Below are positions 1-64,000 of a stretch of DNA of 64,000 bases, in pieces. Made by a program: the position numbers and the translations under genes. The DNA is from Natrialbaceae archaeon AArc-T1-2 (GTDB taxonomy: Archaea > Halobacteriota > Halobacteria > Halobacteriales > Natrialbaceae), in the NCBI RefSeq assembly GCF_030273315.1, contig NZ_CP127174.1, forward strand, positions 2,480,001-2,544,000. The letters are read 5' to 3'. Under the pieces are notes generated by a model. It was not told the origin of the DNA. It was given only the letters and a program-made list of their open reading frames with translations, and did not search any database. Position 1 is the first letter of the stretch. Every line of letters begins with the position of its first letter.

Positions 1-1785
1 AACGGGAAAAGCCTGTTATTCGAACTGTTAATCCAGGTTCTCGGTGAGGAGAACACGTCAGGAACTCCGCTCTCGAAAATCGTTGATAACCGGTTCTCGT
101 CGTCAAGAGTCGTTGATCGAATGGCGAATATCGCGCCGGACATCGCCGGAACGATCATTTCGGACATTAGCGATTTGAAAGCGCACACTGGTAACGACAA
201 GGTCGAAGTTGAGCCGAAGGGGAAGCCCGCGTACGACGCGTACAACAGCGCTACGATGTTGTTCGGGGCGAATGAGCCGCCCGCGTTCGTTGAACAGTCG
301 GACGCGGTGAAAGACAGGTTGTATCACGTTGAGTTACCGTACCGTTTCGTCTCGGATCCGGACCCGGATGATCCGGCGCAGAAACAGGCTAAGTCACGTT
401 CAGAGTTACTCGATGAGCTCACGTCGGACGGTGCGCTCGCAGCAGTACTGTACCGAATGGTTGAGGGTGCACGGCGCATCCAAGTGCACGGGGATTTCAG
501 CGACGATCGAACGCCGGACGAGCGGATGGAATCGTACGAGGAGGAAGCCGATCCGATCGCGTCGCTGGCGCGTTTCGCGTTCGAGAATGACCCGAGTGCC
601 GCGGTTGCGCTCGACGACATCAAAACCTTGTACGATAAGCTGGCCCCGCAGCGTGGTTGGCCGCAGAAGGATAAGAAAACGATCGGTAAAGGACTCGGTC
701 GGTTAACGAGCTTAACGTTCTCGACCGGTCACTACTTGCGTTCGTGGGGTTCTGAAGACGGTGACCGCCCGCACGTGTACAAAGGAATCAGATTCACCGG
801 GGACGCTGTCGACACACTCGGTGAGGACACGACTCACGCGGACAGGTACCGTGAGCAGTTAGGACTCACTGACGAGTCGGGTGACGACGAGTCGAGTGAC
901 CCGGTGACGCCGCTCAACGAGTTAGAACCGGGACGGTTCGACCTTCGAGGAACGATCGATAACGTGCGTGACGAGCCGGTGCCGTGGTTGGACGATCAAG
1001 GAGTTGTGCGTGACGAGACTGACTCGTACAGGTACGAGATCGTTGAGAGTCGAGAGTTCGCGGACGCGGGCGAAGGAGCGGAAGTGCTTGTCAAGGACGC
1101 TATCGTCACGTCGGATGAAGCCGATCTTAAGATCCAAGTCGTTGCCGGGTTGACGGAAGTGCTCGTCATCGATACGGGTGACCGGGACGATGATCAGCGC
1201 CGAGTAGACGAAACCCCAGCCAATCCTGAAGAGCTTGAACCGGAATCGAGTGAAGGAGACGAAGCGGTACCAGTGCCGGAAGACGCCCTCGAAACCGTGA
1301 CTGACGAGATCGAAGGTGTGAGTGACAAGACGGGTGACTGGGAAATAACGACTGTCGAAATCGAAGGCCCTGGGAAACTCGACATGTGGTACGTCGATCA
1401 CCGTGACGTAGCGCACGATCGTGAGAGAGGACCGTACAAGGTTCACGCGCACGAGAACGGTTGGACTTGGATGTACGTCGGTGAGATGGAAATGTTCTCC
1501 CGTGCTGAGGATCGACTCGACGAATTAGTCCCTGTTGAAGAGCACATCGAACAGACAGAGACACCGGAAGCCCCGCCTCAAAGTCAGCGGAAAACAAGCA
1601 TCTACCACCGGGTTAGAAAGGTAGATGAGTCGCAGGAAGATGAAGGCGCGGACGTGTCGACAGTCGTTGCTATTGAAGCCGGGAATCTCTGTTTACACCC
1701 TTCGACAGTACAGCGAGATATTGAGTCGATGATTGAATCCGGTCGTCTCACCGAAGTCGCCGAAGGGCGGGTGATGCAATCTTGA
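1..1785 (+). CDS. D5/SF3-type replicative helicase-primase, C-terminal part (5' end outside window)
   Basis: The reading frame is open from base 1, so the gene starts left of the window. The first codons give NGKS, the end of a Walker A loop. ANIAPDIAG about 40 residues later looks like Walker B, and LFGANEPPAF at about residue 90 carries the sensor Asn of SF3 helicases, followed by an ELPYRF segment typical of the D5/P4 family. Members unwind DNA at the replication origin of viruses and plasmids. A long acidic C-terminal extension follows and ends in a helix-turn-helix-like segment (HPSTVQRDIESMIESGRL). The stop TGA overlaps the TTG start of the next gene, which suggests one transcript. Helicase assignment is fairly firm; whether a primase domain precedes it cannot be seen. 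Confidence 0.8.
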   Translation, partial: NGKSLLFELLIQVLGEENTSGTPLSKIVDNRFSSSRVVDRMANIAPDIAGTIISDISDLKAHTGNDKVEVEPKGKPAYDAYNSATMLFGANEPPAFVEQSDAVKDRLYHVELPYRFVSDPDPDDPAQKQAKSRSELLDELTSDGALAAVLYRMVEGARRIQVHGDFSDDRTPDERMESYEEEADPIASLARFAFENDPSAAVALDDIKTLYDKLAPQRGWPQKDKKTIGKGLGRLTSLTFSTGHYLRSWGSEDGDRPHVYKGIRFTGDAVDTLGEDTTHADRYREQLGLTDESGDDESSDPVTPLNELEPGRFDLRGTIDNVRDEPVPWLDDQGVVRDETDSYRYEIVESREFADAGEGAEVLVKDAIVTSDEADLKIQVVAGLTEVLVIDTGDRDDDQRRVDETPANPEELEPESSEGDEAVPVPEDALETVTDEIEGVSDKTGDWEITTVEIEGPGKLDMWYVDHRDVAHDRERGPYKVHAHENGWTWMYVGEMEMFSRAEDRLDELVPVEEHIEQTETPEAPPQSQRKTSIYHRVRKVDESQEDEGADVSTVVAIEAGNLCLHPSTVQRDIESMIESGRLTEVAEGRVMQS

Positions 1786-2309
1786 GCCGAGCGCAACGGG
1801 TCAAGTCGCGCTCAAAGTCGGCGAAGCTACGCCCGTACAAAGCTGATTTACTCGCAAATCTCCCGCGCCCTGAGTACCGGTGGCGGTGGTCTGAGTGCGA
1901 TTTGTCGCCTCGAATCCTTAATTGGCTTCGAGACCGCGGGCACGTCGAGCAGGTTCGGCGAGGTTGGTGGCGGACAACCGGAGAGATAGCCGAGTACGTC
2001 GAGAATCTGTTCGACGAGGAACTCACGTGCGAGACTGGCGTACGCGCGATCGGTGGTGAACCAGGCCGGTACGACCCCGAGCGTGATTACGAGGACCCGG
2101 CGGAATCGATCGATCCAGGAACCGCGCAGCGTACGATCGACGGTGGCGAGTACCTGCTTCCAGAGGAGTTCTGGAGTCCGTATGCGAACGCGGAAGTTGA
2201 GCAGGCGCGCGAGTCCGGGCGGGAAGGCGGGTTGAAAGCTCATCAAGATCCAGAGGATATCCCGCCCGGTCAACTCACGATCGACGATCTCACTGACGAC
2301 GAGGAGTAA
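1782..2309 (+). CDS. Hypothetical protein, possible DNA-binding partner of the helicase
   Basis: A 175-residue protein of unknown function. It begins with TTG inside the stop codon of the helicase gene (TTGA overlap), so translation is probably coupled. The first 20 residues are basic (MSRAQRVKSRSKSAK). Residues 30-70 contain a winged-helix-like stretch (SPRILNWLRDRGHVEQ followed by RRGWWRTTGEIAEY). The C-terminus is acidic and Gly/Pro-rich. Position suggests a role in replication or copy control, which is inference only. No family was recognised. Confidence 0.7.
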   Translation: MSRAQRVKSRSKSAKLRPYKADLLANLPRPEYRWRWSECDLSPRILNWLRDRGHVEQVRRGWWRTTGEIAEYVENLFDEELTCETGVRAIGGEPGRYDPERDYEDPAESIDPGTAQRTIDGGEYLLPEEFWSPYANAEVEQARESGREGGLKAHQDPEDIPPGQLTIDDLTDDEE

Positions 2310-2313
2310 CCCT

Positions 2314-2400
2314 TCTAAAATTTCTGGTTGCGTGTAGTTGAAACCCGTTCTCAGGCCTTCTAACCATTGTTCTCGAAGGGTGCGTGACTGTGAGTCTCGG
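2314..2400 (+). repeat. Intergenic repeat R1, copy a
   Basis: It begins 5 bases after the stop of the preceding gene with TCTAAAATTTCTGGTTGCGT and continues through CAGGCCTTCTAACC and GACTGTGAGTCTCG. The same ordered blocks recur at 7233-7318, also directly after a stop codon. The repeat lies between the replication genes and the structural block. It may act as a terminator or promoter or as a recombination point. A short hairpin AGGGT-TCTCG-ACCCT follows at 2440-2454. Confidence 0.8.
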
Positions 2401-2450
2401 AAGAGCGACTGTGAGTCTCGCCCTACCCCGTGAGTCGCTTAGGGTTCTCG

Positions 2451-2475
2451 ACCCTAACCCCCCTTTAGAGCTACC
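2451..2475 (+). promoter_or_regulatory. Degenerate copy of the element's CCCTAACCC promoter-like motif
   Basis: ACCCTAACCCCCCTTTAGAG resembles the better copies of the motif found before several start codons in this element (consensus CCCTAACCCGTCTCTTGGGG). It ends 33 bases before the ATG of the four-TM protein gene and starts 57 bases before it. It would be placed to drive the structural operon. A further partial copy, CCCTACCCCGTGAG, lies at about 2421. Function is inferred from recurrence and position. Confidence 0.5.
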
Positions 2476-2507
2476 AGCGCGCACTCTCGGTTGAGGTTCG
2501 ACAAAAC

Positions 2508-2921
2508 ATGAGTGTGATTAACCTGTCCTCGAACGGGGCAGGGTACGGACGAATCGACACGGAAGACGCAATCCTCGCGCCAGCATTCTTGATCGGTTCA
2601 CTAGTGATGAGCGGTATCGCTACGATCGAAGTGTTCGGGTTCAATCTCGCGGATACGGCGTATTCCGCGGCGGGTCTTGACCCTAGCTGGGCGTTCATCA
2701 TTTCAGTACTCGCTTTAGCGGGTGCATGGGTGACGAACGAACCTGACCTCTCGAAGATGGACGACGAGTACACGTACATCGTTGCGGGTATGAGCGGTAT
2801 ACTCGTTGCTAACGAGTTCTGGGCCTACGCGCACGACTTGATCACGACGAGCGACGCAATCGGTCTCGTCGTAGTCGTGATCATGGCAGCCGGGTTCTAC
2901 GTCGTCAGCTACCTCGGGTAA
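2508..2921 (+). CDS. Four-TM small membrane protein, pleolipovirus VP3-like
   Basis: A 137-residue protein with about four hydrophobic helices (near residues 24-43, 61-76, 88-104 and 116-136) separated by short acidic loops. In pleolipoviruses the small internal membrane protein VP3 has this length and topology and is encoded just before the spike gene. The same order is seen here. It should line the inner face of the virion membrane. The call rests on topology and gene order, not on recognised sequence identity. The start is the ATG following an A-rich GACAAAAC stretch. Confidence 0.65.
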   Translation: MSVINLSSNGAGYGRIDTEDAILAPAFLIGSLVMSGIATIEVFGFNLADTAYSAAGLDPSWAFIISVLALAGAWVTNEPDLSKMDDEYTYIVAGMSGILVANEFWAYAHDLITTSDAIGLVVVVIMAAGFYVVSYLG

Positions 2922-2953
2922 TCGGGAGGTACGGACGTGAACACAATTATTTC

Positions 2954-2960
2954 GAGGTGA
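2954..2960 (+). promoter_or_regulatory. Shine-Dalgarno site GAGGTGA for the first spike-like gene
   Basis: GAGGTGA lies 7 bases before the ATG at 2968. It fits the 3' end of haloarchaeal 16S rRNA well and supports that start. The short 46-base gap after the four-TM gene suggests the two are co-transcribed. Confidence 0.6.
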
Positions 2961-2967
2961 CAAAACC

Positions 2968-5037
2968 ATGAGCAACGCACACATCGACGGACGGCAGTTG
3001 CACAGTACGGTCGGTCCCCCAGCGCGGTTCGGCGGGGTGAGTCGACGCGGGTTCTTGCGCCGGAGCGCGGCGGTGACCGCGGCAGCGGCAGCGCTCACTA
3101 CAGGGACGGTCGCGGCAGACGAGGACGGTGACGGTGAGAGCGACGACGAGGATGAGCTCGAAACCGATGAGTACCGAGTTGAGGATTACGACGATTACGT
3201 CTCTCAAGACCGGGACGTGGAGCGCTACGGGAGAGTCCCTTCCGCGCGCGAAGCTGCGCGAATGGCGCTCTTAGGAGGGACGTCGATCGGTCAAATGTCG
3301 CTAACCGCGGCGGGAGTCACTGACGCGGAAGCGAGTACGCGGGATTACGTTCACGAGTACTTTTTCGGGCCTTTCCAAATCCCAGATAGCTACACTGACG
3401 ACGAGGCTTTGATCGACGCGTGGTACGACATTTTGAGTTCGCAGCAGCAACTCGACAGAGACCTCGATTCTTGGCTCAATTCGTTCGAACCTTTAGAATC
3501 CCAAGCGCACGGTCTCATTCAAATCGAGACGATGCAAGGGATCAACGCTGGTGAGACAGCGAGTGAGATCGAAGCCAGGTGCCGGAACGCGGTCCGCAGG
3601 TTGTACTCGACGGTTGAGAACAATCTGTTCGTGTACGTTGAAGAAGCCTTACTCCGGGTTGTAGGGGATTACTTCTTGACAGCATCGAAAACGTCGTTCG
3701 GTGCTGCTCCGGATTTCTACATCCCATCAGTTTACGGGTTCGAGGATTTGCATCAGCCAGGGATGCACGTCGCGCATTGGAGGTTAATGGATGGAAGAGT
3801 CCTTGAGACCGGCGTTTCGCAGTGGCTCACTGAGGGTGGCGAGGATGATGGGGAGACGCTCTACATTCACCCTTTCATTGATTCTCATCAACTTGATTAC
3901 GCCGAGGACCGGTGGGAGTTCGTTCCTGAGGGCGACGATGAGCGTGACCGGTTTATCGTTAGCTACGAACCCCCGTCGACGATCTCAGACGAAAGTTATC
4001 GATTGTTCGAGTACGGTGACGACGATGGTGAAATGGACATACGGTCTCGCGCGCGAGACATGCTTGACCTGTTGTACGAGCAAATCCAGGTGCTTGACGA
4101 CGAGATCGAGACGTTCGTCGCGGACGCGCTCGCAGAGTACGACGCGGGTGACTTCCCAATCGAAGATGTGGACGCGACGGCGCTCGCAGAGCAAATGGGG
4201 ATCGACTGGCAGGACACTGGATTCAGCGGTTTCGCCGCTATGTCCGCGGCGGTACGCGGGTACTCGACGAACACGGATTACGGGATGGACATACATCACG
4301 TCGAGGAGGATCGAACGTACGAGGACTCGATGCTCCTACTGTTCGGCCCGTGGTCGCCTGATTCGAGCACGGTCGAGTACGACGACAGGTACGTCAGTCT
4401 CGACGCTACGGACGCCGGTGAGCATGTAGTTGTAGTCGAGGGGCCGCCGTACGACGGTGAGCATGTAGTTGTAGTCGAGGGTGAGGAACCGGTCGTAGTT
4501 CCGCGCGCGGAAATCTCGCTCGCAGGTGAGTGGGACGGTGACCCGCACAGTCTCGCGTTCGAAATCGATCTTAGCGGTGAGATCGACGCGGATGAACTCA
4601 CCGAAGAAGACATCGAGTACGTGGAAGCGACTGTCGATGAAGCTGTAGTCGCTGGAGAAACGTACACGATCCCCGGTGAGGACGACGAGGAGTACGGTGA
4701 CGAGTACATCCAGGCGTTCGTGTCCACGTCGGACGGTCTCACTGAGATTCCGCGGAGTGACGAAATCGAGATTGAAGCGATTCGGAACGTTGACGGTGAG
4801 CCCGTGGATTCGATGGCGTTCAGGCAGGGCGGTCAAATCGAGTTAGACACGAACGCGACTGAAGAGATTCTCACGCGGCACTTGTGGACGCAAAGCCGTC
4901 ACCAAGAGGCAGGCGGTACAGCGCCCGGGTCGAGCCCGAGCGGTGACGGTGGTCCGAGTACGGGCGTTCTCGCGCTCGCGGCGGGCGGGGTGCTCGCGGC
5001 GTACGCGTACGCCAGAGGCAAAGAGGGAGGTGAGTGA
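2968..5037 (+). CDS. Tat-exported, C-terminally anchored spike-like protein (paralogue 1)
   Basis: A 689-residue surface protein. A twin-arginine signal (SRRGFLRRS at residues 25-33 and an Ala-rich helix) is followed by a probable cleavage near AA49-50. The C-terminus has a Gly/Ser/Pro linker and a membrane helix (about 660-682) with a basic end. The middle is very acidic and rich in Tyr and Asp, as expected for an exposed haloarchaeal protein. It sits where pleolipoviruses encode the VP4 spike. The segment with GFAAMSAAVRGYSTN matches GFAASLAAWIGYATN in the next gene, so the two are tandem paralogues. A 13-residue tandem duplication occurs near residues 484-505. It would bind host receptors or fuse membranes if this is a virus. 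Confidence 0.7.
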   Translation: MSNAHIDGRQLHSTVGPPARFGGVSRRGFLRRSAAVTAAAAALTTGTVAADEDGDGESDDEDELETDEYRVEDYDDYVSQDRDVERYGRVPSAREAARMALLGGTSIGQMSLTAAGVTDAEASTRDYVHEYFFGPFQIPDSYTDDEALIDAWYDILSSQQQLDRDLDSWLNSFEPLESQAHGLIQIETMQGINAGETASEIEARCRNAVRRLYSTVENNLFVYVEEALLRVVGDYFLTASKTSFGAAPDFYIPSVYGFEDLHQPGMHVAHWRLMDGRVLETGVSQWLTEGGEDDGETLYIHPFIDSHQLDYAEDRWEFVPEGDDERDRFIVSYEPPSTISDESYRLFEYGDDDGEMDIRSRARDMLDLLYEQIQVLDDEIETFVADALAEYDAGDFPIEDVDATALAEQMGIDWQDTGFSGFAAMSAAVRGYSTNTDYGMDIHHVEEDRTYEDSMLLLFGPWSPDSSTVEYDDRYVSLDATDAGEHVVVVEGPPYDGEHVVVVEGEEPVVVPRAEISLAGEWDGDPHSLAFEIDLSGEIDADELTEEDIEYVEATVDEAVVAGETYTIPGEDDEEYGDEYIQAFVSTSDGLTEIPRSDEIEIEAIRNVDGEPVDSMAFRQGGQIELDTNATEEILTRHLWTQSRHQEAGGTAPGSSPSGDGGPSTGVLALAAGGVLAAYAYARGKEGGE
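4417..4481 (+). repeat. In-frame 39-bp tandem duplication in the spike-like gene
   Basis: A 26-base block coding GEHVVVVEG appears at 4417 and again at 4456, identical at nucleotide level, with a 39-base period (13 codons, GEHVVVVEGPPYD). Exact identity points to a recent duplication or gene conversion in a surface-exposed region. Confidence 0.9.
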
Positions 5038-5039
5038 TC

Positions 5040-7217
5040 ATGGCACGAAACACAGAGATTCACGACACGGTGGGGATCGATCGACGAACGTTCATGAAGG
5101 CTTCAGCGGCGAGCGCACTTGCGGCGGGAGCGCTCGCTAGCGGAGCGAGCGGTAGTGTAGCCGCTCAGGAGGATGGAAGCTCGGTCTACGACCGTGATCC
5201 GTGGGGGTTCGACGGTGAAGAGCAGTCCACGGCGAGTACGTACGTTATGTCGCTCATGGACGCGTTCGACGCTTCGAGCGAGTTCACCGGCGGTGAACCC
5301 GGGTTCTCGACGCTTTGCGACTGGTTGTACGGGGAGTTCGACCCGGACGATCCGGACGATCCATCGAGTGTCGAAGCGGCAGCGTACCATCACGGTCGCG
5401 GTGTGCGCGATGTCGCGGACGAGGTTTGGCTTACGCTGCACGAAATCGTCGAGGACGTCGAGAATCACGCGATCACCGCCGCAGTGCGCGAAACCGCGCG
5501 TGCATTAGAGGAGAATCGGTCAGAGTCCGAAGCTCGCGGGTTAGCGCGAGGCGCGGCGATCGAAGCAATGATCCCGTGGTGGACCGCGGGCGTGATGCAA
5601 ATTAGTTCGTGGTTCCAGCGCGCTCACGATCTGGCCGAGGCTCAACGCGCCGCGGGTGCGAGCGAGAACGAAGTAACGATCCGGAACGCGGAATTGTCCG
5701 GTCTCGGTGACGCGCGAGCGTACGATCTTATCGAGTTCTCCGTCTCCCCGCTCGACACGGATTTCGACCCGTTCACCGCACTCGCGTTAGTGTTCCGTAC
5801 CCCTGAAGACGAAGACGAGGATCAGGGTGTCGAGTACGAAGTGTTCTCCCCGTTCTTCCACGACAATTGGACTGACGATGAGTCGAACAATCTCATCGAT
5901 TACACGTCCGATCTCGAAAGCAAGGTTGACGCGTACGAGCAGTCGATCGACGAGGATTACGACAACTTCCGAACGAACGATCGGCAGGCGGACGGTACCA
6001 GCTCAGGAACGATTGAGGATCCTGTACGAGTAGAGCAACTCGACGCGGATAACGGCGAGTTCGGTCTCGCGCCGCGAGATGCTTTCGCCGAGTTGTTCGA
6101 TTCTGGCGAGTTCAGCAACCGTTACATTCTGCCGAAATCGTTTGTTACAGAGTTCAACGACCGCGTTTTCGAGACTCGTAGCGCGGTTGAGGATCTTGTG
6201 AGTGACGCGTACGCGGTTCACGAGCGCGGTTTGTCGCTCCCGTTCGAGGACATGATCGAGCCTTCGAGTTGGGTCGAGTCAGTCAGTAAGGACTGGATGG
6301 ACACGAGTCACGACGGGTTCGCCGCGAGTCTCGCCGCGTGGATCGGTTACGCGACGAATCTTGAACTCGACATGACCGTGAACGTCGGCGGTGAGACGGT
6401 CGAAGGGGTGCTCGCAGCGGGGCGAGACGTCGAAGTCGCCGAGCACTTCGACGAGCACGAGTTGAACACTGGCACGTTCACCTACGACGATGAGGAACTC
6501 GACGTTGAATGGTCGACGCACACGAGCAGCGACGACGCCGAGCAAGACCCAGTCGCAGTCCCCAGAGGGTCGATCATTAGTGTCCGCGTGGATCCAGGTG
6601 AGACTGACGCCGAGATCACCGAGTACACGTTCGAAATCGAGGGTGTAGACGGTTCGTTCTCGGGCGAACCTGTCGATCTCGACGGTGTGTATGAGGGAGC
6701 GATTGTCCCGGGTCAACTCATCGACGCGATGGGTGCGGAAGGCGACGAACACACTATCTCTGGCGAGGTAGTGATTGAAGAAGAGGAGGGTACAACGACT
6801 CGAAGCATCGACGAAGTTACGATCGAGCTCATCGACGATCCTGAAGAGGACTGGCGGATCGGTCGAGAGTACGAGCAAATGACCGGGTTCGTAGCTACTG
6901 GCAACGGTCTGTACGAGTTCGACGACGAGGACGTGACGGTCGAGTCCGTGATCAACGCGGACGGAAACACGGTGATCGACGGGTGGATCGAACTCCCCCA
7001 CGCGAACACGCAGTCGTTCGAAACGGACGACCTCGAAGCGGACATTGAGCGCGCTGTGAAAGCTCAGGAAGGCACGATTGAGCATCACGCGTCGAGCGGC
7101 GGTGGCGCGGTCGTTGACGCGGGCGACGGTGGCAGTGGCGGTGTGAGTCTCGCGGCGGTCGGCGCGGGCGGACTCGGTATCGGCGCTGTTTGGGCGTTTC
7201 TTCGATCCAGACAGTGA
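5040..7217 (+). CDS. Tat-exported, C-terminally anchored spike-like protein (paralogue 2)
   Basis: A protein of about 725 residues. The ATG is preceded by GGAGGTGA at the end of the upstream gene, a good Shine-Dalgarno; a GTG two codons earlier overlaps the upstream stop. Signal: DRRTFMKASAA, then Ala/Gly-rich residues to AAQ near 43. The C-terminus is Gly-rich with a single TM helix and the tail FLRSRQ. Like the preceding protein it is acidic and Tyr/Asp-rich and shares the GFAA...GY-TN segment, so it probably arose by tandem duplication. Two large surface proteins could form a hetero-oligomeric spike or alternative receptor binders. Known pleolipoviruses more often have one major spike. Confidence 0.7.
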   Translation: MARNTEIHDTVGIDRRTFMKASAASALAAGALASGASGSVAAQEDGSSVYDRDPWGFDGEEQSTASTYVMSLMDAFDASSEFTGGEPGFSTLCDWLYGEFDPDDPDDPSSVEAAAYHHGRGVRDVADEVWLTLHEIVEDVENHAITAAVRETARALEENRSESEARGLARGAAIEAMIPWWTAGVMQISSWFQRAHDLAEAQRAAGASENEVTIRNAELSGLGDARAYDLIEFSVSPLDTDFDPFTALALVFRTPEDEDEDQGVEYEVFSPFFHDNWTDDESNNLIDYTSDLESKVDAYEQSIDEDYDNFRTNDRQADGTSSGTIEDPVRVEQLDADNGEFGLAPRDAFAELFDSGEFSNRYILPKSFVTEFNDRVFETRSAVEDLVSDAYAVHERGLSLPFEDMIEPSSWVESVSKDWMDTSHDGFAASLAAWIGYATNLELDMTVNVGGETVEGVLAAGRDVEVAEHFDEHELNTGTFTYDDEELDVEWSTHTSSDDAEQDPVAVPRGSIISVRVDPGETDAEITEYTFEIEGVDGSFSGEPVDLDGVYEGAIVPGQLIDAMGAEGDEHTISGEVVIEEEEGTTTRSIDEVTIELIDDPEEDWRIGREYEQMTGFVATGNGLYEFDDEDVTVESVINADGNTVIDGWIELPHANTQSFETDDLEADIERAVKAQEGTIEHHASSGGGAVVDAGDGGSGGVSLAAVGAGGLGIGAVWAFLRSRQ

Positions 7218-7232
7218 CTCTCAATCCCTGTC

Positions 7233-7318
7233 TCTAAAATTTCTGGTTGCGTGTGGTTGAACGGACGTTACAGGCCTTCTAACCCTTGTTTGTGGAGGGG
7301 GCGCGACTGTGAGTCTCG
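7233..7318 (+). repeat. Intergenic repeat R1, copy b
   Basis: TCTAAAATTTCTGGTTGCGT, CAGGCCTTCTAACC and GCGACTGTGAGTCTCG occur in the same order and spacing as in copy a at 2314-2400. It begins 16 bases after the stop of the second spike-like gene and precedes the next small-gene operon. Two copies thus flank the VP3-like/spike block, which makes that block a potential cassette for homologous exchange. Confidence 0.8.
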
Positions 7319-7353
7319 CGGAAGCGACTGACAGTCCGCGCCGGTACTGGCAG

Positions 7354-7375
7354 ACCCTAACCCGTCTCTTGGGGG
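7354..7375 (+). promoter_or_regulatory. Element-specific promoter/operator-like motif (copy 2)
   Basis: CCCTAACCCGTCTCTTGGGG with one flanking A, beginning 45 bases before the ATG at 7399. The same distance (40-45) is found for copies before 10354, 11163, 14440 and 15599. The constant spacing argues for a promoter element read by an element-encoded or host factor. No classical TATA box is obvious within it. Confidence 0.65.
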
Positions 7376-7398
7376 ACTGTAGTCTATGTTATCTTGTA

Positions 7399-7563
7399 AT
7401 GATACCAGTAGCAGCATTGAAACTGGTTCCTTTCGAGGAACTCGTCGTAGTCGCGGCGGCAGTCGTTATCCTCGAATTCGCTGGGGTGCCAGTCATCAGC
7501 ACCGCGTGGAACCTGTTGATCGAGTTCGTGCAAGCGATCGTTGACGAGGTGAGCTTCACGTGA
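7399..7563 (+). CDS. Small hydrophobic membrane protein
   Basis: A 54-residue protein, starting at the ATG that gives MIPVAALKLVPFEELVVVAA; longer upstream starts would run through the promoter-like motif. Two hydrophobic stretches are seen. Its stop overlaps the GTG of the next gene (GTGA), so the genes are probably coupled. It lies between the spike-like genes and the conserved membrane genes. Function unknown; a minor virion membrane protein or holin-like role is conceivable. Confidence 0.55.
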   Translation: MIPVAALKLVPFEELVVVAAAVVILEFAGVPVISTAWNLLIEFVQAIVDEVSFT

Positions 7564-8168
7564 GTACTGTGAGGCGCGCGCAAATCCTCGCAGGCGCGGT
7601 TCTACTCATCATAGGAGTGTTGGCGCTCACGGTCATTCTCGGCGCTCCAGTAGCCGCGCAAGAAGGCGAGGACGTGACCGAGAACGCGACTGACGAGATC
7701 GAAGGCGCGCTTGAGTACGAAGAGAGGATCGACGCGACAACAGTGGTGAAGGATTGGCATTACGACTCGAATTCGGAAGAGTTCGTGATCACGTTTCACA
7801 GCGACCGGTCATCGCTCGTAACGATTTCTGAAGTCATTATCCCCGAAGACAGCGACGGGGAAGAATCCGGGCGTTTCTCTGTTGAACGCGTCTCTGTCGA
7901 TCGAGGAGAAACGACTGTACACTTCGACTCAACCGATCGAGGAGACGGGACTTTCCTATCATTCACAACCAGCGACTCTATCAGACAGGGAACTGGCGCG
8001 TGGATAAGCACGTACGAATCAGACAGTGACCTCGAAGTACTGACGTACGTGAGCGAACCGTTCGCTTGGGCGGGCGGGACACTCATCGGTGTTAGCGCGT
8101 TCCTATTCGGGTTCTGGCGGAAAATCCGGAAGCGGAAGAGCAAGAAAGTGGTGAAAGCACAACCATGA
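7560..8168 (+). CDS. Signal/TM-anchored exoprotein, pleolipovirus ORF6-like
   Basis: A 202-residue protein: N-terminal signal or anchor helix (residues 7-30, ending APVAAQE), an acidic beta-rich outer domain, a C-terminal TM helix (about 170-188) and a strongly basic tail (RKIRKRKSKKVVK). In pleolipoviruses a conserved gene of this size and architecture lies between the spike and the ATPase gene. The GTG start overlaps the stop upstream and its own stop overlaps the ATG downstream, so this is a tight operon. Assignment is by order and topology. Confidence 0.6.
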   Translation: MSTVRRAQILAGAVLLIIGVLALTVILGAPVAAQEGEDVTENATDEIEGALEYEERIDATTVVKDWHYDSNSEEFVITFHSDRSSLVTISEVIIPEDSDGEESGRFSVERVSVDRGETTVHFDSTDRGDGTFLSFTTSDSIRQGTGAWISTYESDSDLEVLTYVSEPFAWAGGTLIGVSAFLFGFWRKIRKRKSKKVVKAQP

Positions 8169-8956
8169 CAGGCACTCAACCAACGTTCGAATCGAAGCGA
8201 GATTACGCCGTGTACCTGCTCGGTGAACACAAGTTAATCGTAGCAGGCGCGCTCATCGCAGCAGCGATACTAATCGCTTACAGAGGCATCGACGTTTCAA
8301 TCCCACCGTGGGCGGCAGCGTTCAGTGTAGCGTACATCCTGTTCGGTATCCCCGCGTACCTCGCAGGATCGAACACGGGACGCCGGTTTGATGTGCAGGA
8401 ATGGGAGCGCGTATTCCACATTAACGGCGCGACTGACGAACGTGAGCTGTATTTCGTCGAGAAAGAGTACTGGCAAGAGAACAAGGAAGTAACCGGCCCA
8501 CCGCCACGTCGAGTGAACGACGAGCAGGACTTCGAAGCCAGGAAAGTCGAGTACATGGACGACGTCGACAAGATCCGAGTGCAAGGTTCCCGGTTCGATG
8601 AGACGAAAGACGGTGACATGGTTTCGTCACGAACCCTGGTTAAAGAGATTCACGAGACGCTCGAAGACTCTCACGCGAAGCTCAAGGATATCAGGGACAA
8701 GTGGTCTCGAATGTCGATCGATATGAAGGAAGCGACGATCAACCAAATCGCGGAAGGCTTCGAGCGAGGTGTGAACCCGGGGAGTGGGAAGGTTCAAGCG
8801 ATTTGGAAGGAAGCTGAGCAGGATTTAGACGAGCAAATCGATGAGGAAATCCCGGGAATCACGCACGATCACGTAGCTGAGGACGACGAGGTTTGGGACG
8901 CGTACGTCGAGAACCCTGAGTCTCCCGAGTCGAACCCGGGCGAAGAACGCCCCTAA
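8165..8956 (+). CDS. Two-TM protein with soluble helical C-domain, pleolipovirus ORF7-like
   Basis: 263 residues. Two TM helices near the N-terminus (about 20-37 and 43-62) are followed by a long charged cytoplasmic or virion-internal domain rich in predicted helix (DMVSSRTLVKEIHETLEDSH). In pleolipoviruses the gene directly before the ATPase encodes such a protein. It may couple the membrane to the ATPase. The ATG overlaps the previous stop (ATGA). Confidence 0.6.
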   Translation: MTGTQPTFESKRDYAVYLLGEHKLIVAGALIAAAILIAYRGIDVSIPPWAAAFSVAYILFGIPAYLAGSNTGRRFDVQEWERVFHINGATDERELYFVEKEYWQENKEVTGPPPRRVNDEQDFEARKVEYMDDVDKIRVQGSRFDETKDGDMVSSRTLVKEIHETLEDSHAKLKDIRDKWSRMSIDMKEATINQIAEGFERGVNPGSGKVQAIWKEAEQDLDEQIDEEIPGITHDHVAEDDEVWDAYVENPESPESNPGEERP

Positions 8957-8971
8957 CCCGTCTTAACCGGG
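8950..8971 (+). promoter_or_regulatory. Element-specific promoter-like motif (copy 3, overlapping a stop codon)
   Basis: CCCCTAACCCGTCTTAACCG spans the stop codon of the two-TM gene and begins 52 bases before the ATG of the ATPase gene. It could give the ATPase an additional promoter inside the operon. The right half diverges from the consensus, so confidence is moderate. Confidence 0.5.
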
Positions 8972-9001
8972 TTCGAGTGCTTGTTTTACGTAGGTGATTC
9001 G

Positions 9002-10141
9002 ATGAGTAACAGTAGCGGTAACGATAACGAAGTGTACGTCCCGTCTCAGGCGCGAGAATGGCAGGAAGGGAACGGTCACAGGCCGAATCAAGAGGTTCTC
9101 CCGCACGCGGGAGTGATTAAGGATCCGAAGGTTCGTCGAGCGCTCACGCTCATTTTCAACTTCTACGACCCGTACGAATGCAAGCGACCGGATTTAATGC
9201 CGGAGCACGCTCGGGACTTGGATATTGTTCGGAAGATCCTTGCAGCGCACGGTACCGAGACGCTCACGGAAGCGATCGGTACGGGCGACATCCCGCAAAT
9301 GCGGCACATGATGGGTGACACGACGCAGAGAGCCGACATTTCGGGTGTCCGCGCAATCGACGACATTGACGATCTCATCGACGTGAGCGTTCTCCTTTGG
9401 TACATTTACGGGTTCATGGGGAAGGGGAAATCCAGCTTTGCTATGTTCACTGGGGAACGGTGGAAGCGGTACAACCCGACCGGTGAAATCGGGTCGAACA
9501 TTCGGGATTTCGACGCGAAAGACGAGTGGATCGACAGTTACGGGACTCTCGACCAGTGGCTCAAAGAGAAACCGGACACGCCTAAACTGTTCATTTTCGA
9601 CGAGGCGAACAGTCACGCGGGCGGTCACGGTCGAGACGGTCATGAGGCGAAGACGAAGCTCGGTCCGATGATCTACAAGATCCGGAAGTGGTCGGGGAAC
9701 ATGATCATTATCGGGCACGACGGGAAAGACATCACTCCGCTCGTGCGAGAGTTAGCGACGATCGTTCACAAGGAGGGAACCAAGGATGCTTCTTTCTACC
9801 AGTCGATTCGGAACCGGAATCCGGAGGGTATCATTCAGGAAGTCACTGGTATTCCGGACACTCGATGGGATTTCAACGACGAGGAGGCGACGGATTGGAG
9901 TTGGGAAGATTACCGTGAGATCGATAACGACGAGCACACACCGGATCACTCGACCGGCGAGTTAGCGCGTGAAACGGCGATTTACACAGTGATTCGAGGG
10001 AAGCAACAAGGCATGACAAACGAAGCATTGGCGGAATTCGTGCCTTTCAGCGATGAATGGGTGCGTCTACGCTGGAAGGATTACGACGAGCACGGAAAGT
10101 ACCAAGATATCGTTGGGAAGGTAGAGGACACAATCAAGTGA
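9002..10141 (+). CDS. P-loop ATPase, pleolipovirus VP8-like
   Basis: A protein of 379 residues. Walker A is GFMGKGKSSFA near residue 139 and Walker B is KLFIFDEAN near 197. A sensor-like IIGHDG follows near 240. A helix-turn-helix-like segment close to the end (EALAEFVPFSDEWVRLRWKD) may bind DNA. It is the last gene of the structural block, as VP8 is in pleolipoviruses, where an NTPase is thought to act in assembly. The ATG is chosen because GGTGA lies before it; an upstream start would add seven residues. Confidence 0.7.
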   Translation: MSNSSGNDNEVYVPSQAREWQEGNGHRPNQEVLPHAGVIKDPKVRRALTLIFNFYDPYECKRPDLMPEHARDLDIVRKILAAHGTETLTEAIGTGDIPQMRHMMGDTTQRADISGVRAIDDIDDLIDVSVLLWYIYGFMGKGKSSFAMFTGERWKRYNPTGEIGSNIRDFDAKDEWIDSYGTLDQWLKEKPDTPKLFIFDEANSHAGGHGRDGHEAKTKLGPMIYKIRKWSGNMIIIGHDGKDITPLVRELATIVHKEGTKDASFYQSIRNRNPEGIIQEVTGIPDTRWDFNDEEATDWSWEDYREIDNDEHTPDHSTGELARETAIYTVIRGKQQGMTNEALAEFVPFSDEWVRLRWKDYDEHGKYQDIVGKVEDTIK

Positions 10142-10311
10142 CAGCGGCGAGTTCTAACAACCCAAGCAACAACCCCTCCCCTACGTAGTAATAGGAACAC
10201 TGACCGCAGGGAAGTGTGAAAATGTAGTTTTGTGGTTTCAGCCATATATTAGTGAAATTAAAGAGGAGTAGATATATATCACGCGCGAAGCGCACGCGAT
10301 GCGCGAGAGAG
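10142..10311 (+). other. AT-rich gene-free stretch, probable terminator/promoter region
   Basis: The stretch after the ATPase gene holds no convincing ORF. It contains AT-rich runs (CATATATTAG and GATATATATC) that resemble haloarchaeal TATA elements, then GCGCGAAGCGCACGCG, a GC-rich inverted segment. It separates the structural operon from the nuclease genes. Confidence 0.5.
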
Positions 10312-10333
10312 AGCCTACCCCGTCTCTTGAGCG
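10312..10333 (+). promoter_or_regulatory. Element-specific promoter-like motif (copy 4)
   Basis: GCCTACCCCGTCTCTTGAGC, starting 42 bases before the ATG at 10354. It follows the AT-rich run GATATATATC by about 40 bases. Confidence 0.6.
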
Positions 10334-10353
10334 ATCGATCCGTACAGTCGAGT

Positions 10354-10497
10354 ATGAGCGAGAACGACGAAACGCGCGAATCGGCAGACTCGACCGACGA
10401 GGAACCCGATTCTCCCGGGTCGAACCCCGGGGGAAGCACCGGGAAGATAAGGTTGCAAGTTCGCGGAATCGAGGGAGGGGACGATCATGCCGAGTAA
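10354..10497 (+). CDS. Small acidic protein upstream of the nuclease-like gene
   Basis: 47 residues (MSENDETRESADSTDEE...), very acidic at the N-terminus with a Ser/Pro/Gly middle. The stop TAA lies inside the start region of the next gene, an 11-base overlap that suggests coupled translation. A real gene is supported by the promoter-like motif 42 bases upstream. Function unknown. Confidence 0.55.
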   Translation: MSENDETRESADSTDEEPDSPGSNPGGSTGKIRLQVRGIEGGDDHAE

Positions 10498-10933
10498 TCA
10501 GACAGTCGGTCGATCGTCGAAGCGAGCGCGAGTCGGCGCGGCGATCGAAGCGTGGGTGTGCAAGACCTACGGGTTAATCCCGGATCATAGCAAGAAAGCC
10601 GACGCCAGGTACAAGAACGGAACCCCAGTCGAAATTAAAGGGTGCATTCACAGGAAGAGCAACGGTCGAGGGGGAACGAAAGAAGGCGAGTTCTTCATTT
10701 ACGAACACGCTCACAAGTGGCTCAGACGGAGCGACGGGTACTACGTGTTTGTTGTGTACGAGATCGGATCAAACGGGAGTACGGTGTTAGACGTCGATGG
10801 GATGAAAATCTCGATCGTTGCGAAACAACGCCGTCACGCGAGCAAGCTCCCGTACTTCCGGTTTCACGAGTCCGGTCATCCAGGACGGAATAATGAGCGT
10901 GAGAAGCGGTTCAAAGTCAGTGATATCTTCTAA
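10487..10933 (+). CDS. PD-(D/E)XK-like nuclease (putative)
   Basis: 148 residues, basic for a haloarchaeal protein. Asp in ADARYKNG followed by VEIKGC gives the D...ExK pattern of the PD-(D/E)XK fold, preceded by a helix (RVGAAIEAWVCKTYG), a layout like small Holliday-junction or Mrr-like nucleases. Viral resolvases and repair nucleases share it. The catalytic pattern is visible; substrate is not. It sits downstream of the structural operon with its own small leader gene. Confidence 0.55.
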   Translation: MPSNQTVGRSSKRARVGAAIEAWVCKTYGLIPDHSKKADARYKNGTPVEIKGCIHRKSNGRGGTKEGEFFIYEHAHKWLRRSDGYYVFVVYEIGSNGSTVLDVDGMKISIVAKQRRHASKLPYFRFHESGHPGRNNEREKRFKVSDIF

Positions 10934-10936
10934 CCC

Positions 10937-10961
10937 CTCAAAATTTTGTAGTTGTAGTTGA
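10937..10961 (+). repeat. Post-stop AT-rich repeat, TTGTAGTTGTAGTTG type
   Basis: CTCAAAATTTTGTAGTTGTA follows the stop codon of the nuclease-like gene by three bases. A close relative is at 16331 and weaker ones lie at 12855 and 19985. It resembles the first block of R1. A terminator (T-run) or short regulatory repeat is likely. Confidence 0.6.
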
Positions 10962-11122
10962 AGCGCGACGCGGGACGGGGAACCACTCCCGCCCGCGGTC
11001 AGGTGAGTTAGTCAGTGTCGAATGGGTCGAACAGGCTCCAGTACCACTTGACGCGCCGAAGCGCGCCGAGAAAGTGTTGTCCGTCGTCGAGTATGAACGG
11101 TTGGATTTTGACTCAGAAATGA

Positions 11123-11142
11123 GCCTACCCCGTCTCTTGTGC
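11123..11142 (+). promoter_or_regulatory. Element-specific promoter-like motif (copy 5)
   Basis: GCCTACCCCGTCTCTTGTGC, 40 bases before the ATG at 11163 of the HNH gene. The right half (GGGG-TAGTAG) is missing, as in copy 4. Confidence 0.6.
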
Positions 11143-11162
11143 TAGCGAATCGAATATCCATT

Positions 11163-11723
11163 ATGGAGGCAGTGTACGTCGACACAGACGGTCGAACACC
11201 CCTCGAAAAACCTGTGGAGGAACGACTCAGATTCGAAAACCGGTTCATCGAAAAAGTCGATATCCCTACTGGCGAGGACGGCGAACCGGATCGAGAAGCG
11301 TGTTGGGAATGGACAGCCGGAACCGACCGTTACGGGTACGGTCAGTTTTTCGTCGGATCGTTAACGCCGCCAAATGGCGATACTGACATTGCTCACCGAG
11401 TGGCGTATCGACTCTGGCACAACGTCGTTCACATCGAGGGGGAGTGCTTAATGCACGAGTGCGACAATCGTCGATGCTGTAATCCGCACCACCTACAAGC
11501 AGGATCCCAGCAGGAAAACATCGATCAGGCGAGCGAGCAAGGGCACATGTCCGTGAAAGGGGTCGATCGTAAGGACGGGTTCAGCGAGGACGAGATACGG
11601 GAAATTCGCCGGTTGAACGACGACCCGGACTGGGTTCAAGCCGAAATCGCTGAAGAGTTCGATGTGAGTACGACCGCGATTAGTAAGATCGTGCGCCGGG
11701 AATCGTACGCGTACGTCGAGTAG
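11163..11723 (+). CDS. HNH endonuclease with C-terminal helix-turn-helix
   Basis: 186 residues. The HNH fold is seen as IAHRVAYRLWH, then CLMHECDNRRCCNPHHL with His and Cys metal/structure residues, near residues 76-113. The C-terminus holds a DNA-binding helix-turn-helix (WVQAEIAEEFDVSTTAISKI). This two-part layout is that of phage-type free-standing homing endonucleases. It would cut DNA near its own locus and help it spread. An ATG is chosen over the GTG eight codons earlier, which lies in the promoter-like motif. Confidence 0.8.
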   Translation: MEAVYVDTDGRTPLEKPVEERLRFENRFIEKVDIPTGEDGEPDREACWEWTAGTDRYGYGQFFVGSLTPPNGDTDIAHRVAYRLWHNVVHIEGECLMHECDNRRCCNPHHLQAGSQQENIDQASEQGHMSVKGVDRKDGFSEDEIREIRRLNDDPDWVQAEIAEEFDVSTTAISKIVRRESYAYVE

Positions 11724-11729
11724 CCCGGT

Positions 11730-12359
11730 TCACGCAGTGGTTTTCTGTTCAATTTTGTCGTGAAGTTCGAACAGCGGTTCAACATCGCTGGCGGCGTATC
11801 GTCTCACGGCTTCGATGAGCTCATCTGGCGCGCTACCGTTCATGATTTTCTCACCCATGTCGAGCATGTGTTTCCCCGTCACTTTCTCCCCGTTCCACGT
11901 CGGCGCGTCAGCTTCGATATTGTGCATCGCCAGCGCGTCATCGAGCGAGCAGTAGTACCCGAGATCGGCTTTGAGATCCAGGATCAAATCGACATGGTCA
12001 CACGCCTGTAAGAGCAGATATAGACGATCGATAGTGTCCGAGTCAAGTTCACCCGTAACCTTGTACGCCCGGTCTTTGAGGATGGGAATATCGTACGAGT
12101 CACCGTTGTAAGTGACGAGTTCGACTCTTTCGCTGGTGTCGTGACGAGCGGTCACCCAGTCGAAAAAGTCGTCGAACATTAGTTGCTCGTACCGGAACGT
12201 CGCCCCTTGACGGAACAGCACTTCCGTTTCGACCGTTTCCCCGCGAGCAGGCTGGTACCCTACGGTGATGCAGAACGGTTTCCAGTCACTCGGGTCGTCG
12301 AACGCAGGATCGGAGACGAGCGGAACGGTCTCAATGTCGAGAGCAAGGCGTGGAGCCAT
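11730..12359 (-). CDS. DEDD-family 3'-5' exonuclease-like protein
   Basis: 209 residues of a ribonuclease H-like exonuclease. Motif Exo I is ALDIET near residue 8, Exo II is TYNGDSYDIP near 85 and Exo III is YAASDVEPL near 190, giving the D, E, D, D metal ligands. It lacks any polymerase domain. Such stand-alone exonucleases occur in archaeal viruses and plasmids and may process replication intermediates. It is transcribed leftward, last of three small genes that oppose the rest of the element, and ends 6 bases from the end of the HNH gene. Confidence 0.75.
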   Translation of the reverse strand: MAPRLALDIETVPLVSDPAFDDPSDWKPFCITVGYQPARGETVETEVLFRQGATFRYEQLMFDDFFDWVTARHDTSERVELVTYNGDSYDIPILKDRAYKVTGELDSDTIDRLYLLLQACDHVDLILDLKADLGYYCSLDDALAMHNIEADAPTWNGEKVTGKHMLDMGEKIMNGSAPDELIEAVRRYAASDVEPLFELHDKIEQKTTA

Positions 12360-12402
12360 GAGAGGAGTGCTCTCTCATCTACGAGTATAACTGGTTGGAA
12401 TG

Positions 12403-12609
12403 TTACTCAGTCCGTTCGGTTGATCGAATCCACCTGTCGATGAGTGTGTTCACGTCGGTGACACCGGCGACTCGCCCGCGTTCGTACGGGTCGAGATCGG
12501 AAGGGCGGCGGTGAGTCGAGTCGATGAGCGAGCGCTGGATAGTGGATTGAAGCTCAATGAGTGTGTTCACGTCGAGATCGTTCGGGTCGGTCGGTTCCAA
12601 GTCGGTCAT
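12403..12609 (-). CDS. Small acidic hypothetical protein
   Basis: 68 residues starting MTDLEPTDPNDLDVNTLIEL. An internal repeat, DVNTLIEL and DVNTLIDR, is seen at each end, suggesting a two-helix protein. The longer frame upstream covers the opposite-strand neighbour and is not used. It precedes the exonuclease gene in the same leftward operon. Function unknown. Confidence 0.55.
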   Translation of the reverse strand: MTDLEPTDPNDLDVNTLIELQSTIQRSLIDSTHRRPSDLDPYERGRVAGVTDVNTLIDRWIRSTERTE

Positions 12610-12655
12610 ACCCCGGGACTCACGCGTTCGAAACCTTGTTTCCTCGTAATCTCGG

Positions 12656-12817
12656 TCACGTACTGATAGACACCGCTGTACGAACGAGATCGACGACGAT
12701 GAGCACAGCAGCGACGACGATGGACGCTGCGAGTACATTGTCCCCAGCAACACCAGCGAGCACCAAGACCGCGCCAGTGAGACCGATAACAGCCCCAACG
12801 AGACCAATCGCACCCAT
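12656..12817 (-). CDS. Small two-TM protein
   Basis: About 53 residues from the ATG (MGAIGLVGAVIGLTGAVLVL); TTG and GTG starts upstream would add up to eight residues. Two Val/Ala/Gly-rich membrane helices. It is the first gene of the leftward operon. The upstream spacer shared with the rightward neighbour contains AACTATAATTTACG on this strand, a good TATA-like box. Function unknown. Confidence 0.5.
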   Translation of the reverse strand: MGAIGLVGAVIGLTGAVLVLAGVAGDNVLAASIVVAAVLIVVDLVRTAVSIST

Positions 12818-12920
12818 GCGCACAAATACCGCGTGAAACAACTTGTAGACTCGTAAATTATAGTTGTAGTTGGGTTCTTTACCGGAGTTTTATTACGACT
12901 TGTTGAGGTTATTGACGTGA

Positions 12921-13751
12921 ATGAACTTTCCTGAAACCGAGATGCCCGATATTACGAGCCAAACGGTTGTGATCGGTGCATTCGCGCTTGTTTGCGGAAC
13001 TGTAGTTGTAGTTTTACTCGGAGTTTTCGCTGAGGTGATAACAATAGACACGGCTGCGTTCACTGTTTCATCATTACTTGCAATCGCTACGTTCGGATAC
13101 GTTGTTTTGACATACAGCATGGCGAAATCGATGGAAGATGAAATGGAGCATTCTAAAGAAGTATTCAAACTCCGCAGGAAAGATGATATTATTTCGGTAA
13201 TCGAGAACGAGGTTCGCCCGGTATTGATCGATGTCCGACGGAACCGATCGACGTTCAACGCGAACGATATCGGACAGTACGATAGTACAATGATTGACGG
13301 AGCGATGTATCACCGTCTCCCCCGGTTAGACATGAGTTTCGACGATCCAGGTGAACCTGCGACATTATCTAAGGAAGTCGATGTGAATGCAGGTGATGTG
13401 TACCATTATTTTCACACAGTGAAGAAATACCGAGATACGTACGATAAAGCGGTTCACGAGTTGTCGATGTGTATACTGGAGAACCACGATGACTTGCCGA
13501 TAGACACAGATAAGACGCAAGAATACGCTGAATCCGCTCTTTCACTTGAGGCTATTGGGGTTTCGAGATCAGCTTGGAAAGTAGCGAAGGAAGATGTTAC
13601 ACCGTTACGAGCGGAGATCACTGACCTGACCCGTGACCTCTCCGAATTGAAACGTGAAATAAAAGAGTCCGGTCACACACTCGCGCAGGATCTAGGTAGT
13701 GCCGAAGCTAATCTCAAACAAGAGTATTACATCACAAACTCCGATCTATAG
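12921..13751 (+). CDS. Two-TM protein with helical cytoplasmic domain, unknown
   Basis: 276 residues. Two TM helices (about 16-36 and 46-66) are followed by a long charged region with heptad-like helices (SMEDEMEHSKEVFKLRRK; LTRDLSELKREIKES). It is less acidic and more Ile/Lys-rich than neighbours, so its base composition is lower in GC, a sign of separate origin. The layout resembles membrane-anchored effectors or structural viral proteins, but no family is recognised. It is divergently transcribed from the leftward operon. Confidence 0.6.
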   Translation: MNFPETEMPDITSQTVVIGAFALVCGTVVVVLLGVFAEVITIDTAAFTVSSLLAIATFGYVVLTYSMAKSMEDEMEHSKEVFKLRRKDDIISVIENEVRPVLIDVRRNRSTFNANDIGQYDSTMIDGAMYHRLPRLDMSFDDPGEPATLSKEVDVNAGDVYHYFHTVKKYRDTYDKAVHELSMCILENHDDLPIDTDKTQEYAESALSLEAIGVSRSAWKVAKEDVTPLRAEITDLTRDLSELKREIKESGHTLAQDLGSAEANLKQEYYITNSDL

Positions 13752-13807
13752 AACCCTTGGAACCTGTACGATTATAGCCTCATATAAGAAATAGTGACAG
13801 CACGATC

Positions 13808-14059
13808 ATGGGGAACGACATCATGGATTCCGTTGAGGGGCCTCGCACGATCCGGATTTTCCGCGATTTACTAATGATTGCAGTTTTATTGTTCGTTCTC
13901 GGGGTGGTTTTAGCTGAACTGTACGGGTTCCCGTGGTTGGAGCGCTTCATGCAGGGTTTCGTCGATAATCCGGGAATCTTGCTTGATATAGCGGGCATCA
14001 TATCGTTCTTTATCCTGCTGTTCATCGGTGCTCGATTTGTTTTGAAGCACGTCGAGTAG
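13808..14059 (+). CDS. Small two-TM protein
   Basis: 83 residues with two hydrophobic helices (about 16-37 and 54-76) and a charged N-terminus. The upstream spacer contains ATTATAGCCTCATATAAG, two TATA-like elements about 45 and 30 bases before the ATG. Function unknown; one of several small membrane proteins in this part of the element. Confidence 0.55.
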   Translation: MGNDIMDSVEGPRTIRIFRDLLMIAVLLFVLGVVLAELYGFPWLERFMQGFVDNPGILLDIAGIISFFILLFIGARFVLKHVE

Positions 14060-14109
14060 TGCGTTCCCCCGATATCTTTTCAACTGACGAGTGAGTTAGC
14101 TGAGTCATC

Positions 14110-14391
14110 ATGAGCGATAATGGCGGGGTGGCGGGGCTCATCGTTCTACTAGTGACGACCGGTTTGTACGTCGCAATCACGGGTGTTGTTGTGGGTACGA
14201 TCTACGTGAGCGGCATGAGTCTCGTATCCTTGTTAACCGGGGATTCGAGTACCGTGACGGTTCCTGTTGCCACGGTCTGGGTGGCAGGCGGAGTGGCGAT
14301 CGCAGTCGGTTGGTTCCTTGCTGTTTACCAGGGGTACTTGTCGATCACTAGTGGTTCTGCGACCGGTAGTGGTAGCGGTCGTCGGCGGTAG
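14110..14391 (+). CDS. Small two-TM protein with Ser/Gly-rich basic tail
   Basis: 93 residues: two long TM helices (about 5-37 and 54-76) and a tail TGSGSGRRR. It is followed at once by a copy of the element's promoter-like motif. Function unknown. Confidence 0.55.
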   Translation: MSDNGGVAGLIVLLVTTGLYVAITGVVVGTIYVSGMSLVSLLTGDSSTVTVPVATVWVAGGVAIAVGWFLAVYQGYLSITSGSATGSGSGRRR

Positions 14392-14397
14392 GTGAGC

Positions 14398-14424
14398 ACC
14401 CTAACCCGTCTCAAGGGGTAGTAG
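14398..14424 (+). promoter_or_regulatory. Element-specific promoter-like motif (copy 6)
   Basis: ACCCTAACCCGTCTCAAGGG followed by GTAGTAG. It starts 42 bases before the ATG at 14440 and just 6 bases after the stop of the preceding gene. With the copy at 15554 it shows the fullest form of the motif. Confidence 0.7.
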
Positions 14425-14439
14425 ATCCAAGTATCGAGT

Positions 14440-14616
14440 ATGAGTGAAACAACCCTCAAACCCGAAACGAACCACTTCCTACTCGGTGCGTGCGGAACCG
14501 CTTTCGTCGGAGGACTCGGTTTCGCGTACTTCGAGTTCCTCTCGACCGGTCTATTGTTCATGGCGATAGCGATAGCGTGCGCGGTTGCTGCCGACAGTCG
14601 ATTCGGAGGACGGTGA
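14440..14616 (+). CDS. Small membrane protein (58 residues)
   Basis: A short ORF, MSETTLKPETNHFLLGACG..., ending with DSRFGGR. Two hydrophobic segments (about 13-30 and 33-48). It is supported by the promoter-like motif 42 bases upstream and by the next gene starting 6 bases after its stop. Function unknown. Confidence 0.55.
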   Translation: MSETTLKPETNHFLLGACGTAFVGGLGFAYFEFLSTGLLFMAIAIACAVAADSRFGGR

Positions 14617-14622
14617 GGACCG

Positions 14623-14802
14623 ATGAACCAGGTGACTCTCACGGAGTGCGGTTGTTCACCGGAACGCCGACTCATCGGTAATTCGGCGTGTGACGCGGTG
14701 CACCCGGACGGACGGTTGATTTGCACGAAACCCCCGGGTCACGACGGCCCGCACTCGGCGTGCACACCGAGCGAACACCCGTTGGAGGTATGGGATCGAT
14801 GA
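14623..14802 (+). CDS. Small Cys/His-rich protein, possible zinc binder
   Basis: 59 residues with Cys at positions 9, 11, 24, 36 and 47 and the segment CTKPPGHDGPHSACT. GH-x-GPH next to cysteines is common in small zinc-binding proteins of phages. The start follows the previous stop by 6 bases (GAGGACCG before ATG), and the end overlaps the start of the next gene. A DNA- or protein-binding regulatory role is a guess. Confidence 0.5.
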   Translation: MNQVTLTECGCSPERRLIGNSACDAVHPDGRLICTKPPGHDGPHSACTPSEHPLEVWDR

Positions 14803-15173
14803 TATCGATCGGCGCGGTCCTGAGTGCAGCGGCGAGTGGGATCGTTCTGTTAATCGTGTTTGGTACGGGGTACGCGATCGGTGGAGCGACCCCACGCCAC
14901 GAGGGGAACAATCGTGAGACGGACGATGGGACGGTTGAAATCGTTGAATCGTCTCCCGGTTACGTCACGTTACGAATTAGAGGCGAGCACGTGCTATCAG
15001 ACGCTAAAAGCAAGATCAACATCCACCCCTATGCGGAACGGTTTAAGGATGGGTGGATGACAGTTAATTTGACGTACCGATCAGCCCCCGAGGAGTATGA
15101 TGAGTTGCGACGTGAGCAAGCGGAGTCGCTTAAAAATCTCGTCGACGATGACGAAAACGGTGAGGATCGATGA
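14790..15173 (+). CDS. Membrane-anchored hypothetical protein
   Basis: 127 residues: one N-terminal TM helix (about 8-28) and a charged soluble domain ending in an acidic tail. The start ATG lies inside the 3' end of the Cys-rich gene, preceded by GGAGGT, a strong Shine-Dalgarno. The stop overlaps the ATG of the next gene. Function unknown. Confidence 0.6.
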   Translation: MGSMISIGAVLSAAASGIVLLIVFGTGYAIGGATPRHEGNNRETDDGTVEIVESSPGYVTLRIRGEHVLSDAKSKINIHPYAERFKDGWMTVNLTYRSAPEEYDELRREQAESLKNLVDDDENGEDR

Positions 15174-15439
15174 ACGTTTCTGAAAACGCCGCGCGTATCG
15201 TGACGGATGAGCAGGGTGGTGTGACGGTCGAAGATCAAGGTGACGCGTTTGGAACGTTCGGTGTCGGATTACTCGCTGTGATCGTTGAGTGCGTCCCGTG
15301 CCAGTCGCTCCCCGCGGGGGTGACGGTCGCGCACGTCGATCCGGGCGACGGTGACTTGGTGGACCGAGTGACCGTACACTACGACGTCGTTCGGGAGCAC
15401 TCGGTCGAGTGTCAATCTACGTTCGCTGCATTCGAATAG
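15170..15439 (+). CDS. Small soluble hypothetical protein
   Basis: 89 residues, acidic, with three cysteines (ECVPCQS and VECQS). ATG overlaps the preceding stop (ATGA). It closes a run of four overlapping small genes. Function unknown. Confidence 0.5.
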   Translation: MNVSENAARIVTDEQGGVTVEDQGDAFGTFGVGLLAVIVECVPCQSLPAGVTVAHVDPGDGDLVDRVTVHYDVVREHSVECQSTFAAFE

Positions 15440-15553
15440 AGTGTCCGAGAATACTTCAATCGAGGACAGTACAGCCTGTTTTGACCCGAGAATCTACCTT
15501 CCCAACCCACATTCATCACGGTTTGTAGGGACGTTTGTGAGCTTTGAGGACAC

Positions 15554-15581
15554 ACCCTAACCCGCCTCTTGGGGTAGTAGG
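15554..15581 (+). promoter_or_regulatory. Element-specific promoter-like motif (copy 7)
   Basis: ACCCTAACCCGCCTCTTGGG followed by GTAGTAGG. It begins 45 bases before the ATG of a 20-codon leader ORF at 15599. The 110 bases before it (15440-15553) hold no gene; a weak inverted pair TGTCC/GGACA is present. Confidence 0.65.
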
Positions 15582-15598
15582 TGCGAGTGTTACATGCA

Positions 15599-15661
15599 AT
15601 GATCGAGCAAGATTCCAACCAATCACGGTCACAGACGAGTGAGGTTCGAGCATGCGAATGA
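15599..15661 (+). CDS. Possible 20-residue leader peptide
   Basis: A short ORF MIEQDSNQSRSQTSEVRACE. Its stop TGA overlaps an ATG of the recombinase gene (ATGA), so ribosomes could re-initiate there. It sits at the usual 45-base distance from the promoter-like motif. It could be a translational leader controlling the recombinase. Confidence 0.35.
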   Translation: MIEQDSNQSRSQTSEVRACE

Positions 15662-16326
15662 AGAACTATGAGCAGAAAGACGGAAAACGAGTCTGGTTAG
15701 AACAAACCGAAGTACAGCTGCTACTCAGCAAACTCCCAAAACGCGAAACCGAGCAGCACATCGGTGTTAAACTCGGGTGCAAAGGAGGCACTCGACGCGC
15801 CGAAGCGGCAGCAGTCACACCGATCGACGTTGTGCGGAACAGCAATGGGACGTACCATCTACGGATTTGGTCGGACGTCGAGAAAACCGGAGAGTACCGC
15901 GAAACACCAATCCCGGTCGAACTGGCGACAGAGATCAACACGCTAGCGAACGCAAAAGGACTCGACCCGGACGAGGCAGTGCTTGACGTTACGCCGAAAA
16001 CACTGTACCGGTGGGTGAAGCGCGCAGCAGAACGATGCTACGCCGAGACAGGCGACGAAGGCTGGTTGTACGTCGATTACCACGACCTCAGGCGAACGTG
16101 GGGAACACACCTCTTAGAACAGGGAGTCCTCCCGAGCGTGGTTATGACGTGGGGTGGTTGGACAGACTGGGAAACGTTCTTGAGGCATTATCTTGGAGAA
16201 TTCTCTCCAGAGGCGCTGAAGCGGGAGCGGTCGAAAGTCGATTACCTTGAAGGTGATTCATCGGTCGTAAACGACCCGCAAGCTCACCTAATGCCGGTCG
16301 GAACAACTCACGCGCACCGATCGTAA
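15652..16326 (+). CDS. Catalytic-domain-only tyrosine recombinase
   Basis: About 224 residues. It has the active-site pattern of the family: Arg in GCKGGTRRAEAAAV (near 50), HDLRR near 147, and the RHYLGEF segment with the nucleophile Tyr near 184. No N-terminal core-binding domain is present, as in short recombinases known from haloarchaeal viruses and plasmids. Two ATG codons are possible (15652, or 15658 coupled to the leader ORF). It may resolve dimers or invert DNA rather than integrate the element, since a full-length recombinase is also present. Confidence 0.8.
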   Translation: MRMKNYEQKDGKRVWLEQTEVQLLLSKLPKRETEQHIGVKLGCKGGTRRAEAAAVTPIDVVRNSNGTYHLRIWSDVEKTGEYRETPIPVELATEINTLANAKGLDPDEAVLDVTPKTLYRWVKRAAERCYAETGDEGWLYVDYHDLRRTWGTHLLEQGVLPSVVMTWGGWTDWETFLRHYLGEFSPEALKRERSKVDYLEGDSSVVNDPQAHLMPVGTTHAHRS

Positions 16327-16330
16327 CCCC

Positions 16331-16407
16331 CTCAAAATTTTGTGGTTGTGGTTGAAAACAGGCGTTTCAGGGGTGTTAGGAGTGCGAAAACAGACGTTTC
16401 AAACGCC
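16331..16407 (+). repeat. Post-stop AT-rich repeat with GGCGTTTCA / GACGTTTCAAACG half-sites
   Basis: CTCAAAATTTTGTGGTTGTG follows the recombinase stop by four bases, as at 10937. It is followed by AACAGGCGTTTCAGG and AACAGACGTTTCAAACG. The same two blocks (AACAGGCGTTTCAAAC and AACGGACGTTTCAAACG) are found at 20011-20060 next to the other recombinase. Recombination or operator sites are plausible. Confidence 0.6.
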
Positions 16408-16480
16408 CGTATTTGGAGTGTTGAGTGGTTGAGTCAGCGCATGACAATCTTTGTATCCCTCGAATGAGAGTGACGAGATA

Positions 16481-19400
16481 ATGGCTGTGAGCGCGGAACA
16501 ACTCATCGACGATATCGATGCGGACAGGATCGAGAGTCTTGCCGATCGGTATCAATCTCTCTCGAAGTACGAGCGGGCACAAATGAACGAGGCGACGATC
16601 AGGCAACAGTACATCAACCCGTTAATCAGAGCGCTCGGGTGGGATACGACGAGTGACCAAGTGCTCCCCGAGCAACGAACTCTCACCGGTGACGCGGATT
16701 ATGCTCTTTCGCTCAACGGTCGAGAACAGTTTTTCATTGAAGCGAAACGACCTGCGAAGAGTCTCGACGATACGCGCCGAGTCCGTGGAGAAGAGCAGTC
16801 TTTTGCGGTTCAAGCGATTGACTACGCATGGCACCAAGGGTGTGACTGGGCGGTTCTCACTAACTTCGAAGAGCTTCGACTGTATTTCTCTCACGTCCCC
16901 AAGGACAGGGTTGACGAAGGGCTCGTCTTTGAGCTCAGTGTCGATGAGTACGCGACTGAAGACGGGTTAGAGAAACTATCTAAAATCTCGAAGGCAGCGG
17001 TTCGAAACGGGTCTCTCGACGCGCTTGAACGGACGCGTCAACGTGACACGGTAACTGATGAGATTCTCAACGTTCTTTCGAAAGCTCGAATCCAGTTAAC
17101 GACCGACGTGCACGAATCGCACCCGGAACTTTCGATGGATGAACTTCGGGAAGGCGTGCAGCGTATCCTTGACCGGTTAGTCGTGATGCGAGTCGCCGAG
17201 GACCGGTCGATTATCCCGCGCGACACGCTGTTGAAAATGACCGAGTCGTGGGAAGAGACGACCATCAACCGCGACGTTCGAATGCTCGTCAGGGACTTGA
17301 AGAACGCGTTCCGGGACTTCGACTCGGTGTACAATTCAGAGTTGTTCGCAGAGCATCCGTGTGAGAACTTCGAGATCGATAACGAAGTTCTTCAAGACGT
17401 TATCGAGGATCTGTACGAGTACAACTTCTCTCACATCGATGCAGACGTTCTCGGGTCGATTTACGAGGATTACCTTGGGCACGCGATCGAAGACCAAGAA
17501 GACGATCAAGACTTAGAACTCATTTCGCAGCAGGATGAGCGGAAAGAGGGAGGGGTGTACTACACGCCCGTCCCGGTCGTCGAGTACATTGTCGAAGCGA
17601 CTCTCGGCGAACGCTTGGACAGTATCATGGCCGACGTGAAAGCCGAGTTAGACGGGGACGAACCGGATTTTGAAGCTGCGAGAAAGCACTTCGACGAGAT
17701 CGAAGATATTCGATTCTTAGACGTTACGTGCGGGTCAGGGTCGTTCCTAATCAAAGCGTACGACCTCTTCGAGTCGTGCTACGATGAATTCAAAGGCCTC
17801 GTCAATGACGCGAAAGAGGACGGTGAGTTGTTCGGATTCTCGAACGCTCAACGCCTTCCGGATGATTACCGGCAGAGGATCCTCCGGAACAACATTTACG
17901 GGGTTGATCTGGACTACCAGGCGACTGAAATCGCGTCAGTAAACCTGTTGCTAAAGGCGTTGAAGAAAGACGAGAAACTCCCGACGATCCTTGAGGATAA
18001 CATCAAACAGGGGAACAGCCTGTTGAACGGTTCTCCCGACGAAGTAGCCGACGTAATGGGTATTTCCGAGGAGGAAGCAGAGGAACTCGGGGCCTTAGAT
18101 TGGGAAAACAAGTTCGACGACGTCTTCGAGGAAAACGGTGGTTTCGACGTTATCGCCGGGAACCCGCCGTGGGGAGCCGACATTGACGAGATCGACGCGT
18201 GGTTAGAAAGTGAGGAAGAGTACGACCTCGCTGTTAACCAGTACGACTCGTACGAGTTGCTCATCGAGTTAGGTGACGATCTGTTAACCGAGAATGGGAC
18301 ACTTGGGTTCATTATCCCTGATTCGATTTTCAACGAGGATTCCGTTCCGTTGCGACGCTGGTTAGTCGATGAACGCCAGTTAGACCGGGTTCACAAGCTC
18401 GGTGAAGGCGTGTTCCCGGACGTTTGGGCGGCGACAGCGATTGTACAGTACACGATCGCGGATCCGGATCCGGAGAACGAAGTCGAAGTCTCGCTACTCC
18501 AGAAAGAAGATCGAGAGACGATGATGGGTTCCGGCGGGGAAGCTCTCGGTAGCGTTGTCGGGAAGAAAAGCCACGTGACGCTACAGAAGCGCTTCCAAGA
18601 AGCGGACGGGTACACGTTCGACGTGTGGGCGTCCGAAGAAGATCACCGGATCATGGAGGCAATGACGACCGGTACAGTCGATTGGAGCGATGTGCTCGAT
18701 AATGGGCGCGGTGACGAGATCGGTAAAGACGGCGAAGTGATGAAATGTCCGTACTGCATGGAATGGGATACGTTCCCGCAGAGTCGAGCGAAATCGAAAG
18801 GCGGTGGGTACTACTCGAAAACGTGCACTCACTGCGGTGAAGAGTACGAATTCGAAGAAGCCGTCACGACGAAAGAGATCATTCAACCGACCGAGACCGA
18901 GGACTGTGATTTACCGATTTACTTCGGTGAGCACGTAAGCCGATACCGGACGGAAGGTAGCGCGTTCATTGACGCGGATATCGACGGGATTGGTCTCAAA
19001 GACGATTGGCGATTCGAACCACCGAAGCTGCTGATTCGAGAGGCAGGTGTAGGGTTCTATGCGACGGTTGATTACACTGACGCGCGGTGCCTGAAGTCGG
19101 TCATGTCGTTCCGACCGTTAGAAGACCCGGAGGAACCGTACGACCAGTACGATTTAGAGTATTTCTTAGGGTTCCTGAACACGCGAGCGATGCTGTACTA
19201 CTACGCGAAGCGGAAAGGGATCGTTGAGTGGCAGTCGTACCCGCGACACCCTCAGTCGTTCATCATGTCTCTCCCCATCCCGGCGGTTGACTTTGATGAT
19301 GAGGACGAGGTTGAAGCGTACGAGGAGTTTGTCGAGTTAGTGCGTGAAGCGATCGAGTCTGACGGGAAGGTCGACGAAGACCTTGATTGGGAAATCGAGA

Positions 19401-19531
19401 AGCGAGCGCTCGATCTGTACGGGATCCAGGATGAGAACCGTCCGCGGATTTGGAATGAGCTCAAGGAATTGCAGCGACTCCGGATTGTACGAGAATTGTT
19501 CCCGGATGGCGGTGACGAAGACGACGATTAG
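16481..19531 (+). CDS. Type IIG restriction-modification enzyme (Eco57I-like)
   Basis: A protein of about 1016 residues that both methylates and cuts DNA. The N-terminal nuclease has DADYALSLN and FIEAKRP (the D...ExK pattern, residues 72-90). A helical linker follows, then the adenine methyltransferase: motif I LDVTCGSGSF near 413 and the catalytic NPPW near 562. The C-terminal third is the target-recognition region and holds a zinc ribbon (CPYC...CTHC, about 755-786). The ATG is preferred; an in-frame TTG lies ten codons upstream. It probably gives the element a selfish or anti-phage advantage. No separate specificity subunit is nearby. Confidence 0.85.
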   Translation: MAVSAEQLIDDIDADRIESLADRYQSLSKYERAQMNEATIRQQYINPLIRALGWDTTSDQVLPEQRTLTGDADYALSLNGREQFFIEAKRPAKSLDDTRRVRGEEQSFAVQAIDYAWHQGCDWAVLTNFEELRLYFSHVPKDRVDEGLVFELSVDEYATEDGLEKLSKISKAAVRNGSLDALERTRQRDTVTDEILNVLSKARIQLTTDVHESHPELSMDELREGVQRILDRLVVMRVAEDRSIIPRDTLLKMTESWEETTINRDVRMLVRDLKNAFRDFDSVYNSELFAEHPCENFEIDNEVLQDVIEDLYEYNFSHIDADVLGSIYEDYLGHAIEDQEDDQDLELISQQDERKEGGVYYTPVPVVEYIVEATLGERLDSIMADVKAELDGDEPDFEAARKHFDEIEDIRFLDVTCGSGSFLIKAYDLFESCYDEFKGLVNDAKEDGELFGFSNAQRLPDDYRQRILRNNIYGVDLDYQATEIASVNLLLKALKKDEKLPTILEDNIKQGNSLLNGSPDEVADVMGISEEEAEELGALDWENKFDDVFEENGGFDVIAGNPPWGADIDEIDAWLESEEEYDLAVNQYDSYELLIELGDDLLTENGTLGFIIPDSIFNEDSVPLRRWLVDERQLDRVHKLGEGVFPDVWAATAIVQYTIADPDPENEVEVSLLQKEDRETMMGSGGEALGSVVGKKSHVTLQKRFQEADGYTFDVWASEEDHRIMEAMTTGTVDWSDVLDNGRGDEIGKDGEVMKCPYCMEWDTFPQSRAKSKGGGYYSKTCTHCGEEYEFEEAVTTKEIIQPTETEDCDLPIYFGEHVSRYRTEGSAFIDADIDGIGLKDDWRFEPPKLLIREAGVGFYATVDYTDARCLKSVMSFRPLEDPEEPYDQYDLEYFLGFLNTRAMLYYYAKRKGIVEWQSYPRHPQSFIMSLPIPAVDFDDEDEVEAYEEFVELVREAIESDGKVDEDLDWEIEKRALDLYGIQDENRPRIWNELKELQRLRIVRELFPDGGDEDDD

Positions 19532-19779
19532 TTGACGGGGACTAAGTCTCGGTGTCTGAATTGAACTGGGAGTACGTCACCCGACTCGACAGCGCGTACG
19601 CGATACGAGAGCCGGTCTAAGCCCCGACCGGTCTCACTACCTAAGTCATCCTCGAAAACGTCCACGACGACGCACTCGGCACCGTGGAATCGATTGTCCG
19701 GATCCTCACTCCCAAGGTACACGCTGACTTTGTCCCCAGTTGAGTACGGTTCCGAGGACGGTTGCGGAATATCTTCCAT
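19528..19779 (-). CDS. Small DUF8139-like protein
   Basis: 83 residues (MEDIPQPSSEPYSTGDKVSVYL...), with a predicted small beta-barrel: GDKVSVYLG, ECVVVDVFEDD, YRVRAVESG. Similar proteins are widespread in haloarchaeal mobile elements, from memory of the family. It converges on the restriction gene with a 4-base overlap of the two ends. The spacer upstream has a motif copy on the opposite strand, 12 bases from its start, which could also regulate it. Function unknown. Confidence 0.6.
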   Translation of the reverse strand: MEDIPQPSSEPYSTGDKVSVYLGSEDPDNRFHGAECVVVDVFEDDLGSETGRGLDRLSYRVRAVESGDVLPVQFRHRDLVPVN

Positions 19780-19790
19780 ACTGCGTTTTG

Positions 19791-19817
19791 ACCCTAACCC
19801 GTCTTAAGGGATAGTAG
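19791..19817 (+). promoter_or_regulatory. Element-specific promoter-like motif (copy 8)
   Basis: ACCCTAACCCGTCTTAAGGG followed by ATAGTAG. Unlike other copies, no start codon follows at 40-45 bases; a run of hairpins does. TAAGGG-ATAGTAG-CCCTTA in this copy can itself form a hairpin. It is either the promoter of an RNA or an operator for the leftward small gene. Confidence 0.55.
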
Positions 19818-19975
19818 CCCTTAGTATCAGTTAGAAGGGGAGCCGGTTGGGTCGTCGCCCCTTCTGGAATCGTGGTTGAGCAAGGTAATACGGGTGGGAG
19901 TCCCGGGCGGAGATGTCAACTCCGCCGTTTGCTTGCGACCGGGCGGGTGCTTGTCCCCGCTCGCTGTTTTCAAAG
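19816..19975 (+). ncRNA. Candidate structured RNA with three stem-loops
   Basis: Downstream of the promoter-like motif lie three consecutive hairpins and no convincing ORF. First: AGAAGGGG pairs with CCCCTTCT (19833-19865). Second: GGCGGAG-ATGTCAA-CTCCGCC (19906-19926). Third: GCGGG pairs with CCCGC near 19942-19960, extended by GCGA/TCGC. A TGTTTT run follows at about 19965. This is the layout of a small RNA ending in a T-tract. The opposite strand could fold similarly as a leader of the 83-residue gene. Strand and ends are inferred. Confidence 0.45.
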
Positions 19976-20045
19976 ACTCAGTGAGGTGTGGTTGTAGTTT
20001 TGTAGTCGGGAACAGGCGTTTCAAACCTTGTAACGCATACAAACG

Positions 20046-20060
20046 GACGTTTCAAACGTC
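20046..20060. repeat. 15-bp palindrome GACGTTT-C-AAACGTC beside the recombinase gene
   Basis: A near-perfect palindrome at the stop codon of the full-length recombinase, preceded by AACAGGCGTTTCAAAC at about 20011. Related half-sites are at 16355 and 16387. It could be part of the attachment or a recombinase-binding site. Confidence 0.5.
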
Positions 20061-21024
20061 ACATATTGAACGCGTCACGCCTCAACTCTCGCTTCTGCTG
20101 TTCCGATCGAACGTCGTAATGATCCGAAATCACTCTCTCGCTCACGTCGAACCTCGAAGCTAAGAGAGATGGATCATGTCCTTGGTCGAGCCAAGCGGTG
20201 ATTGACGATCGGCGGATATCGTGAGGGGAGACAGCTTTCTCGCACTTCGAGGAGTAATCCGCACAGTCACACGTTGAAGAGTAATCCGAACAGTCCGTGA
20301 GACGATACACTCGACGACGAATCGTTGATCGAGCCATTCTACCGTACCGAGTCGTGAGTAGACTAGATCGGTTGAAGTCGTCAGTAGAGTCGATCCGGCG
20401 ATCCTCGATGTAATGTTTGAGGAGAGAACATACCCACCCGTGCAGATTCACTTCCCTTTCTGACCCGACTTTGTTCTTGAGGGGAGTGTGGGTCTCTGGC
20501 CGGTGGTTGAGTTCGATATACATTTCGTCGAGATGCAAATCCTTTAGATCGAGTGATCTGAGCGCGCCGATCCGTACTCCCGCTGTCCAGCAAAGCGCCA
20601 GGATTACGTGGTCGATCGACGCGTACTCGTAGCGCTCTAGCTCATCGAGGAGTGCCCCCGCCCGGTCAGCCGAGATTGATCGGTCGCGCGCTTTACCCCC
20701 GCGAGTCGGGAGTACAATCGATTCGGACAGATCGTTCCCGGGAACTCCCGACCAACCCATTCTCTCGACGAAACGGAGGAACAGGCGAACGACGCTTAGC
20801 TGGTTGTACATCGTATTACTGTTAATCTCGTCAGCCCGTGCGCGGCGGAAGCGAGAGATGTGAATCGGTTCGATCGACTGTAGTCGACTCACCCCCACGC
20901 GCTCACACCAGAGACGGAATTGCTTTAGCTGATAGCGATGGTTTTGAATCGAACTCGCAGAGAGTTCCGTCGATCGTTCAGTCAGGTACGCTTCAATCGC
21001 TTCTTGAGGTGTTACGTCGGTCAT
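20059..21024 (-). CDS. Full-length tyrosine recombinase / integrase
   Basis: 321 residues. An N-terminal core-binding (SAM-like) domain (TPQEAIEAYLTERST...) is followed by the catalytic domain: Arg in AGVRIGALRSLDL near 175, SPHDIRRSSI near 266, and the nucleophile Tyr in ISDHYDV near 304. All key residues are visible, so it is probably active and the best candidate for integrating this element. The insert TDCSDYSSTCDCADYSSKC is Cys-rich and unusual. The ATG giving MTDVTPQ is preferred over a GTG ten codons upstream. Confidence 0.85.
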   Translation of the reverse strand: MTDVTPQEAIEAYLTERSTELSASSIQNHRYQLKQFRLWCERVGVSRLQSIEPIHISRFRRARADEINSNTMYNQLSVVRLFLRFVERMGWSGVPGNDLSESIVLPTRGGKARDRSISADRAGALLDELERYEYASIDHVILALCWTAGVRIGALRSLDLKDLHLDEMYIELNHRPETHTPLKNKVGSEREVNLHGWVCSLLKHYIEDRRIDSTDDFNRSSLLTTRYGRMARSTIRRRVYRLTDCSDYSSTCDCADYSSKCEKAVSPHDIRRSSITAWLDQGHDPSLLASRFDVSERVISDHYDVRSEQQKRELRRDAFNM

Positions 21025-21054
21025 GGTCTTACGACCGACTGGATGCGCCGTCAC

Positions 21055-21383
21055 ACGGTCCGTGAGCGAGCGCGCCGAGACTTGTGATCTATTCGAGGCT
21101 ACAGCCAGCCCCCTTCACCTGTAGTCGGAAGCCCGCGCAGCGAAGCGAGCAGGAACCGATATCGGCAGTCGGTGGAAGCGGAGCGCAGCGCCGAAGGCGC
21201 GAGCACCGAACCGCGAAACCGCGTGGAGCGAAGACCGAATCCTGCCCCAACCCACTCGCTCACTTCGTTCGCGAGAACCCACAGATAGCGTAGGGACGTT
21301 TATAGGTAGTTCCAGCATTGACAAGCTAGATTCCCTCAAGTCCCCCTATCGGGGGTCGTCGCCGTTGTGCGGTTATACAAAAT
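21055..21383. other. Gene-free spacer between recombinase and IS element
   Basis: About 330 bases without a supportable gene. The centre is low-complexity and rich in GCG/GAGC (GCGCAGCGAAGCGAGCAGG). There are an inverted pair CTCGC/GCGAG at 21256-21276 and a hairpin CCCCC-TATC-GGGGG at 21342-21355. TAGGGACGTTTATAGG at 21291 recalls TAGGGACGTTTGTGAG at 15526. The missing C-terminal part of the neighbouring truncated integrase was not found here. Confidence 0.5.
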
Positions 21384-22309
21384 GCTTTGTTGAATAGCTG
21401 CTGAACGATGGTTAGAGTGGCTCACAGAGCTTTTCTATGTTGATGATGGCGAACATGAGGACAATTTCACGGAACTGTCGATACCAGCCCAGCGCTCGCA
21501 CGGCATCGCCGAGCGAGCGCTTCGTTGTCGAGTACGACGTTTCGGCCATCCAGCGCTGAGCGTAGCCTTTTGTCCGGATAAGCGTGTTGTTCCCTGTCGT
21601 GAGTGGTTTCGATCCACGCTGTAAGATCAGTGGTTCGACACCGAGGGCGTAGAACTCGTATTTGGTGTGCCAGTTGTGGAAGGCTTTGTCAGCAGCGACG
21701 GAAAGCAGGTCGTCCGCGTTCCGGCGGACGACCTGCGGCCCTGTCTTCGTATCGTGTTTCCACCGGGCTGAGATATGAACGTCAAGAACTGCAAGAGACT
21801 CTACATCGGTTAATGTGGTCACTTTCAGCGTCTGCACGCTATTCCCGGATCGCTGACGGTAATACGATGATGCAGCGTGTCGGTCGAAGAACGTACTGTC
21901 GAGAGCGACGTGTCCAGACTGCGGGTGTTGCTGCGCTGAAACGCGCAGCAACGCCCGCCACACCCACATTTTCAGCCGATCGAACGACTTGTAGATCGTG
22001 CTGTAATCCGGCAACTCGTCCTGATCGAGGCCAAGTACGTCACGAACCTCAGACATGTACTTCAGCCGGTTCGGCGTTTCACGGTAGCTATGGCCCTCTT
22101 CGAGCCGAAAACAGTGCAAAACGACATGTACCCAGCGGGCGAACCCGCCGCTGGCGGGCTCGCCCGCGTGCTTCCCCAACGCTTGTTTGGCTAGGTCTCG
22201 ACACTGCTCAACGAAGTCGAGGATATCGATTTCCATACCAACCTCGATTTCCTCGACTTCATCCTTCTAACCCGTGATATCAGCTGATTAGATCGCTCTT
22301 CAACAGAGC
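21384..22309 (-). mobile_element. IS5-family (IS903-like) insertion sequence
   Basis: Left end GCTTTGTTGAATAGC and right end, read inward, GCTCTGTTGAAGAGC form imperfect terminal inverted repeats (13 of 15 match). The GCTTTGTTGAA core is typical of the IS903 group of IS5. The element of about 926 bp carries one transposase gene that fills most of it. No matching target duplication is seen at the flanks, so a flank was probably deleted or exchanged after insertion. Confidence 0.8.
21412..22236 (-). CDS. IS5-family DDE transposase
   Basis: 274 residues, full length for the family. Catalytic Asp in HVALDSTFFDRH (near 115), second Asp in LSVAADKAFHN (near 186), and Glu in RWMAETSYSTTKR, the conserved R...E...K signature of IS5 transposases (near 240). 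It moves the surrounding element by cut-and-paste. The frame is intact. Leftward, like the integrase it interrupts. Confidence 0.9.
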   Translation of the reverse strand: MEIDILDFVEQCRDLAKQALGKHAGEPASGGFARWVHVVLHCFRLEEGHSYRETPNRLKYMSEVRDVLGLDQDELPDYSTIYKSFDRLKMWVWRALLRVSAQQHPQSGHVALDSTFFDRHAASSYYRQRSGNSVQTLKVTTLTDVESLAVLDVHISARWKHDTKTGPQVVRRNADDLLSVAADKAFHNWHTKYEFYALGVEPLILQRGSKPLTTGNNTLIRTKGYAQRWMAETSYSTTKRSLGDAVRALGWYRQFREIVLMFAIINIEKLCEPL

Positions 22310-23245
22310 ACGATCTTCGGTATCGATATCCGTAAGGTTACAAAGCCGAGTCAGAAGATGCTTCAAGGCGCGTGAGCGGTACTGATTTCCTTGTCGTGTG
22401 AGCCACAACGCCTCCGAATCATCGTACATCGGGATCGTCTCCCGCTGTTTGATCCATTTATCCAATACATCGGCTGTTCTTGTTTGAAGGCTCACGATCC
22501 AGTTGTCCCTGTTTTTCGAACTCTCCTCTTTCGGGATACGAAGCACATTATTGTCGACGTCTACCCATGACGGTGTCGCTCGAGCTACCTCGATTGGTCG
22601 TAATCCAGCATCCAAGCTTACGAAGACTAATGATGGAATCTTCCACCCGTTGGCACGATCCCAATCGTCAGGCGTAACCTCCGATTTGGGTTTCTCGAAA
22701 CGCTGAGCTAAATAGATCCGCCAGCGCTCGCGTTCTTCGGGTGTAAGACTATTATACGATGGAATCGATCCATATTCGAGAGTGGCTTCACGAATTTTAC
22801 TTCGTTCCTCACGAGTCAGAAAATCTCTCGGCTGGGACGAACCACCAGAATTGAAGCGGATATCTGGCTCCCACTCATCGAGTCCATGCTTGTGATGTCT
22901 CCACTTCAGCAGCATCTGAACTGCCTTCTGGCAGTTATCCTTGTGGGCGTTGCTCTTCTCCTCGTATGCCAATTCCTGCATCCACCCATCCGCGTGCTCG
23001 TGAGTTACATCAGCGACATATCGTCCTTCTTGCTCCCAGACCCACCGGTAAAACATGTCCATCCGGTATGCTCTAGCCCGCACTGTCTCGAAGGCATACC
23101 CATTGACTTTGTCTGGATTCTTCCCGAACGTGAGCAACCACTTGAGACAGTCCTCACGTTGGGACCGATAGTCAGATAGTTGACGTTCGTTGAGCAATTC
23201 TTCGCTTGGTTCCGTGACTACCGTGATACCGTCCAGATCGGTCAT
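22280..23245 (-). pseudogene. Truncated tRNA-adjacent integrase, C-terminus replaced by IS end
   Basis: 321 codons remain. The core-binding domain and first catalytic Arg (DAGLRPIEVARA) are present, but the HxxR box and nucleophile Tyr are gone. The reading frame enters the right end of the IS after DTEDR and ends with ALLKSDLIS encoded by IS sequence. It is therefore inactive. The ATG giving MTDLDGITVV is used; the frame open upstream reaches into the tRNA gene and is not coding. Position next to the tRNA 3' end marks it as the integrase that used this attachment site. Confidence 0.85.
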
Positions 23246-23410
23246 GATTGCCCCCTGAATCTTACATCGAATGTGATTGCCGGGGCAACAACATGAACCG
23301 CAAGACGGCGTCGGGGTAACACGGCTTCGATTACGTGTTTGCCCTGTGGCATCGTATTCACCTGAGGTTAGCCACGGACCAAAACCGCAAGACGAGAAAG
23401 GGATTGGGAT

Positions 23411-23484
23411 GCTCCGACGGGGATTTGAACCCCGGTCATTGCCTCGAGAGGGCAATATGATTGGCCGGACTACACTATCGGAGC
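23411..23484 (-). tRNA. tRNA-Glu (anticodon CTC)
   Basis: Read on the minus strand, GCTCCGA pairs with TCGGAGC as acceptor stem. TTGCC/GGCAA closes a loop CTCTCGA with anticodon CTC, and the T arm is GGGGTTCAAATCCCC. CCA is not encoded. The 3' end faces the mobile element, the usual orientation when a tRNA is the integration target. No second copy of the 3' half was found inside the window, so the far attachment site lies outside. Confidence 0.93.
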
Positions 23485-23612
23485 CCACGTCGCTTACACT
23501 CGCTCGTTACCCGCTGGACTGTTTAAGGGTTCCGTTTCGGCCCCGGGCTGTCGGGGACTGACACCCACGGAAGGCTCGTGATTGGGTCGGGAAATCGTTA
23601 CAGCGGACCGCA

Positions 23613-24788
23613 TCACTCGTCGAGGGGTGACTTGGCTGCCTCGGGCTCGTAGCCGTCGAGGCTGATGATGTTCTCGCGGCCGACGCGGAGCTTGCTGATC
23701 GTGCCTTCTTCTTCCATATCCGAGAGGAGCATACTGACTTTGGATTTCGACCAACCGGTCTCGTCGACGATGTCGACCTGTTTCATCCGCCCACCGTTCT
23801 CGCGGATGAGGTTGACGACGCGATCCTCGTCGGTCATGAGTTCCTCGGTGGCGACCGGCTCCGGCTCGGGAGCTACCGACGGAGGCTGTTCGTCTGTGCC
23901 GTCGTCGTTCGAGTCGGCGGTCGATCCACCGTACCGGTACCAGGCGAGCGCACCGCCGAGACCGAGAACGGCGACGAGTCCGGCGGCGAGCGGCCAGGCT
24001 GACGCGTCGTCCTCGTCGTCACCGTCGGTCGTAGTCACGTTGTCGGTGTCGTCCTCGGGTGGTTCGAGAACGACGCGGGGTTGGCCGTCGTGGAAGTCCC
24101 GTTCCCCGCTCCAGGAGACGGATGAACTGTCCTCGAGCGACGGGCCGGTGTACTCACCGTCTGGCGTCGTATCGGCGAGGACGAGCCCGTCACCCGGTTG
24201 GATAACGAGTGACTGGCTTGGACCGATGTAGAGTCCGCCGTCGAAGACGTCCCCAACGACGACAGTCTCGTCGTCGGTGGACGCGAAGTTTGTCCACGTG
24301 AACGACATCTCGACGTAGCCCATGGCGTTGGGTCGGTAGTCGACCCCTGCGGTCCGGTTGAACTCGGTCGCGTCCATCTCGCGATCGGTTTCGGCCGTTC
24401 CGGTGTCGGCCAGTCCCTGCGCCTGTTCGGTAAAGCGGACGTAGAAGTCGGTTTCCTCTTCGGTGAACTCCTCGGCGAACTCCTCGAACGCGCTGACTTC
24501 GTCGTCGTCGAGCAGCCGTTCGTACCGGAACGTCCACGTCGCGTCTCCGTTTTCGTGGACGGTTATCTCGAAGGTCGTACTATCGAAATCCTGAGACGTC
24601 TCGTCCTCGGGGGCGGAGTACTGCTCGAGGCGGTCTCCGGTGTCCCGGGTATCACCGGCAGCTGGCTGGTCAGTCACAGCGGCCGAATCCGTGGCAAGAA
24701 CCACACCGCCCGAGATAGCGACGAGTACGACGACGACGGCGAGTCCGACCAGAGCCGACCGATACATTCGTTCTACACTACGTGGCAC
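23613..24788 (-). CDS. Membrane-tethered winged-helix regulator (DUF7345/DUF7343 type)
   Basis: 391 residues. An N-terminal signal or anchor helix (about 10-32) leads to an outer beta-rich domain (residues 70-230), an acidic spacer, a second TM helix (about 275-293) and a cytoplasmic winged helix (EDRVVNLIRENGGRMKQVDI...WSKSKVSMLLSDMEEEG, about 322-370). Such haloarchaeal proteins are thought to pass an outside signal to DNA. It is the first chromosomal gene after the tRNA. Target genes are unknown. Confidence 0.8.
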   Translation of the reverse strand: MPRSVERMYRSALVGLAVVVVLVAISGGVVLATDSAAVTDQPAAGDTRDTGDRLEQYSAPEDETSQDFDSTTFEITVHENGDATWTFRYERLLDDDEVSAFEEFAEEFTEEETDFYVRFTEQAQGLADTGTAETDREMDATEFNRTAGVDYRPNAMGYVEMSFTWTNFASTDDETVVVGDVFDGGLYIGPSQSLVIQPGDGLVLADTTPDGEYTGPSLEDSSSVSWSGERDFHDGQPRVVLEPPEDDTDNVTTTDGDDEDDASAWPLAAGLVAVLGLGGALAWYRYGGSTADSNDDGTDEQPPSVAPEPEPVATEELMTDEDRVVNLIRENGGRMKQVDIVDETGWSKSKVSMLLSDMEEEGTISKLRVGRENIISLDGYEPEAAKSPLDE

Positions 24789-24923
24789 AGCTAAAAGAGC
24801 TTGTGAATCGAAGACGACACCGTCACGGACGAGTATATGTTTATATTACGATAATAATAGCTCGTTACCGACGGAGCATCGACGCGGGGTCATCACGACG
24901 GCCTCGACTTCGACACGCACAAA

Positions 24924-25526
24924 GTGAGCGACGCCATACCGACCGTCATGATCACCAACCTCGCACAGGGGGTTAACGCGTTCACGAGTAACGTCTTCCT
25001 CGTCGACGGTGAACGAACCGTCCTCGTCGATGCGGGATCGAACTTCGACGTCGTTTCACGCGTTCGCGACCGCGTCGACGACCTCGAGGCCGTCGTGATG
25101 ACCCACACCCATCCCGACCACGTCGGAAACCTCCCGGAAGTGAAAGATGCCTTCGACGTCGACGCGTGGGGATACGACCGGTCCCAGTCCGGGATCGACT
25201 ACGCGATCGAAGACGAAACGGACGTCCAGCTGGGCGACGACGAGTACGTCGCCGTTCACACGCCAGGGCACAAAGACGACCACCTCTGTTTTTACTCTGA
25301 AGCTGCGAGCGTGCTCTTTGCCGGTGATCTGGTCTTCCAAAACGGCAGTTTCGGTCGGACCGACCTCGAGGAGGGCGACCGTGCGACGCTCGTCGAGAGC
25401 ATCGACCGCGTAACGGAGCTGATCGACGGGGACCTCTCGGAGCTACACGTCGGCCACGGTCCGAGCGTCACGAACGAGCCCTACGATCACGTCCAGCTCG
25501 CGGGGCAGATGGCCCGCCAGATGTAA
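24924..25526 (+). CDS. Metallo-beta-lactamase fold hydrolase
   Basis: 200 residues. The metal-binding HTHPDHVG motif is near residue 55, with later ligands in HTPGHKDDH (near 113), AGDLVF (near 133) and a final GHGP. The glyoxalase II-like layout suggests a thioester or related hydrolase; the substrate is not evident. GTG is used as start, an ATG eight codons later (MITNLAQG) is also possible. AT-rich TATATGTTTATATTACG at 24834-24850 may be its promoter. Confidence 0.8.
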   Translation: MSDAIPTVMITNLAQGVNAFTSNVFLVDGERTVLVDAGSNFDVVSRVRDRVDDLEAVVMTHTHPDHVGNLPEVKDAFDVDAWGYDRSQSGIDYAIEDETDVQLGDDEYVAVHTPGHKDDHLCFYSEAASVLFAGDLVFQNGSFGRTDLEEGDRATLVESIDRVTELIDGDLSELHVGHGPSVTNEPYDHVQLAGQMARQM

Positions 25527-25624
25527 GACTCGAGAGCCCGCCGGACGGAGAGACAGCACGTTCGTGGATAGTTCGTGTCCTGAAAAGGACAACGTTTACA
25601 CTATCGTGTGCGCCGTATTCGACT

Positions 25625-27019
25625 ATGCGAGAGAACGTACTTCTGATTGGCGGAGGCGGGCGCGAACACGCCATCGCCCGTGCACTCGAGGACAGCGAGG
25701 CGCTACGCGCCTCGAGCAGTCGGACTGCGTCCGACGACAGCGAGGCCGACCTCTACGCCTGTGCGAGCAACCGCAACCCTGGTATCGCACGGATCGCCTC
25801 GGGCTTCGAGACGCTCGAGGAGACCGATCCCGAGGCGGTCGTCTCCTACGCCGAGGAGGTCGACGCGACGCTCGCGGTCGTCGGTCCCGAGACGCCACTC
25901 GAGGCGGGTGTCGTCGACGCCCTCGAGGATGCGGGCGTCTACGCCTTCGGCCCGCGGGAAGCCGACGCCCGCATCGAGACGGACAAGGCCTTCCAGCGGC
26001 GGTTCATGGCCGAGAACGACGTGGCGGGCTGTCCCGACTACGAGGTCTTCGACGACACCGAGGCCGCCTGTGAGTTTATCGACGAGTACGACGGCGACCT
26101 CGCGATCAAGCCCGCCGGGCTCACGGGTGGCAAGGGCGTCAAGGTCATCGGCGACCAGGTCACCGCCGAAGAGGGCAAGGCGTACATCCGCGACTCGGAG
26201 TACGACCGGATCGTCCTCGAAGAGCGGCTAGTCGGCGAGGAGGTCACCATCCAGGCGTTCGTCGCAAACGGCGACGTCAGGACCACACCCGCCGTTCAGG
26301 ATCACAAACGCGCCTACGAGGGCGACGAAGGACCGAACACCGGCGGCATGGGGAGTTACTCTGATGCGACCGACGAACTCCCGTTCATGACCGCGGACGA
26401 CTACGAGCGAGCCGTCGAGATCATGGAGGCGGTCGTCGACGGCCTCGAGGACTACCGGGGCATCCTCTACGGCCAGTTCATGCTCACCGCCGAGGGGCCA
26501 AAGGTCGTCGAGTTCAACGCCCGCTTTGGCGACCCCGAGGCGATGAACACCCTCCCCGTCCTCGAGACCGACTTCCTCGACATCCTGGTGGCCGCCCGAG
26601 ACGGCGAGCAGTTGCCCGACCTCGAGTTCAGCGACCAGGCGACGGTCTGTAAGTACGCCGTACCGGAGGGGTATCCGACGGACCCGAACGCCGGTGCGAA
26701 GGTGCGGATCGACGAAGAGAGCGTGGCGCGGGCAGCCCGCGCCACGGATAACTCGAGCGGCGATGAGCCGCGAGAGAGCGCTGGCGATGCGCGGTTGTTC
26801 TACGCCAGTGTCGACGAACGCGACGACGGCATCTACACGACGACGTCGCGATCCTTCGCCGTCGTCGGCCTCGCCGATACGATCGCCGACGCCGAGGAGA
26901 TCGCCGAGGACGCCCTCGAGGCCGCCGGCGAGGAGGGACTGCGGATGCGCCACGACATCGGTGAGGAAGGACTCGTTCAGCAGCGAATCGACCACATGAA
27001 CGAGCTTCGCGGCGAGTAG
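25625..27019 (+). CDS. purD: Phosphoribosylamine-glycine ligase
   Basis: 464 residues. GAR synthetase, the second step of purine synthesis, joining glycine to phosphoribosylamine with ATP. Clear family features: N-terminal VLLIGGGGREHAIARAL, the ATP-grasp loop IKPAGLTGGKGV, NTGGMGSYS, and FNARFGDPEA near the magnesium site. Two stretches have no counterpart in typical PurD: RASSSRTASDDS near residue 30 and NSSGDEPRESAG near 378. Both are coded by or beside perfect DNA palindromes, which look like in-frame insertions. The frame stays open and catalytic parts are intact. Confidence 0.93.
   Translation: MRENVLLIGGGGREHAIARALEDSEALRASSSRTASDDSEADLYACASNRNPGIARIASGFETLEETDPEAVVSYAEEVDATLAVVGPETPLEAGVVDALEDAGVYAFGPREADARIETDKAFQRRFMAENDVAGCPDYEVFDDTEAACEFIDEYDGDLAIKPAGLTGGKGVKVIGDQVTAEEGKAYIRDSEYDRIVLEERLVGEEVTIQAFVANGDVRTTPAVQDHKRAYEGDEGPNTGGMGSYSDATDELPFMTADDYERAVEIMEAVVDGLEDYRGILYGQFMLTAEGPKVVEFNARFGDPEAMNTLPVLETDFLDILVAARDGEQLPDLEFSDQATVCKYAVPEGYPTDPNAGAKVRIDEESVARAARATDNSSGDEPRESAGDARLFYASVDERDDGIYTTTSRSFAVVGLADTIADAEEIAEDALEAAGEEGLRMRHDIGEEGLVQQRIDHMNELRGE
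25696..25735. repeat. Two adjacent hairpins inserted in frame in purD
   Basis: CGAGGCGC-TAC-GCGCCTCG (8-bp stem) is followed at once by GTCGGA-CTGCG-TCCGAC (6-bp stem). They code for the atypical segment near residue 30 of PurD. The density of perfect inverted repeats in a coding region suggests a small palindromic insertion element. Confidence 0.6.
26723..26745. repeat. 10-bp stem palindrome in purD
   Basis: GTGGCGCGGG-CAG-CCCGCGCCAC is a perfect 10-bp stem with a 3-base loop, coding VARAARAT. It sits directly before the second atypical segment of PurD and is followed by a weaker GAGCGGC/GCCGC pair. Confidence 0.65.
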
Positions 27020-27125
27020 GGTCGGTTCTCCCCCGTCACGTTCACCACAATCCGTGACTGCATCTGGGACGGTCGACCCTCCTCATGTCGGAACTATCAC
27101 CTGCCCACGAGAATGACCCATTTAT

Positions 27126-27362
27126 ATGGGAGACGCAGCCTCGAGCGAACCTGCCGGTCCCGGTGAGCGGGTATACATCGCTCTCGGCGTCGTCTGTGCA
27201 GTGGTCGCGGTGTACGTCTACCCGATCGTGTTCGGGCCGGCGGCGATCTACTTCGGGGGTCGACTGTACGGGCACGGCTCACAGCCGACCGGCGTGATGG
27301 TCGCCTCACTCGGCGTTCTCGGACTGTTTCTGGGACTCCTGTACGGTCTTAGTGTTCAATAA
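27126..27362 (+). CDS. Small two-TM protein
   Basis: 78 residues with two to three hydrophobic helices (about 14-34 and 55-76) and a Gly-rich link. Small proteins like this are common in haloarchaea and have no known function. The end lies 22 bases from the convergent membrane hydrolase gene. Confidence 0.6.
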   Translation: MGDAASSEPAGPGERVYIALGVVCAVVAVYVYPIVFGPAAIYFGGRLYGHGSQPTGVMVASLGVLGLFLGLLYGLSVQ

Positions 27363-27384
27363 CGACGACTCGTTCAATTCTGGA

Positions 27385-28029
27385 TCAGATCTGTTCCGGG
27401 GGCTCGGACTGGAACCGCTTTGCGACGACGACGAAGATCCCGATCACCACCAGGTACAGTTGCCAGCCGTCGACGGCGATGGGGGCCCGCCGGTCGACAG
27501 GTCCGGGATCCGGATCCGGCGTCGGATCGGCGGGCGTGGCGACGTGAGTCTCCGCCCTCGAGGCCCCGTCACCGACGCTGACGTCCTCGAGGTCGACGAC
27601 CGTCTGGACGAACCCTTCCTCACTCGAGAGGTAGGCCTCACCCTCGAGGCGGAAGAACTCGTCGTGGAGCGGCCAGAGAGCGTTGATGCCGTCGAGGTGG
27701 GCCCAGTCGAGTGCCAGATGGGCGAAGGTGTGGACGAACAGCGCGACCCACGCCACGTGGACGCCGTACTGACCGAACCGACCCCGGAGCCACGACTCCG
27801 ACCGGCGGGTGTCCCACCACAGCGCGGCGGCGACGACAGCGGTGAACACGTAATTGTGCAGGAAAGTGCGGTGTGCGCCTGCCATCACCCATCCCGCGAG
27901 GGCGTCGGCTTCCGGGAGGAGAAGGGCGGCGACGATCACGAACAGCGCCTTTCGGTCGTAGTACCGTCCGAGGAGGCCAGCAGCGAGCAGCAATCCGAAG
28001 CCGACGTGGACGGTCGAGGCGGGCATCAC
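27385..28029 (-). CDS. Membrane-bound metal-dependent hydrolase-like protein (paralogue A)
   Basis: 214 residues with four to five TM helices. Acidic and His residues lie at helix ends (LLPEADAL, HRTFLHNYVF, VHTFAHLALDWAH), the pattern of the YdjM/DUF457 membrane hydrolase family (LexA-regulated YdjM is the bacterial namesake). The His and Asp residues probably bind metal. The C-terminus has a Pro/Asp-rich loop and a last TM helix. The gene upstream is a clear paralogue in the same direction, spaced by 3 bases. Confidence 0.65.
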   Translation of the reverse strand: MMPASTVHVGFGLLLAAGLLGRYYDRKALFVIVAALLLPEADALAGWVMAGAHRTFLHNYVFTAVVAAALWWDTRRSESWLRGRFGQYGVHVAWVALFVHTFAHLALDWAHLDGINALWPLHDEFFRLEGEAYLSSEEGFVQTVVDLEDVSVGDGASRAETHVATPADPTPDPDPGPVDRRAPIAVDGWQLYLVVIGIFVVVAKRFQSEPPEQI

Positions 28030-28032
28030 CGA

Positions 28033-28677
28033 TCACCTATCGCCCTCGAGTGTGTACTTCGCCGGCACCGCCGCGATGGCGGTTACCACGGTGACGAGTT
28101 GCCAGCCCGATTCGACGAGACGGAGCCGGCGTTCGCTATCGGCCGGGTTCGCCCCGTCCGGCGTCGGGTTCACCCAGGTCTCGACGTGGTGGGTGCTCGG
28201 CCGTCCGGTCGTCTCGAGGGCGAGCCACCCCTCCCCCAGGTCGAAATAGGTCTGGACGACGCCCTCCTGGTTCGAGAGGACGAGCCGGCCTGAGACGACG
28301 TAGTAGCGATCGACCAGCGGATAGAGCAGGGCGACCCCGACGGAGGTACCGAGGTCGAGAGCGATGCCGGCGACGACGAACGAGGCGAGAGCGACCCACG
28401 CGACCCGGACGCCGTAGAAACCGTATCGGTCCCGGAGCCACGACGTCTCCCGGCGTTCTGTGTCCCAGTAGAGGACGCCACCGACGACGGCAGCGAGGAA
28501 GACGGAGTGAAAGGCCGCGTTCGTCGCCTCGGGGACGAGGAGACTGACCGCGACGTCGAGGTCGGGAAGGGCGGCCGCGAGTCCGACGGTCGCGATCGAA
28601 CGCCGATCGAACGCGACGCCAAGGAGAGCAACCCCAAGAAGGACGCCGACGGCGACGTTGACGAGCGTCGGTGCCAT
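28033..28677 (-). CDS. Membrane-bound metal-dependent hydrolase-like protein (paralogue B)
   Basis: 214 residues, the same length and layout as its downstream neighbour: ALPDLDVAVSLL, FHSVFLAAVVGG, DTERRETSWLRDRYG aligned with DTRRSESWLRGRFG. It lacks several His residues of paralogue A (VHTFAHLALDWAH versus SFVVAGIALDLGT), so it may have lost the metal site. ATG giving MAPTLVNVAV is used; the upstream open frame is noncoding. Tandem duplication followed by divergence is likely. Confidence 0.6.
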   Translation of the reverse strand: MAPTLVNVAVGVLLGVALLGVAFDRRSIATVGLAAALPDLDVAVSLLVPEATNAAFHSVFLAAVVGGVLYWDTERRETSWLRDRYGFYGVRVAWVALASFVVAGIALDLGTSVGVALLYPLVDRYYVVSGRLVLSNQEGVVQTYFDLGEGWLALETTGRPSTHHVETWVNPTPDGANPADSERRLRLVESGWQLVTVVTAIAAVPAKYTLEGDR

Positions 28678-28774
28678 AGGCGGAGATTCACTCGAGTCGC
28701 CATAAGCCTCCGGGCCACATCCGTACGGCCCGTTCGCGTAGGTTCTTGTGTTCTCGCCGCGAACGTTCTGGGCA

Positions 28775-29302
28775 GTGACAGACGACGGACCCTCACGACA
28801 CGACCGCGTGACCTGCCATCCGACGCCCGGTTCGGCCAACTCACTTTCTCACTGGACCAGCGCCCGCCATCCCCTGCGGGTGGCGATCAACTACGTCGTC
28901 GTCTGGCTCGTGCGAATCTCGCCGAGTCTCCGGCTGAAACGCTGGCTCCTCCGACAGATTGGCGTCACCGTCGGTGACGGGGTCTCCTGGGGCCTCGAGG
29001 CCACGCCGGACGTCTTCTGGCCCGAGCTCATCACCCTCGAGGACCACGCGGTGATCGGCTACGACGCGACGATCCTCTGTCACGAGTTCCTTCAGGACGA
29101 GTACCGCACGGGTGAAGTCGTCGTCGGTGAGCGAGCGATGATCGGCGCCGGCGCGATACTCCTTCCGGGCGTCGAGATCGGCGAGGGCGCAAGCGTCGCA
29201 GCCAACTCGCTGGTCACCCGTGACGTGCCCCCCGGCGAGACGGTCGCCGGCGTGCCCGCGACACCGATGCAGTCGCCGGACGACACGGAGACCGACGGGT
29301 AG
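28775..29302 (+). CDS. Left-handed beta-helix acyltransferase
   Basis: 175 residues from a GTG (VTDDGPSRHDR). A hydrophobic helix (RVAINYVVVWLVRIS) is followed by hexapeptide repeats: ITLEDHAVIGYDATI, VVVGERAMIGAGAIL, VEIGEGASVAANSLV. This is the trimeric beta-helix of maltose/galactoside O-acetyltransferase-like enzymes, ending with the usual VAGVPATP. It would transfer an acetyl group to a sugar or lipid-linked substrate. The start is uncertain; a GTG nine codons earlier is also open. Confidence 0.8.
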   Translation: MTDDGPSRHDRVTCHPTPGSANSLSHWTSARHPLRVAINYVVVWLVRISPSLRLKRWLLRQIGVTVGDGVSWGLEATPDVFWPELITLEDHAVIGYDATILCHEFLQDEYRTGEVVVGERAMIGAGAILLPGVEIGEGASVAANSLVTRDVPPGETVAGVPATPMQSPDDTETDG

Positions 29303-29312
29303 CTCCCGTCGT

Positions 29313-29855
29313 CTAGACGACCCCCTCGAGCACCGACGCGCCCGCGACCGAGGCGACAGTGATGAGGACGGTCCAGACGGCGATGGAGACGGTCATCCAG
29401 GCGAACGTCGAGCGACCGCGTGCGCCCAGGCCGAGTGCGAGGACGGCCGCGAGGTGGACGCCGGTGACGATTGGCCCGAGAAGCGCCAGCCCGGGGAGTC
29501 CGTAGGCGTTCCAGATGCGCCTGGCTCGAGCGTATCTCGCCGGTTCCTCGCCGTCCCGGCGACTGGCGAGCCAGGCGGCAACCCGCCGGTGAGCGAGCAC
29601 GATGGCGTATATGGGAACGACGTTCCCGGCGAAGGCGACGACGGCGACGACGGCGGGATCGAGACCGAGCGCGACGCCGATCGGGACCACGACGAGCACC
29701 TCAAGCCACGGGATCGCAGCGAGGACGAATACGAGCAGGTACTGCCAGGGGCCGCTTGCGGCGTCGATCAACTCGCGAGCGCGTGCGTCGACGCCGCCTT
29801 CGAGGAGAGAAGAGAGCGGGAGTCCGATCACAACCGAGTCGAGAACGGCGAACAC
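29313..29855 (-). CDS. Small multidrug export family protein (COG2426-like)
   Basis: 180 residues with four to five TM helices and the family signature AIPWLEVLVVVPIGVALGL near residue 47 plus GNVVPIYAI. The family was named for drug export but its function is not proven. It converges on the acyltransferase gene with a 10-base gap and is followed 7 bases on by the oxidoreductase gene on the same strand. Confidence 0.75.
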   Translation of the reverse strand: MFAVLDSVVIGLPLSSLLEGGVDARARELIDAASGPWQYLLVFVLAAIPWLEVLVVVPIGVALGLDPAVVAVVAFAGNVVPIYAIVLAHRRVAAWLASRRDGEEPARYARARRIWNAYGLPGLALLGPIVTGVHLAAVLALGLGARGRSTFAWMTVSIAVWTVLITVASVAGASVLEGVV

Positions 29856-29862
29856 GGGAGAG

Positions 29863-31017
29863 CTACAGCGACGGCCAGGCTTTCCGGGCGCGGTTCCAGG
29901 AGGTGAGATCGGCGACCCAGCGGGCGGCGATGAACTTCTTCAGGTTCTTCGCGGGCAGGCCGCCGAACGTATCGACGGGCAGCAGCTTGACGTCGTGGGC
30001 GACGGCTTTCTCGCCGACGGAGATGACGGTTCCCTTGTCGTCGTGTTCCCAGGTCTGCAGTGGGCGGTTCTCGATGACGCGGGCGATGTTCTCGCCGGCG
30101 ACCTCGGCGGCCTGCCAGGCGGCCTGTGCCGTCGGCGGTGCCGGCTGGCCACCCTGGTCGATGATCGCCGAGTCGCCGATCGCGAACACGCGCTCGTCGC
30201 TGGTCTGGAAGTTCGCCTCCGTGTTGACGCGGTTGTGTTCTTTCGCGAGGTCCGCATCCTCGAGTGCGTCCCGTCCCGTAATGCCGCCGGTCCAGACGAG
30301 CACGTCGTACTCGAGAGAGTCGCTTTCGTCGAACTCGATGGCGTCATCGGTGGCTTCGGTGATCGGGTCGTCGGTGTGGATCCGGACGCCGGCCTTCTCG
30401 AGCAGATCGCGCAGAGCCTGCTGACACTCCGGATCGTTACCGGGGAAGATCTCCTCGAGAGCCTCGACGAGGTGGATCTCGATGGGAGCGCGGTGTTCGT
30501 CGCGAAACTCGGCGATCTCGCCGGCGATCTGGATGCCCGAGAGGCCGGCACCGCCGATGACGATCTGGGCGGGTTCGCCACGCGTCGCATCCTGACTCGC
30601 GGCCGTGATAGCGTCGTGGATCTCGAGTGCGTCGTCGAGGCTTTTGAGCGTTAGCGCGCGTTCTTTCAGACCTGGAATGCCGTAGAAGGCCGTCTGGCTG
30701 CCCAACGCGACGAGGACGTAGTCGTACTCGACGTCGTCGCTGTCCTCGAGAGAGACGACCTGGTCGTCGACGTCGAGACCCGTAACGCGGTCGTGGACGA
30801 ACCGGGTCGCCGGATCCGCGATCTCCTCGATCGGGATCGTGATGTCGGACCGGACGGCCGGATCGCGAACGACGCGGTGGGATTCGTGGAGAACGAGGTG
30901 ATAGTCCGTTTCCGAGATCCAGGTCAGTCGGGTACTACCGCCGAGCTCGGATTGGAGCTTCGCGATTGCACCGGCGCCGGCGTATCCGGAACCGAGAACG
31001 ACGACGTTCTCTGTCAT
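29863..31017 (-). CDS. NDH-2-like NAD(P)/FAD oxidoreductase
   Basis: 384 residues. FAD-binding VVLGSGYAGAGAIA at the N-terminus, NAD-binding IVIGGAGLSGIQIAGEI near residue 155, WTGGITG near 245 and the second FAD contact FAIGDSAI near 280. This is the layout of type II NADH dehydrogenases and related quinone reductases that pass electrons to the membrane quinone without pumping. A C-terminal amphipathic region could bind the membrane. ATG giving MTENVVVLG is used; the longer open frame upstream is noncoding. Confidence 0.85.
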   Translation of the reverse strand: MTENVVVLGSGYAGAGAIAKLQSELGGSTRLTWISETDYHLVLHESHRVVRDPAVRSDITIPIEEIADPATRFVHDRVTGLDVDDQVVSLEDSDDVEYDYVLVALGSQTAFYGIPGLKERALTLKSLDDALEIHDAITAASQDATRGEPAQIVIGGAGLSGIQIAGEIAEFRDEHRAPIEIHLVEALEEIFPGNDPECQQALRDLLEKAGVRIHTDDPITEATDDAIEFDESDSLEYDVLVWTGGITGRDALEDADLAKEHNRVNTEANFQTSDERVFAIGDSAIIDQGGQPAPPTAQAAWQAAEVAGENIARVIENRPLQTWEHDDKGTVISVGEKAVAHDVKLLPVDTFGGLPAKNLKKFIAARWVADLTSWNRARKAWPSL

Positions 31018-31151
31018 AGGGGACAGTCCGCTAGCCTCTGATACAAAGGTGTTGAAACGCTGATGGCCGTGTGTGCCGTTCACACTCGCTCTCGGCCGTG
31101 TTCGTGGTTGCACGTTCACGCACGCCGACCTGTCGAGACCGCGCTGTCTCG

Positions 31152-32078
31152 TCACAGAATGCGCTTTCCGAGCGCGCTCGCGGCGAGTTCGACGGCCAGG
31201 CTCGCGGTCTCGTTTGCCTCGTCGAGGATCGGATTGACCTCGACGACGTCTATCGAGCGCAGGATGTCGTCGCGCTCGTCTCGCCTCGAGATCGCCTCGA
31301 GAGCGGTGTGTGCCTCCCGATACGTGACGCCGCCCCGAACAGGCGTCCCGACGCCGGGGGCGGTCCGGGGGTCGAGCCAGTCGAGGTCGAGGCTGACGTG
31401 GACGCCGTCGGTATCGTCGGTTGCGATCGCGAGAGCGTCCTCGACGACGGCGGCGATCCCGCGTTCGTCGATGTCGCCCATCGTAAATGCCGTCACGTCG
31501 CTGTCGCGAACGCGTTCGCGCTCTTCCCCGTCGAGACTTCGAAGGCCGACGTAGACGGTCGATTCCTCCCGGACGCCGGCGGTGTGGGCCCACTCGAGGT
31601 CCGCGAAGATGCCCTCGCCGAGGACGGCTCCGAGACCCATCCCGTGGACGTTCCCGCTCGGCGAGGTCTCGGGCGTGTTACGGTCGGCGTGGGCGTCGAA
31701 CCAGAGCACGCCCACGCCTGGATCTGCCTCGCGTGCGGATCCCCGTATCGTTCCGATCGACAGCGAGTGATCGCCGCCGAGGACGAGCGGGAACGCACCG
31801 TCCTCGATGATCTCTGCGACCCGATCGTCGAGGCGAGTACAGACCGCCTCGATCTCGCGGAGGTACTTCGCGTCGCCTCGCTCCGGCGGACGCGCGTCGG
31901 GGTCGCGTTCCTCGGGACTGGGGACGAACAGGTCACCCGCGTCGACGGGTTCGACGCCGGCGGCCTCGAGTTCGTCCGCCAGCCCCGCGTACCTGATCGC
32001 CGACGGTCCCATATCGACGCCACGGCGGTTCGCGCCGAGATCCATCGGCACGCCGACGATTCGAACCGGTCTGCTCAT
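31152..32078 (-). CDS. rocF: Arginase
   Basis: 308 residues, full length. The manganese ligands are in GGDHS (near 101), WFDAHADRN (near 126) and SLDLDWLDP (near 229), and the substrate loop is SPSGNVHGM. Hydrolyses arginine to ornithine and urea. Agmatinase is the main alternative; the N-terminal GANRRGVDMGPSAIR and SGNVHGM favour arginase. The first copy of an 80-bp palindromic repeat lies in its upstream spacer. Confidence 0.88.
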   Translation of the reverse strand: MSRPVRIVGVPMDLGANRRGVDMGPSAIRYAGLADELEAAGVEPVDAGDLFVPSPEERDPDARPPERGDAKYLREIEAVCTRLDDRVAEIIEDGAFPLVLGGDHSLSIGTIRGSAREADPGVGVLWFDAHADRNTPETSPSGNVHGMGLGAVLGEGIFADLEWAHTAGVREESTVYVGLRSLDGEERERVRDSDVTAFTMGDIDERGIAAVVEDALAIATDDTDGVHVSLDLDWLDPRTAPGVGTPVRGGVTYREAHTALEAISRRDERDDILRSIDVVEVNPILDEANETASLAVELAASALGKRIL

Positions 32079-32108
32079 GGGTCGAGTACACCGGTCGGCC
32101 GTTTAGTT

Positions 32109-32189
32109 ATACTGCCGGACGTGAGTCGTGAAAAGATTCTCGCCGCTCTTGGGTGGCGAGAACCGTCACACAGTTACGTCCGATAGTAT
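32109..32189. repeat. 80-bp palindromic dispersed repeat, copy 1
   Basis: The ends ATACTGCCGGACGTGAGTCG and, inverted, ATACTATCGGACGTAACTGT are imperfect inverted repeats. The centre is a hairpin TCTCGCC/GGCGAGA. A second copy, in the opposite orientation, occurs at 59874-59953, sharing GGACGTAACTGTGTGACG exactly. The size and inverted ends fit a MITE-like element or a conserved structured RNA site. Confidence 0.85.
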
Positions 32190-32201
32190 TACCCGGCGGG
32201 A

Positions 32202-33752
32202 TCACTCGCCGTTTCGCTTGCCGATCCAGTCGGCGAACCTTCCCTCGAGTAGCGTCTCCGTCTGGCGGTCGACGTAGGCCCGTTGCATCCCGGTGATCGC
32301 CGCCGCGAGCGAGTCGCCCGATTCGACGCGACGGGTCACTTCCTGATGTTTCCAGCCGGCCGGCGTCACGCCCTGGCGCACCCGCCGGCGGAGCGGATAG
32401 AGATACTTCGCTGCCTCATCGTCGGTCAGTCCGCGATTCGTCAACCCGTCTTCGGCGTGAGCGAGCAGGTCCTCGTAGATGCGCTCGCGATCGGTCGTCT
32501 CCTGGCCGTCGTTCGTGATCCAGGTCAACTCGGCCTCGAGGCCCTCCCGCATCGCGGCGTAGAAGTTCTCCCTGGCGAGGCTCCACTCGAGTTCGACCAC
32601 GGGGTGTTCGAGTCGGGTCAGGCTCTCGAGCAAGCCGGCGAAGGCGGCCTGGACGGCGACCGAATCTCGGACGGTCGGCTGGGCGGGGACCGGCCGAAAC
32701 TCGATCCGGGCGTTGGCGGCCGACCGCGTGGGACCGTCGAACACCGGCCGGACCCACCGCCAGTACGTGCCGTGTTTGCGCCGGAAGTGAGCGAACTCGT
32801 CGTCGAACCGGTCGCCAGCCGTGACCGGCATCGGGACGAGCGTGTCGTCGGCGGCAATCCGATCGACAGCCTCCTCGACGCTCTCTAGGTCCCGCGGAAA
32901 CCGGACCTTGCCGGCTCCGGTCGACGGATCGTTCAGCACGGTTTCGAAGACGCTGATCCGGTGTTCCATCCATGCCTCCTCGAGGACGCTCTCGGCCGTT
33001 GCGTCTTCGTCGTAACAATCCGGCGGGAAAAACGGCGAGTTCACACAGACTGCGAGCAACGGTCCGGCGATCCGAACGGCGTAGTTGAAATACGCCGGGA
33101 GGTCCTCTGCGTGAGGCACCTGGTAGTGGGGCTGGATCGACGTGATGAGACTCTCCGGCATCACCGTCTCTGCCGACAGCGAGACGTTCGGCGCGTCGAT
33201 CGTCATCCCCGCGGTCTGGGCCTGCTCGGTGTTCGCCATCGCGTGATAGCGCGCCGCGGCGCTCATGTTCGTCGCGATTCGGATCGTCCGTCCATCCGCG
33301 GTCTGTTCGACGCTGTCGGTCAGATACTCCCGGGCGCGTTCGCCTGCCGGCGGGATCGTCCACAGTCCGTCGCTGACCAGCCACATTCCCTCGGTGTGAG
33401 TGACCTCGAGTGCGGTCTGGAGGCGGGACTTGACTTCGGACTCCTGGGCACGCAGTCCGTGGGCGTTCAACGGCTGCGGACTGGTCGTCATCTCGGCGTT
33501 GTGCAGCCCGAGTTCCTTCTCGAAGCCGATCAACTCGAGCAGCCGACGCGGGACCCGCCGTAGCGACCGATCGTCGGCGTCGGTCGCGTAGAACTCGTAC
33601 TCGAGGCCGACGATCGCCTGCGGGTTGTCGAAGACACCGTCCCGGACGTAGGCTTTGATCGTCTCCGCGTCGTCCTCGACGCGCTCTTGGAACGACGCGG
33701 CGTCGACGGCGAGGACCTCCGCGACGCGCGACGCCAGCACCTCCTCTGTCAT
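32202..33752 (-). CDS. GCS2-like carboxylate-amine ligase family protein
   Basis: 516 residues. VGLEYEFYATDADD near residue 50 is the start of the glutamate-cysteine ligase fold, with the conserved ITSIQPHYQVP and SAANARIEFRPVPAQPT later. The family joins glutamate to an amine using ATP. Haloarchaea use gamma-glutamylcysteine as a thiol, made by a shorter GshA; this longer paralogue may have another amine substrate. Leftward, alone in its transcription unit. Confidence 0.7.
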   Translation of the reverse strand: MTEEVLASRVAEVLAVDAASFQERVEDDAETIKAYVRDGVFDNPQAIVGLEYEFYATDADDRSLRRVPRRLLELIGFEKELGLHNAEMTTSPQPLNAHGLRAQESEVKSRLQTALEVTHTEGMWLVSDGLWTIPPAGERAREYLTDSVEQTADGRTIRIATNMSAAARYHAMANTEQAQTAGMTIDAPNVSLSAETVMPESLITSIQPHYQVPHAEDLPAYFNYAVRIAGPLLAVCVNSPFFPPDCYDEDATAESVLEEAWMEHRISVFETVLNDPSTGAGKVRFPRDLESVEEAVDRIAADDTLVPMPVTAGDRFDDEFAHFRRKHGTYWRWVRPVFDGPTRSAANARIEFRPVPAQPTVRDSVAVQAAFAGLLESLTRLEHPVVELEWSLARENFYAAMREGLEAELTWITNDGQETTDRERIYEDLLAHAEDGLTNRGLTDDEAAKYLYPLRRRVRQGVTPAGWKHQEVTRRVESGDSLAAAITGMQRAYVDRQTETLLEGRFADWIGKRNGE

Positions 33753-33841
33753 GCCCGCCAGTGACGGGGGGAGGCCCTTTAAGCCCCCGGGCTCCGACCG
33801 AAGTCGGATGCGTTTTCATGTCCGCGGTACTCACACGGCAC

Positions 33842-34693
33842 ATGAGCGATCTCGAGATCGAGACGCCGATCCTCGACGACCATCTGCACCTCGATCCCGA
33901 CAACGGGCGCGGACTCGAGGCGGTCGAAGACTTCGCGGACGCGGGCGGAACGCACCTGTTCGTGATCAACAAGCCGTCCTGGCAGTTAGGCGTCGACGCC
34001 GACTGCGGGGAGGACTTCCGGCCCGTCTTCGAGCGCACGATCGAGGTCGTCGAGGCGGCCTCGGAGATCCTGCCGGGACGGGCCTGGCCGATCCTCGGCG
34101 TCCACCCAGCCTGTATCTCACAGCTCGTCGGCGGCCGGGGCTACACCCCCGCCGAGGCCAGCGAGGTCATGCAGGAAGGCATCGACGTCGCCGCCGAGTA
34201 CGTCGATCGCGGGGCGGCACTCGGTCTGAAGTCGGGCCGGCCCCACTGGGACGCCCCCGACGACGTCTGGGCGGCCTCGAACGACGTCATGCGACGGGCG
34301 TTCGAGCGCGCGGGCGAACTCGACTGTCCCGTGCAACTGCACGCCGAAGAGAGCGAAGAGATGACCGAGGTGATCGAGTGGGCCGAAGACGCCGGACTCG
34401 CCGCCTGCCGTGTCGTCAAACACTTCGCGGGCGGCAAACTCGAGGGACCGATCCCGAGCGTGATCAGCATGAAAGACGAACTCGAGGTCGCCACAGAGCG
34501 CGGCGAGCCGTTTCTCATGGAGACCGACTTTATCGACGACCCCGACCGGCCGGGCGCGGTGCTCGGACCCAAGACCGTCCCGCGGCGAGTCTCGTGGCTG
34601 CTCGAGGAGGGCCACGAGGACGCCGTCCGGAACGCACACGTCGAGACGCCACGGCTGGTCTACGACGTCGACACCGAGGCGACGCTCGAGTAG
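33842..34693 (+). CDS. TatD-related metal-dependent hydrolase
   Basis: 283 residues with a TIM-barrel metal site: DDHLHLDP near the N-terminus, LGVHPA near 86, HAEES near 165, KHFAGG near 195 and TDFIDDP near 225. These give the His/Asp ligands of TatD-type nucleases and amidohydrolase-like enzymes. The archaeal COG1099-type proteins have no proven substrate. The ATG giving MSDLEIETP is preferred; longer starts overlap the upstream promoter. Confidence 0.8.
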   Translation: MSDLEIETPILDDHLHLDPDNGRGLEAVEDFADAGGTHLFVINKPSWQLGVDADCGEDFRPVFERTIEVVEAASEILPGRAWPILGVHPACISQLVGGRGYTPAEASEVMQEGIDVAAEYVDRGAALGLKSGRPHWDAPDDVWAASNDVMRRAFERAGELDCPVQLHAEESEEMTEVIEWAEDAGLAACRVVKHFAGGKLEGPIPSVISMKDELEVATERGEPFLMETDFIDDPDRPGAVLGPKTVPRRVSWLLEEGHEDAVRNAHVETPRLVYDVDTEATLE

Positions 34694-34850
34694 CTCGAGT
34701 CCGCATCTGTCGCGAAACCGCTCAAGTACCACGGTACGGGCCGAATTTCCCACAGAACCGAACGTTCAGCGCTCCTACCGGAGTGTAACGACGTTTTCGG
34801 CAGCACACAGGTAGAGAAAGGCATTTCACGCGGCCGGTGTAGGTCCCTGT

Positions 34851-35432
34851 ATGAGCAATCCCCCCACCGAGTTCTACTCGGCGGAGCGCTGGCAGAACTG
34901 GATCGACCGTATCGACGACGAGGAGATCGATCCGGAAGACGAAGACTCCGCACGACTCCTGTTGAATCTGCAGGACGACACTGCTATCGCCGTCGCGAAG
35001 ATCGTCTCGGCCTACGACGACGACATCATCGATCAGGACGACGCACTCGAAGAGATCGCCAAGGTACGTGAGATCGTCTTAGACGAGGTCGAGATCGACG
35101 ACGAGGAGAAACGGATGCTCGTCGACGGCGTCCAGACGAGTCTCGTCTGCGTCTTCTTCGCCGCCGAGGAGTACGTCGCCGGTGGCCCCGCCGAAGAGGG
35201 AAGCGTCAGCGACTATCTCGGGGCAGCAGCCGACGCCGAGGCCGAAGAGGACTTAGACGCCGCGCTCGGGTACGCCGCCCAGGCCGGAACGCGCATCATC
35301 GACGGCGAGGAACTTGATATGACGATCGCGGAGGAACTCGAGTACGGACTCGTCACGGAGTGGATCAACGGACTCGACAGCCTCCAGAGCGCGATGAGCG
35401 ATCCGGAGGTCGTCGAAGAGGACGACGAGTGA
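34851..35432 (+). CDS. DUF2150 family protein
   Basis: 193 residues, very acidic and mostly helical (FYSAERWQNWIDRIDDEEID...). It matches, from memory, the DUF2150 family found throughout haloarchaea. Function unknown. CTGTATG with the ATG near the probable start suggests a leaderless or short-leader transcript. Confidence 0.75.
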   Translation: MSNPPTEFYSAERWQNWIDRIDDEEIDPEDEDSARLLLNLQDDTAIAVAKIVSAYDDDIIDQDDALEEIAKVREIVLDEVEIDDEEKRMLVDGVQTSLVCVFFAAEEYVAGGPAEEGSVSDYLGAAADAEAEEDLDAALGYAAQAGTRIIDGEELDMTIAEELEYGLVTEWINGLDSLQSAMSDPEVVEEDDE

Positions 35433-35573
35433 GACAGGGGCAGGAACAGGGGACGTTCTCGACGGCAGTCCGTACACGGTCGGAAGAAGTCGGGACGAGT
35501 CTCGACCATCTGCTCGGTCGAGAATCCACACTGTGGTTCGAGATGAGGTGACGTGACGGCCAGTCGAATACGC

Positions 35574-35702
35574 TCACGTCCAGACGCGAAGACACGCCGT
35601 CGAACAGAAGTGCAACTCGATGGATTTGTTCGACTCGCCGTCGACGTAAGTCGTGAGCGTGTACGCGATCTCGTCGTCCGACGTACAGTTGTCACATCTC
35701 AT
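35574..35702 (-). CDS. Small zinc-finger protein (42 residues)
   Basis: MRCDNCTSDDEIAY...HFCSTACLRVWT, with CxxC at the start and FCSxxC at the end, 30 residues apart. This treble-clef-like pattern (FCS-xx-C-xx-xW) is common in tiny haloarchaeal zinc proteins. It is too short for most gene finders. Function unknown; downstream of the DUF2150 gene, on the opposite strand. Confidence 0.7.
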   Translation of the reverse strand: MRCDNCTSDDEIAYTLTTYVDGESNKSIELHFCSTACLRVWT

Positions 35703-35838
35703 AGGCGAGCAGTCGACGAGCGGTATCTTGAGTATACCGTGGTTACTTTGGAAACGAACGATTAACGCGGGTCGAGAAACGGAATAGAACAGAACAGAGA
35801 CGCGGACGAAACGCCGGCGAGCCGACCGGAGACGGAAC

Positions 35839-36807
35839 TTAGGCGGGCGTGCTCTCTTCGGCCTCGAGTAACTCGTGGTAGCGGTTCCGGATCGTAACTT
35901 CGGAGATGTTGGCGACCTCGCTGACCTCGTTTTGGGTCACTTTCTCGTTGGTCAACAACGCGGCGGCGTACACGGCAGCAGCCGCCAGGCCGACCGGCGA
36001 CTTCCCCGAGTGGACGCCACGTTCTTTCGCCGTCTCGAGCAGCGCACGGGCGCGACGTTCGGTCTCGTCGGGAAGGTCGAGTTCGCTCGCAAAGCGCGGG
36101 ACGTAGCTCACCGGATCGGCGGGTTTGACCTCGAGGCCCAGTTCGCGGATCACGTACCGGTAGGTGCGGGCGATCTCGTCTTTCCCGACGCGGCTCACTG
36201 CTGCGATCTCGTCGAGGCTGCGGGGGGTGCCGGCCTGGCGGGCGGCGGCGTATAGCGACGCCGTCGCGACGCCTTCGATCGAGCGACCCGGTAAGAGGTT
36301 CTCATCGAGTGCACGGCGGTAGATCACCGAGGCGGTCTCGCGGACGTTCTCGGGGAGGCCGAGTGCGCTTGCCATGCGGTCGATCTCGCCGAGTGCCTGT
36401 TTCAGGTTGCGCTCTTTCGAGTCGCGCGTGCGGAACCGTTCGTTCCAGGTGCGCAGGCGCTGCATCTTCTGTCGCTGGCGGTTCGAGAGGGTCTTGCCGT
36501 AGGCGTCTTTGTCCTGCCAGCCGATGTTCGTCGACAGCCCTTCGTCGTGCATCATCTTCGTCGTCGGCGCACCGACGCGACTCTTCTCGTCTTTCTCGGC
36601 GGCGTCGAACGCACGCCACTCGGGGCCGCGGTCGATCTCGTCTTCCTCGACGACCAGCCCACACTGGCGACAGACGGTCTCGGCGCCTTCGCTCTCGAGA
36701 CGACCGCCACACTCCGGACAGCGCGTTTGCTCATCGGAGGACTCGGTGGACTCCTCGTCGGTCGTGCGACGCTCACCGCTCCGCGTTCGGATCGGAGATT
36801 CTGTCAT
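35839..36807 (-). CDS. tfb: Transcription initiation factor IIB (TFB)
   Basis: 322 residues. An N-terminal zinc ribbon (RCPECGG...CRQCGLV, residues 29-52), the B-finger/linker (GPEWRAFDAAEKDEKSRVGAP) and two cyclin-fold repeats (about 125-215 and 220-310). It recruits RNA polymerase to TBP on promoters. Haloarchaea have several TFBs; which paralogue this is cannot be told. The upstream region has AATATATACG in the spacer, a TATA-like box. Confidence 0.93.
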   Translation of the reverse strand: MTESPIRTRSGERRTTDEESTESSDEQTRCPECGGRLESEGAETVCRQCGLVVEEDEIDRGPEWRAFDAAEKDEKSRVGAPTTKMMHDEGLSTNIGWQDKDAYGKTLSNRQRQKMQRLRTWNERFRTRDSKERNLKQALGEIDRMASALGLPENVRETASVIYRRALDENLLPGRSIEGVATASLYAAARQAGTPRSLDEIAAVSRVGKDEIARTYRYVIRELGLEVKPADPVSYVPRFASELDLPDETERRARALLETAKERGVHSGKSPVGLAAAAVYAAALLTNEKVTQNEVSEVANISEVTIRNRYHELLEAEESTPA

Positions 36808-37001
36808 TGTATTGCAGCCAGGGCGGTGGAAAATTCTCTGACCAGCAATATATACGACCGAAACTCACTTAAAATCTTCGGTTCAACTGTAATGGGAGCG
36901 TGCCGCACCGGTGCTCGTTTCGCCCGTGGCTCGTCTGATGTGTCTCCGATCGGTTCGGTGGTATCGAAACCCTTACTCCCCGATGGCCGGTTCGTCAACG
37001 T

Positions 37002-37280
37002 ATGAGCGACGACGCCGTAACTCCCGAGACGGTCCGCCACGTCGCGGAACTGTCCCGGATCGACCTCGATGAGGAGGAGGTCGACCGGTTCGCCAGCCAG
37101 TTCGCGGACATCCTCGAGTACTTCGAGACGCTCGATTCGGTCCCGGAAGTCGACCGTGAGGCCGACCTCGTAAACGTCATGCGTCCCGACGACGAACGCG
37201 ACTCCCTCTCGAAGGAGGAAGCGCTCCGGAACGCCCCAGACAGCGAGGACGGCTACTTCAAAGGACCGAACGTCTCCTGA
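37002..37280 (+). CDS. gatC: Asp-tRNA(Asn)/Glu-tRNA(Gln) amidotransferase subunit C
   Basis: 92 residues of the GatC family (VRHVAELSRIDLDEEEV at the start; PDDERDSLSKEEALRNAP and DGYFKGPNVS near the end). It wraps round GatA and stabilises the amidotransferase that converts misacylated tRNA. gatA follows with a 2-base gap. Confidence 0.93.
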   Translation: MSDDAVTPETVRHVAELSRIDLDEEEVDRFASQFADILEYFETLDSVPEVDREADLVNVMRPDDERDSLSKEEALRNAPDSEDGYFKGPNVS

Positions 37281-37282
37281 TC

Positions 37283-38551
37283 ATGTCGGCGAACATCTTC
37301 ATCACCGAGACCGAACTCGAGGGTGCGGACGACGGACCGCTCGCGGGCACGACCGTCGCCGTCAAGGACAACATCTCCACCGACGGCGTCAGGACGACCT
37401 GTGGCTCTGCGATGCTCGAGGAGTACGTCCCACCCTACGACGCCACCGTGATCGAGCGCCTGAAGGAAGCGGGTGCGACGATCGTCGGCAAGACGAACAT
37501 GGACGAGTTCGGGATGGGATCGACGACCGAAACCTCCTCCTTCGGTCCGACGGACAACCCGGCCGCACCGGGGTACGTCCCGGGCGGCTCCTCGGGCGGC
37601 TCGGCGGCCGCCGTCGCCGCCGGCGAGGCGGATCTCGCGCTCGGGTCGGACACGGGTGGCTCGATCCGGTGTCCGGCCGCCTTCTGTGGCGTCGTCGGTC
37701 TCAAACCCACCTACGGGCTCGTCTCCCGGTACGGACTGGTCGCCTACGGCAACAGCTTAGAGCAGATCGGTCCGTTCGCGGAGAGCGTCGAAGGTGCCGC
37801 CGAACTGCTCGACGTGATCGCGGGTCCCGACGACAGGGACGCCACCACGCGGGAGGACGGGGAAGATGCCGACTACGCCGGCGCGGCCGACGGCGACGTC
37901 GACGGCCTCGAGATCGGCGTCCCCACCGAGTTGCTCGAGGGAGCAGACGAGGGCGTCGTCGAGACGTTCTGGGACGCCATCGACGACCTCGAGTCCCAGG
38001 GCGCGAGCTACCACGAAGTCAGCCTGCCCTCGGTCGAACACGCCGTCGAGGCCTACTACGTGATCGCGATGTCGGAAGCCTCCTCGAACCTCGCCCGGTT
38101 CGACGGCGTCCGCTACGGCACCTCCGGCGGCTACGAGGGTAACTGGAACGAGGCCTTCGCCCAAGCCCGCGATGAGGGCTTCGGCGACGAGGTCAAACGC
38201 CGCATCCTGCTTGGCACCTACGCCCTCTCTGCCGGCTATCACGACAAGTACTACAAGAAGGCCCAGGACGCCCGCGCGTGGGTGAAACAGGACTTCGACG
38301 AGGCCCTCTCGGAGGCGGACGTCCTCGCCTCGCCGACGATGCCGGTCCCGCCGTTCGAACGCGGCGAGAGCCTCGACGATCCGCTGCAGATGTACCTCGC
38401 GGACGCGAACACCGTGCCGGTCAACCTCGCGGACCTGCCGGCGATCTCCGTTCCAGCGGGCGAGGCCGACGGGCTGCCGGTCGGGCTCCAGATCGTCGGC
38501 CCCGCCTTCGGCGAGGAGGAGATTATTCGAGCGGCGAGTGCACTCGAGTGA
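37283..38551 (+). CDS. gatA: Asp-tRNA(Asn)/Glu-tRNA(Gln) amidotransferase subunit A
   Basis: 422 residues. Amidase signature enzyme that frees ammonia from glutamine. Catalytic Lys in VAVKDNIS (near 28) and the Ser-Ser pair in GGSSGGSAAAVAAG and SDTGGSIRCPA (about 100-130). Haloarchaeal GatA is shorter than bacterial. gatB is not adjacent in the window. Operon with gatC. Confidence 0.94.
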   Translation: MSANIFITETELEGADDGPLAGTTVAVKDNISTDGVRTTCGSAMLEEYVPPYDATVIERLKEAGATIVGKTNMDEFGMGSTTETSSFGPTDNPAAPGYVPGGSSGGSAAAVAAGEADLALGSDTGGSIRCPAAFCGVVGLKPTYGLVSRYGLVAYGNSLEQIGPFAESVEGAAELLDVIAGPDDRDATTREDGEDADYAGAADGDVDGLEIGVPTELLEGADEGVVETFWDAIDDLESQGASYHEVSLPSVEHAVEAYYVIAMSEASSNLARFDGVRYGTSGGYEGNWNEAFAQARDEGFGDEVKRRILLGTYALSAGYHDKYYKKAQDARAWVKQDFDEALSEADVLASPTMPVPPFERGESLDDPLQMYLADANTVPVNLADLPAISVPAGEADGLPVGLQIVGPAFGEEEIIRAASALE

Positions 38552-38575
38552 CGTTGGTCACCGCCCGGCAGTGTC

Positions 38576-38935
38576 TCACTCCTCGTAGGCGAGATTCATG
38601 ATCCACTGCGAGAAGGCGTCGCTGTTGGAATCGATCTCCTCTTCGCCGATAAACGGCGAGAGCATGTCGCCGGCCATAAGAAGCGTAAAGTCGAGGTCGC
38701 GAGCCGTCGGCGTGATGTAGTAGGTGTTGTGACCGTCGTAAATCGCCTCCTCGCGATCGACGAGCTCTTTCTCGACGAGCGATTCGACGATCCGACTTCC
38801 CTTCCGCGAGGAGACGTCGAGCTCTTTCCAGAAGTCGCTCTGGTGGATTCCGCCGGTCTCGCGGACGAGCGCGAGGCCGGCGCGTTCGTCCTCCGACAGT
38901 TCGGCTTCGATCTCCGCGACGCTCACGCGGACCAC
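38576..38935 (-). CDS. Winged-helix transcriptional regulator
   Basis: 119 residues. LSEDERAGLALVRETGGIHQ and SRKGSRIVESLVEKELVDRE give a MarR/TrmB-like winged helix; YDGHNTYYITPT is the wing. The C-terminal helix may dimerise. It converges with gatA, 24 bases apart. Target unknown. Confidence 0.75.
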   Translation of the reverse strand: MVRVSVAEIEAELSEDERAGLALVRETGGIHQSDFWKELDVSSRKGSRIVESLVEKELVDREEAIYDGHNTYYITPTARDLDFTLLMAGDMLSPFIGEEEIDSNSDAFSQWIMNLAYEE

Positions 38936-39007
38936 CTCGCGTTCGCGTCCGTGCTCGCCGCTACGGGAAGGAGTGCGTCCATGTGTGACTCACGGACGGC
39001 GACCTGC

Positions 39008-39763
39008 TTAAAACTGCCCTTCGAGGTCGACGTTGACGTCGACGCGCTCGTAGGTACTCCGACACGGCGGGCCGTCGGCGAACGCGTAGCCCGGATCGTC
39101 GCCGAGTACGATCAGCGACGAGGACGTCGTCCCGAAGCCGTTCTCGTGAAGACAGACGCCGTACTCGTGGTCGCCGAGCACCGACCGCGTGCGATCGAGC
39201 CACGGCTCGATGCCCTCGTCGGGTTCGGGCGCGAGAGCGTCCCGGACCGCCCGGGCGTTTTCGGCCTGCTCGGCTCCCAGCTCGGTCCGGCTCGCGGGGA
39301 TCTCGACCCGGTCGTCGACGGCGACGTTGACGACGACGTGGACGCCCGGTTCGAAGTCGGTCCGTGCGAGCTCGCCGTCCCAGCCGAGCCAGACCGCTTC
39401 GGAGTCGTCCGCGACGACGAGGTTGAAGCCGGCGTACTCGTTCTCGGCAGTCGATCGCTCGACGGTTTGGACCGCCTCGCGGACGCTTTCACGCTCGAGG
39501 ACGTCGGCGACCAGCAGTCCGCGCGAGCGCTCGCCGGCGAGGTCGACATCGTTCCAGCGGTTCGTGATTCCGGCGAAGAGCCCGTGTTCGTTGAACCCGA
39601 TCCAGGTCCCGCCCGCCTTCGCGTCCCGGGGGGCGATCACCAGCGGCTCCTCGCTGTAGACGCCGGGGGGACGAGAGGGACGGTCACGGTATTCGTCGCG
39701 GTTGGCGGCGACGACGACCGGCGCGTCGTCGAAGACCCGCCACGCGAGGATGAGCGTGCACAC
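39008..39763 (-). CDS. NRDE family protein (TANGO2-like)
   Basis: 251 residues. Begins MCTLILAWR and carries the ANRDEYRDRP motif that names the family, with an N-terminal Cys typical of Ntn-type hydrolases. GTWIGFNEHGLFAGITNR is also diagnostic. Eukaryotic TANGO2 is linked with heme and lipid handling; the archaeal role is unknown. Confidence 0.88.
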   Translation of the reverse strand: MCTLILAWRVFDDAPVVVAANRDEYRDRPSRPPGVYSEEPLVIAPRDAKAGGTWIGFNEHGLFAGITNRWNDVDLAGERSRGLLVADVLERESVREAVQTVERSTAENEYAGFNLVVADDSEAVWLGWDGELARTDFEPGVHVVVNVAVDDRVEIPASRTELGAEQAENARAVRDALAPEPDEGIEPWLDRTRSVLGDHEYGVCLHENGFGTTSSSLIVLGDDPGYAFADGPPCRSTYERVDVNVDLEGQF

Positions 39764-39858
39764 GCTCGAGGGTAGTCACGACGCCCCTATATCAGTGTTG
39801 ACCGCTCGCCGGCGTTCGAGTTCGAGGTCGGGGATGGACCGAAACGCCGACGCCGCGT

Positions 39859-40194
39859 TCAGTTTCCGCTTCCGGTTCCGTGAATCTGCTCGACTTCGGC
39901 TTCGATGTGTACTGAATCAGGAAAGTTCTGCGAGGCGATGTTTCGGGCGAGGTTGTCGTGACCGTGGATCTCGAGTTCGCGCGTGAAGACGGTGTAGCTC
40001 CACGAGGGGAACCGTCGTTCGTCGTCGGCGTGCAATCGGCAGTGCTGTGGGACGGTGAGGTCTTCGGGCGGATGCGAGTGCGGTCCTTTCAGCGCCGCAC
40101 CTTTCTTCTCGGCCGTCGTCTTGATGTCGTCGACGATGCTATCGAGTGCGGCCCTGTCTCCGCTCTGGAGGGTAAGACGGGTGACGAACGTCAT
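39859..40194 (-). CDS. uS10-like protein
   Basis: 111 residues resembling ribosomal protein uS10 (TRLTLQSGDRAALDSIVDDI; KGPHSHPPEDLTVPQ; TRELEIHGHDNLARNI). It lies apart from ribosomal operons and is shorter and more diverged than true S10, so it is probably an accessory paralogue as found in other haloarchaea. Function unknown. Confidence 0.75.
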   Translation of the reverse strand: MTFVTRLTLQSGDRAALDSIVDDIKTTAEKKGAALKGPHSHPPEDLTVPQHCRLHADDERRFPSWSYTVFTRELEIHGHDNLARNIASQNFPDSVHIEAEVEQIHGTGSGN

Positions 40195-40303
40195 GGCTTG
40201 CTGTACACTCGTCCACGTCCGTGCCGTAAAAACCTGCTGAGACGCGCGTACGGCGGACGGGCAGTCCGATATTCTCTTAACGACTCATACGCTACGTTGA
40301 GTA

Positions 40304-40741
40304 ATGGCAGTCGAAGCTACGAGCGCAGGCGCGATCCTCTTCCGCGACACGCGGGGCCGGCGCGAGTATCTTCTGCTCAAGAGCCGCCCCGGAGACTGGG
40401 AGTTCCCCAAGGGCGGTGTCGAAGGAGACGAAGAACTACAGCAGACGGCGATCCGCGAAGTAAAAGAAGAGGCAGGGATAGACCAGTTCCGACTCCTCGA
40501 CGGCTTTCGCGAAGACTACGACTACGTCTTCGAGGCGAACGGCAAGACGATCCACAAGACCGTTCACCTCTTCATCGCGAAGTCCTACGAGGCGAGTGCG
40601 GAACTGTCGAACGAACATCGCGACCTGCAGTGGCGCGATTACGAACAGGCGGTAAACACCGTCACTCAGGACGGTCCGCGCGAGATCTTAGAACAGGCCC
40701 ACGAGTATCTCGACGAACTCGAGGCCGACGGCGAGATCTGA
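40304..40741 (+). CDS. Nudix hydrolase, Ap4A-hydrolase-like
   Basis: 145 residues. The Nudix box runs over residues 38-60 and contains REVKEEAGI with the expected Gly and Glu. EFPKGGVE just before it and the N-terminal SAGAILFRD match bis(5'-nucleosyl)-tetraphosphatases. Cleaves dinucleoside polyphosphates or similar. The ATG follows CGTTGAGTA, with TTCTCTTAACG about 35 bases upstream as a possible promoter. Confidence 0.85.
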   Translation: MAVEATSAGAILFRDTRGRREYLLLKSRPGDWEFPKGGVEGDEELQQTAIREVKEEAGIDQFRLLDGFREDYDYVFEANGKTIHKTVHLFIAKSYEASAELSNEHRDLQWRDYEQAVNTVTQDGPREILEQAHEYLDELEADGEI

Positions 40742-40803
40742 CCCGACGCCATCGGCGCTGACGGGGTCGACAGCAGCTGCTGTGTTCTGTCCCCGCGACG
40801 GTG

Positions 40804-41781
40804 TCAGCGTGACTCGAGCGCGCGAGCGTCGAACTCGAGTCGCTCGAGTCCGATCTCGCGGGCGTGGTCTATAACCGAGCGGTACTCCTCGGTAGTTACC
40901 TCCCGACCGATCTCCTCGTACCGTTGCTCGCGTGCGGCCTTGTAGTACGGCGTGTACTGGGCCATGACGTTGACGTAGGTCTCCGCCGAGAGCTCCTCGG
41001 CGACAAAGGAGAGCACCCGTTTCGCGCTCTCGACGTGATTCGGCATCACGAGGTGACGAACGAGCACCCCACCAGTTGCCAGCCCGTCGGCACCGATCTC
41101 GAGGTCGCCGACCTGGCGGTGCATCTCCCGTAGAGACGCTCTGACGTTCGTCCAGTAGTTCGGTGCCTTCGAGTACCTCGTCGCCGCGTCGTCGTCGCCC
41201 CACTTCACGTCGGGCATGTAGACGTCGACGATCCCCTCGAGTGCCTCGAGAATTTCGGGGCGTTCGTAGCCGCCACAGTTCCAGACGATCGGCAGGTCGA
41301 GTCCGCGTTCGTGAGCGATCCGGACGGCTTCGACCAGGTGTGGCGAGTGATGCGTCGGCGAGACGAAGTTGACGTTGTGACAGCCCTTCGATTGGAGTTC
41401 GAGGGCCATCTCGGCGATCTCCTCGGGCGTGGCGGATTCGCCCTGGGCCTCGTGGCTCGTTTCGAAGTTCTGACAGAACACACAGGTCATGTTACAGTTA
41501 GCGAGAAAGATCGTCCCGCTGCCGTGGCTTCCGCGGATGGGATCTTCCTCGCCGAAGTGTGCGAAGTGCGCGGAGACGGACGCGGTATCGTCGACTCGAC
41601 ACGCCCCGATCCGGCCGTCGGTTCGGTCGACGCCACAGTCGTACGCACAGAGATCACAGTCGGCGTATCGCTCCCACAGCGAGTCGGATCGGCGCTCGAA
41701 CTCCGCCTCGGAGAGCGTTTGGTAGTTCGGAGTGGCGGGGTTGCCGGCGATCGAACCGCCGGATCCCGTGAATCGTCGCAT
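40804..41781 (-). CDS. Radical SAM protein (COG1313, PflA-like)
   Basis: 325 residues. The 4Fe-4S site is CNMTCVFCQN near residue 95. Extra Cys before it (CDLCAYDCGVD and GACRVDD) may hold a second cluster. The rest is a TIM barrel with NFVSPTHHSPH and MPDVKWGDDDAATRYS, typical of COG1313. Such proteins activate or modify other enzymes; the partner is unknown. Confidence 0.85.
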   Translation of the reverse strand: MRRFTGSGGSIAGNPATPNYQTLSEAEFERRSDSLWERYADCDLCAYDCGVDRTDGRIGACRVDDTASVSAHFAHFGEEDPIRGSHGSGTIFLANCNMTCVFCQNFETSHEAQGESATPEEIAEMALELQSKGCHNVNFVSPTHHSPHLVEAVRIAHERGLDLPIVWNCGGYERPEILEALEGIVDVYMPDVKWGDDDAATRYSKAPNYWTNVRASLREMHRQVGDLEIGADGLATGGVLVRHLVMPNHVESAKRVLSFVAEELSAETYVNVMAQYTPYYKAAREQRYEEIGREVTTEEYRSVIDHAREIGLERLEFDARALESR

Positions 41782-42004
41782 GGACTGCCTACCCCGTGGA
41801 CGAATTTGATCCTTTCGCCGCTAAAACGGTGTGTCACGGCTGGTTCGATCAGTCGAAGTGACTGTACGAACACCGAGAACCGACGGCCGAGACGAAACCG
41901 TCCTCGCTGTCGGTGTGGCTGCTCGAGTCCCGACGCGTCGGCCGATGCCACCAAACGTCTTTGGAACAGCGTTGATTGGGATCACCGACGATGTCTCAAT
42001 CGTG

Positions 42005-42160
42005 ATGGTCTCACGAGAACAAAAACGAAAAGGCGTGGCGATCTGTGAACGCTGTCAGTCGCCACACGCGGCCCGTATCTGGCCGAACGGACGGATCCAT
42101 CTGATCGGATCCGGGACTAGTTGTACGTGCGGAAGTGACGACCTTCGGCTGGTGAACTGA
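42005..42160 (+). CDS. Small zinc-ribbon protein
   Basis: 51 residues, MVSREQKRKGVAICERCQSP then SCTCGSDDLRLVN. CxxC and CxC knuckles, 23 residues apart, form a zinc ribbon. An in-frame ATG 20 codons upstream is possible, but the chosen one gives the compact domain. Function unknown. Confidence 0.6.
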   Translation: MVSREQKRKGVAICERCQSPHAARIWPNGRIHLIGSGTSCTCGSDDLRLVN

Positions 42161-42239
42161 ACCTGCACGCGCCGAACGCTCTACAGCGGTACGACCGTCG
42201 ACGATCGGTTGTGAATGCAAACCGCGTTTTCTAGCAGTA

Positions 42240-42758
42240 TCAGTCCCGGTGGACGGTGACCGACTCGAGCAGGATGTCCTGGGCGGGGCGGTCGTTGGCG
42301 TCGGTCTTGGCCGAGCCGATCTCGCGGACGACGTCCATGCCGTCGGTGACCTTCCCGAAGACGGCGTGGCGGCCGTCGAGGTGTGACTGGGCGTCGAGCG
42401 TGATGAAAAACTGTGAGCCATTGGTGTTCGGCCCCGAGTTCGCCATCGAGAGGATACCCTCGTCGTCGTGACGGAGTTCGTCGTGGAACTCGTCGTCGAA
42501 CTGGTAGCCTGGACCGCCACGGCCTGTTCCAGTCGGATCGCCGGTCTGGATCATGAAGTCGTCGATGATGCGGTGAAAGAGGACGTCGTCGTACAGGGGT
42601 TCGCCCTCGATCGTTTCGCCGGTCTCGGGGTCGGTCCACTCCCGCTCGCCCGTCGCGAGTCCGACGAAGTTCTCGACCGTCCGCGGTGCGCGCTCGTCGT
42701 AGAGTTCGACGTCGATGTCGCCTTTGCTCGTCTGCAGCGTCGCCGTGAGATCACTCAT
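42240..42758 (-). CDS. Cyclophilin-type peptidyl-prolyl isomerase
   Basis: 172 residues. Family features: [38 protein letters not shown] (active-site Arg and Phe), [20 protein letters not shown]. Isomerises prolyl bonds and helps cytoplasmic protein folding. No signal peptide. Divergent from the zinc carboxypeptidase-like gene. Confidence 0.93.
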
Positions 42759-42886
42759 ACGTCGGGCGACGACGGGATAGGTGAAAACGATGGTGGTATG
42801 AGTCGATCGACCGGGACGCGGATCGCCGTCGTATCGGCTGCTCCCTCACGTACATGTTCCTGGCCGTGGTCGACTTCCCCGTGAAC

Positions 42887-43858
42887 ATGAGTTCCGGAAC
42901 GCACGCGACGGACGAGGTGACGCTCGCGACGCTTCCCTCTGGCGTCGCGGTCACGACGACCGTCCACACCTACGACGGGGCTGCTGACGGTCCGACGCTG
43001 TACGTACAGGCAGCCCAGCACGGTCGCGAGGTAAACGGGACCGAGCTCCTGCGGCGGTTCGATGAACGTTTCTCGCCCGCCTCGCTCTCCGGAACCGTGA
43101 TCGCCGTCCCCGTCGCGAACCCGCTCACGTTCGATCGAGTCTCCTACACTACGCCCGAGATCTTAGACAGCGTCAACCCGAACATGAACCGCGTCTGGCC
43201 CGGCGACGACGCCGGGAGCCTCCACCAGCGAATGGCCGCGACGCTCTGGGAGTACGTCGTAAGCGCCGACGCCGTCGTCGACCTTCACACCGGCAGTCCC
43301 GACATGCTTCCACACGTCGTTTACCCGGACGGCGACGACGACGCCCGCACGCTTGCGGCGGCGTTCGGTACTGACCTCCTGCTCGCCGAGCCGGCCGGCG
43401 ACGACGCGTCCGTGGCGTGGCATCAGCGTGGCTTCGACGGCAAGCTCCGCGTCGCCGCCGCGCGAGAAGGGATCACCGCGATCACGCCCGAGCTCGCCTA
43501 CAACAGACGAATCCTCGAGGACGTCGTCGACGCCGGCGTCGAGGGGCTGTTCGACGTCCTTCGACAGGTCGGGATGCTCGAGGGCGAGCCGGCCGAGTGG
43601 GACGGGACGCTCGCGCACAACCACCTCGGTCAGGTTCCGGCGAGCGCCTCGGGGCTGTTCCGGCCGAACCCGTCGCTCGAGCTCGGCCAGCACGTCACCG
43701 AAGGTGTCGACCTCGGCACCGTCTACGATCCGGCGAGCTACGAGTCGCTTCAGCACGCAACGGCTGGCCGGGAGGGTATTCTGTACACGCTCACCCGCGA
43801 GGCGACAGTCGTCGAGGGGGACAAACTCGCGAGCGTGGCGGTGCTCGAGGTGTCGTAG
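42887..43858 (+). CDS. Succinylglutamate desuccinylase/aspartoacylase family (M14-like) zinc enzyme
   Basis: 323 residues. Zinc ligands in AAQHGREVNG (near 42) and VVDLHTGS (near 130), with the catalytic Glu in ITPELAY near 205. The family removes acyl groups from amino acids or peptides. ATG giving MSSGTHATDE is used; another ATG eleven codons upstream is open. 3' end abuts the convergent FAD dehydrogenase gene. Confidence 0.8.
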   Translation: MSSGTHATDEVTLATLPSGVAVTTTVHTYDGAADGPTLYVQAAQHGREVNGTELLRRFDERFSPASLSGTVIAVPVANPLTFDRVSYTTPEILDSVNPNMNRVWPGDDAGSLHQRMAATLWEYVVSADAVVDLHTGSPDMLPHVVYPDGDDDARTLAAAFGTDLLLAEPAGDDASVAWHQRGFDGKLRVAAAREGITAITPELAYNRRILEDVVDAGVEGLFDVLRQVGMLEGEPAEWDGTLAHNHLGQVPASASGLFRPNPSLELGQHVTEGVDLGTVYDPASYESLQHATAGREGILYTLTREATVVEGDKLASVAVLEVS

Positions 43859-46800
43859 TCACGCGAGCGCGTCTGCGAGCAGTTCGATCGGCGTCGGGGG
43901 ACTCTCGCTCGCACCAGGGCGATGGGCGAGTTGCGTGCGACAGGACGCGCCGGGAGCGACGACCCGCTCGCCGTCGCTGCCGTCGACCTGGTCGTAGAGG
44001 ATCGCAGCGATAGCGTCGCTCATCGAGGCGTGTTCGGCCTCGTAGCCGAAGCTGCCGGCCATCCCACAGCAGCCCGAATCGAGCGGATCGACCTCGTAGC
44101 CCGCTCGACGGAGGACGCCCACGGCGTGATGGTCTTTCGCCGTTGCCTTCTGGTGGCAGTGGCCGTGATACGTAAGCGAGTCCTCGACGGCGGCGAACTC
44201 GATTGCCTCGTCCAGTCGGAACGTATCGAGGTACTCACAGACGCCGTAGACGTTCCCGGCGAGGATGTGGGTGTCCTCGCCGGCGAGCAGATCGAGGTAG
44301 TCCGACTGGAACATGACCGCGTCGGAGGGCTCGATCACGACGACGTCCCACCCCTCCTCGATCAGCGGGACGAGTCCGTCGACGTTCTCGCGGGCGGTCT
44401 CGCGAGCCTCGTCGAGCAAGCCCTTCGAGAACGCGGGCCGGCCCGTATCGCCCAGTCCGTCGGGGACGGTGACGTGGACGCCCGCGGCCTCGAGGACGCA
44501 CACGGCGGCTTTCCCGGCGTCGGGGTTGCTGTAGTTCGTGTACGTGTCGGGGTAGACGACGGCTGTGCGGTCCGCCTCGGCCTCGCTCATCCGCGAGCCG
44601 CCTCGCTTCGCGAACCAGTCACGGAACGTGTCGGCGTAGAAACGAGGCAGCGGCCGGTCGGCGTCGATCCCGACGGTCTTCTCGAGCAGCCAGCGCGCGC
44701 CGGGTAGCTTCGCCGCAGCGTTCGAGACAGGAGCGAACCGGCTCCCGAGCCGGGAGAGGTCGTGGACGTTCGCGAAGAGGCGATCTCGCACCGTCGCGCC
44801 GTTTCGCTCGTGGTACTCGTGAGTCACCTCGGCTTTGAGCTTGGCCATGTCGACCTCGCTCGGGCAGTCGATGGCACAGCCCTTGCAGCCGATACAAAGC
44901 GCCAGCACCTCCTCGACGAACTCGTCCGTGAAGGCCTCCTCCGGCGGGAGGTCGCCGCTCATCGCCTGTCGGAGAGCGTTCGCTCGCCCGCGAGTGCTCG
45001 CGATCTCCTCGCGACTCGCCCGGTAGGTCGGACACATCACGCCGCCGGTCGTTTCCTGCTCGCCCCGACAGCCGCCACAGCCGTGACAGAGCTCGACCAT
45101 CCCCTGGAAGCCGTTGTCACACTCCCAGTTGAGTTCGGGCGAGAAGCCCGATTCGAACGCGTAGTCGGGCCCGAACCGGTGGTTCTCGGTCATGTCGGTC
45201 GGGTCGTCCTCGCGGAAGACGACCTGCCCCGGATTGAGCAGCCAGTCGGGGTCGAACGCCGTCTTCAGCGACTGGAAGGTCTCCCAGATCTGGTCGCCGT
45301 ACAGTTTCCGGTTCCACTGGGTCCGGGCGCGGCCGTCGCCGTGTTCGCCCGAGACCGAGCCGTCGTACTCGACGACGAGGTCGGTGGCGGCGTCGGTGAG
45401 CGACTCCATGTCCTCGAGTCCGGCCTCCGTTTTCGTGTTCACGAGCGGCCGAATGTGGAGCACGCCCGGCCCGGCGTGGGCGTAGAAGCTGGCGTAGGTG
45501 TCGTGGGCCTCGAGGACGGCCTGGAAGTCGGCGACGAACTCGGGGAGGTTCTCCGGCGGGACGGCCGTGTCCTCGATGAAGGCGACGTGTTTCTCGTCGG
45601 TCGTCCGCGAGAGCAAAATCGGCAGCCCGGACTTGCGGAGCTTCCAGATCTTCGTGCGACTCTCGGCGTCGTGGGCCTCGAGCGCGTCGAAAGCGTAGGT
45701 GCCCGCCTCGAGGCTCACCCGCTCTCGCTCGGGATCGGGGTCGCCCTCGGGCTCGACGCCCGGACAGCGATCCGCGAGCAGGTTCGCGACCGTCCGTCTT
45801 CCGTCGGCGTCGTCCTCGGCGTAGAACTCGACGAGCAAGACGGCACCCGTCCCCTCGGGAAGCATCCGGGTCACGGGGACGAACTCGGCGCTGTCGCGCG
45901 CGAGGTCGATGAGCACGTCGTCTAACACTTCGACGGCCGCGGGATCGTGCTCGACGATCGGGGCGACGTCTTCCATCGCGTCGATGATCGTCTCGTAGGC
46001 GAGCAACGCCATCCCCTTCGTTTCGGGAACCGGCTCGAGGGCGACTGTCGCCTCGGTGACGATCGCGAGCGTTCCCTCGCTACCACAGAGCAGTTTCGCG
46101 AGGTTGACCGTCCCGCCGGACGCGTCCGGTTCGCCCGTGCCACGCGCTGCACCGCGGGCGTCCGCGACCAGCCAGTCGAGGTTGTACCCCGAGACGTTCC
46201 GTTTCAGGTCGGGGTAGACCGCCTCGATCAGGTCCCCCTCTTCGTCGAGGATACGGGCGACTTCGGCGTAGATCCGAGCTTCGAGGTCCGCCGTGCCCGC
46301 GTGCTCGCGGAGTTCCTCAAGGGTGACCTCGCCGAAGGTCGTGACGGTGCCGTCGGCGAGGACGACCTCGCACTCTTCGACGTAGGCGTCGGTCTTGCCG
46401 TACTGCAAGGAGTGTGCACCCGTGGAGTTGTTACCGATCGCACCGCCCAGCGCACTCTTATCGCCCCACGCCGGATCGGGGGCGAACTTCAGCCCGTGGG
46501 GGGCGAGTTCCTCGTTGAGTGACTCGAGGCGGACGCCGGGTTCGGCGGTCGCGGTCCGGGCGTCGGGATCGATATCGCACACGTCGTCCATATACCGGCT
46601 GAAATCGAGGACGACGGCCTCGTTGACCGTCTGGCCTGCGAGACCCGTGCCGCCGCCGCGCGGGAGTACCGGGATCTCCCGCCGGGCACAGTACTCCATC
46701 ACTTCGACGACGTCGTCGGTCGACGTCGGGAAGACGACGCCGATCGGGGTAATCTCGTAGATGCTGGCGTCGGTGGCATACAGCTCCCTGGAGTATGAAT

Positions 46801-46933
46801 CGAAGCGAACGTCGCCCTCGACGACGCGCTCTAGGTCCGCGACGAGTCCCGGCCGGTCGACGTCGTCGCTCCGGTAGTCGTAGGTGACGCGGTCGTCCTC
46901 CTCGGGCGGATGCGGCGGCCGGTCTGTTGCCAT
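43859..46933 (-). CDS. FAD-binding oxidoreductase with Fe-S and CCG domains (D-lactate/glycolate dehydrogenase-like)
   Basis: 1024 residues, a fusion of the GlcD and GlcF types. FAD-binding domain (PRGGGTGLAGQTVNEAVV near 95; SALGGAIGNNSTGAHS near 165), FAD-oxidase C domain, then Fe-S Cys motifs CHGCGGC (near 616) and CIGCKGCAIDCP (near 681), and a CCG domain with GHCHQKA (near 927) and SGCCGMAGSFGY (near 957). Oxidises a 2-hydroxy acid and feeds electrons to the quinone pool. ATG giving MATDRPPHPP is used. RGAARGTGEPDASGG near 265 is coded beside a palindrome CCGGACGCGTCCGG, another possible in-frame insertion. Confidence 0.85.
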   Translation of the reverse strand: MATDRPPHPPEEDDRVTYDYRSDDVDRPGLVADLERVVEGDVRFDSYSRELYATDASIYEITPIGVVFPTSTDDVVEVMEYCARREIPVLPRGGGTGLAGQTVNEAVVLDFSRYMDDVCDIDPDARTATAEPGVRLESLNEELAPHGLKFAPDPAWGDKSALGGAIGNNSTGAHSLQYGKTDAYVEECEVVLADGTVTTFGEVTLEELREHAGTADLEARIYAEVARILDEEGDLIEAVYPDLKRNVSGYNLDWLVADARGAARGTGEPDASGGTVNLAKLLCGSEGTLAIVTEATVALEPVPETKGMALLAYETIIDAMEDVAPIVEHDPAAVEVLDDVLIDLARDSAEFVPVTRMLPEGTGAVLLVEFYAEDDADGRRTVANLLADRCPGVEPEGDPDPERERVSLEAGTYAFDALEAHDAESRTKIWKLRKSGLPILLSRTTDEKHVAFIEDTAVPPENLPEFVADFQAVLEAHDTYASFYAHAGPGVLHIRPLVNTKTEAGLEDMESLTDAATDLVVEYDGSVSGEHGDGRARTQWNRKLYGDQIWETFQSLKTAFDPDWLLNPGQVVFREDDPTDMTENHRFGPDYAFESGFSPELNWECDNGFQGMVELCHGCGGCRGEQETTGGVMCPTYRASREEIASTRGRANALRQAMSGDLPPEEAFTDEFVEEVLALCIGCKGCAIDCPSEVDMAKLKAEVTHEYHERNGATVRDRLFANVHDLSRLGSRFAPVSNAAAKLPGARWLLEKTVGIDADRPLPRFYADTFRDWFAKRGGSRMSEAEADRTAVVYPDTYTNYSNPDAGKAAVCVLEAAGVHVTVPDGLGDTGRPAFSKGLLDEARETARENVDGLVPLIEEGWDVVVIEPSDAVMFQSDYLDLLAGEDTHILAGNVYGVCEYLDTFRLDEAIEFAAVEDSLTYHGHCHQKATAKDHHAVGVLRRAGYEVDPLDSGCCGMAGSFGYEAEHASMSDAIAAILYDQVDGSDGERVVAPGASCRTQLAHRPGASESPPTPIELLADALA

Positions 46934-47001
46934 GGTGGTCTCGAGTCGGTTACCCGGAGGGATGCAAGCGGTCGGCAAAAGGTCGGCGGTTCGCGCTCCC
47001 G

Positions 47002-48333
47002 TCACTCGGTCGCTTGCCCGTCTTGCGTCCAATCCTCGAGCGCACGCAGTTCCTCGGCAACGTCGCCGATCGCCGCCGTCGGGAGCGTTCCACGTTCGGT
47101 GACGACGCCGGTGACGCAGTCTGCGGGCGTCACGTCGAACGTGGGGTTCAACACGTCGAGGTCGGCGTCGCCGTCGTAGACCGCTCCCCGGGAGCCGGAC
47201 TCGAGGTTGACGTCCGTCCGGGTCGAGACCTTGTCCGTGGCGGCGACGGCGTAGACGGGAACGCCCTCGCGGGCCGCAGCGAGCGCCAGGACTCGCGTGC
47301 CGGTCTTGTTCACGACGCGGCCGTCGGGCAAGACGGTGTCGGCGCCGACGAGTACGCAGTCGATCGGTTCCCGCGAGAGGACGTGTGCCATCGCCGCATC
47401 CGTATGAAGCGTCACTGACCACTCGTCGGCGAGTTCCTCGGCGACGGCCCGCCCCTCACACAGGGGTCGGGACTCGGCGAGGTAGATTCGATCGGGGTCG
47501 GCGGCCGCGAGCGCCGCGAGAACCGTCCCCGAGCGCGAGAGCGTCCCAACGACTCCGCCGACGTGTTCGCTCGCGTTCGATGCGGCCGCCTCGTCGGCCT
47601 CGAGCGCGCGATCGATCCCCTCGAGTGCGGCCTCGTGGACGGCCGTCGCGTCCGCGCCGTCGGCTTCGGCCTCGGTCATCGCCCGGTTGACCCGGTTTCG
47701 GAGAACGGCCATCGAGGGACGAGCCTCGAGCAGTCGGCGTGCGAGTGCGGCGAGTTCGTCCCACTCGGCGTCGGTATCCTCGTCTCCGTCTCGCTCTCGG
47801 TCGTGGCGTCGCTCGCGAACCAGCAAGCCGGCCCGATCACGCAGGACCTCGAGGGCGCGGATCGAGAGGAATGCCGCGCCGTGGTCGTCGTCGGCCGCGA
47901 TCGAACGGACGGTGGGCGCGACCCGTTCGTAGACCTCCCAGAGCTTCGGGACCGTCTCACGGTCGTCCTCGAGGATCGCCGTCGGCGAAACCCACTCGTA
48001 GTCGTCGTGTTCCTCGCTCAGAGTGACCTCGCGGGAACCACACTCGAAGAGAGACGGGTGGACGGCCCACTCCCGGCCGAGGTCAGGATCGTCGAACTGG
48101 ACGGGCCGGGCCGAACGAACCAGCGAAACCTCGTCCTCGAGGCCGGTCTCTTCGGCGATTTCGACGCGAACCTGCTCGTCGGGTTCGCCCTCCGCGAAGC
48201 CGGAGACGCCGCCCCACCGGCCCGTGTAGGTGCCGACCGCGTCGCTTCGGCACAACAGCAGTACCTCGCCTCGATTGTGCAAGAACGCGGTGACGACGTG
48301 GGTCGGATCGTCGCGTTCGTGGCTCTCGGTCAT
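47002..48333 (-). CDS. Nudix domain fused to ribose-1,5-bisphosphate isomerase-like (eIF2B family) domain
   Basis: 443 residues. N-terminal Nudix fold (residues 10-140; VEIAEETGLE in the helix, with a box two residues shorter than the classical one and Val for the usual Arg). Then an eIF2B alpha/R15P isomerase domain (150-430) with VLVGADTVLPDGRVVNKTGT near the active site. R15P isomerase works in the archaeal AMP/nucleoside degradation pathway. A fusion with a Nudix domain could hydrolyse a nucleotide that feeds it, which is inference. Confidence 0.78.
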   Translation of the reverse strand: MTESHERDDPTHVVTAFLHNRGEVLLLCRSDAVGTYTGRWGGVSGFAEGEPDEQVRVEIAEETGLEDEVSLVRSARPVQFDDPDLGREWAVHPSLFECGSREVTLSEEHDDYEWVSPTAILEDDRETVPKLWEVYERVAPTVRSIAADDDHGAAFLSIRALEVLRDRAGLLVRERRHDRERDGDEDTDAEWDELAALARRLLEARPSMAVLRNRVNRAMTEAEADGADATAVHEAALEGIDRALEADEAAASNASEHVGGVVGTLSRSGTVLAALAAADPDRIYLAESRPLCEGRAVAEELADEWSVTLHTDAAMAHVLSREPIDCVLVGADTVLPDGRVVNKTGTRVLALAAAREGVPVYAVAATDKVSTRTDVNLESGSRGAVYDGDADLDVLNPTFDVTPADCVTGVVTERGTLPTAAIGDVAEELRALEDWTQDGQATE

Positions 48334-48394
48334 ACGCGAGGCGACGGGCGCTCGCGGGGAATCGCTTTCGGGGATCGACGCCGTACGGGCGACT

Positions 48395-48892
48395 ATGCCA
48401 CGAGTCGCGATACTCGGCGACACGCACGTTCCGTCCCGGGCCGACGAGATTCCGGCCTGGGTCGCGACCGAGATCGAACGCGCCGATCACGCGATCCACA
48501 CCGACGACTTCGACTCGCCGGCGGCGTACGAACGGATCGACGCGCTCGCAGACGGCGACCTGACGGCCGCTCGCGGGAACATGGATCCCGCCTCGTTGGG
48601 GCTGCCAACGGCGACGACGCTCGAGGCCGGCGACGTCACCTTCGTCGTCACCCACGGCACCGGCGACCCCGCGGGCTGGTACGACCGCGTCGTAGCGACC
48701 GTCCACGAGCAAGCGGGGCCGGACGCGATCGGCGTCGCCGGCCACACCCACGAGGTGGTCGACGAGACCGTCGACGGCGTCCGGATCTGTAACCCCGGCA
48801 GCGCGACCGCGGCGAGTCCGGCCGACCGCGAGACGATATTCGTCGCCGACGTGGCGGGAGGCGACGTCGAACTCGAGTTACGGACCGGCTGA
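48395..48892 (+). CDS. YfcE/MJ0936-type metallophosphodiesterase
   Basis: 165 residues. Metal ligands in ILGDTHVP, TARGNMD, VVTHGTGDP and VAGHTHE. Small calcineurin-like phosphodiesterase of the YfcE group. An Asp in HTDDFDS replaces the usual GD in the second motif (HTGDF is common), worth noting. ATG giving MPRVAILG; divergent from the Nudix fusion gene. Confidence 0.85.
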   Translation: MPRVAILGDTHVPSRADEIPAWVATEIERADHAIHTDDFDSPAAYERIDALADGDLTAARGNMDPASLGLPTATTLEAGDVTFVVTHGTGDPAGWYDRVVATVHEQAGPDAIGVAGHTHEVVDETVDGVRICNPGSATAASPADRETIFVADVAGGDVELELRTG

Positions 48893-49023
48893 CATCCTCC
48901 AGACGGCTAAAGCAGATGGGCTTTCGCCTCGATACCACTGTAACCGCTTCCGTTCCGATGAACTCTTCTTCGGTTTCGGTCAGTTTACTAGCTCTTATAT
49001 ACAGTTACGTGGACGAGCAGTTC

Positions 49024-49311
49024 ATGTCCGAAGAGACGCCAGTTAGCCTTCGAATCGTCCGGGCGGTTGCTACACGCGAGGGTATCGATCCGGCGGAACT
49101 CCGGCCACCGCTTCACGACGTCGTCGACACGGACGCACTCGAGGCGCTGTTTGCCGACCCAGAGCGAGCCGGGACGGTCGAATTTACCTATCGCGGCTAC
49201 GACGTCGCCGTCGAGCGCTCGGGCGACGTTCGGGTAACGGACGCGGATCTCGCTTCCAACGTGACCACGTCTCCGTCTTCGTCACCGTCGCAGGACGTCG
49301 TCGAAAACTGA
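49024..49311 (+). CDS. HalOD1 output-domain protein
   Basis: 95 residues. SLRIVRAVATREGIDPAEL and LHDVVDTDALEALF followed by VEFTYRGYDVAVERSGDV match the HalOD1 domain, a haloarchaeal signalling output domain of unknown mechanism. CTCTTATATACAG about 30 bases upstream is a probable TATA box. Confidence 0.8.
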   Translation: MSEETPVSLRIVRAVATREGIDPAELRPPLHDVVDTDALEALFADPERAGTVEFTYRGYDVAVERSGDVRVTDADLASNVTTSPSSSPSQDVVEN

Positions 49312-49459
49312 CTCATACGGACCGTTGTCCGTCTGTCCCGGCGCAACCGCGACCGTTCTGCGGGTGCACCGGGACATCGGTACAGCAATCCGTATCACTC
49401 CCCTCGGCTGTCGTCTCCGGTGACGGTGCGCTTTTGAGGCCGCTTTCCTACCTCCGAGT

Positions 49460-50218
49460 ATGAAGCTACACGCCGTACCGGATCTGCCGGAGATCCGTCC
49501 CGGCGACGACCTCGCTACCCTCGTCGCCGACCGGGTCGACCTCGAGGACGGCGACGTCCTGACGGTCGCGAGCACGGTCGTCTCGAAAGCCGAGGGGCGG
49601 ACCGCCGACCTCGCCGAGTTTCCCGCGAGCCCGCGAGCCCGCGAGATCGCATCCCGACTCGAGGCGATCACGGGCGAGCAAAAAGACCCCAGGTTCGCTC
49701 AGGCCGTCCTCGAGGAGAGTACCGAGTTACTGATGGAGGCTCCGTTCCTCCTCACCGAGACGCGGTTCGGCCACGTCGGCGTCAACGCGGGGATCGATCG
49801 ATCAAACGTGCCCGAGCACGACCTGCTATTGTTGCCGAAACGCCCGAGCGAGAGCGCAGCGCGGATCCGTGCCGGGCTCCCCGCGGACGTCGCGGTGATC
49901 GTCACCGACACCTGCGGACGGCCGTTTCGACACGGTCAACGCGGCGTCGCGCTCGGCTGGGCCGGGATGCCAGCGAGCCGGGACTGGCGGGGCGAACGCG
50001 ACCGCGACGGCCGCGAACTCGGCGTCACTGTCCAGTCCGTCGTCGACGAACTCGCCGCGGCGTCGAACCTCGTGACCGGCGAGGGTGCAGGTGGCACGCC
50101 CGCCGTCGTCGTCCGCGACTGGGCGTTCGGCGACCTCGAGGGCAGCGACGAACTGTTCCGGGAGGTCGAAACTGACTTCGTTCGCCAGGCGCTACGGGGG
50201 TGGCAGTACGAGCAATGA
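49460..50218 (+). CDS. cofE: Coenzyme F420-0:L-glutamate ligase
   Basis: 252 residues. Adds glutamates to F420-0 using GTP. Features: LPEIRPGDDLATLVADRV at the start, VSKAEGR, VIVTDTCGRPFRHGQRGVALG and SVVDELAAASNLVTGE. The stop overlaps the ATG of the F420-dependent reductase gene (ATGA), so cofactor maker and user are coupled. Confidence 0.92.
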   Translation: MKLHAVPDLPEIRPGDDLATLVADRVDLEDGDVLTVASTVVSKAEGRTADLAEFPASPRAREIASRLEAITGEQKDPRFAQAVLEESTELLMEAPFLLTETRFGHVGVNAGIDRSNVPEHDLLLLPKRPSESAARIRAGLPADVAVIVTDTCGRPFRHGQRGVALGWAGMPASRDWRGERDRDGRELGVTVQSVVDELAAASNLVTGEGAGGTPAVVVRDWAFGDLEGSDELFREVETDFVRQALRGWQYEQ

Positions 50219-51225
50219 CGGACTACGTCTCACCGCCCGACCGACCCACGCGGGCGATCGAACTCACGCCAGAACACCCTCCCGAGCGGATCGCGACCCT
50301 GGCCGCACGCGCCGAGGAAGAGGGGTTCGACGCCGCCTTCACGAGCAGTCACTACTTCAACCGCGACCCGTTCGTCACGCTGTCGCGGATGGCCGAGGCG
50401 ACCGACGAGTTGCGACTCGGGCCGGGCGTCGTCAACCCCTACGAGTCCCACCCCGTGAGCCTCGCCGCCCGGACCGCGACGATCGACGAGATAAGCGACG
50501 GCCGCGCCCTCTTCGGTATCGGTGCCGGCGACCGCTCGAGCCTCTCGAATCTCGGCATCGAACGCGACCGGCCGCTCCGGCGCGTCCTCGAGAGCTTCCG
50601 GCTCGCTCGAAAGCTGTGGGCCGGTGAGACGGTCACCCACGAGGGAACGTTCACCGCTCGGGACGCCTCGCTGAACCTCCCGTCCCGCGAGATCCCGGTC
50701 TACGTCGGCGCACAGGGGCCGCACATGCTCCGGATGAGCGCGAAACACGGCGATGGCGTCCTCGTCAACGCCTCACACGAGCGCGACCTCGAGTGGGCCG
50801 CGGGCCAACTCGAACAGGGACTTACGGAACGGCCCGACGAGCGCGGTCCCTTCGAGTCACTGGCGTTCGCGAGCGTTAGCGTCGCCGCGACCGAGGACGC
50901 GGCACGCGAGGCGGCCCGTCCGCCCGTCGCCTTCATCGTCGGCGGCGCGGCCGAGCCGGTGCTCGAGCGTCACGACGTCGATCGCGAGGCCGCAGAAAGC
51001 GTCAGCGATGCCCTAGAGCGTGGCGATCTCCAGGAGGCGTTCGGGCACGTCACGCCGGCGATGATCGATTCGTTCTGTATTGCCGGGACGACGGAGACAG
51101 TCGCGGATCGGTTCGAGGCGGCACTCGAACACGTCGACGGGATCGTCGTCGGCTCGCCGCTCGGACCGGACCTCGACGAGGCGGTCGTCCGTGCGGGCGA
51201 GGCTCTCGAGCGAGCGACGGATTAA
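50215..51225 (+). CDS. mer: F420-dependent methylenetetrahydromethanopterin reductase-like protein
   Basis: 336 residues of the bacterial luciferase-like TIM-barrel family. FDAAFTSSHYFNRDPF, LRLGPGVVNPY, LFGIGAGDRSSLSNLG and IPVYVGAQGPHMLRM match Mer. Haloarchaea use Mer-like enzymes in folate-linked C1 transfer, though the exact substrate is debated. Another F420-dependent oxidoreductase is the alternative. Coupling to cofE supports F420 use. Confidence 0.82.
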   Translation: MTDYVSPPDRPTRAIELTPEHPPERIATLAARAEEEGFDAAFTSSHYFNRDPFVTLSRMAEATDELRLGPGVVNPYESHPVSLAARTATIDEISDGRALFGIGAGDRSSLSNLGIERDRPLRRVLESFRLARKLWAGETVTHEGTFTARDASLNLPSREIPVYVGAQGPHMLRMSAKHGDGVLVNASHERDLEWAAGQLEQGLTERPDERGPFESLAFASVSVAATEDAAREAARPPVAFIVGGAAEPVLERHDVDREAAESVSDALERGDLQEAFGHVTPAMIDSFCIAGTTETVADRFEAALEHVDGIVVGSPLGPDLDEAVVRAGEALERATD

Positions 51226-51419
51226 CTCGAACTCGAGGTCACGAGGCTACCGAGTGCACCGAGCGTGAGCAGACCGAAGACGCCGACGCTGAAAATAATC
51301 AAAAGCATGCCGGCGGCGACCAGGATCGGCGCGAGGCCCTCGCCCATCGCGATGTCGGCGAAGTACTCGTTCATCTCGACGATGTTCTCGACGATGACGT
51401 TCAGCGCGATCGGGTTCAT
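51222..51419 (-). CDS. Small membrane protein
   Basis: 65 residues: an amphipathic N-terminal segment, then one long TM helix (about 28-58), perhaps two. Converges on mer with a 4-base overlap. Similar small proteins are found in haloarchaea. Function unknown. Confidence 0.6.
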   Translation of the reverse strand: MNPIALNVIVENIVEMNEYFADIAMGEGLAPILVAAGMLLIIFSVGVFGLLTLGALGSLVTSSSS

Positions 51420-51578
51420 GTTCGCGGGTTGTAACCGGGAGTACTTGGCCGTGCCGGTCTCGTGGTCGGGGTAGAGACGACCCCGACCGTCGGTTCGGTA
51501 CTCGTCGTTGACAGGTCAGCGCGTACCGTAATCACTAAGACGATGAGTTGCGGATTTCCGACACGAGGGGAGAGACAG

Positions 51579-52091
51579 ATGTCAACGATACTCGATGGCG
51601 AGATGGAACAGCAAGGCGATCTCGAGTTGACCAGTCCCGCGTTCGACGACGGAGACGGAATGCCCGACTCGGTGGGATACGTCAACGAGAACGCGAATCC
51701 CGAACTCGAGATCTCGGGCGTACCGGACGAGGCCGAGTCGCTCGTGCTGGTGATGGACGATCCCGAAGCTCAGCCCGTCGCAGGCCACACGTGGGATCAC
51801 TGGCTGGCCTGGAACATCGATCCCGACATCGGTACGATCCCGGAAGGGTGGGACGCCGACGGCGCGGTCGAAGGCTACAACGACTACGTCGAACAGGGCT
51901 ACGGCGGCCCGTCGCCACCGGAGGGAAGCCACGACTACCGGTTCAAGCTCGTGGCGCTCGATACCGAACTCGAGACGCCGGCAGAGACCCGCAAGGCGCG
52001 GCTGGGCTCGACGATCGCGATGGAGGCAACGGTGCTGGCCTCGACCCAGCTCGTCGGTGCGTACGACGCCGAGCAGGGAACCGCCTTCTGA
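51579..52091 (+). CDS. YbhB/YbcL (PEBP) family protein
   Basis: 170 residues. Family motifs: ESLVLVMDDPEAQ, HTWDHWLAWNIDPDI and the GGPSPPEGSHDYRFKLVAL ligand loop. Phosphatidylethanolamine-binding fold, with an unclear role in prokaryotes. ATG giving MSTILDGEM is preceded by GGGGAGAGAC. The stop overlaps the putative start of the next zinc-ribbon gene. Confidence 0.88.
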   Translation: MSTILDGEMEQQGDLELTSPAFDDGDGMPDSVGYVNENANPELEISGVPDEAESLVLVMDDPEAQPVAGHTWDHWLAWNIDPDIGTIPEGWDADGAVEGYNDYVEQGYGGPSPPEGSHDYRFKLVALDTELETPAETRKARLGSTIAMEATVLASTQLVGAYDAEQGTAF

Positions 52092-52276
52092 CCGAGGGTG
52101 ACGAATCACAGCCGAACGACGACTCGGCCGAGCGACCGTCCGAAGCCGTCGAGCCGTCCGTCCCGACGGCCGCGTACGGCGAGTACACCTGCAAGCGCTG
52201 TCAGACGACCGTCGAGCGGGGCTGGCGAGACGAGGAGGAGAAGGGATACGTCTGTTCGAGCTGTGAATCGTGGTAA
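52088..52276 (+). CDS. Small zinc-ribbon protein with no standard start codon
   Basis: 62 residues in a frame ending YTCKRCQTTVERGWRDEEEKG and VCSSCESW, a zinc ribbon (two CxxC) of a kind seen in haloarchaea (DUF7573-like). The frame has no ATG, GTG or TTG before the acidic N-terminus. CTG at 52088 overlaps the PEBP stop (CTGA), where relatives would be expected to have ATGA. Either CTG is used or the start was lost by mutation. Confidence 0.55.
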   Translation: MTEGDESQPNDDSAERPSEAVEPSVPTAAYGEYTCKRCQTTVERGWRDEEEKGYVCSSCESW

Positions 52277-52322
52277 CCCGTCCAGAAGCTTTATGCATAC
52301 CACGGGACTTTGTTCACATGCA

Positions 52323-52517
52323 ATGGCGAAAGGTACGGTCGCATTCTTCAACGACACTGGCGGTTACGGCTTTATCGAGAGTGACGATGCGGACGAGGAC
52401 GTGTTCTTCCACATGGAGGACGTTGGCGGTCCGGACCTCGAAGAGGGTCAGGAACTCGAGTTCGAAATTGTCGAAGCGGAGAAGGGCCCGCGCGCGACCA
52501 ACGTCGAGCGCCTGTAA
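52323..52517 (+). CDS. cspA: Cold-shock protein
   Basis: 64 residues. RNP motifs GYGFIES and DVFFHMED of the cold-shock domain. Binds single-stranded nucleic acid. The short spacer has GAAGCTTTATGCATACC about 30 bases upstream, a good BRE/TATA, and probably a short leader. Confidence 0.94.
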   Translation: MAKGTVAFFNDTGGYGFIESDDADEDVFFHMEDVGGPDLEEGQELEFEIVEAEKGPRATNVERL

Positions 52518-52691
52518 GACGGCCCAGTAGAGGTATCGTTTTCCGATCGCTGCGTCGATAGCGTAGCGACCCGTTTCTCGAGCCGGCGTTCGTGATCGAG
52601 TGCGGGAGTGATACGGGTTGCTGTCGAGGGTCAAGTTTCAACCGTGTGGTCGTCGTAGGTCCGTCGCCACCCGAACCCGAGTGATCTTGCT

Positions 52692-53333
52692 ATGACCGAA
52701 GACAACACCGCGGCCGGTGACGTATCGGGCGGTTACACGACCGAACGCGACGACAGGTCGACGTTCGAGACGGTCTCGTCGGCGGCGTCGAACGGCACGC
52801 TGGCGCTGCTTGCCGGAGGGGTGATGCTTACGAGCGGCCTGCGGGCGCTGGCCAGGCGTCGTGTCGGGGGAGTTCTGAAACTTGGCGTCGGTGCGGCTCT
52901 CGTCGGCGTCGGTCTCCGTCAACGTCGCTCGAGCGGCGAGGACGAGGGGCCGATGGCGACAGAACGCGAGCCTGCGGGCGAGGGCAGGATCGACACCACC
53001 GACGTCACGTTCGGGGAGGGCAAGGAGCCGCGATCGAAGCCGGACCTCGAGGGGGATGCAGACGATCCGCGACGCGACACCGACGACGAACCCGTCGAGA
53101 TCGATCTCTCGCCGTCTGCGACCGCCGACGAGCCGGGCGAGGCGGTCGGTCCCGATCCTGAACAGGCCCAGCCGACCCGGACCGAGGATACAGAGCCCGA
53201 GGAGAGCCCCGACGAGGACGTCTCACACCGCGAGGCGGACGTTCCCGACGCGGAATCGGAGTCGGAATCGGACGATTCCGCCGAAGAAACCGATGCAGCG
53301 GCCGACGAGGACGAAGAGACCGACGACTCCTGA
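52692..53333 (+). CDS. Membrane-anchored acidic protein of unknown function
   Basis: 213 residues. A hydrophobic hairpin (about 35-52 and 60-75) is followed by a low-complexity Asp/Glu-rich tail. The tail has no fold and is typical of halophilic surface or regulatory tails. Its stop abuts the convergent ATPase gene. Function unknown. Confidence 0.65.
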   Translation: MTEDNTAAGDVSGGYTTERDDRSTFETVSSAASNGTLALLAGGVMLTSGLRALARRRVGGVLKLGVGAALVGVGLRQRRSSGEDEGPMATEREPAGEGRIDTTDVTFGEGKEPRSKPDLEGDADDPRRDTDDEPVEIDLSPSATADEPGEAVGPDPEQAQPTRTEDTEPEESPDEDVSHREADVPDAESESESDDSAEETDAAADEDEETDDS

Positions 53334-55724
53334 TCACCGCTTCGGCCCGAGCGATCGCGAGGAGTTGAGCACGACGAGGATGCTGCTCGTCGCCATCGCG
53401 ACCGCCGCAAACAGCGGATTCAACAGCCCGGTTACTGCGAGCGGAATCGCGACCGCGTTGTAGACGAACGCCCAGCCGAGGTTCTGACGGATGCGGCTGT
53501 GGGTGTCGCCGGCGATCTCGAGCGTCTCGGCGACCGACCCGAGGTCGTCGGAGACGATCACGGCGTCGGCGGCGTCGGTCGCGAGTTTCGTCCCGCTGCC
53601 AAGTGCGATGCCGACGTCGGCGGCGGCGAGTGCCGGCGCGTCGTTGCTCCCGTCGCCGACCATCGCGACCGTCCCGCGAGACCGGAGTCGGCGAACGGTT
53701 TCGGCTTTCGCCTCCGGTGGAACGCCGGCGAAGACGTCGTCGACGCCCTCGACGTCACGGAAGCGATCGGCAGCTGCACCCTCGTCGCCGGTGATGACGA
53801 CGACCTCGCGACCAGCGGCGACGGTTTCGACCGCGTCTTTCCACTCCTCGCGGGGCGCGTCGCCGACGACGATCACGCCCCGGGTTCGGTCGCCCCAGCC
53901 CACGGCGACCGGGACGTCACCGTCGGCGTTTGCGCTCTCGATTTGCGTCCGGAGTTCGTCGGGAATCGAGAGGCCGTGTCCGGCGACGAACTCGGGGTGG
54001 CCGACGACGACGCGGTCGCCCTCGACGCGGCCGGCGACGCCCCGGCGATCCCGTTCGAAGCCGTCGACGTCGGCGCTCGTCTCGGGAGCGTGCTCGGCGA
54101 TCGCTCCCGCGACCGGGTGCTCGGAGAGGCGTTCGACCGCCCCGGCCCGCTCGAGCACGTCGTCTCCGTCCTCGCCGTCTCCGGTGTCGACCGTCTCGAC
54201 GGTCATCGAACCCGTCGTGAGCGTCCCCGTCTTGTCTACGGCGACGACGTCGACGTCGGGGGCGTCCTCGAAGATCGTCTCGGCGGCGATGACGATCCCT
54301 CGCTTCGCGGCCGATTGGACCCCGGAGGCGATCGCAAGCGGCGTCGCCAGCCCGAGCGCACAGGGACAGGAGACGATCAACACGGTCAGTCCGACCAGAA
54401 GCGCGGTCGTCGGACTCGAGCCGAGTGCGAGCGTCGCCGCCGTCGCGATCGTCGCGACGACGATCACGAGCGGGACGAAGATCGTCGCGAGTTTGTCGGC
54501 GAGTCGCTGGACGCCCGGTCGCGAACTCTGGATCGTCCAGAGGAGATCGACGAGCCGATCCAGCGTGCTTTCTGCGCCCTCGCCGACCTCGACGACCAGC
54601 GGTGCGTCGGTGACGACGGTCCCGCCGCGAACCGGATCGCCCGGTTCCTTCCCGACGGGGAGTGACTCGCCGGTCACGAGCGACTCGTCGACCGCGGCCT
54701 CTCCTTCGGAGACCATCCCGTCGAGCGGAACCCGTTCGCCGGGACGAACGAGTAGGTTCTCGCCCGGCTCGACGTCGGCGACTGGGACCGTCTCGCCGTT
54801 TTCTCGCCTCGCTTCGTCGACTTGCTGTTCGGTCAGATCGGACAGGAGGCCGCCGGCCCGGCGCTTGACGACGCTCTCGTAGTAGGTGCCGCCGGTCACG
54901 ACCAGGATGATCGCAACCGTGACGTCGAAATAGAGGTCCGTCCGGCCGACGGCCATCGCGAGCGTGCTGTAGGCGTACGCCGCAGTCGCCGCGACCGAGA
55001 CCAGCAGGTCCATGTTCGGCATCCCTGCCCGCAGGCTCACGTACGCCCCCCGCAGGATCGGGTAGCCGGTGTAAAAGAGCACGAACGAGGTCATCAGCCA
55101 GATGTTCGCGAAGATGTAGAGCCGGTCGTAACTGCCGAGTTCGACGACGGGCTCGTAGCCGAAGTACGTCGGGTACAGAAAGAGGACGTACCACATCATC
55201 GCCATCATCCCGAACAGACCGCCGCCGACGAGAAACTTCACGAGCGCGGCGTCCCGTCCCTCGCCGCCGTCGGCGTCGTCGCGCTCGCGTGCGGTGTAGC
55301 CGAACCCCGAGACGATCTCCGGAAGGTCACGTTCGTCGACCGCGTCCGGATCGTAGGCGACGCGGACGGCGTCGCTCGCGTAACTCGCCTCGGCGGCGTA
55401 GACGCCCTCGGTGGCCGTTGCTCGTCCCTCGATGAACGCCTCGCAGGTCGCACAGTGCATCCCCTCGACCGAGAGGAAGGCGGTGTCGCCACCGGCGGAC
55501 TCGAGGTCACGGTCGCGGTCGGCGTCGTCCTCGAGGGCTCGGTCGACCGCTGCGGCCTCGTCGTCGTCGACGTCCCCGAGCGCGCGATGGACCTCGAGAC
55601 AGCCCCGACAGCAGAACCGCCCCTCGACGTCGTCGTCGGTGATCGGCTCCTCCGGCGTCGGAAGCTCACACAGCGTACACTGGCCGGCCTCCTCGCTAGC
55701 GTGTGACTGGAGATCGTGGCTCAT
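53334..55724 (-). CDS. copA: Copper P1B-type ATPase (CopA/CcoI-like)
   Basis: 796 residues. N-terminal Cys-rich region (CTLC...CCRGC, 16-42) as in FixI/CcoI, then an HMA domain (GMHCATC near 90), eight TM helices, TGES near 351, the metal motif CPC in SCPCALGLATP near 451, the phosphorylated Asp in DKTGT near 495 and GDGSNDAPAL near 700. It moves copper across the membrane. With the TauE-like neighbour and the ba3 oxidase genes it probably supplies or exports copper for the oxidase (assembly role), rather than detoxification alone. Confidence 0.88.
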   Translation of the reverse strand: MSHDLQSHASEEAGQCTLCELPTPEEPITDDDVEGRFCCRGCLEVHRALGDVDDDEAAAVDRALEDDADRDRDLESAGGDTAFLSVEGMHCATCEAFIEGRATATEGVYAAEASYASDAVRVAYDPDAVDERDLPEIVSGFGYTARERDDADGGEGRDAALVKFLVGGGLFGMMAMMWYVLFLYPTYFGYEPVVELGSYDRLYIFANIWLMTSFVLFYTGYPILRGAYVSLRAGMPNMDLLVSVAATAAYAYSTLAMAVGRTDLYFDVTVAIILVVTGGTYYESVVKRRAGGLLSDLTEQQVDEARRENGETVPVADVEPGENLLVRPGERVPLDGMVSEGEAAVDESLVTGESLPVGKEPGDPVRGGTVVTDAPLVVEVGEGAESTLDRLVDLLWTIQSSRPGVQRLADKLATIFVPLVIVVATIATAATLALGSSPTTALLVGLTVLIVSCPCALGLATPLAIASGVQSAAKRGIVIAAETIFEDAPDVDVVAVDKTGTLTTGSMTVETVDTGDGEDGDDVLERAGAVERLSEHPVAGAIAEHAPETSADVDGFERDRRGVAGRVEGDRVVVGHPEFVAGHGLSIPDELRTQIESANADGDVPVAVGWGDRTRGVIVVGDAPREEWKDAVETVAAGREVVVITGDEGAAADRFRDVEGVDDVFAGVPPEAKAETVRRLRSRGTVAMVGDGSNDAPALAAADVGIALGSGTKLATDAADAVIVSDDLGSVAETLEIAGDTHSRIRQNLGWAFVYNAVAIPLAVTGLLNPLFAAVAMATSSILVVLNSSRSLGPKR

Positions 55725-55728
55725 CGAT

Positions 55729-56553
55729 TCAAAGCGGCTGGTAGAACGGCAACGGCGGGTGCGGGAGGTGGATGCCGTAAAGCATCAGCCCGTGCTGGAG
55801 CGGGACGTACCCGAGGATGAGAAAACCGACGCCGAGCGCCCGGTGAAGTCGAACCCGGTTCGTCGCGGTCAGCGATCCGAGCGCCGTCCCGTAGATGAAA
55901 AGCGCCGGAATCGTTCCGAGTCCGAGGACGCCGAGTGCGAGCGCTCCCCGGACGGGGTCGCCGAGTGCGAACGCATAGAGGTACGCCGGATAGATGATCG
56001 GACACGGCAGCAGGCCGTGGATCGCTCCCAGCCCGACGATTCCGGGCGAGTTCGCGAGCCGATCGATGCGGTCGGCAAGCAGCGCCGAGAGCTGTCCGAA
56101 GACCGATCCGACGATGGGAATGCCGTGTGGAACGCCGGCTCGCCCCCGGAGGTAGTAGAGCCCGCTCGCGATGATGGCGATCCCGACCAGAATGCCCGTG
56201 GTTCCCCTGACGGCGTCGCCGACGGCCGTGATCTGGTCGGTCGATGCGAACGCGAGCGCGCCGGCGAGGCCGAACAGACCGCCGAGGGCGGCGTAGCTCG
56301 TGGCGCGTCCGAGGTTGAACAGCGTATGCTGGCGGACTTCGTACACCGACAGCGCGTTCGCACGACGCGAGTCGTCCGTCCCGAAGCGGTCTGCATACGC
56401 CGTCACGAGCGGTCCGCACATCCCGAGACAGTGAGCGCCCGCTAGCACGCCGACGAGAAGAAACACGACGAGATCGACGTGTTCGGTCGGAATCGCGTGA
56501 GCGCCGTGGGCCGGGACCGTGACCGAAACGAGTTCGACCGCCGTCAGAGACAT
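55729..56553 (-). CDS. TauE/SafE or UreH-like membrane protein
   Basis: 274 residues with six TM helices. GVLAGAHCLGMCGPLVTAY near residue 40 is the signature of the UreH/DsbD-like group found beside FixI/CcoI copper ATPases, where it helps cbb3 oxidase assembly (CcoH/CcoS context). The His and Cys in HCLGMCGP could bind copper. Four bases from the ATPase gene; leftward operon. Confidence 0.75.
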   Translation of the reverse strand: MSLTAVELVSVTVPAHGAHAIPTEHVDLVVFLLVGVLAGAHCLGMCGPLVTAYADRFGTDDSRRANALSVYEVRQHTLFNLGRATSYAALGGLFGLAGALAFASTDQITAVGDAVRGTTGILVGIAIIASGLYYLRGRAGVPHGIPIVGSVFGQLSALLADRIDRLANSPGIVGLGAIHGLLPCPIIYPAYLYAFALGDPVRGALALGVLGLGTIPALFIYGTALGSLTATNRVRLHRALGVGFLILGYVPLQHGLMLYGIHLPHPPLPFYQPL

Positions 56554-56562
56554 AGACTCGAG

Positions 56563-56757
56563 TTACGCACCGGTCGTGTCGGTGTGATCGGAGAGCGGTC
56601 CAAACGCCGTGTACAACGCAGCGAAGATGATGACGACGTTGACGGCCGAGACGTACCCCGAAAGGCTCGGACGGCCAACGGCGTAGACGATCGCTGGAAC
56701 GATCGCGAGCAGCCCGATCGCGACGACCAGCCGCGGTGAGATCCCTTCGTCTGCCAT
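56563..56757 (-). CDS. Small two-TM protein of the oxidase cluster
   Basis: 64 residues with two TM helices (about 11-26 and 34-53) and short charged ends. It is the first gene of the leftward copper operon, divergent from the oxidase genes. It may be an accessory subunit. The shared spacer holds ACACTTAAACCTTC, a possible TATA box. Confidence 0.6.
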   Translation of the reverse strand: MADEGISPRLVVAIGLLAIVPAIVYAVGRPSLSGYVSAVNVVIIFAALYTAFGPLSDHTDTTGA

Positions 56758-56856
56758 ACCAACTGCTCGGGCTAGTAGACACTTAAACCTTCAACCCGTT
56801 CCCGAGGGTCGGGAACCGGAGTGGCCAGTAAGTGGGGGCTTTCCTTACGCCCGGGT

Positions 56857-57033
56857 ATGGGTTCGGCAACACAACAGCAGACACAAACACAGGAACTCGA
56901 CCAGGACGAGTTCGATCCGGTCGGGACGCTTACGCTGATCGGGTTGTACTTCCTGATCCTGCTCGCGATGTGGGTGTTCATGTACTTCGTCGAGTTCCTC
57001 GGGAACGATCCGACGGTCGTGGGGATGGTATGA
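56857..57033 (+). CDS. cbaD: ba3-type oxidase small subunit, CbaD-like
   Basis: 58 residues: a Gln-rich N-terminus, then one TM helix (about 27-47) of the type FYF-x-E-F-L. In Natronomonas the ba3 oxidase is encoded as cbaDBAE, with small single-TM CbaD first. Position and shape match. ATG giving MGSATQQQTQ is used. Confidence 0.72.
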   Translation: MGSATQQQTQTQELDQDEFDPVGTLTLIGLYFLILLAMWVFMYFVEFLGNDPTVVGMV

Positions 57034-57052
57034 TGAACGAGGTGAGATAAGC

Positions 57053-57865
57053 ATGCACGTTCACCAGTACGAGAAACTGTGGCTGGGGGCCGCTCTCGTT
57101 CTCATCGTCGCGATCATCGCGACGATTACCTACGGGACGGTCGGGCTCGGTATCGCGATGGTCGACGACTCCGAAGAGACCGTCAACCCGAGCAACTTAG
57201 GCGAGGTCGAGGGCTTCGACGACCCGGGCGTAACCCAGGTCGGTGAAAACGAGTACGACGTCCACGTCATCGCCTTCCAGTTCGGGTACGAGCCCGGCGA
57301 CGAACAGCTGTTCGAGCCGATCGAGGTTCCCGAAGACAGCACCGTCAACTTCTACGTGACGAGTTCGGACGTGATCCACAGCTTCAGCCTCGTCGGGACG
57401 AACGTGAACACGATGGTCATCCCCGGCGAGGTCGCCACGATGACCGTCGAGTTCGACGAGCCCGGAGAGTACGGCATCGTCTGTAACGAGTACTGTGGTC
57501 CCGACCACCACAATATGGAAGGGAAACTCGAGGTCGTCCCCGAAGACGAGTTCCACCTCTTCGAACTCGAGGGCGTCGAGGCACCCGAAGACGACGAGGT
57601 CGAACTCGGCGCAGACGCCACGTTCACCGCCACCGTCTCGAGCGACCACCACGACGAACGAATCGTCCCGGTGACCCTCGAGATCGGCGAGGAGACCCTC
57701 GAGGAAGAACTCGCCGTCGGAGGCGATGCGTCTGCCGACCTCGAGCTCGCCGTCGACACCGACGCGCTCGGAGCCGGCGAACACGACTGGACCGTGACGA
57801 TCGAAGACGAGACGGCCGACGGACAGCTGGCCGTCCTCGAGGAGAACGAAACAACGGAGGAATAA
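57053..57865 (+). CDS. cbaB: Cytochrome ba3 oxidase subunit II
   Basis: 270 residues. One TM helix (about 11-35) and an outer cupredoxin domain with the CuA site: IHSF His near 118, CNEYC near 144-148, then HHNM near 152. CuA takes electrons from halocyanin. A long acidic extension after residue 170 carries a beta-rich repeat and is unusual for subunit II. Followed 3 bases later by the subunit I gene. Confidence 0.9.
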   Translation: MHVHQYEKLWLGAALVLIVAIIATITYGTVGLGIAMVDDSEETVNPSNLGEVEGFDDPGVTQVGENEYDVHVIAFQFGYEPGDEQLFEPIEVPEDSTVNFYVTSSDVIHSFSLVGTNVNTMVIPGEVATMTVEFDEPGEYGIVCNEYCGPDHHNMEGKLEVVPEDEFHLFELEGVEAPEDDEVELGADATFTATVSSDHHDERIVPVTLEIGEETLEEELAVGGDASADLELAVDTDALGAGEHDWTVTIEDETADGQLAVLEENETTEE

Positions 57866-57868
57866 CGT

Positions 57869-59620
57869 ATGGGTACCTACATCGACGACTTTCCGGCGGA
57901 AGCGAAAATAGTCAGGTCGGCGTTCTATACGTCGTTCGTGATGCTCGCCCTCGGCGGCATCGCCGGGCTGATCCAGACGCTTCATCGGACCGACGTCTTC
58001 CGGTTCATAGATGGGGATACGTACTACACCGTGCTCACGGCCCACGGTGTCTTCCTCGTGATCGCCTTCACGATCTTTTTCCTCGTGGGCGTGTTCACGT
58101 GGGCGGTGACGACGAGTCTCGACAGGGGTGTCGAGAACATCCGCGTTACACAGACGTGGCTCGGCCTGATGACGGTCGGCTCATTACTCGCTGCGATCGC
58201 GATCCTGGCCGGCTTCATGGAGGAACCGCCGTCGATCCTGGGATCGGAACTAAGCGCGGACGTGTTGTTTACGTTCTACGCGCCGTTGCAGGCACACCCG
58301 CTGTTCTATGCGGGATTTGCGATCTTCATCGTCGGCACCTGGCTTGCAGGTGCTGACTGGTTCCGGTCGTACTTCGCCTGGAAGAAGGAAAACCCCGGCG
58401 AGCGGACCCCGCTGCCGACGTTCATGGTCCTGACGACGATGATCATGTGGTACATCGCGACGCTCGGCATCGTGACGTCGGTGCTCGTCTTCCTGCTGCC
58501 GTGGTCGCTCGGCATCATCGAGAGCGTCAACCCGACGCTGACGCGGACGCTGTTCTGGTTCTTCGGCCACCCGGTCGTCTACTTCTGGCTGATGCCCGCG
58601 TACCTGCTGTGGTACACGATGTTGCCGAAGTTCGCCGGCGGCCGGCTGTTCAGCGATCCGCTCGCACGCGTCGTGTTCATCCTCTTCCTGTTGCTGTCGA
58701 CGCCGGTCGGGATCCACCACCAGTATCTCGACCCCGGCATCGCGGAAGGGTTCAAGTTCGTCGCGATGACGAACACGATGTTCCTGCTGCTACCGAGTCT
58801 GCTGACGGCCTTTACGGTCGTCGCGAGCATCGAACACGGCGCTCGCCAGCGCGGCGGCGAGGGACGACTCGGCTGGCTGAAGGCCCTTCCCTGGAAGGAT
58901 CCCGTCTTTGCCGGGATGATTTTCGCCGGTCTCATCTTCGCCGCTGGCGGCTTCTCCGGGATGATAAACGCCGGGATGAACATCAACTACCTCGTCCACA
59001 ACACCATGTGGGTGCCCGGTCACTTCCACCTCACCGTCGGCACCGCCGTGGCGCTTACGTTCATGGCCGCCTCCTACTGGTTCGTCCCGCAGGTGACGGG
59101 CAAACAGCTCGTCGGCCGCTCGGTCGCGTTCGTCCAGGTCGTCCTCTGGTTCGTCGGTATCACGATCATGGCAAACGCCATGCACCGCGCCGGGCTGGAG
59201 GGACAGCCACGCCGGACCGCGGAACCGGAGTACGAGTTCTTCGAGTGGAGCTCCGCGATGGGAGAACTCAACGCACAGATCGCACTCGGCGGGACGATCC
59301 TCGTCGTCTCCCTGCTCCTGTTTTTCGCGGTGATCCTGGCGACGCTGATCGCCGGCAGTCGCGACGGCTCCGTCGAGGACAACGTCATCCCCGAGCCGCT
59401 TTCGGGCCCCGAGGATTCGCCGGCCGTCCTCGACAACCTCAAGCTCTGGACGGCGATCGCAGTGGTGCTCGTGATCCTCGCGTACACGCTGCCGCTTGCC
59501 AGCATCGCCAGCCGCGGCGGGCTGGTCCCCGAGGGCATGCCGACGCGTCCAATGGTCGTCGAACCGCTCGTGTTGTACGCACAGGTCGCGGTCGACTACG
59601 CCACAGGGGTGATCGCCTGA
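57869..59620 (+). CDS. cbaA: Cytochrome ba3 oxidase subunit I
   Basis: 583 residues, 13 or so TM helices. Low-spin heme His in TAHGVFL near 54; CuB His and the crosslinked Tyr in FGHPVVYFW near 232; CuB HH in GIHHQYLDPG near 282; heme a3 His in VPGHFH near 384. GHPVVYFW resembles the B-type Thermus ba3 sequence. Reduces oxygen to water and pumps protons. The stop overlaps the next ATG (TGATG). Confidence 0.93.
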   Translation: MGTYIDDFPAEAKIVRSAFYTSFVMLALGGIAGLIQTLHRTDVFRFIDGDTYYTVLTAHGVFLVIAFTIFFLVGVFTWAVTTSLDRGVENIRVTQTWLGLMTVGSLLAAIAILAGFMEEPPSILGSELSADVLFTFYAPLQAHPLFYAGFAIFIVGTWLAGADWFRSYFAWKKENPGERTPLPTFMVLTTMIMWYIATLGIVTSVLVFLLPWSLGIIESVNPTLTRTLFWFFGHPVVYFWLMPAYLLWYTMLPKFAGGRLFSDPLARVVFILFLLLSTPVGIHHQYLDPGIAEGFKFVAMTNTMFLLLPSLLTAFTVVASIEHGARQRGGEGRLGWLKALPWKDPVFAGMIFAGLIFAAGGFSGMINAGMNINYLVHNTMWVPGHFHLTVGTAVALTFMAASYWFVPQVTGKQLVGRSVAFVQVVLWFVGITIMANAMHRAGLEGQPRRTAEPEYEFFEWSSAMGELNAQIALGGTILVVSLLLFFAVILATLIAGSRDGSVEDNVIPEPLSGPEDSPAVLDNLKLWTAIAVVLVILAYTLPLASIASRGGLVPEGMPTRPMVVEPLVLYAQVAVDYATGVIA

Positions 59621-59874
59621 TGCGCATCTCCCGTGCCGCGTTGCTCATCGTGATCGCGTTTACCGTCGTCGCCGCGGTCGAGCTCCGGACGCTGTTCGAG
59701 CTGTTCGGACTCGAGGTCTCGCCGGTGACGACGGCACTGATCACGGTCGTTGCGATCGTTGCGATCGTGCTCTGGGCAGTGTTGACCGACCTCGACGCTG
59801 CAGATTCCGAGTCGGACGACGACGAGTCAGGAACCGATCCGGAGTCGAACGCCGAAAGCGTCCGAACGGCCTGA
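59620..59874 (+). CDS. cbaE: ba3-type oxidase small subunit, CbaE-like
   Basis: 84 residues: two TM helices (about 5-25 and 35-55) and a very acidic C-terminus. It closes the cbaDBAE-like operon. The stop codon is inside the first bases of a palindromic repeat. Confidence 0.72.
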   Translation: MRISRAALLIVIAFTVVAAVELRTLFELFGLEVSPVTTALITVVAIVAIVLWAVLTDLDAADSESDDDESGTDPESNAESVRTA

Positions 59875-59953
59875 TACTATCGGACGTAACTGTGTGACGA
59901 TTATCGCCACCCCGGGGCGGCGATACTCGTTCACGACGTACGTCCGGCAGTAT
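59874..59953. repeat. 80-bp palindromic dispersed repeat, copy 2
   Basis: ATACTATCGGACGTAACTGT at its left and, inverted, ATACTGCCGGACGTACGTCG at its right; the middle is TCGCC-ACCCCGG-GGCGA. It is the reverse complement of the copy at 32109-32189 with about a dozen differences, mostly in the centre, which keeps base pairing. It begins on the last base of the cbaE stop, so it may act as a terminator. Confidence 0.85.
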
Positions 59954-60399
59954 GAGCTGTCGACGCTTCTTGCCCGTCGAAGCGACTCGAGTCGATCGTC
60001 GGTCGCCTCGAGAACCGATACTCATTTTCGCGCCTTCGAGACGGTAACGACGCCTCTCATAGCTGGGCGATAAAATAACTACAACATGATACTATTTCTA
60101 GTCTGGGTCCGAATGCCGTGTCACTAGATACGGAGGCACACATAATAATAAATATGATATATTGGTGTGATCTCTCGTCACTAGGTAACGTGTAACTCTA
60201 CTACACCACATATATTTATGAATATTTTGAGATGTATAAATATAATCGGAGCGTTTAACTATAACGATAGTTCAACATCGAACCGGATGGGATACGTTCG
60301 TGGTAACGATCCGTGCGAAATGATTGGTATAGGACAAGAGCTGTTCGATGCCTCCGTGGGTGACGGGACAGACTCGCCCCTTCTCGAAGGGTGGGTTCG
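59954..60399. other. AT-rich regulatory region before the acetate-type symporter operon
   Basis: About 450 bases with no supportable gene. The right 340 bases are much more AT-rich than anything else in the chromosomal part (ATAATAATAAATATGATATA; CATATATTTATGAATATTTT). Two inverted repeats are present, GTGTA-N7-TACAC at 60190-60206 and AACTAT-AACG-ATAGTT at 60257-60272. It probably holds the regulated promoter of the symporter. Confidence 0.6.
60257..60272. promoter_or_regulatory. Palindromic operator candidate
   Basis: AACTATAACGATAGTT is a perfect 6-bp inverted repeat around AACG, about 130 bases before the symporter start. It lies just after the AT-rich promoter-like run and could be a regulator-binding site. 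Confidence 0.5.
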
Positions 60400-60816
60400 A
60401 TGAGCGACGGCGACTCGATCGAGACCGACGGCGGTGTGCGGTCGGACGGGACGTCTCGATCCGTCGACTACCTGGACGCCAAGATCAACCTGTTCAACCC
60501 CGCGACGCCGTTCATGCGGGATCACCTGACGGTGATCTGGGGACTGTTTGCGGTGTGGGTAGTGTTCACGTTCGGGCCGGTGACTGCGACCGCGATCGCG
60601 ACCGATTTCATGACGAACACGCACGTGCTCGGCTTCCAGCTCCATTACCTTCTGACCGCGCTGGGTTCGCCGATCGGAGCGTTGGTCCTGTGTGCGATCT
60701 ACGCCTGGCAGCGCGATCGACTGGACGCCCGGTACGGTATCGATCACGAGACCGAATCCGAATCCGAAGTCGAGGCCAGCACGGCCGTCGCCACCGACGG
60801 CGGTGAGCAGCCGTGA
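60400..60816 (+). CDS. DUF4212 symporter small subunit
   Basis: 138 residues with two TM helices (about 45-65 and 80-105). LINLFNPATPFMRDH-like text and YAWQRDRLDARYGI are family marks. It partners the large SSS transporter encoded next. ATG; its stop is overlapped by the GTG of the next gene (GTGA). Confidence 0.85.
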   Translation: MSDGDSIETDGGVRSDGTSRSVDYLDAKINLFNPATPFMRDHLTVIWGLFAVWVVFTFGPVTATAIATDFMTNTHVLGFQLHYLLTALGSPIGALVLCAIYAWQRDRLDARYGIDHETESESEVEASTAVATDGGEQP

Positions 60817-62471
60817 CCGGACCGGTGGTTCTCGAGGCCGCGACCGGTCTCTTCGACGGCGGGTTCAAACTTCTTCCGGCGCTCACGCTCGCGGCGATGC
60901 TCGTGACCTTTCTGGGCGTCGGGTACTTCTTCCGCGTCGCGGCGGTCGACGATATGTGGGTCGCCGGCCGTTCGATCGGTGCGGTCGAAAACGGGATGGC
61001 GATCGCGGCGAACTGGATGAGCGTCGCGGCCTACCTCGGCGTCGCGTCGACGGTCGCGTTGCTCGGCTACTTCGGACTGGCGTACGTCGTCGGCTGGACG
61101 ACGGGCTATTTCATCCTGCTCATCTTCATGGCCGCACAGTTCCGTCGCTTCGGCAAGTACACCGCGCCCGACTTCGTCGGCGACCGGTACTACTCGGACC
61201 TCGGTCGGGCGATCGCCGCCTCGACGACGCTTCTGATCGCGTTCGTCTACATCATCGCCCAGGGCAACGGCCTCGGGCTGATGGCGCAGTACATCTTCGG
61301 CGTCTCCTACGAGGTCGGCGTCGTCTTGCTGATGGCGATCACGATCGGCTACGTCGCCCTCTCGGGGATGCTCGGTGCGACGAAGAACATGGCGTTGCAG
61401 TACGTCATCCTCATCACCGCGTTCTTGCTCGGTCTCTATGCTACCGGCTGGACGCAGGGGTGGTCGACGGTCCTGCCGTTCGTCGAGTACGGCAACCAGG
61501 CGACTGCGATGGCCGAGATCGAGCGCCAGTACACGGAGCCGTTCACGGACGCGAGCTACTACCACTGGATCGCACTCTGTGTCAGCCTGATCGCCGGCAC
61601 CTGTGGGCTACCGCACGTCCTCGTTCGCTTCTACACCGCCGACAACGAGCGCAATGCCCGCTGGGCGACCGTCTGGGGGCTGTTCTTTACCCTGTTGCTG
61701 TTTCTGGGAACGACCGCCTACGCCGCGTTCGGCTCCCGGCTGTACCAGGAAAGTGACGTCACCGGCGACTACACCGAGATGACCGGGACGGAGTCGGACA
61801 CGCTGGTCGTGTTGACAACCCACCTCGCCGGCCTCCCCGAGTGGCTGGTCGGTATCGTCGCCGCGGGTGCGATCGCCGCCGGGCTGGCGACGACCGCCGG
61901 CCTGTTCATCTCGGCGTCGTCGGCCGCTGCACACGACATCTACACCAACCTCTACAAGGCAGACGCCAGCCAGCGCGAGCAGATGATCGTCGGCCGCCTG
62001 ACGATCCTCGTGCTCGGAGCCGTCGTCACGTACCTCGCGCTCAACCCGCCCGCGCTCATCGCCGAGGTCGTCGGCATGTCGTTCGCACTCGCCGGCACCG
62101 TGTTGTTCCCGGTGTTCTTCCTCGGCCTGTGGTGGGAAGACGCCACCCGCGAAGGTGCGATCGCCGGGATGCTCGTCGGACTGTTCTTTGGCTTCGGATC
62201 GATCCTCAACGAGATCCTCCCGCAGTACGTCGGCGCGCTCTCCGGGGACGCGATCTTCCCGACGTTCGCGACGATCGTTCCCGCGACGTCGTCGTCGCTC
62301 GTCGGCGTCCCTGCAGTCATGCTCACGATCGTCGTCGTCTCGCTCGTCACCGAAGCGCCACCGGAAGATGTAAAACGCCTCGTGCGGCAATGTCATAGTC
62401 CTGAACCGATGGCGAAGATGCAAACCGCCGAAGACGTCGCCACCGACGGCGGCGAGCCGGCAGACGACTGA
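60813..62471 (+). CDS. Sodium:solute symporter, acetate-type (VC2705/ActP-like)
   Basis: 552 residues, about 13 TM helices. SSS features: MWVAGRSIGAVENGMAIAANW, FRRFGKYTAPDFVGDRYYS, GTCGLPHVLVRFYT, and the sodium-site region TAGLFISASSAAAHDIY. The group takes up short organic acids such as acetate with sodium. Works with the DUF4212 partner and the following stress protein gene. Confidence 0.88.
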   Translation: MTGPVVLEAATGLFDGGFKLLPALTLAAMLVTFLGVGYFFRVAAVDDMWVAGRSIGAVENGMAIAANWMSVAAYLGVASTVALLGYFGLAYVVGWTTGYFILLIFMAAQFRRFGKYTAPDFVGDRYYSDLGRAIAASTTLLIAFVYIIAQGNGLGLMAQYIFGVSYEVGVVLLMAITIGYVALSGMLGATKNMALQYVILITAFLLGLYATGWTQGWSTVLPFVEYGNQATAMAEIERQYTEPFTDASYYHWIALCVSLIAGTCGLPHVLVRFYTADNERNARWATVWGLFFTLLLFLGTTAYAAFGSRLYQESDVTGDYTEMTGTESDTLVVLTTHLAGLPEWLVGIVAAGAIAAGLATTAGLFISASSAAAHDIYTNLYKADASQREQMIVGRLTILVLGAVVTYLALNPPALIAEVVGMSFALAGTVLFPVFFLGLWWEDATREGAIAGMLVGLFFGFGSILNEILPQYVGALSGDAIFPTFATIVPATSSSLVGVPAVMLTIVVVSLVTEAPPEDVKRLVRQCHSPEPMAKMQTAEDVATDGGEPADD

Positions 62472-62486
62472 CCGGAGCCGACACCA

Positions 62487-62945
62487 ATGTACGATACGAT
62501 ACTCGTTCCGACCGATGGAAGCACCGTTGCCGAAACTGCCGTCGAACACGCGATCGACGTCGCCGACACCTACGACGCGGACGTTCACGCGCTGTACGTC
62601 ATCGACGTCAGTGCGATCGACGTCAGCATCGGCGGTGAGCAGGTACAGCGCATCAAAGACGGGCAGTTCGACGAGATGCCGGAACTCGAACAGCGGGCCA
62701 CCGAGGCCCTCGCGGCCGTCACCGACCGCGCCGACGAGCGCGGTCTCGCGGTCACGGAGACGATTGCAACCGGCCGTCCCCACCGAGAGATCACCGAATA
62801 CGCCACGGAAAACGACGCCGACCTGATCGTGATGGGCTCGGCCGGCCGTAGTGGCGTTCGCCGGGCGCTGCTCGGCAGCGTCGCCGAACGAACCCTCCGG
62901 ACGGCGACGATCCCGGTACTCGTCGTCGACGCCCGCGAGGACTAG
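62487..62945 (+). CDS. Universal stress protein
   Basis: 152 residues of the UspA fold. TILVPTDGS at the N-terminus and the ATP-binding GSAGRSGVRRALLGSVAERTL near 115 are typical. 15 bases after the symporter gene, so likely co-transcribed; Usp proteins often regulate transporters of this kind. Confidence 0.9.
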   Translation: MYDTILVPTDGSTVAETAVEHAIDVADTYDADVHALYVIDVSAIDVSIGGEQVQRIKDGQFDEMPELEQRATEALAAVTDRADERGLAVTETIATGRPHREITEYATENDADLIVMGSAGRSGVRRALLGSVAERTLRTATIPVLVVDARED

Positions 62946-62980
62946 TCCTAACCGCCGTCTTCGCGCCGTCACCTCGAGTC

Positions 62981-64000
62981 TCACCGCGGCAACTCGAGGA
63001 CGAACGCAGCACCGCCCAGCTCGGACTCCTCGACACGGACGTCGCCGTCGTAGCGGTCCACGAGCGTGTCCACGAGGTAGAGTCCGACGCCGGCCGCCGG
63101 ATGTTCGAGGCCGGCCTCGGTACGTCCGAAGATCGCGTCGCGTCTGTTCGGCGGAATCCCGGGTCCGTCGTCGGCGATCCGGACGGTGACGGCGTCCTCG
63201 TCGACGTCGACGCCGACGTCGACGCGTGGCTCGTCGGCGTCGTTGTGCTGGACCGCATTGTTGAGGAGGTTGTGAAACACCGACGAGAGCAGCTCGTCCG
63301 CTCGCACCTCGACGTGAGGTATTTCGCTCGCGCCGCCTCGGCCACCGCCGACGACGAACGTCGCCTCGGGGTAGGCCGCCCGGCGACTCTCGAGTTCGGC
63401 CGTCAGGACGCGGTGTATGTCGACGCACTCGAGGCGTTCATCCGACGCTGATTCCCCACGGTCCTCGAGACTCTCGAGGAAGTCTCTAACCGTCCGCGTC
63501 AGATCGACGACGTGCTGGCTCGTCTCCTGGACGCGCTCGAGCATCGGCTCGCCCTCTTTGTCGACGTGATCCTCGAGTTCCTCGCTCCAGCCGATCGCGA
63601 CGCTCATGTCGTTGCGGATGTCGTGACGGACGATCCGGTTTAATACCCGGAGTTGTTCGTTGGTGCGCTCGAGCCTCCGCTCGCGTGTCTTGCGCTCGGT
63701 GACGTCGCGGGCGATCGCGAGAAATCGCTCGTCGTCCTCGAGTCGGATCGTTCCCAGGTTGATCTCGACGGGAAACTCGGAGCCGTCCGCACGTCGGTGA
63801 CGTCCCTCGACGGTGATCGGCTCGCCGTACTCGTATCCGGTCCACAGTTCGTCGAGTTCGTCGGGGTCGATGCCGACTTCGACGTCGTGGATCGTCATCC
63901 CGACGAGCGTTTCGTAGTCGTATCCGAGCCGGTCGCAGGCTCGCTGGTTGGCGTCGAGTACGACGCCGTCGTCGTCGTGGACGATGATCGCGTCCGGGGA
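62981..64000 (-). CDS. PAS-domain sensor histidine kinase, 5' end outside window
   Basis: At least 340 residues. The frame is open at the right edge with SPDAIIVHDDDGVVLDANQR, a PAS domain start, so the gene begins beyond it. The PAS domain ends in ARDVTERK, followed by the H-box IVRHDIRNDMSVAIG, an ATPase N box (NLLNNAVQHNDA) and the G boxes IADDGPGIP and AAGVGLYL. It autophosphorylates on the His of RHDIRND. The signal is unknown; convergent with the stress protein gene. Confidence 0.9.
   Translation of the reverse strand, partial: SPDAIIVHDDDGVVLDANQRACDRLGYDYETLVGMTIHDVEVGIDPDELDELWTGYEYGEPITVEGRHRRADGSEFPVEINLGTIRLEDDERFLAIARDVTERKTRERRLERTNEQLRVLNRIVRHDIRNDMSVAIGWSEELEDHVDKEGEPMLERVQETSQHVVDLTRTVRDFLESLEDRGESASDERLECVDIHRVLTAELESRRAAYPEATFVVGGGRGGASEIPHVEVRADELLSSVFHNLLNNAVQHNDADEPRVDVGVDVDEDAVTVRIADDGPGIPPNRRDAIFGRTEAGLEHPAAGVGLYLVDTLVDRYDGDVRVEESELGGAAFVLELPR

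Follow-up and report, generated by a model that had tools for sequence, protein, structure and literature searches.

The known pleolipoviruses have genomes of 7-17 kb (PMC7547991, PMC10919331) and nearly all have been reported with very narrow host ranges (PMC10599561). Pleolipoviridae share a collinear block encoding a VP3-like protein, a spike, ORF6, ORF7 and an NTPase, and are further marked by a V-shaped spike fold and a virion that is a pleomorphic lipid vesicle. His2 and the Archaeoglobus virus AvPV1 are precedents for a second spike-like gene in this structural block (PMC10919331). The same block was present in an integrated element of a 3.36-Mb haloarchaeal genome. The window, meaning the whole 64-kb stretch of DNA analyzed (G000:C1:2480001-2544000), contains all but the left end of this element. 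Taken as a whole, the element, about 25.2 kb long, is very probably a temperate pleolipovirus-like provirus, and particle formation is predicted.

Table 1. Features of the element, with positions in the window.
Feature	Position	Strand	Evidence
D5_N/DUF5906 helicase/primase-like protein, 943 aa, C-terminal part	1..1785	+	Pfam, PHROG
175-aa protein, overlaps helicase gene	1782..2309	+	208-aa gene at equivalent G142 position
VP3-like membrane protein, 137 aa	2508..2921	+	phrog_3232 6e-31
Spike 1, 689 aa, RR (Tat-type) signal, C-terminal TM	2968..5037	+	phrog_2231 1e-15
Spike 2, 727 aa, RR (Tat-type) signal, C-terminal TM	5034..7217	+	phrog_2231 4e-11
Upstream motif copy 1, CCTAACCCGTCTC	7356..7368	+	motif scan
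Small membrane protein, 54 aa	7399..7563	+	71-aa orthologue, equivalent position, G142
ORF6-like protein, 202 aa, signal + TM	7560..8168	+	phrog_1938 9e-28
ORF7-like protein, 263 aa, two N-terminal TMs	8165..8956	+	phrog_3526 3e-60
Further CCTAACCCGTCTC copies	8952, 10314, 11124, 14400, 15556, 19793	+	motif scan
NTPase, P-loop, 379 aa	9002..10141	+	phrog_1979 3e-114
ORF8-like protein, 148 aa	10487..10933	+	phrog_2095 4e-32; HHPV4 ORF16 control
HNH endonuclease-like protein	11163..11723	+	phrog_1872 2e-25; start revised from 11139
RNase H-fold 3'-5' exonuclease-like protein, 209 aa	11730..12359	-	Pfam RNase_H_2 4e-6
Short tyrosine recombinase, 224 aa	15652..16326	+	Pfam Phage_integrase 8e-11
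Eco57I/TaqI-type restriction-modification (R-M) protein, 1026 aa	16451..19531	+	Pfam Eco57I 3e-28
Tyrosine integrase beside attR	20059..21054	-	Pfam Phage_integrase 4e-10
attR, 17-bp copy of tRNA-Val(CAC) 3' end	21242..21258	+	sequence repeat

Element Boundaries and Integration

The element is 25,199 bp long and runs from the 3' end of tRNA-Val(CAC) to attR. The final bases of this tRNA gene, CTGCCCCAACCCACTCG, form attL (L004:11043-11059), left of the window, and have a single further copy, attR. The integrase gene lies about 190 bp from attR and its product shares 37% identity with the HRPV9 integrase and 36% with the SNJ2 integrase. The GC content drops from about 0.65 to 0.55 beside tRNA-Val(CAC), a short way outside the left edge of the window, and is 0.556 in the element compared to 0.657 in the right-hand flank. 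The att repeat, the neighboring integrase and the GC drop bear out the original prediction that the module belongs to an integrated element.

Just beyond attR (window 21412-23488) a DDE transposase and a second tyrosine integrase adjoin tRNA-Glu. This second integrase is 40% identical to the integrase at the tRNA-Leu of genome G142, described below. Both genes were taken to belong to something other than the element. Inside the element a 29-nt direct repeat (93%) was seen at 10934-10962 and 16328-16356, each copy directly after a stop codon, with an AT-rich inverted core CAAAATTTTG. It could be a terminator, an att site or something else.

Structural Module

Homologues in window 2508-10933 follow the order VP3-like, spikes, small TM protein, ORF6, ORF7, NTPase, ORF8-like. 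The genes, order, lengths, topologies and Walker motifs first described from the letters of the sequence were all found in place. The expected VP3-VP4-ORF6-ORF7-VP8 order held, except that one spike had been claimed and two are present.

The VP3-like protein is 36% identical to HHPV4 VP9, a homologue with four predicted TMs (PMC5867852). Four TMs had been proposed for the 137-aa protein itself and were recovered, three on a full scan and the fourth near residue 98 on a C-terminal scan. The start of the small TM gene was moved from 7309 to the ATG at 7399 by comparison with the G142 orthologue, giving 54 aa and not 84, and a repeated motif stands just upstream of this start. Identity was 26% between the ORF6-like protein and HRPV-12 ORF5 and 36% between the ORF7-like protein and HHPV4 ORF13. 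The best start of the NTPase is the ATG at 9002, in agreement with the predicted 379 aa, and its Walker A and B motifs are GFMGKGKS and LFIFDE. A tblastn search with the NTPase as query in a set of 50,697 phage records returned 26 matches, every one to a pleolipovirus, the best being HHPV3, HHPV4 and Harhisp1 (46.5%). The position of the ORF8-like protein downstream of the NTPase is conserved in betapleolipoviruses.

On profile searching the ATPase, ORF6-like and ORF7-like proteins all matched pleolipovirus families and not secretion systems. As a control, HHPV4 VP9, VP11, ORF12, ORF13, ORF14 and ORF16 and two HRPV-12 proteins were assigned to the matching PHROG families. Pfam gave nothing above cut-offs for the structural proteins.

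Stops and starts overlap at three junctions (5034/5037, 7560/7563, and 8165/8168). Intergenic gaps precede 2968, 7399 and 9002, the last two containing the repeated motif. The suggestion of a single operon was therefore upheld at the three overlaps but not across the three gaps.

Relatives Among Haloarchaeal Genomes

The NTPase family was matched in 242 of 391 sampled genomes of the class, an upper bound as weak matches occur in control genomes too. Pleolipovirus-like proviruses are thus ordinary in these genomes. The NTPase tree (76 rows) gave the element a single close relative, that of G142 (L125), with 77% identity over the tree columns and support of 100/100. Scans of the viral_contigs and genome_contigs collections found no close relatives.

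The G142 locus (L144/L145) adjoins tRNA-Leu. Its order is integrase, 993-aa helicase, 208-aa protein, four-TM protein, 927-aa Tat-type spike, small TM protein, ORF6, ORF7, NTPase, TatA-like protein, ORF8-like protein, R-M protein and short recombinase. The two proviruses are alike in their NTPase (75%), ORF8-like protein (61%), short recombinase (54%, the G142 protein being 229 aa), ORF7 (51%) and helicase (36%), and also in having an R-M gene (24% identity between the products) and tRNA linkage. G142 differs in its single 927-aa spike, its TatA-like gene, its upstream motif and its integrase, which is of another type and lies beside tRNA-Leu.

TatA-like proteins directly follow the NTPase in G142 (L145:5059-5307) and G242 (L140:14050-14253). 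Both genes are in pleolipovirus-like proviruses with Tat-type spikes, where a Tat component carried by the virus would accompany a spike dependent on Tat; the element has no TatA-like gene. Further NTPase homologues were seen in the host genome at G000:C1:3036837-3037985 and G000:C1:1344690-1345163. One of these has a full Rep gene nearby (betapleolipovirus-like) and the other is partial.

Two Tandem Spikes

By sequence profile, both large proteins are homologues of the VP4/VP5 spikes of known Pleolipoviridae. Spike 1 matched HRPV-12 VP4 at 2e-4. Against 8 known pleolipovirus spikes the spike 1 profile scored a probability of 98.8% and the spike 2 profile, with two relatives included, 99.7%. 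A profile made from spikes 1 and 2 alone scored 97.9% against known spikes. A sequence search of solved structures returned only an HRPV-type VP5 (E 0.011). Models built on an alignment of the two window paralogues only had a pLDDT of 30 for both.

Spike 1 aligned to spike 2 by BLASTP with an E value of 3e-10. Similarity was clearest around residues 380-450 and the proteins differed elsewhere. Judged by sequence, the two are paralogues. The spike of genome G078 is nearer to spike 1 (31%, E 1e-69) than spike 2 is, so the pair did not arise by recent duplication. Two full-length spikes were found in one of 73 spike-bearing loci, namely this element, in a survey drawn mostly from loci with strong NTPase matches and under-sampling distant groups.

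Other candidates were rejected. In L078 and L122 the spike matches span two ORFs that adjoin or overlap, and each pair was read as a single spike split in two. L064 and L066 each encode another large surface protein (597 aa and 647 aa), neither of which matched any spike by BLAST. The L064 protein (L064:7417-9210, genome G078) is repeat-rich, GLUG-like by eye, with an RR motif near the N-terminus, and belongs to a distant pleolipovirus-like module, in which it separates the spike from the ORF6-like gene.

As the spikes resemble each other mainly in a central stretch, the pair would most likely serve either to recognize two kinds of receptor or to divide attachment and fusion between them. If both are on the virion, the element would test whether two spikes broaden or split host recognition and fusion.

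Replication and Accessory Genes

The helicase/primase gene starts outside the window, 1046 bp to its left (L004:13954). The N-terminal 549 aa matched Pfam DUF5906 (2e-16) and D5_N (8e-6), and a match to phrog_864 DNA primase (9e-56) was also obtained. The betapleolipovirus Rep family phrog_3288 had three matches in the host genome and none inside the element, where a D5/DUF5906-type helicase/primase replaces Rep. No polymerase was found among the large ORFs scanned, only the 209-aa exonuclease-like protein. Small membrane proteins are also encoded downstream of the structural module.

In G142, G357 (29%) and G326 (34%) a helicase homologue immediately precedes the structural module. The G357 and G326 NTPases are distant from that of the element. 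At three other helicase-bearing loci no pleolipovirus genes were seen. The simplest reading is an exchange of replication modules among pleolipovirus structural modules, and a D5-type helicase directly upstream here and in three other proviruses adds evidence for it.

Repeated Upstream Motif

Allowing one mismatch, seven copies of the 13-nt motif CCTAACCCGTCTC were counted in the element, all of them on the plus strand, compared to 0.005 expected in letter shuffles. With two mismatches there were 10 matches in the whole window vs 2.25 in dinucleotide shuffles. Start codons follow 38-50 nt downstream of six of the seven copies (7399, 9002, 10354, 11163, 14440, and 15594), and no obvious gene comes after the copy at 19793. 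One other match was present among the loci compared (1.6 Mb including the window), and none was found in the viral_contigs collection. When the other proviruses were scanned for repeats of any kind, most of those returned were tandem or codon-biased. An RNA hairpin at the motif copies was rejected, the folding being not clearly stronger than in shuffles. Haloarchaeal transcripts are often leaderless, so the motif would occupy the promoter position, suggesting that it acts as a promoter.

The G142 sister has no CCTAACCCGTCTC. It carries CCGGGAACCCSSTATTTACGAGCA instead, in similar copy number and nearly all on one strand. Start codons, where present, are 42-48 nt downstream and include those of the small TM gene orthologue and TatA. 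The two motifs are wholly unlike each other in proviruses with 75% identical NTPases. It is possible, if somewhat doubtful, that these proviruses represent a new lineage of pleolipoviruses whose members each use a promoter/operator signal of their own, 13-24 nt long and 38-50 nt ahead of start codons, which would probably be read by a fast-changing virus-encoded factor. Spikes would be shuffled in this lineage, the tandem pair here being an instance.

Alternative Explanations and Proposed Life Cycle

Haloarchaea commonly have Tat export and P-loop NTPases, and the module could in principle be a vesicle or secretion system of the host with no link to viruses. This is extremely improbable, as the genes are collinear, each falls in a pleolipovirus family, and they lie within an element that is bounded by a tRNA and has an integrase. 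A provirus that is decaying or has been domesticated, keeping its structural genes for vesicles or for exclusion of related viruses and making no infectious particle, would fit an element beyond the known genome size range and a 224-aa recombinase that may be a fragment. Vesicle-mediated plasmid transfer is also known in haloarchaea (PMC10818511). However, every core gene is an uninterrupted reading frame that retains its conserved motifs, the att sites are intact at both ends, and the recombinase is kept at similar length in the G142 sister, which makes decay unlikely.

The element, at 25.2 kb, is larger even than Harhisp1, deposited at 19.5 kb, and because it exceeds the known size range some of its length may be cargo or come from a second element. 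It might be a composite island, in which a plasmid-like element, the source of the helicase, HNH nuclease and R-M genes, had received or joined with a smaller pleolipovirus. Related helicases are found in elements that lack pleolipovirus genes, the host flank beyond attR contains a transposase and a further integrase, and the 29-nt repeat at 10934 and 16328 brackets an accessory block. Against this, the G142 provirus, located at a different tRNA, has the helicase, structural module, R-M gene and short recombinase in a similar order, which argues that the combination was inherited as a unit. A composite origin is considered quite unlikely.

As a temperate provirus, the element would have been recombined into the chromosome by a tyrosine integrase, with the 3' end of tRNA-Val(CAC) as the site, and excision is presumed. 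The excised circle would be replicated by the D5/DUF5906 helicase with a host polymerase, and not by Rep. By homology, the structural module would yield a vesicle-like virion with the VP3-like protein lining the membrane. The two spikes would be exported folded through Tat and anchored by their C-terminal helix, and ORF6, ORF7 and the NTPase would act in assembly.

Comparison With Known Pleolipoviruses

Gammapleolipoviruses encode a protein-primed family B DNA polymerase; the scan of large ORFs found none in the element. The gammapleolipovirus His2 and AvPV1 resemble the element in having two spike-like genes (PMC10919331). Their second copy is divergent, however (HHpred 87.9% in AvPV1), whereas both spikes of the element are full length, Tat-type and BLASTP-homologous.

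The proposed Epsilonpleolipovirus was compared by its published description. Its members have large spikes, HNH nucleases are common and one has a P4-like primase (PMC10599561), all recalling the element. They differ by description in an abnormally large ORF6 (PMC10599561), whereas that of the element is of normal size at 202 aa, and the element NTPase falls with the betapleolipoviruses. In L064 and L065, which look epsilon-like, ORF6 is 495-501 aa.

HHPV3, HHPV4 and Harhisp1, drawn from Betapleolipovirus and its relatives, share with the element the order and homology of the VP3-like, spike, ORF6, ORF7, NTPase and ORF8-like genes and a related integrase. They differ in having one spike without an RR signal, a phrog_3288-family Rep where the element has a D5-type helicase, and smaller genomes of 11.6-19.5 kb. 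The Rep marker of Betapleolipovirus, a homologue of HGPV-1 ORF14 and SNJ2 ORF19 (phrog_3288, assigned by HRPV-3 ORF9), is absent from the element. The second conserved downstream ORF of the genus, taken to be the phrog_2095 protein, is present. The NTPases of the element and G142 also lie inside the Betapleolipovirus clade (support 92/96, exact placement loose), outside the HGPV-1/HRPV-9/HRPV-12 group. Lacking one defining feature of Betapleolipovirus and one of the proposed Epsilonpleolipovirus, the element is best treated as a pleolipovirus-like provirus without genus assignment. On these sequence comparisons the element and G142 probably found a new lineage beside Betapleolipovirus.
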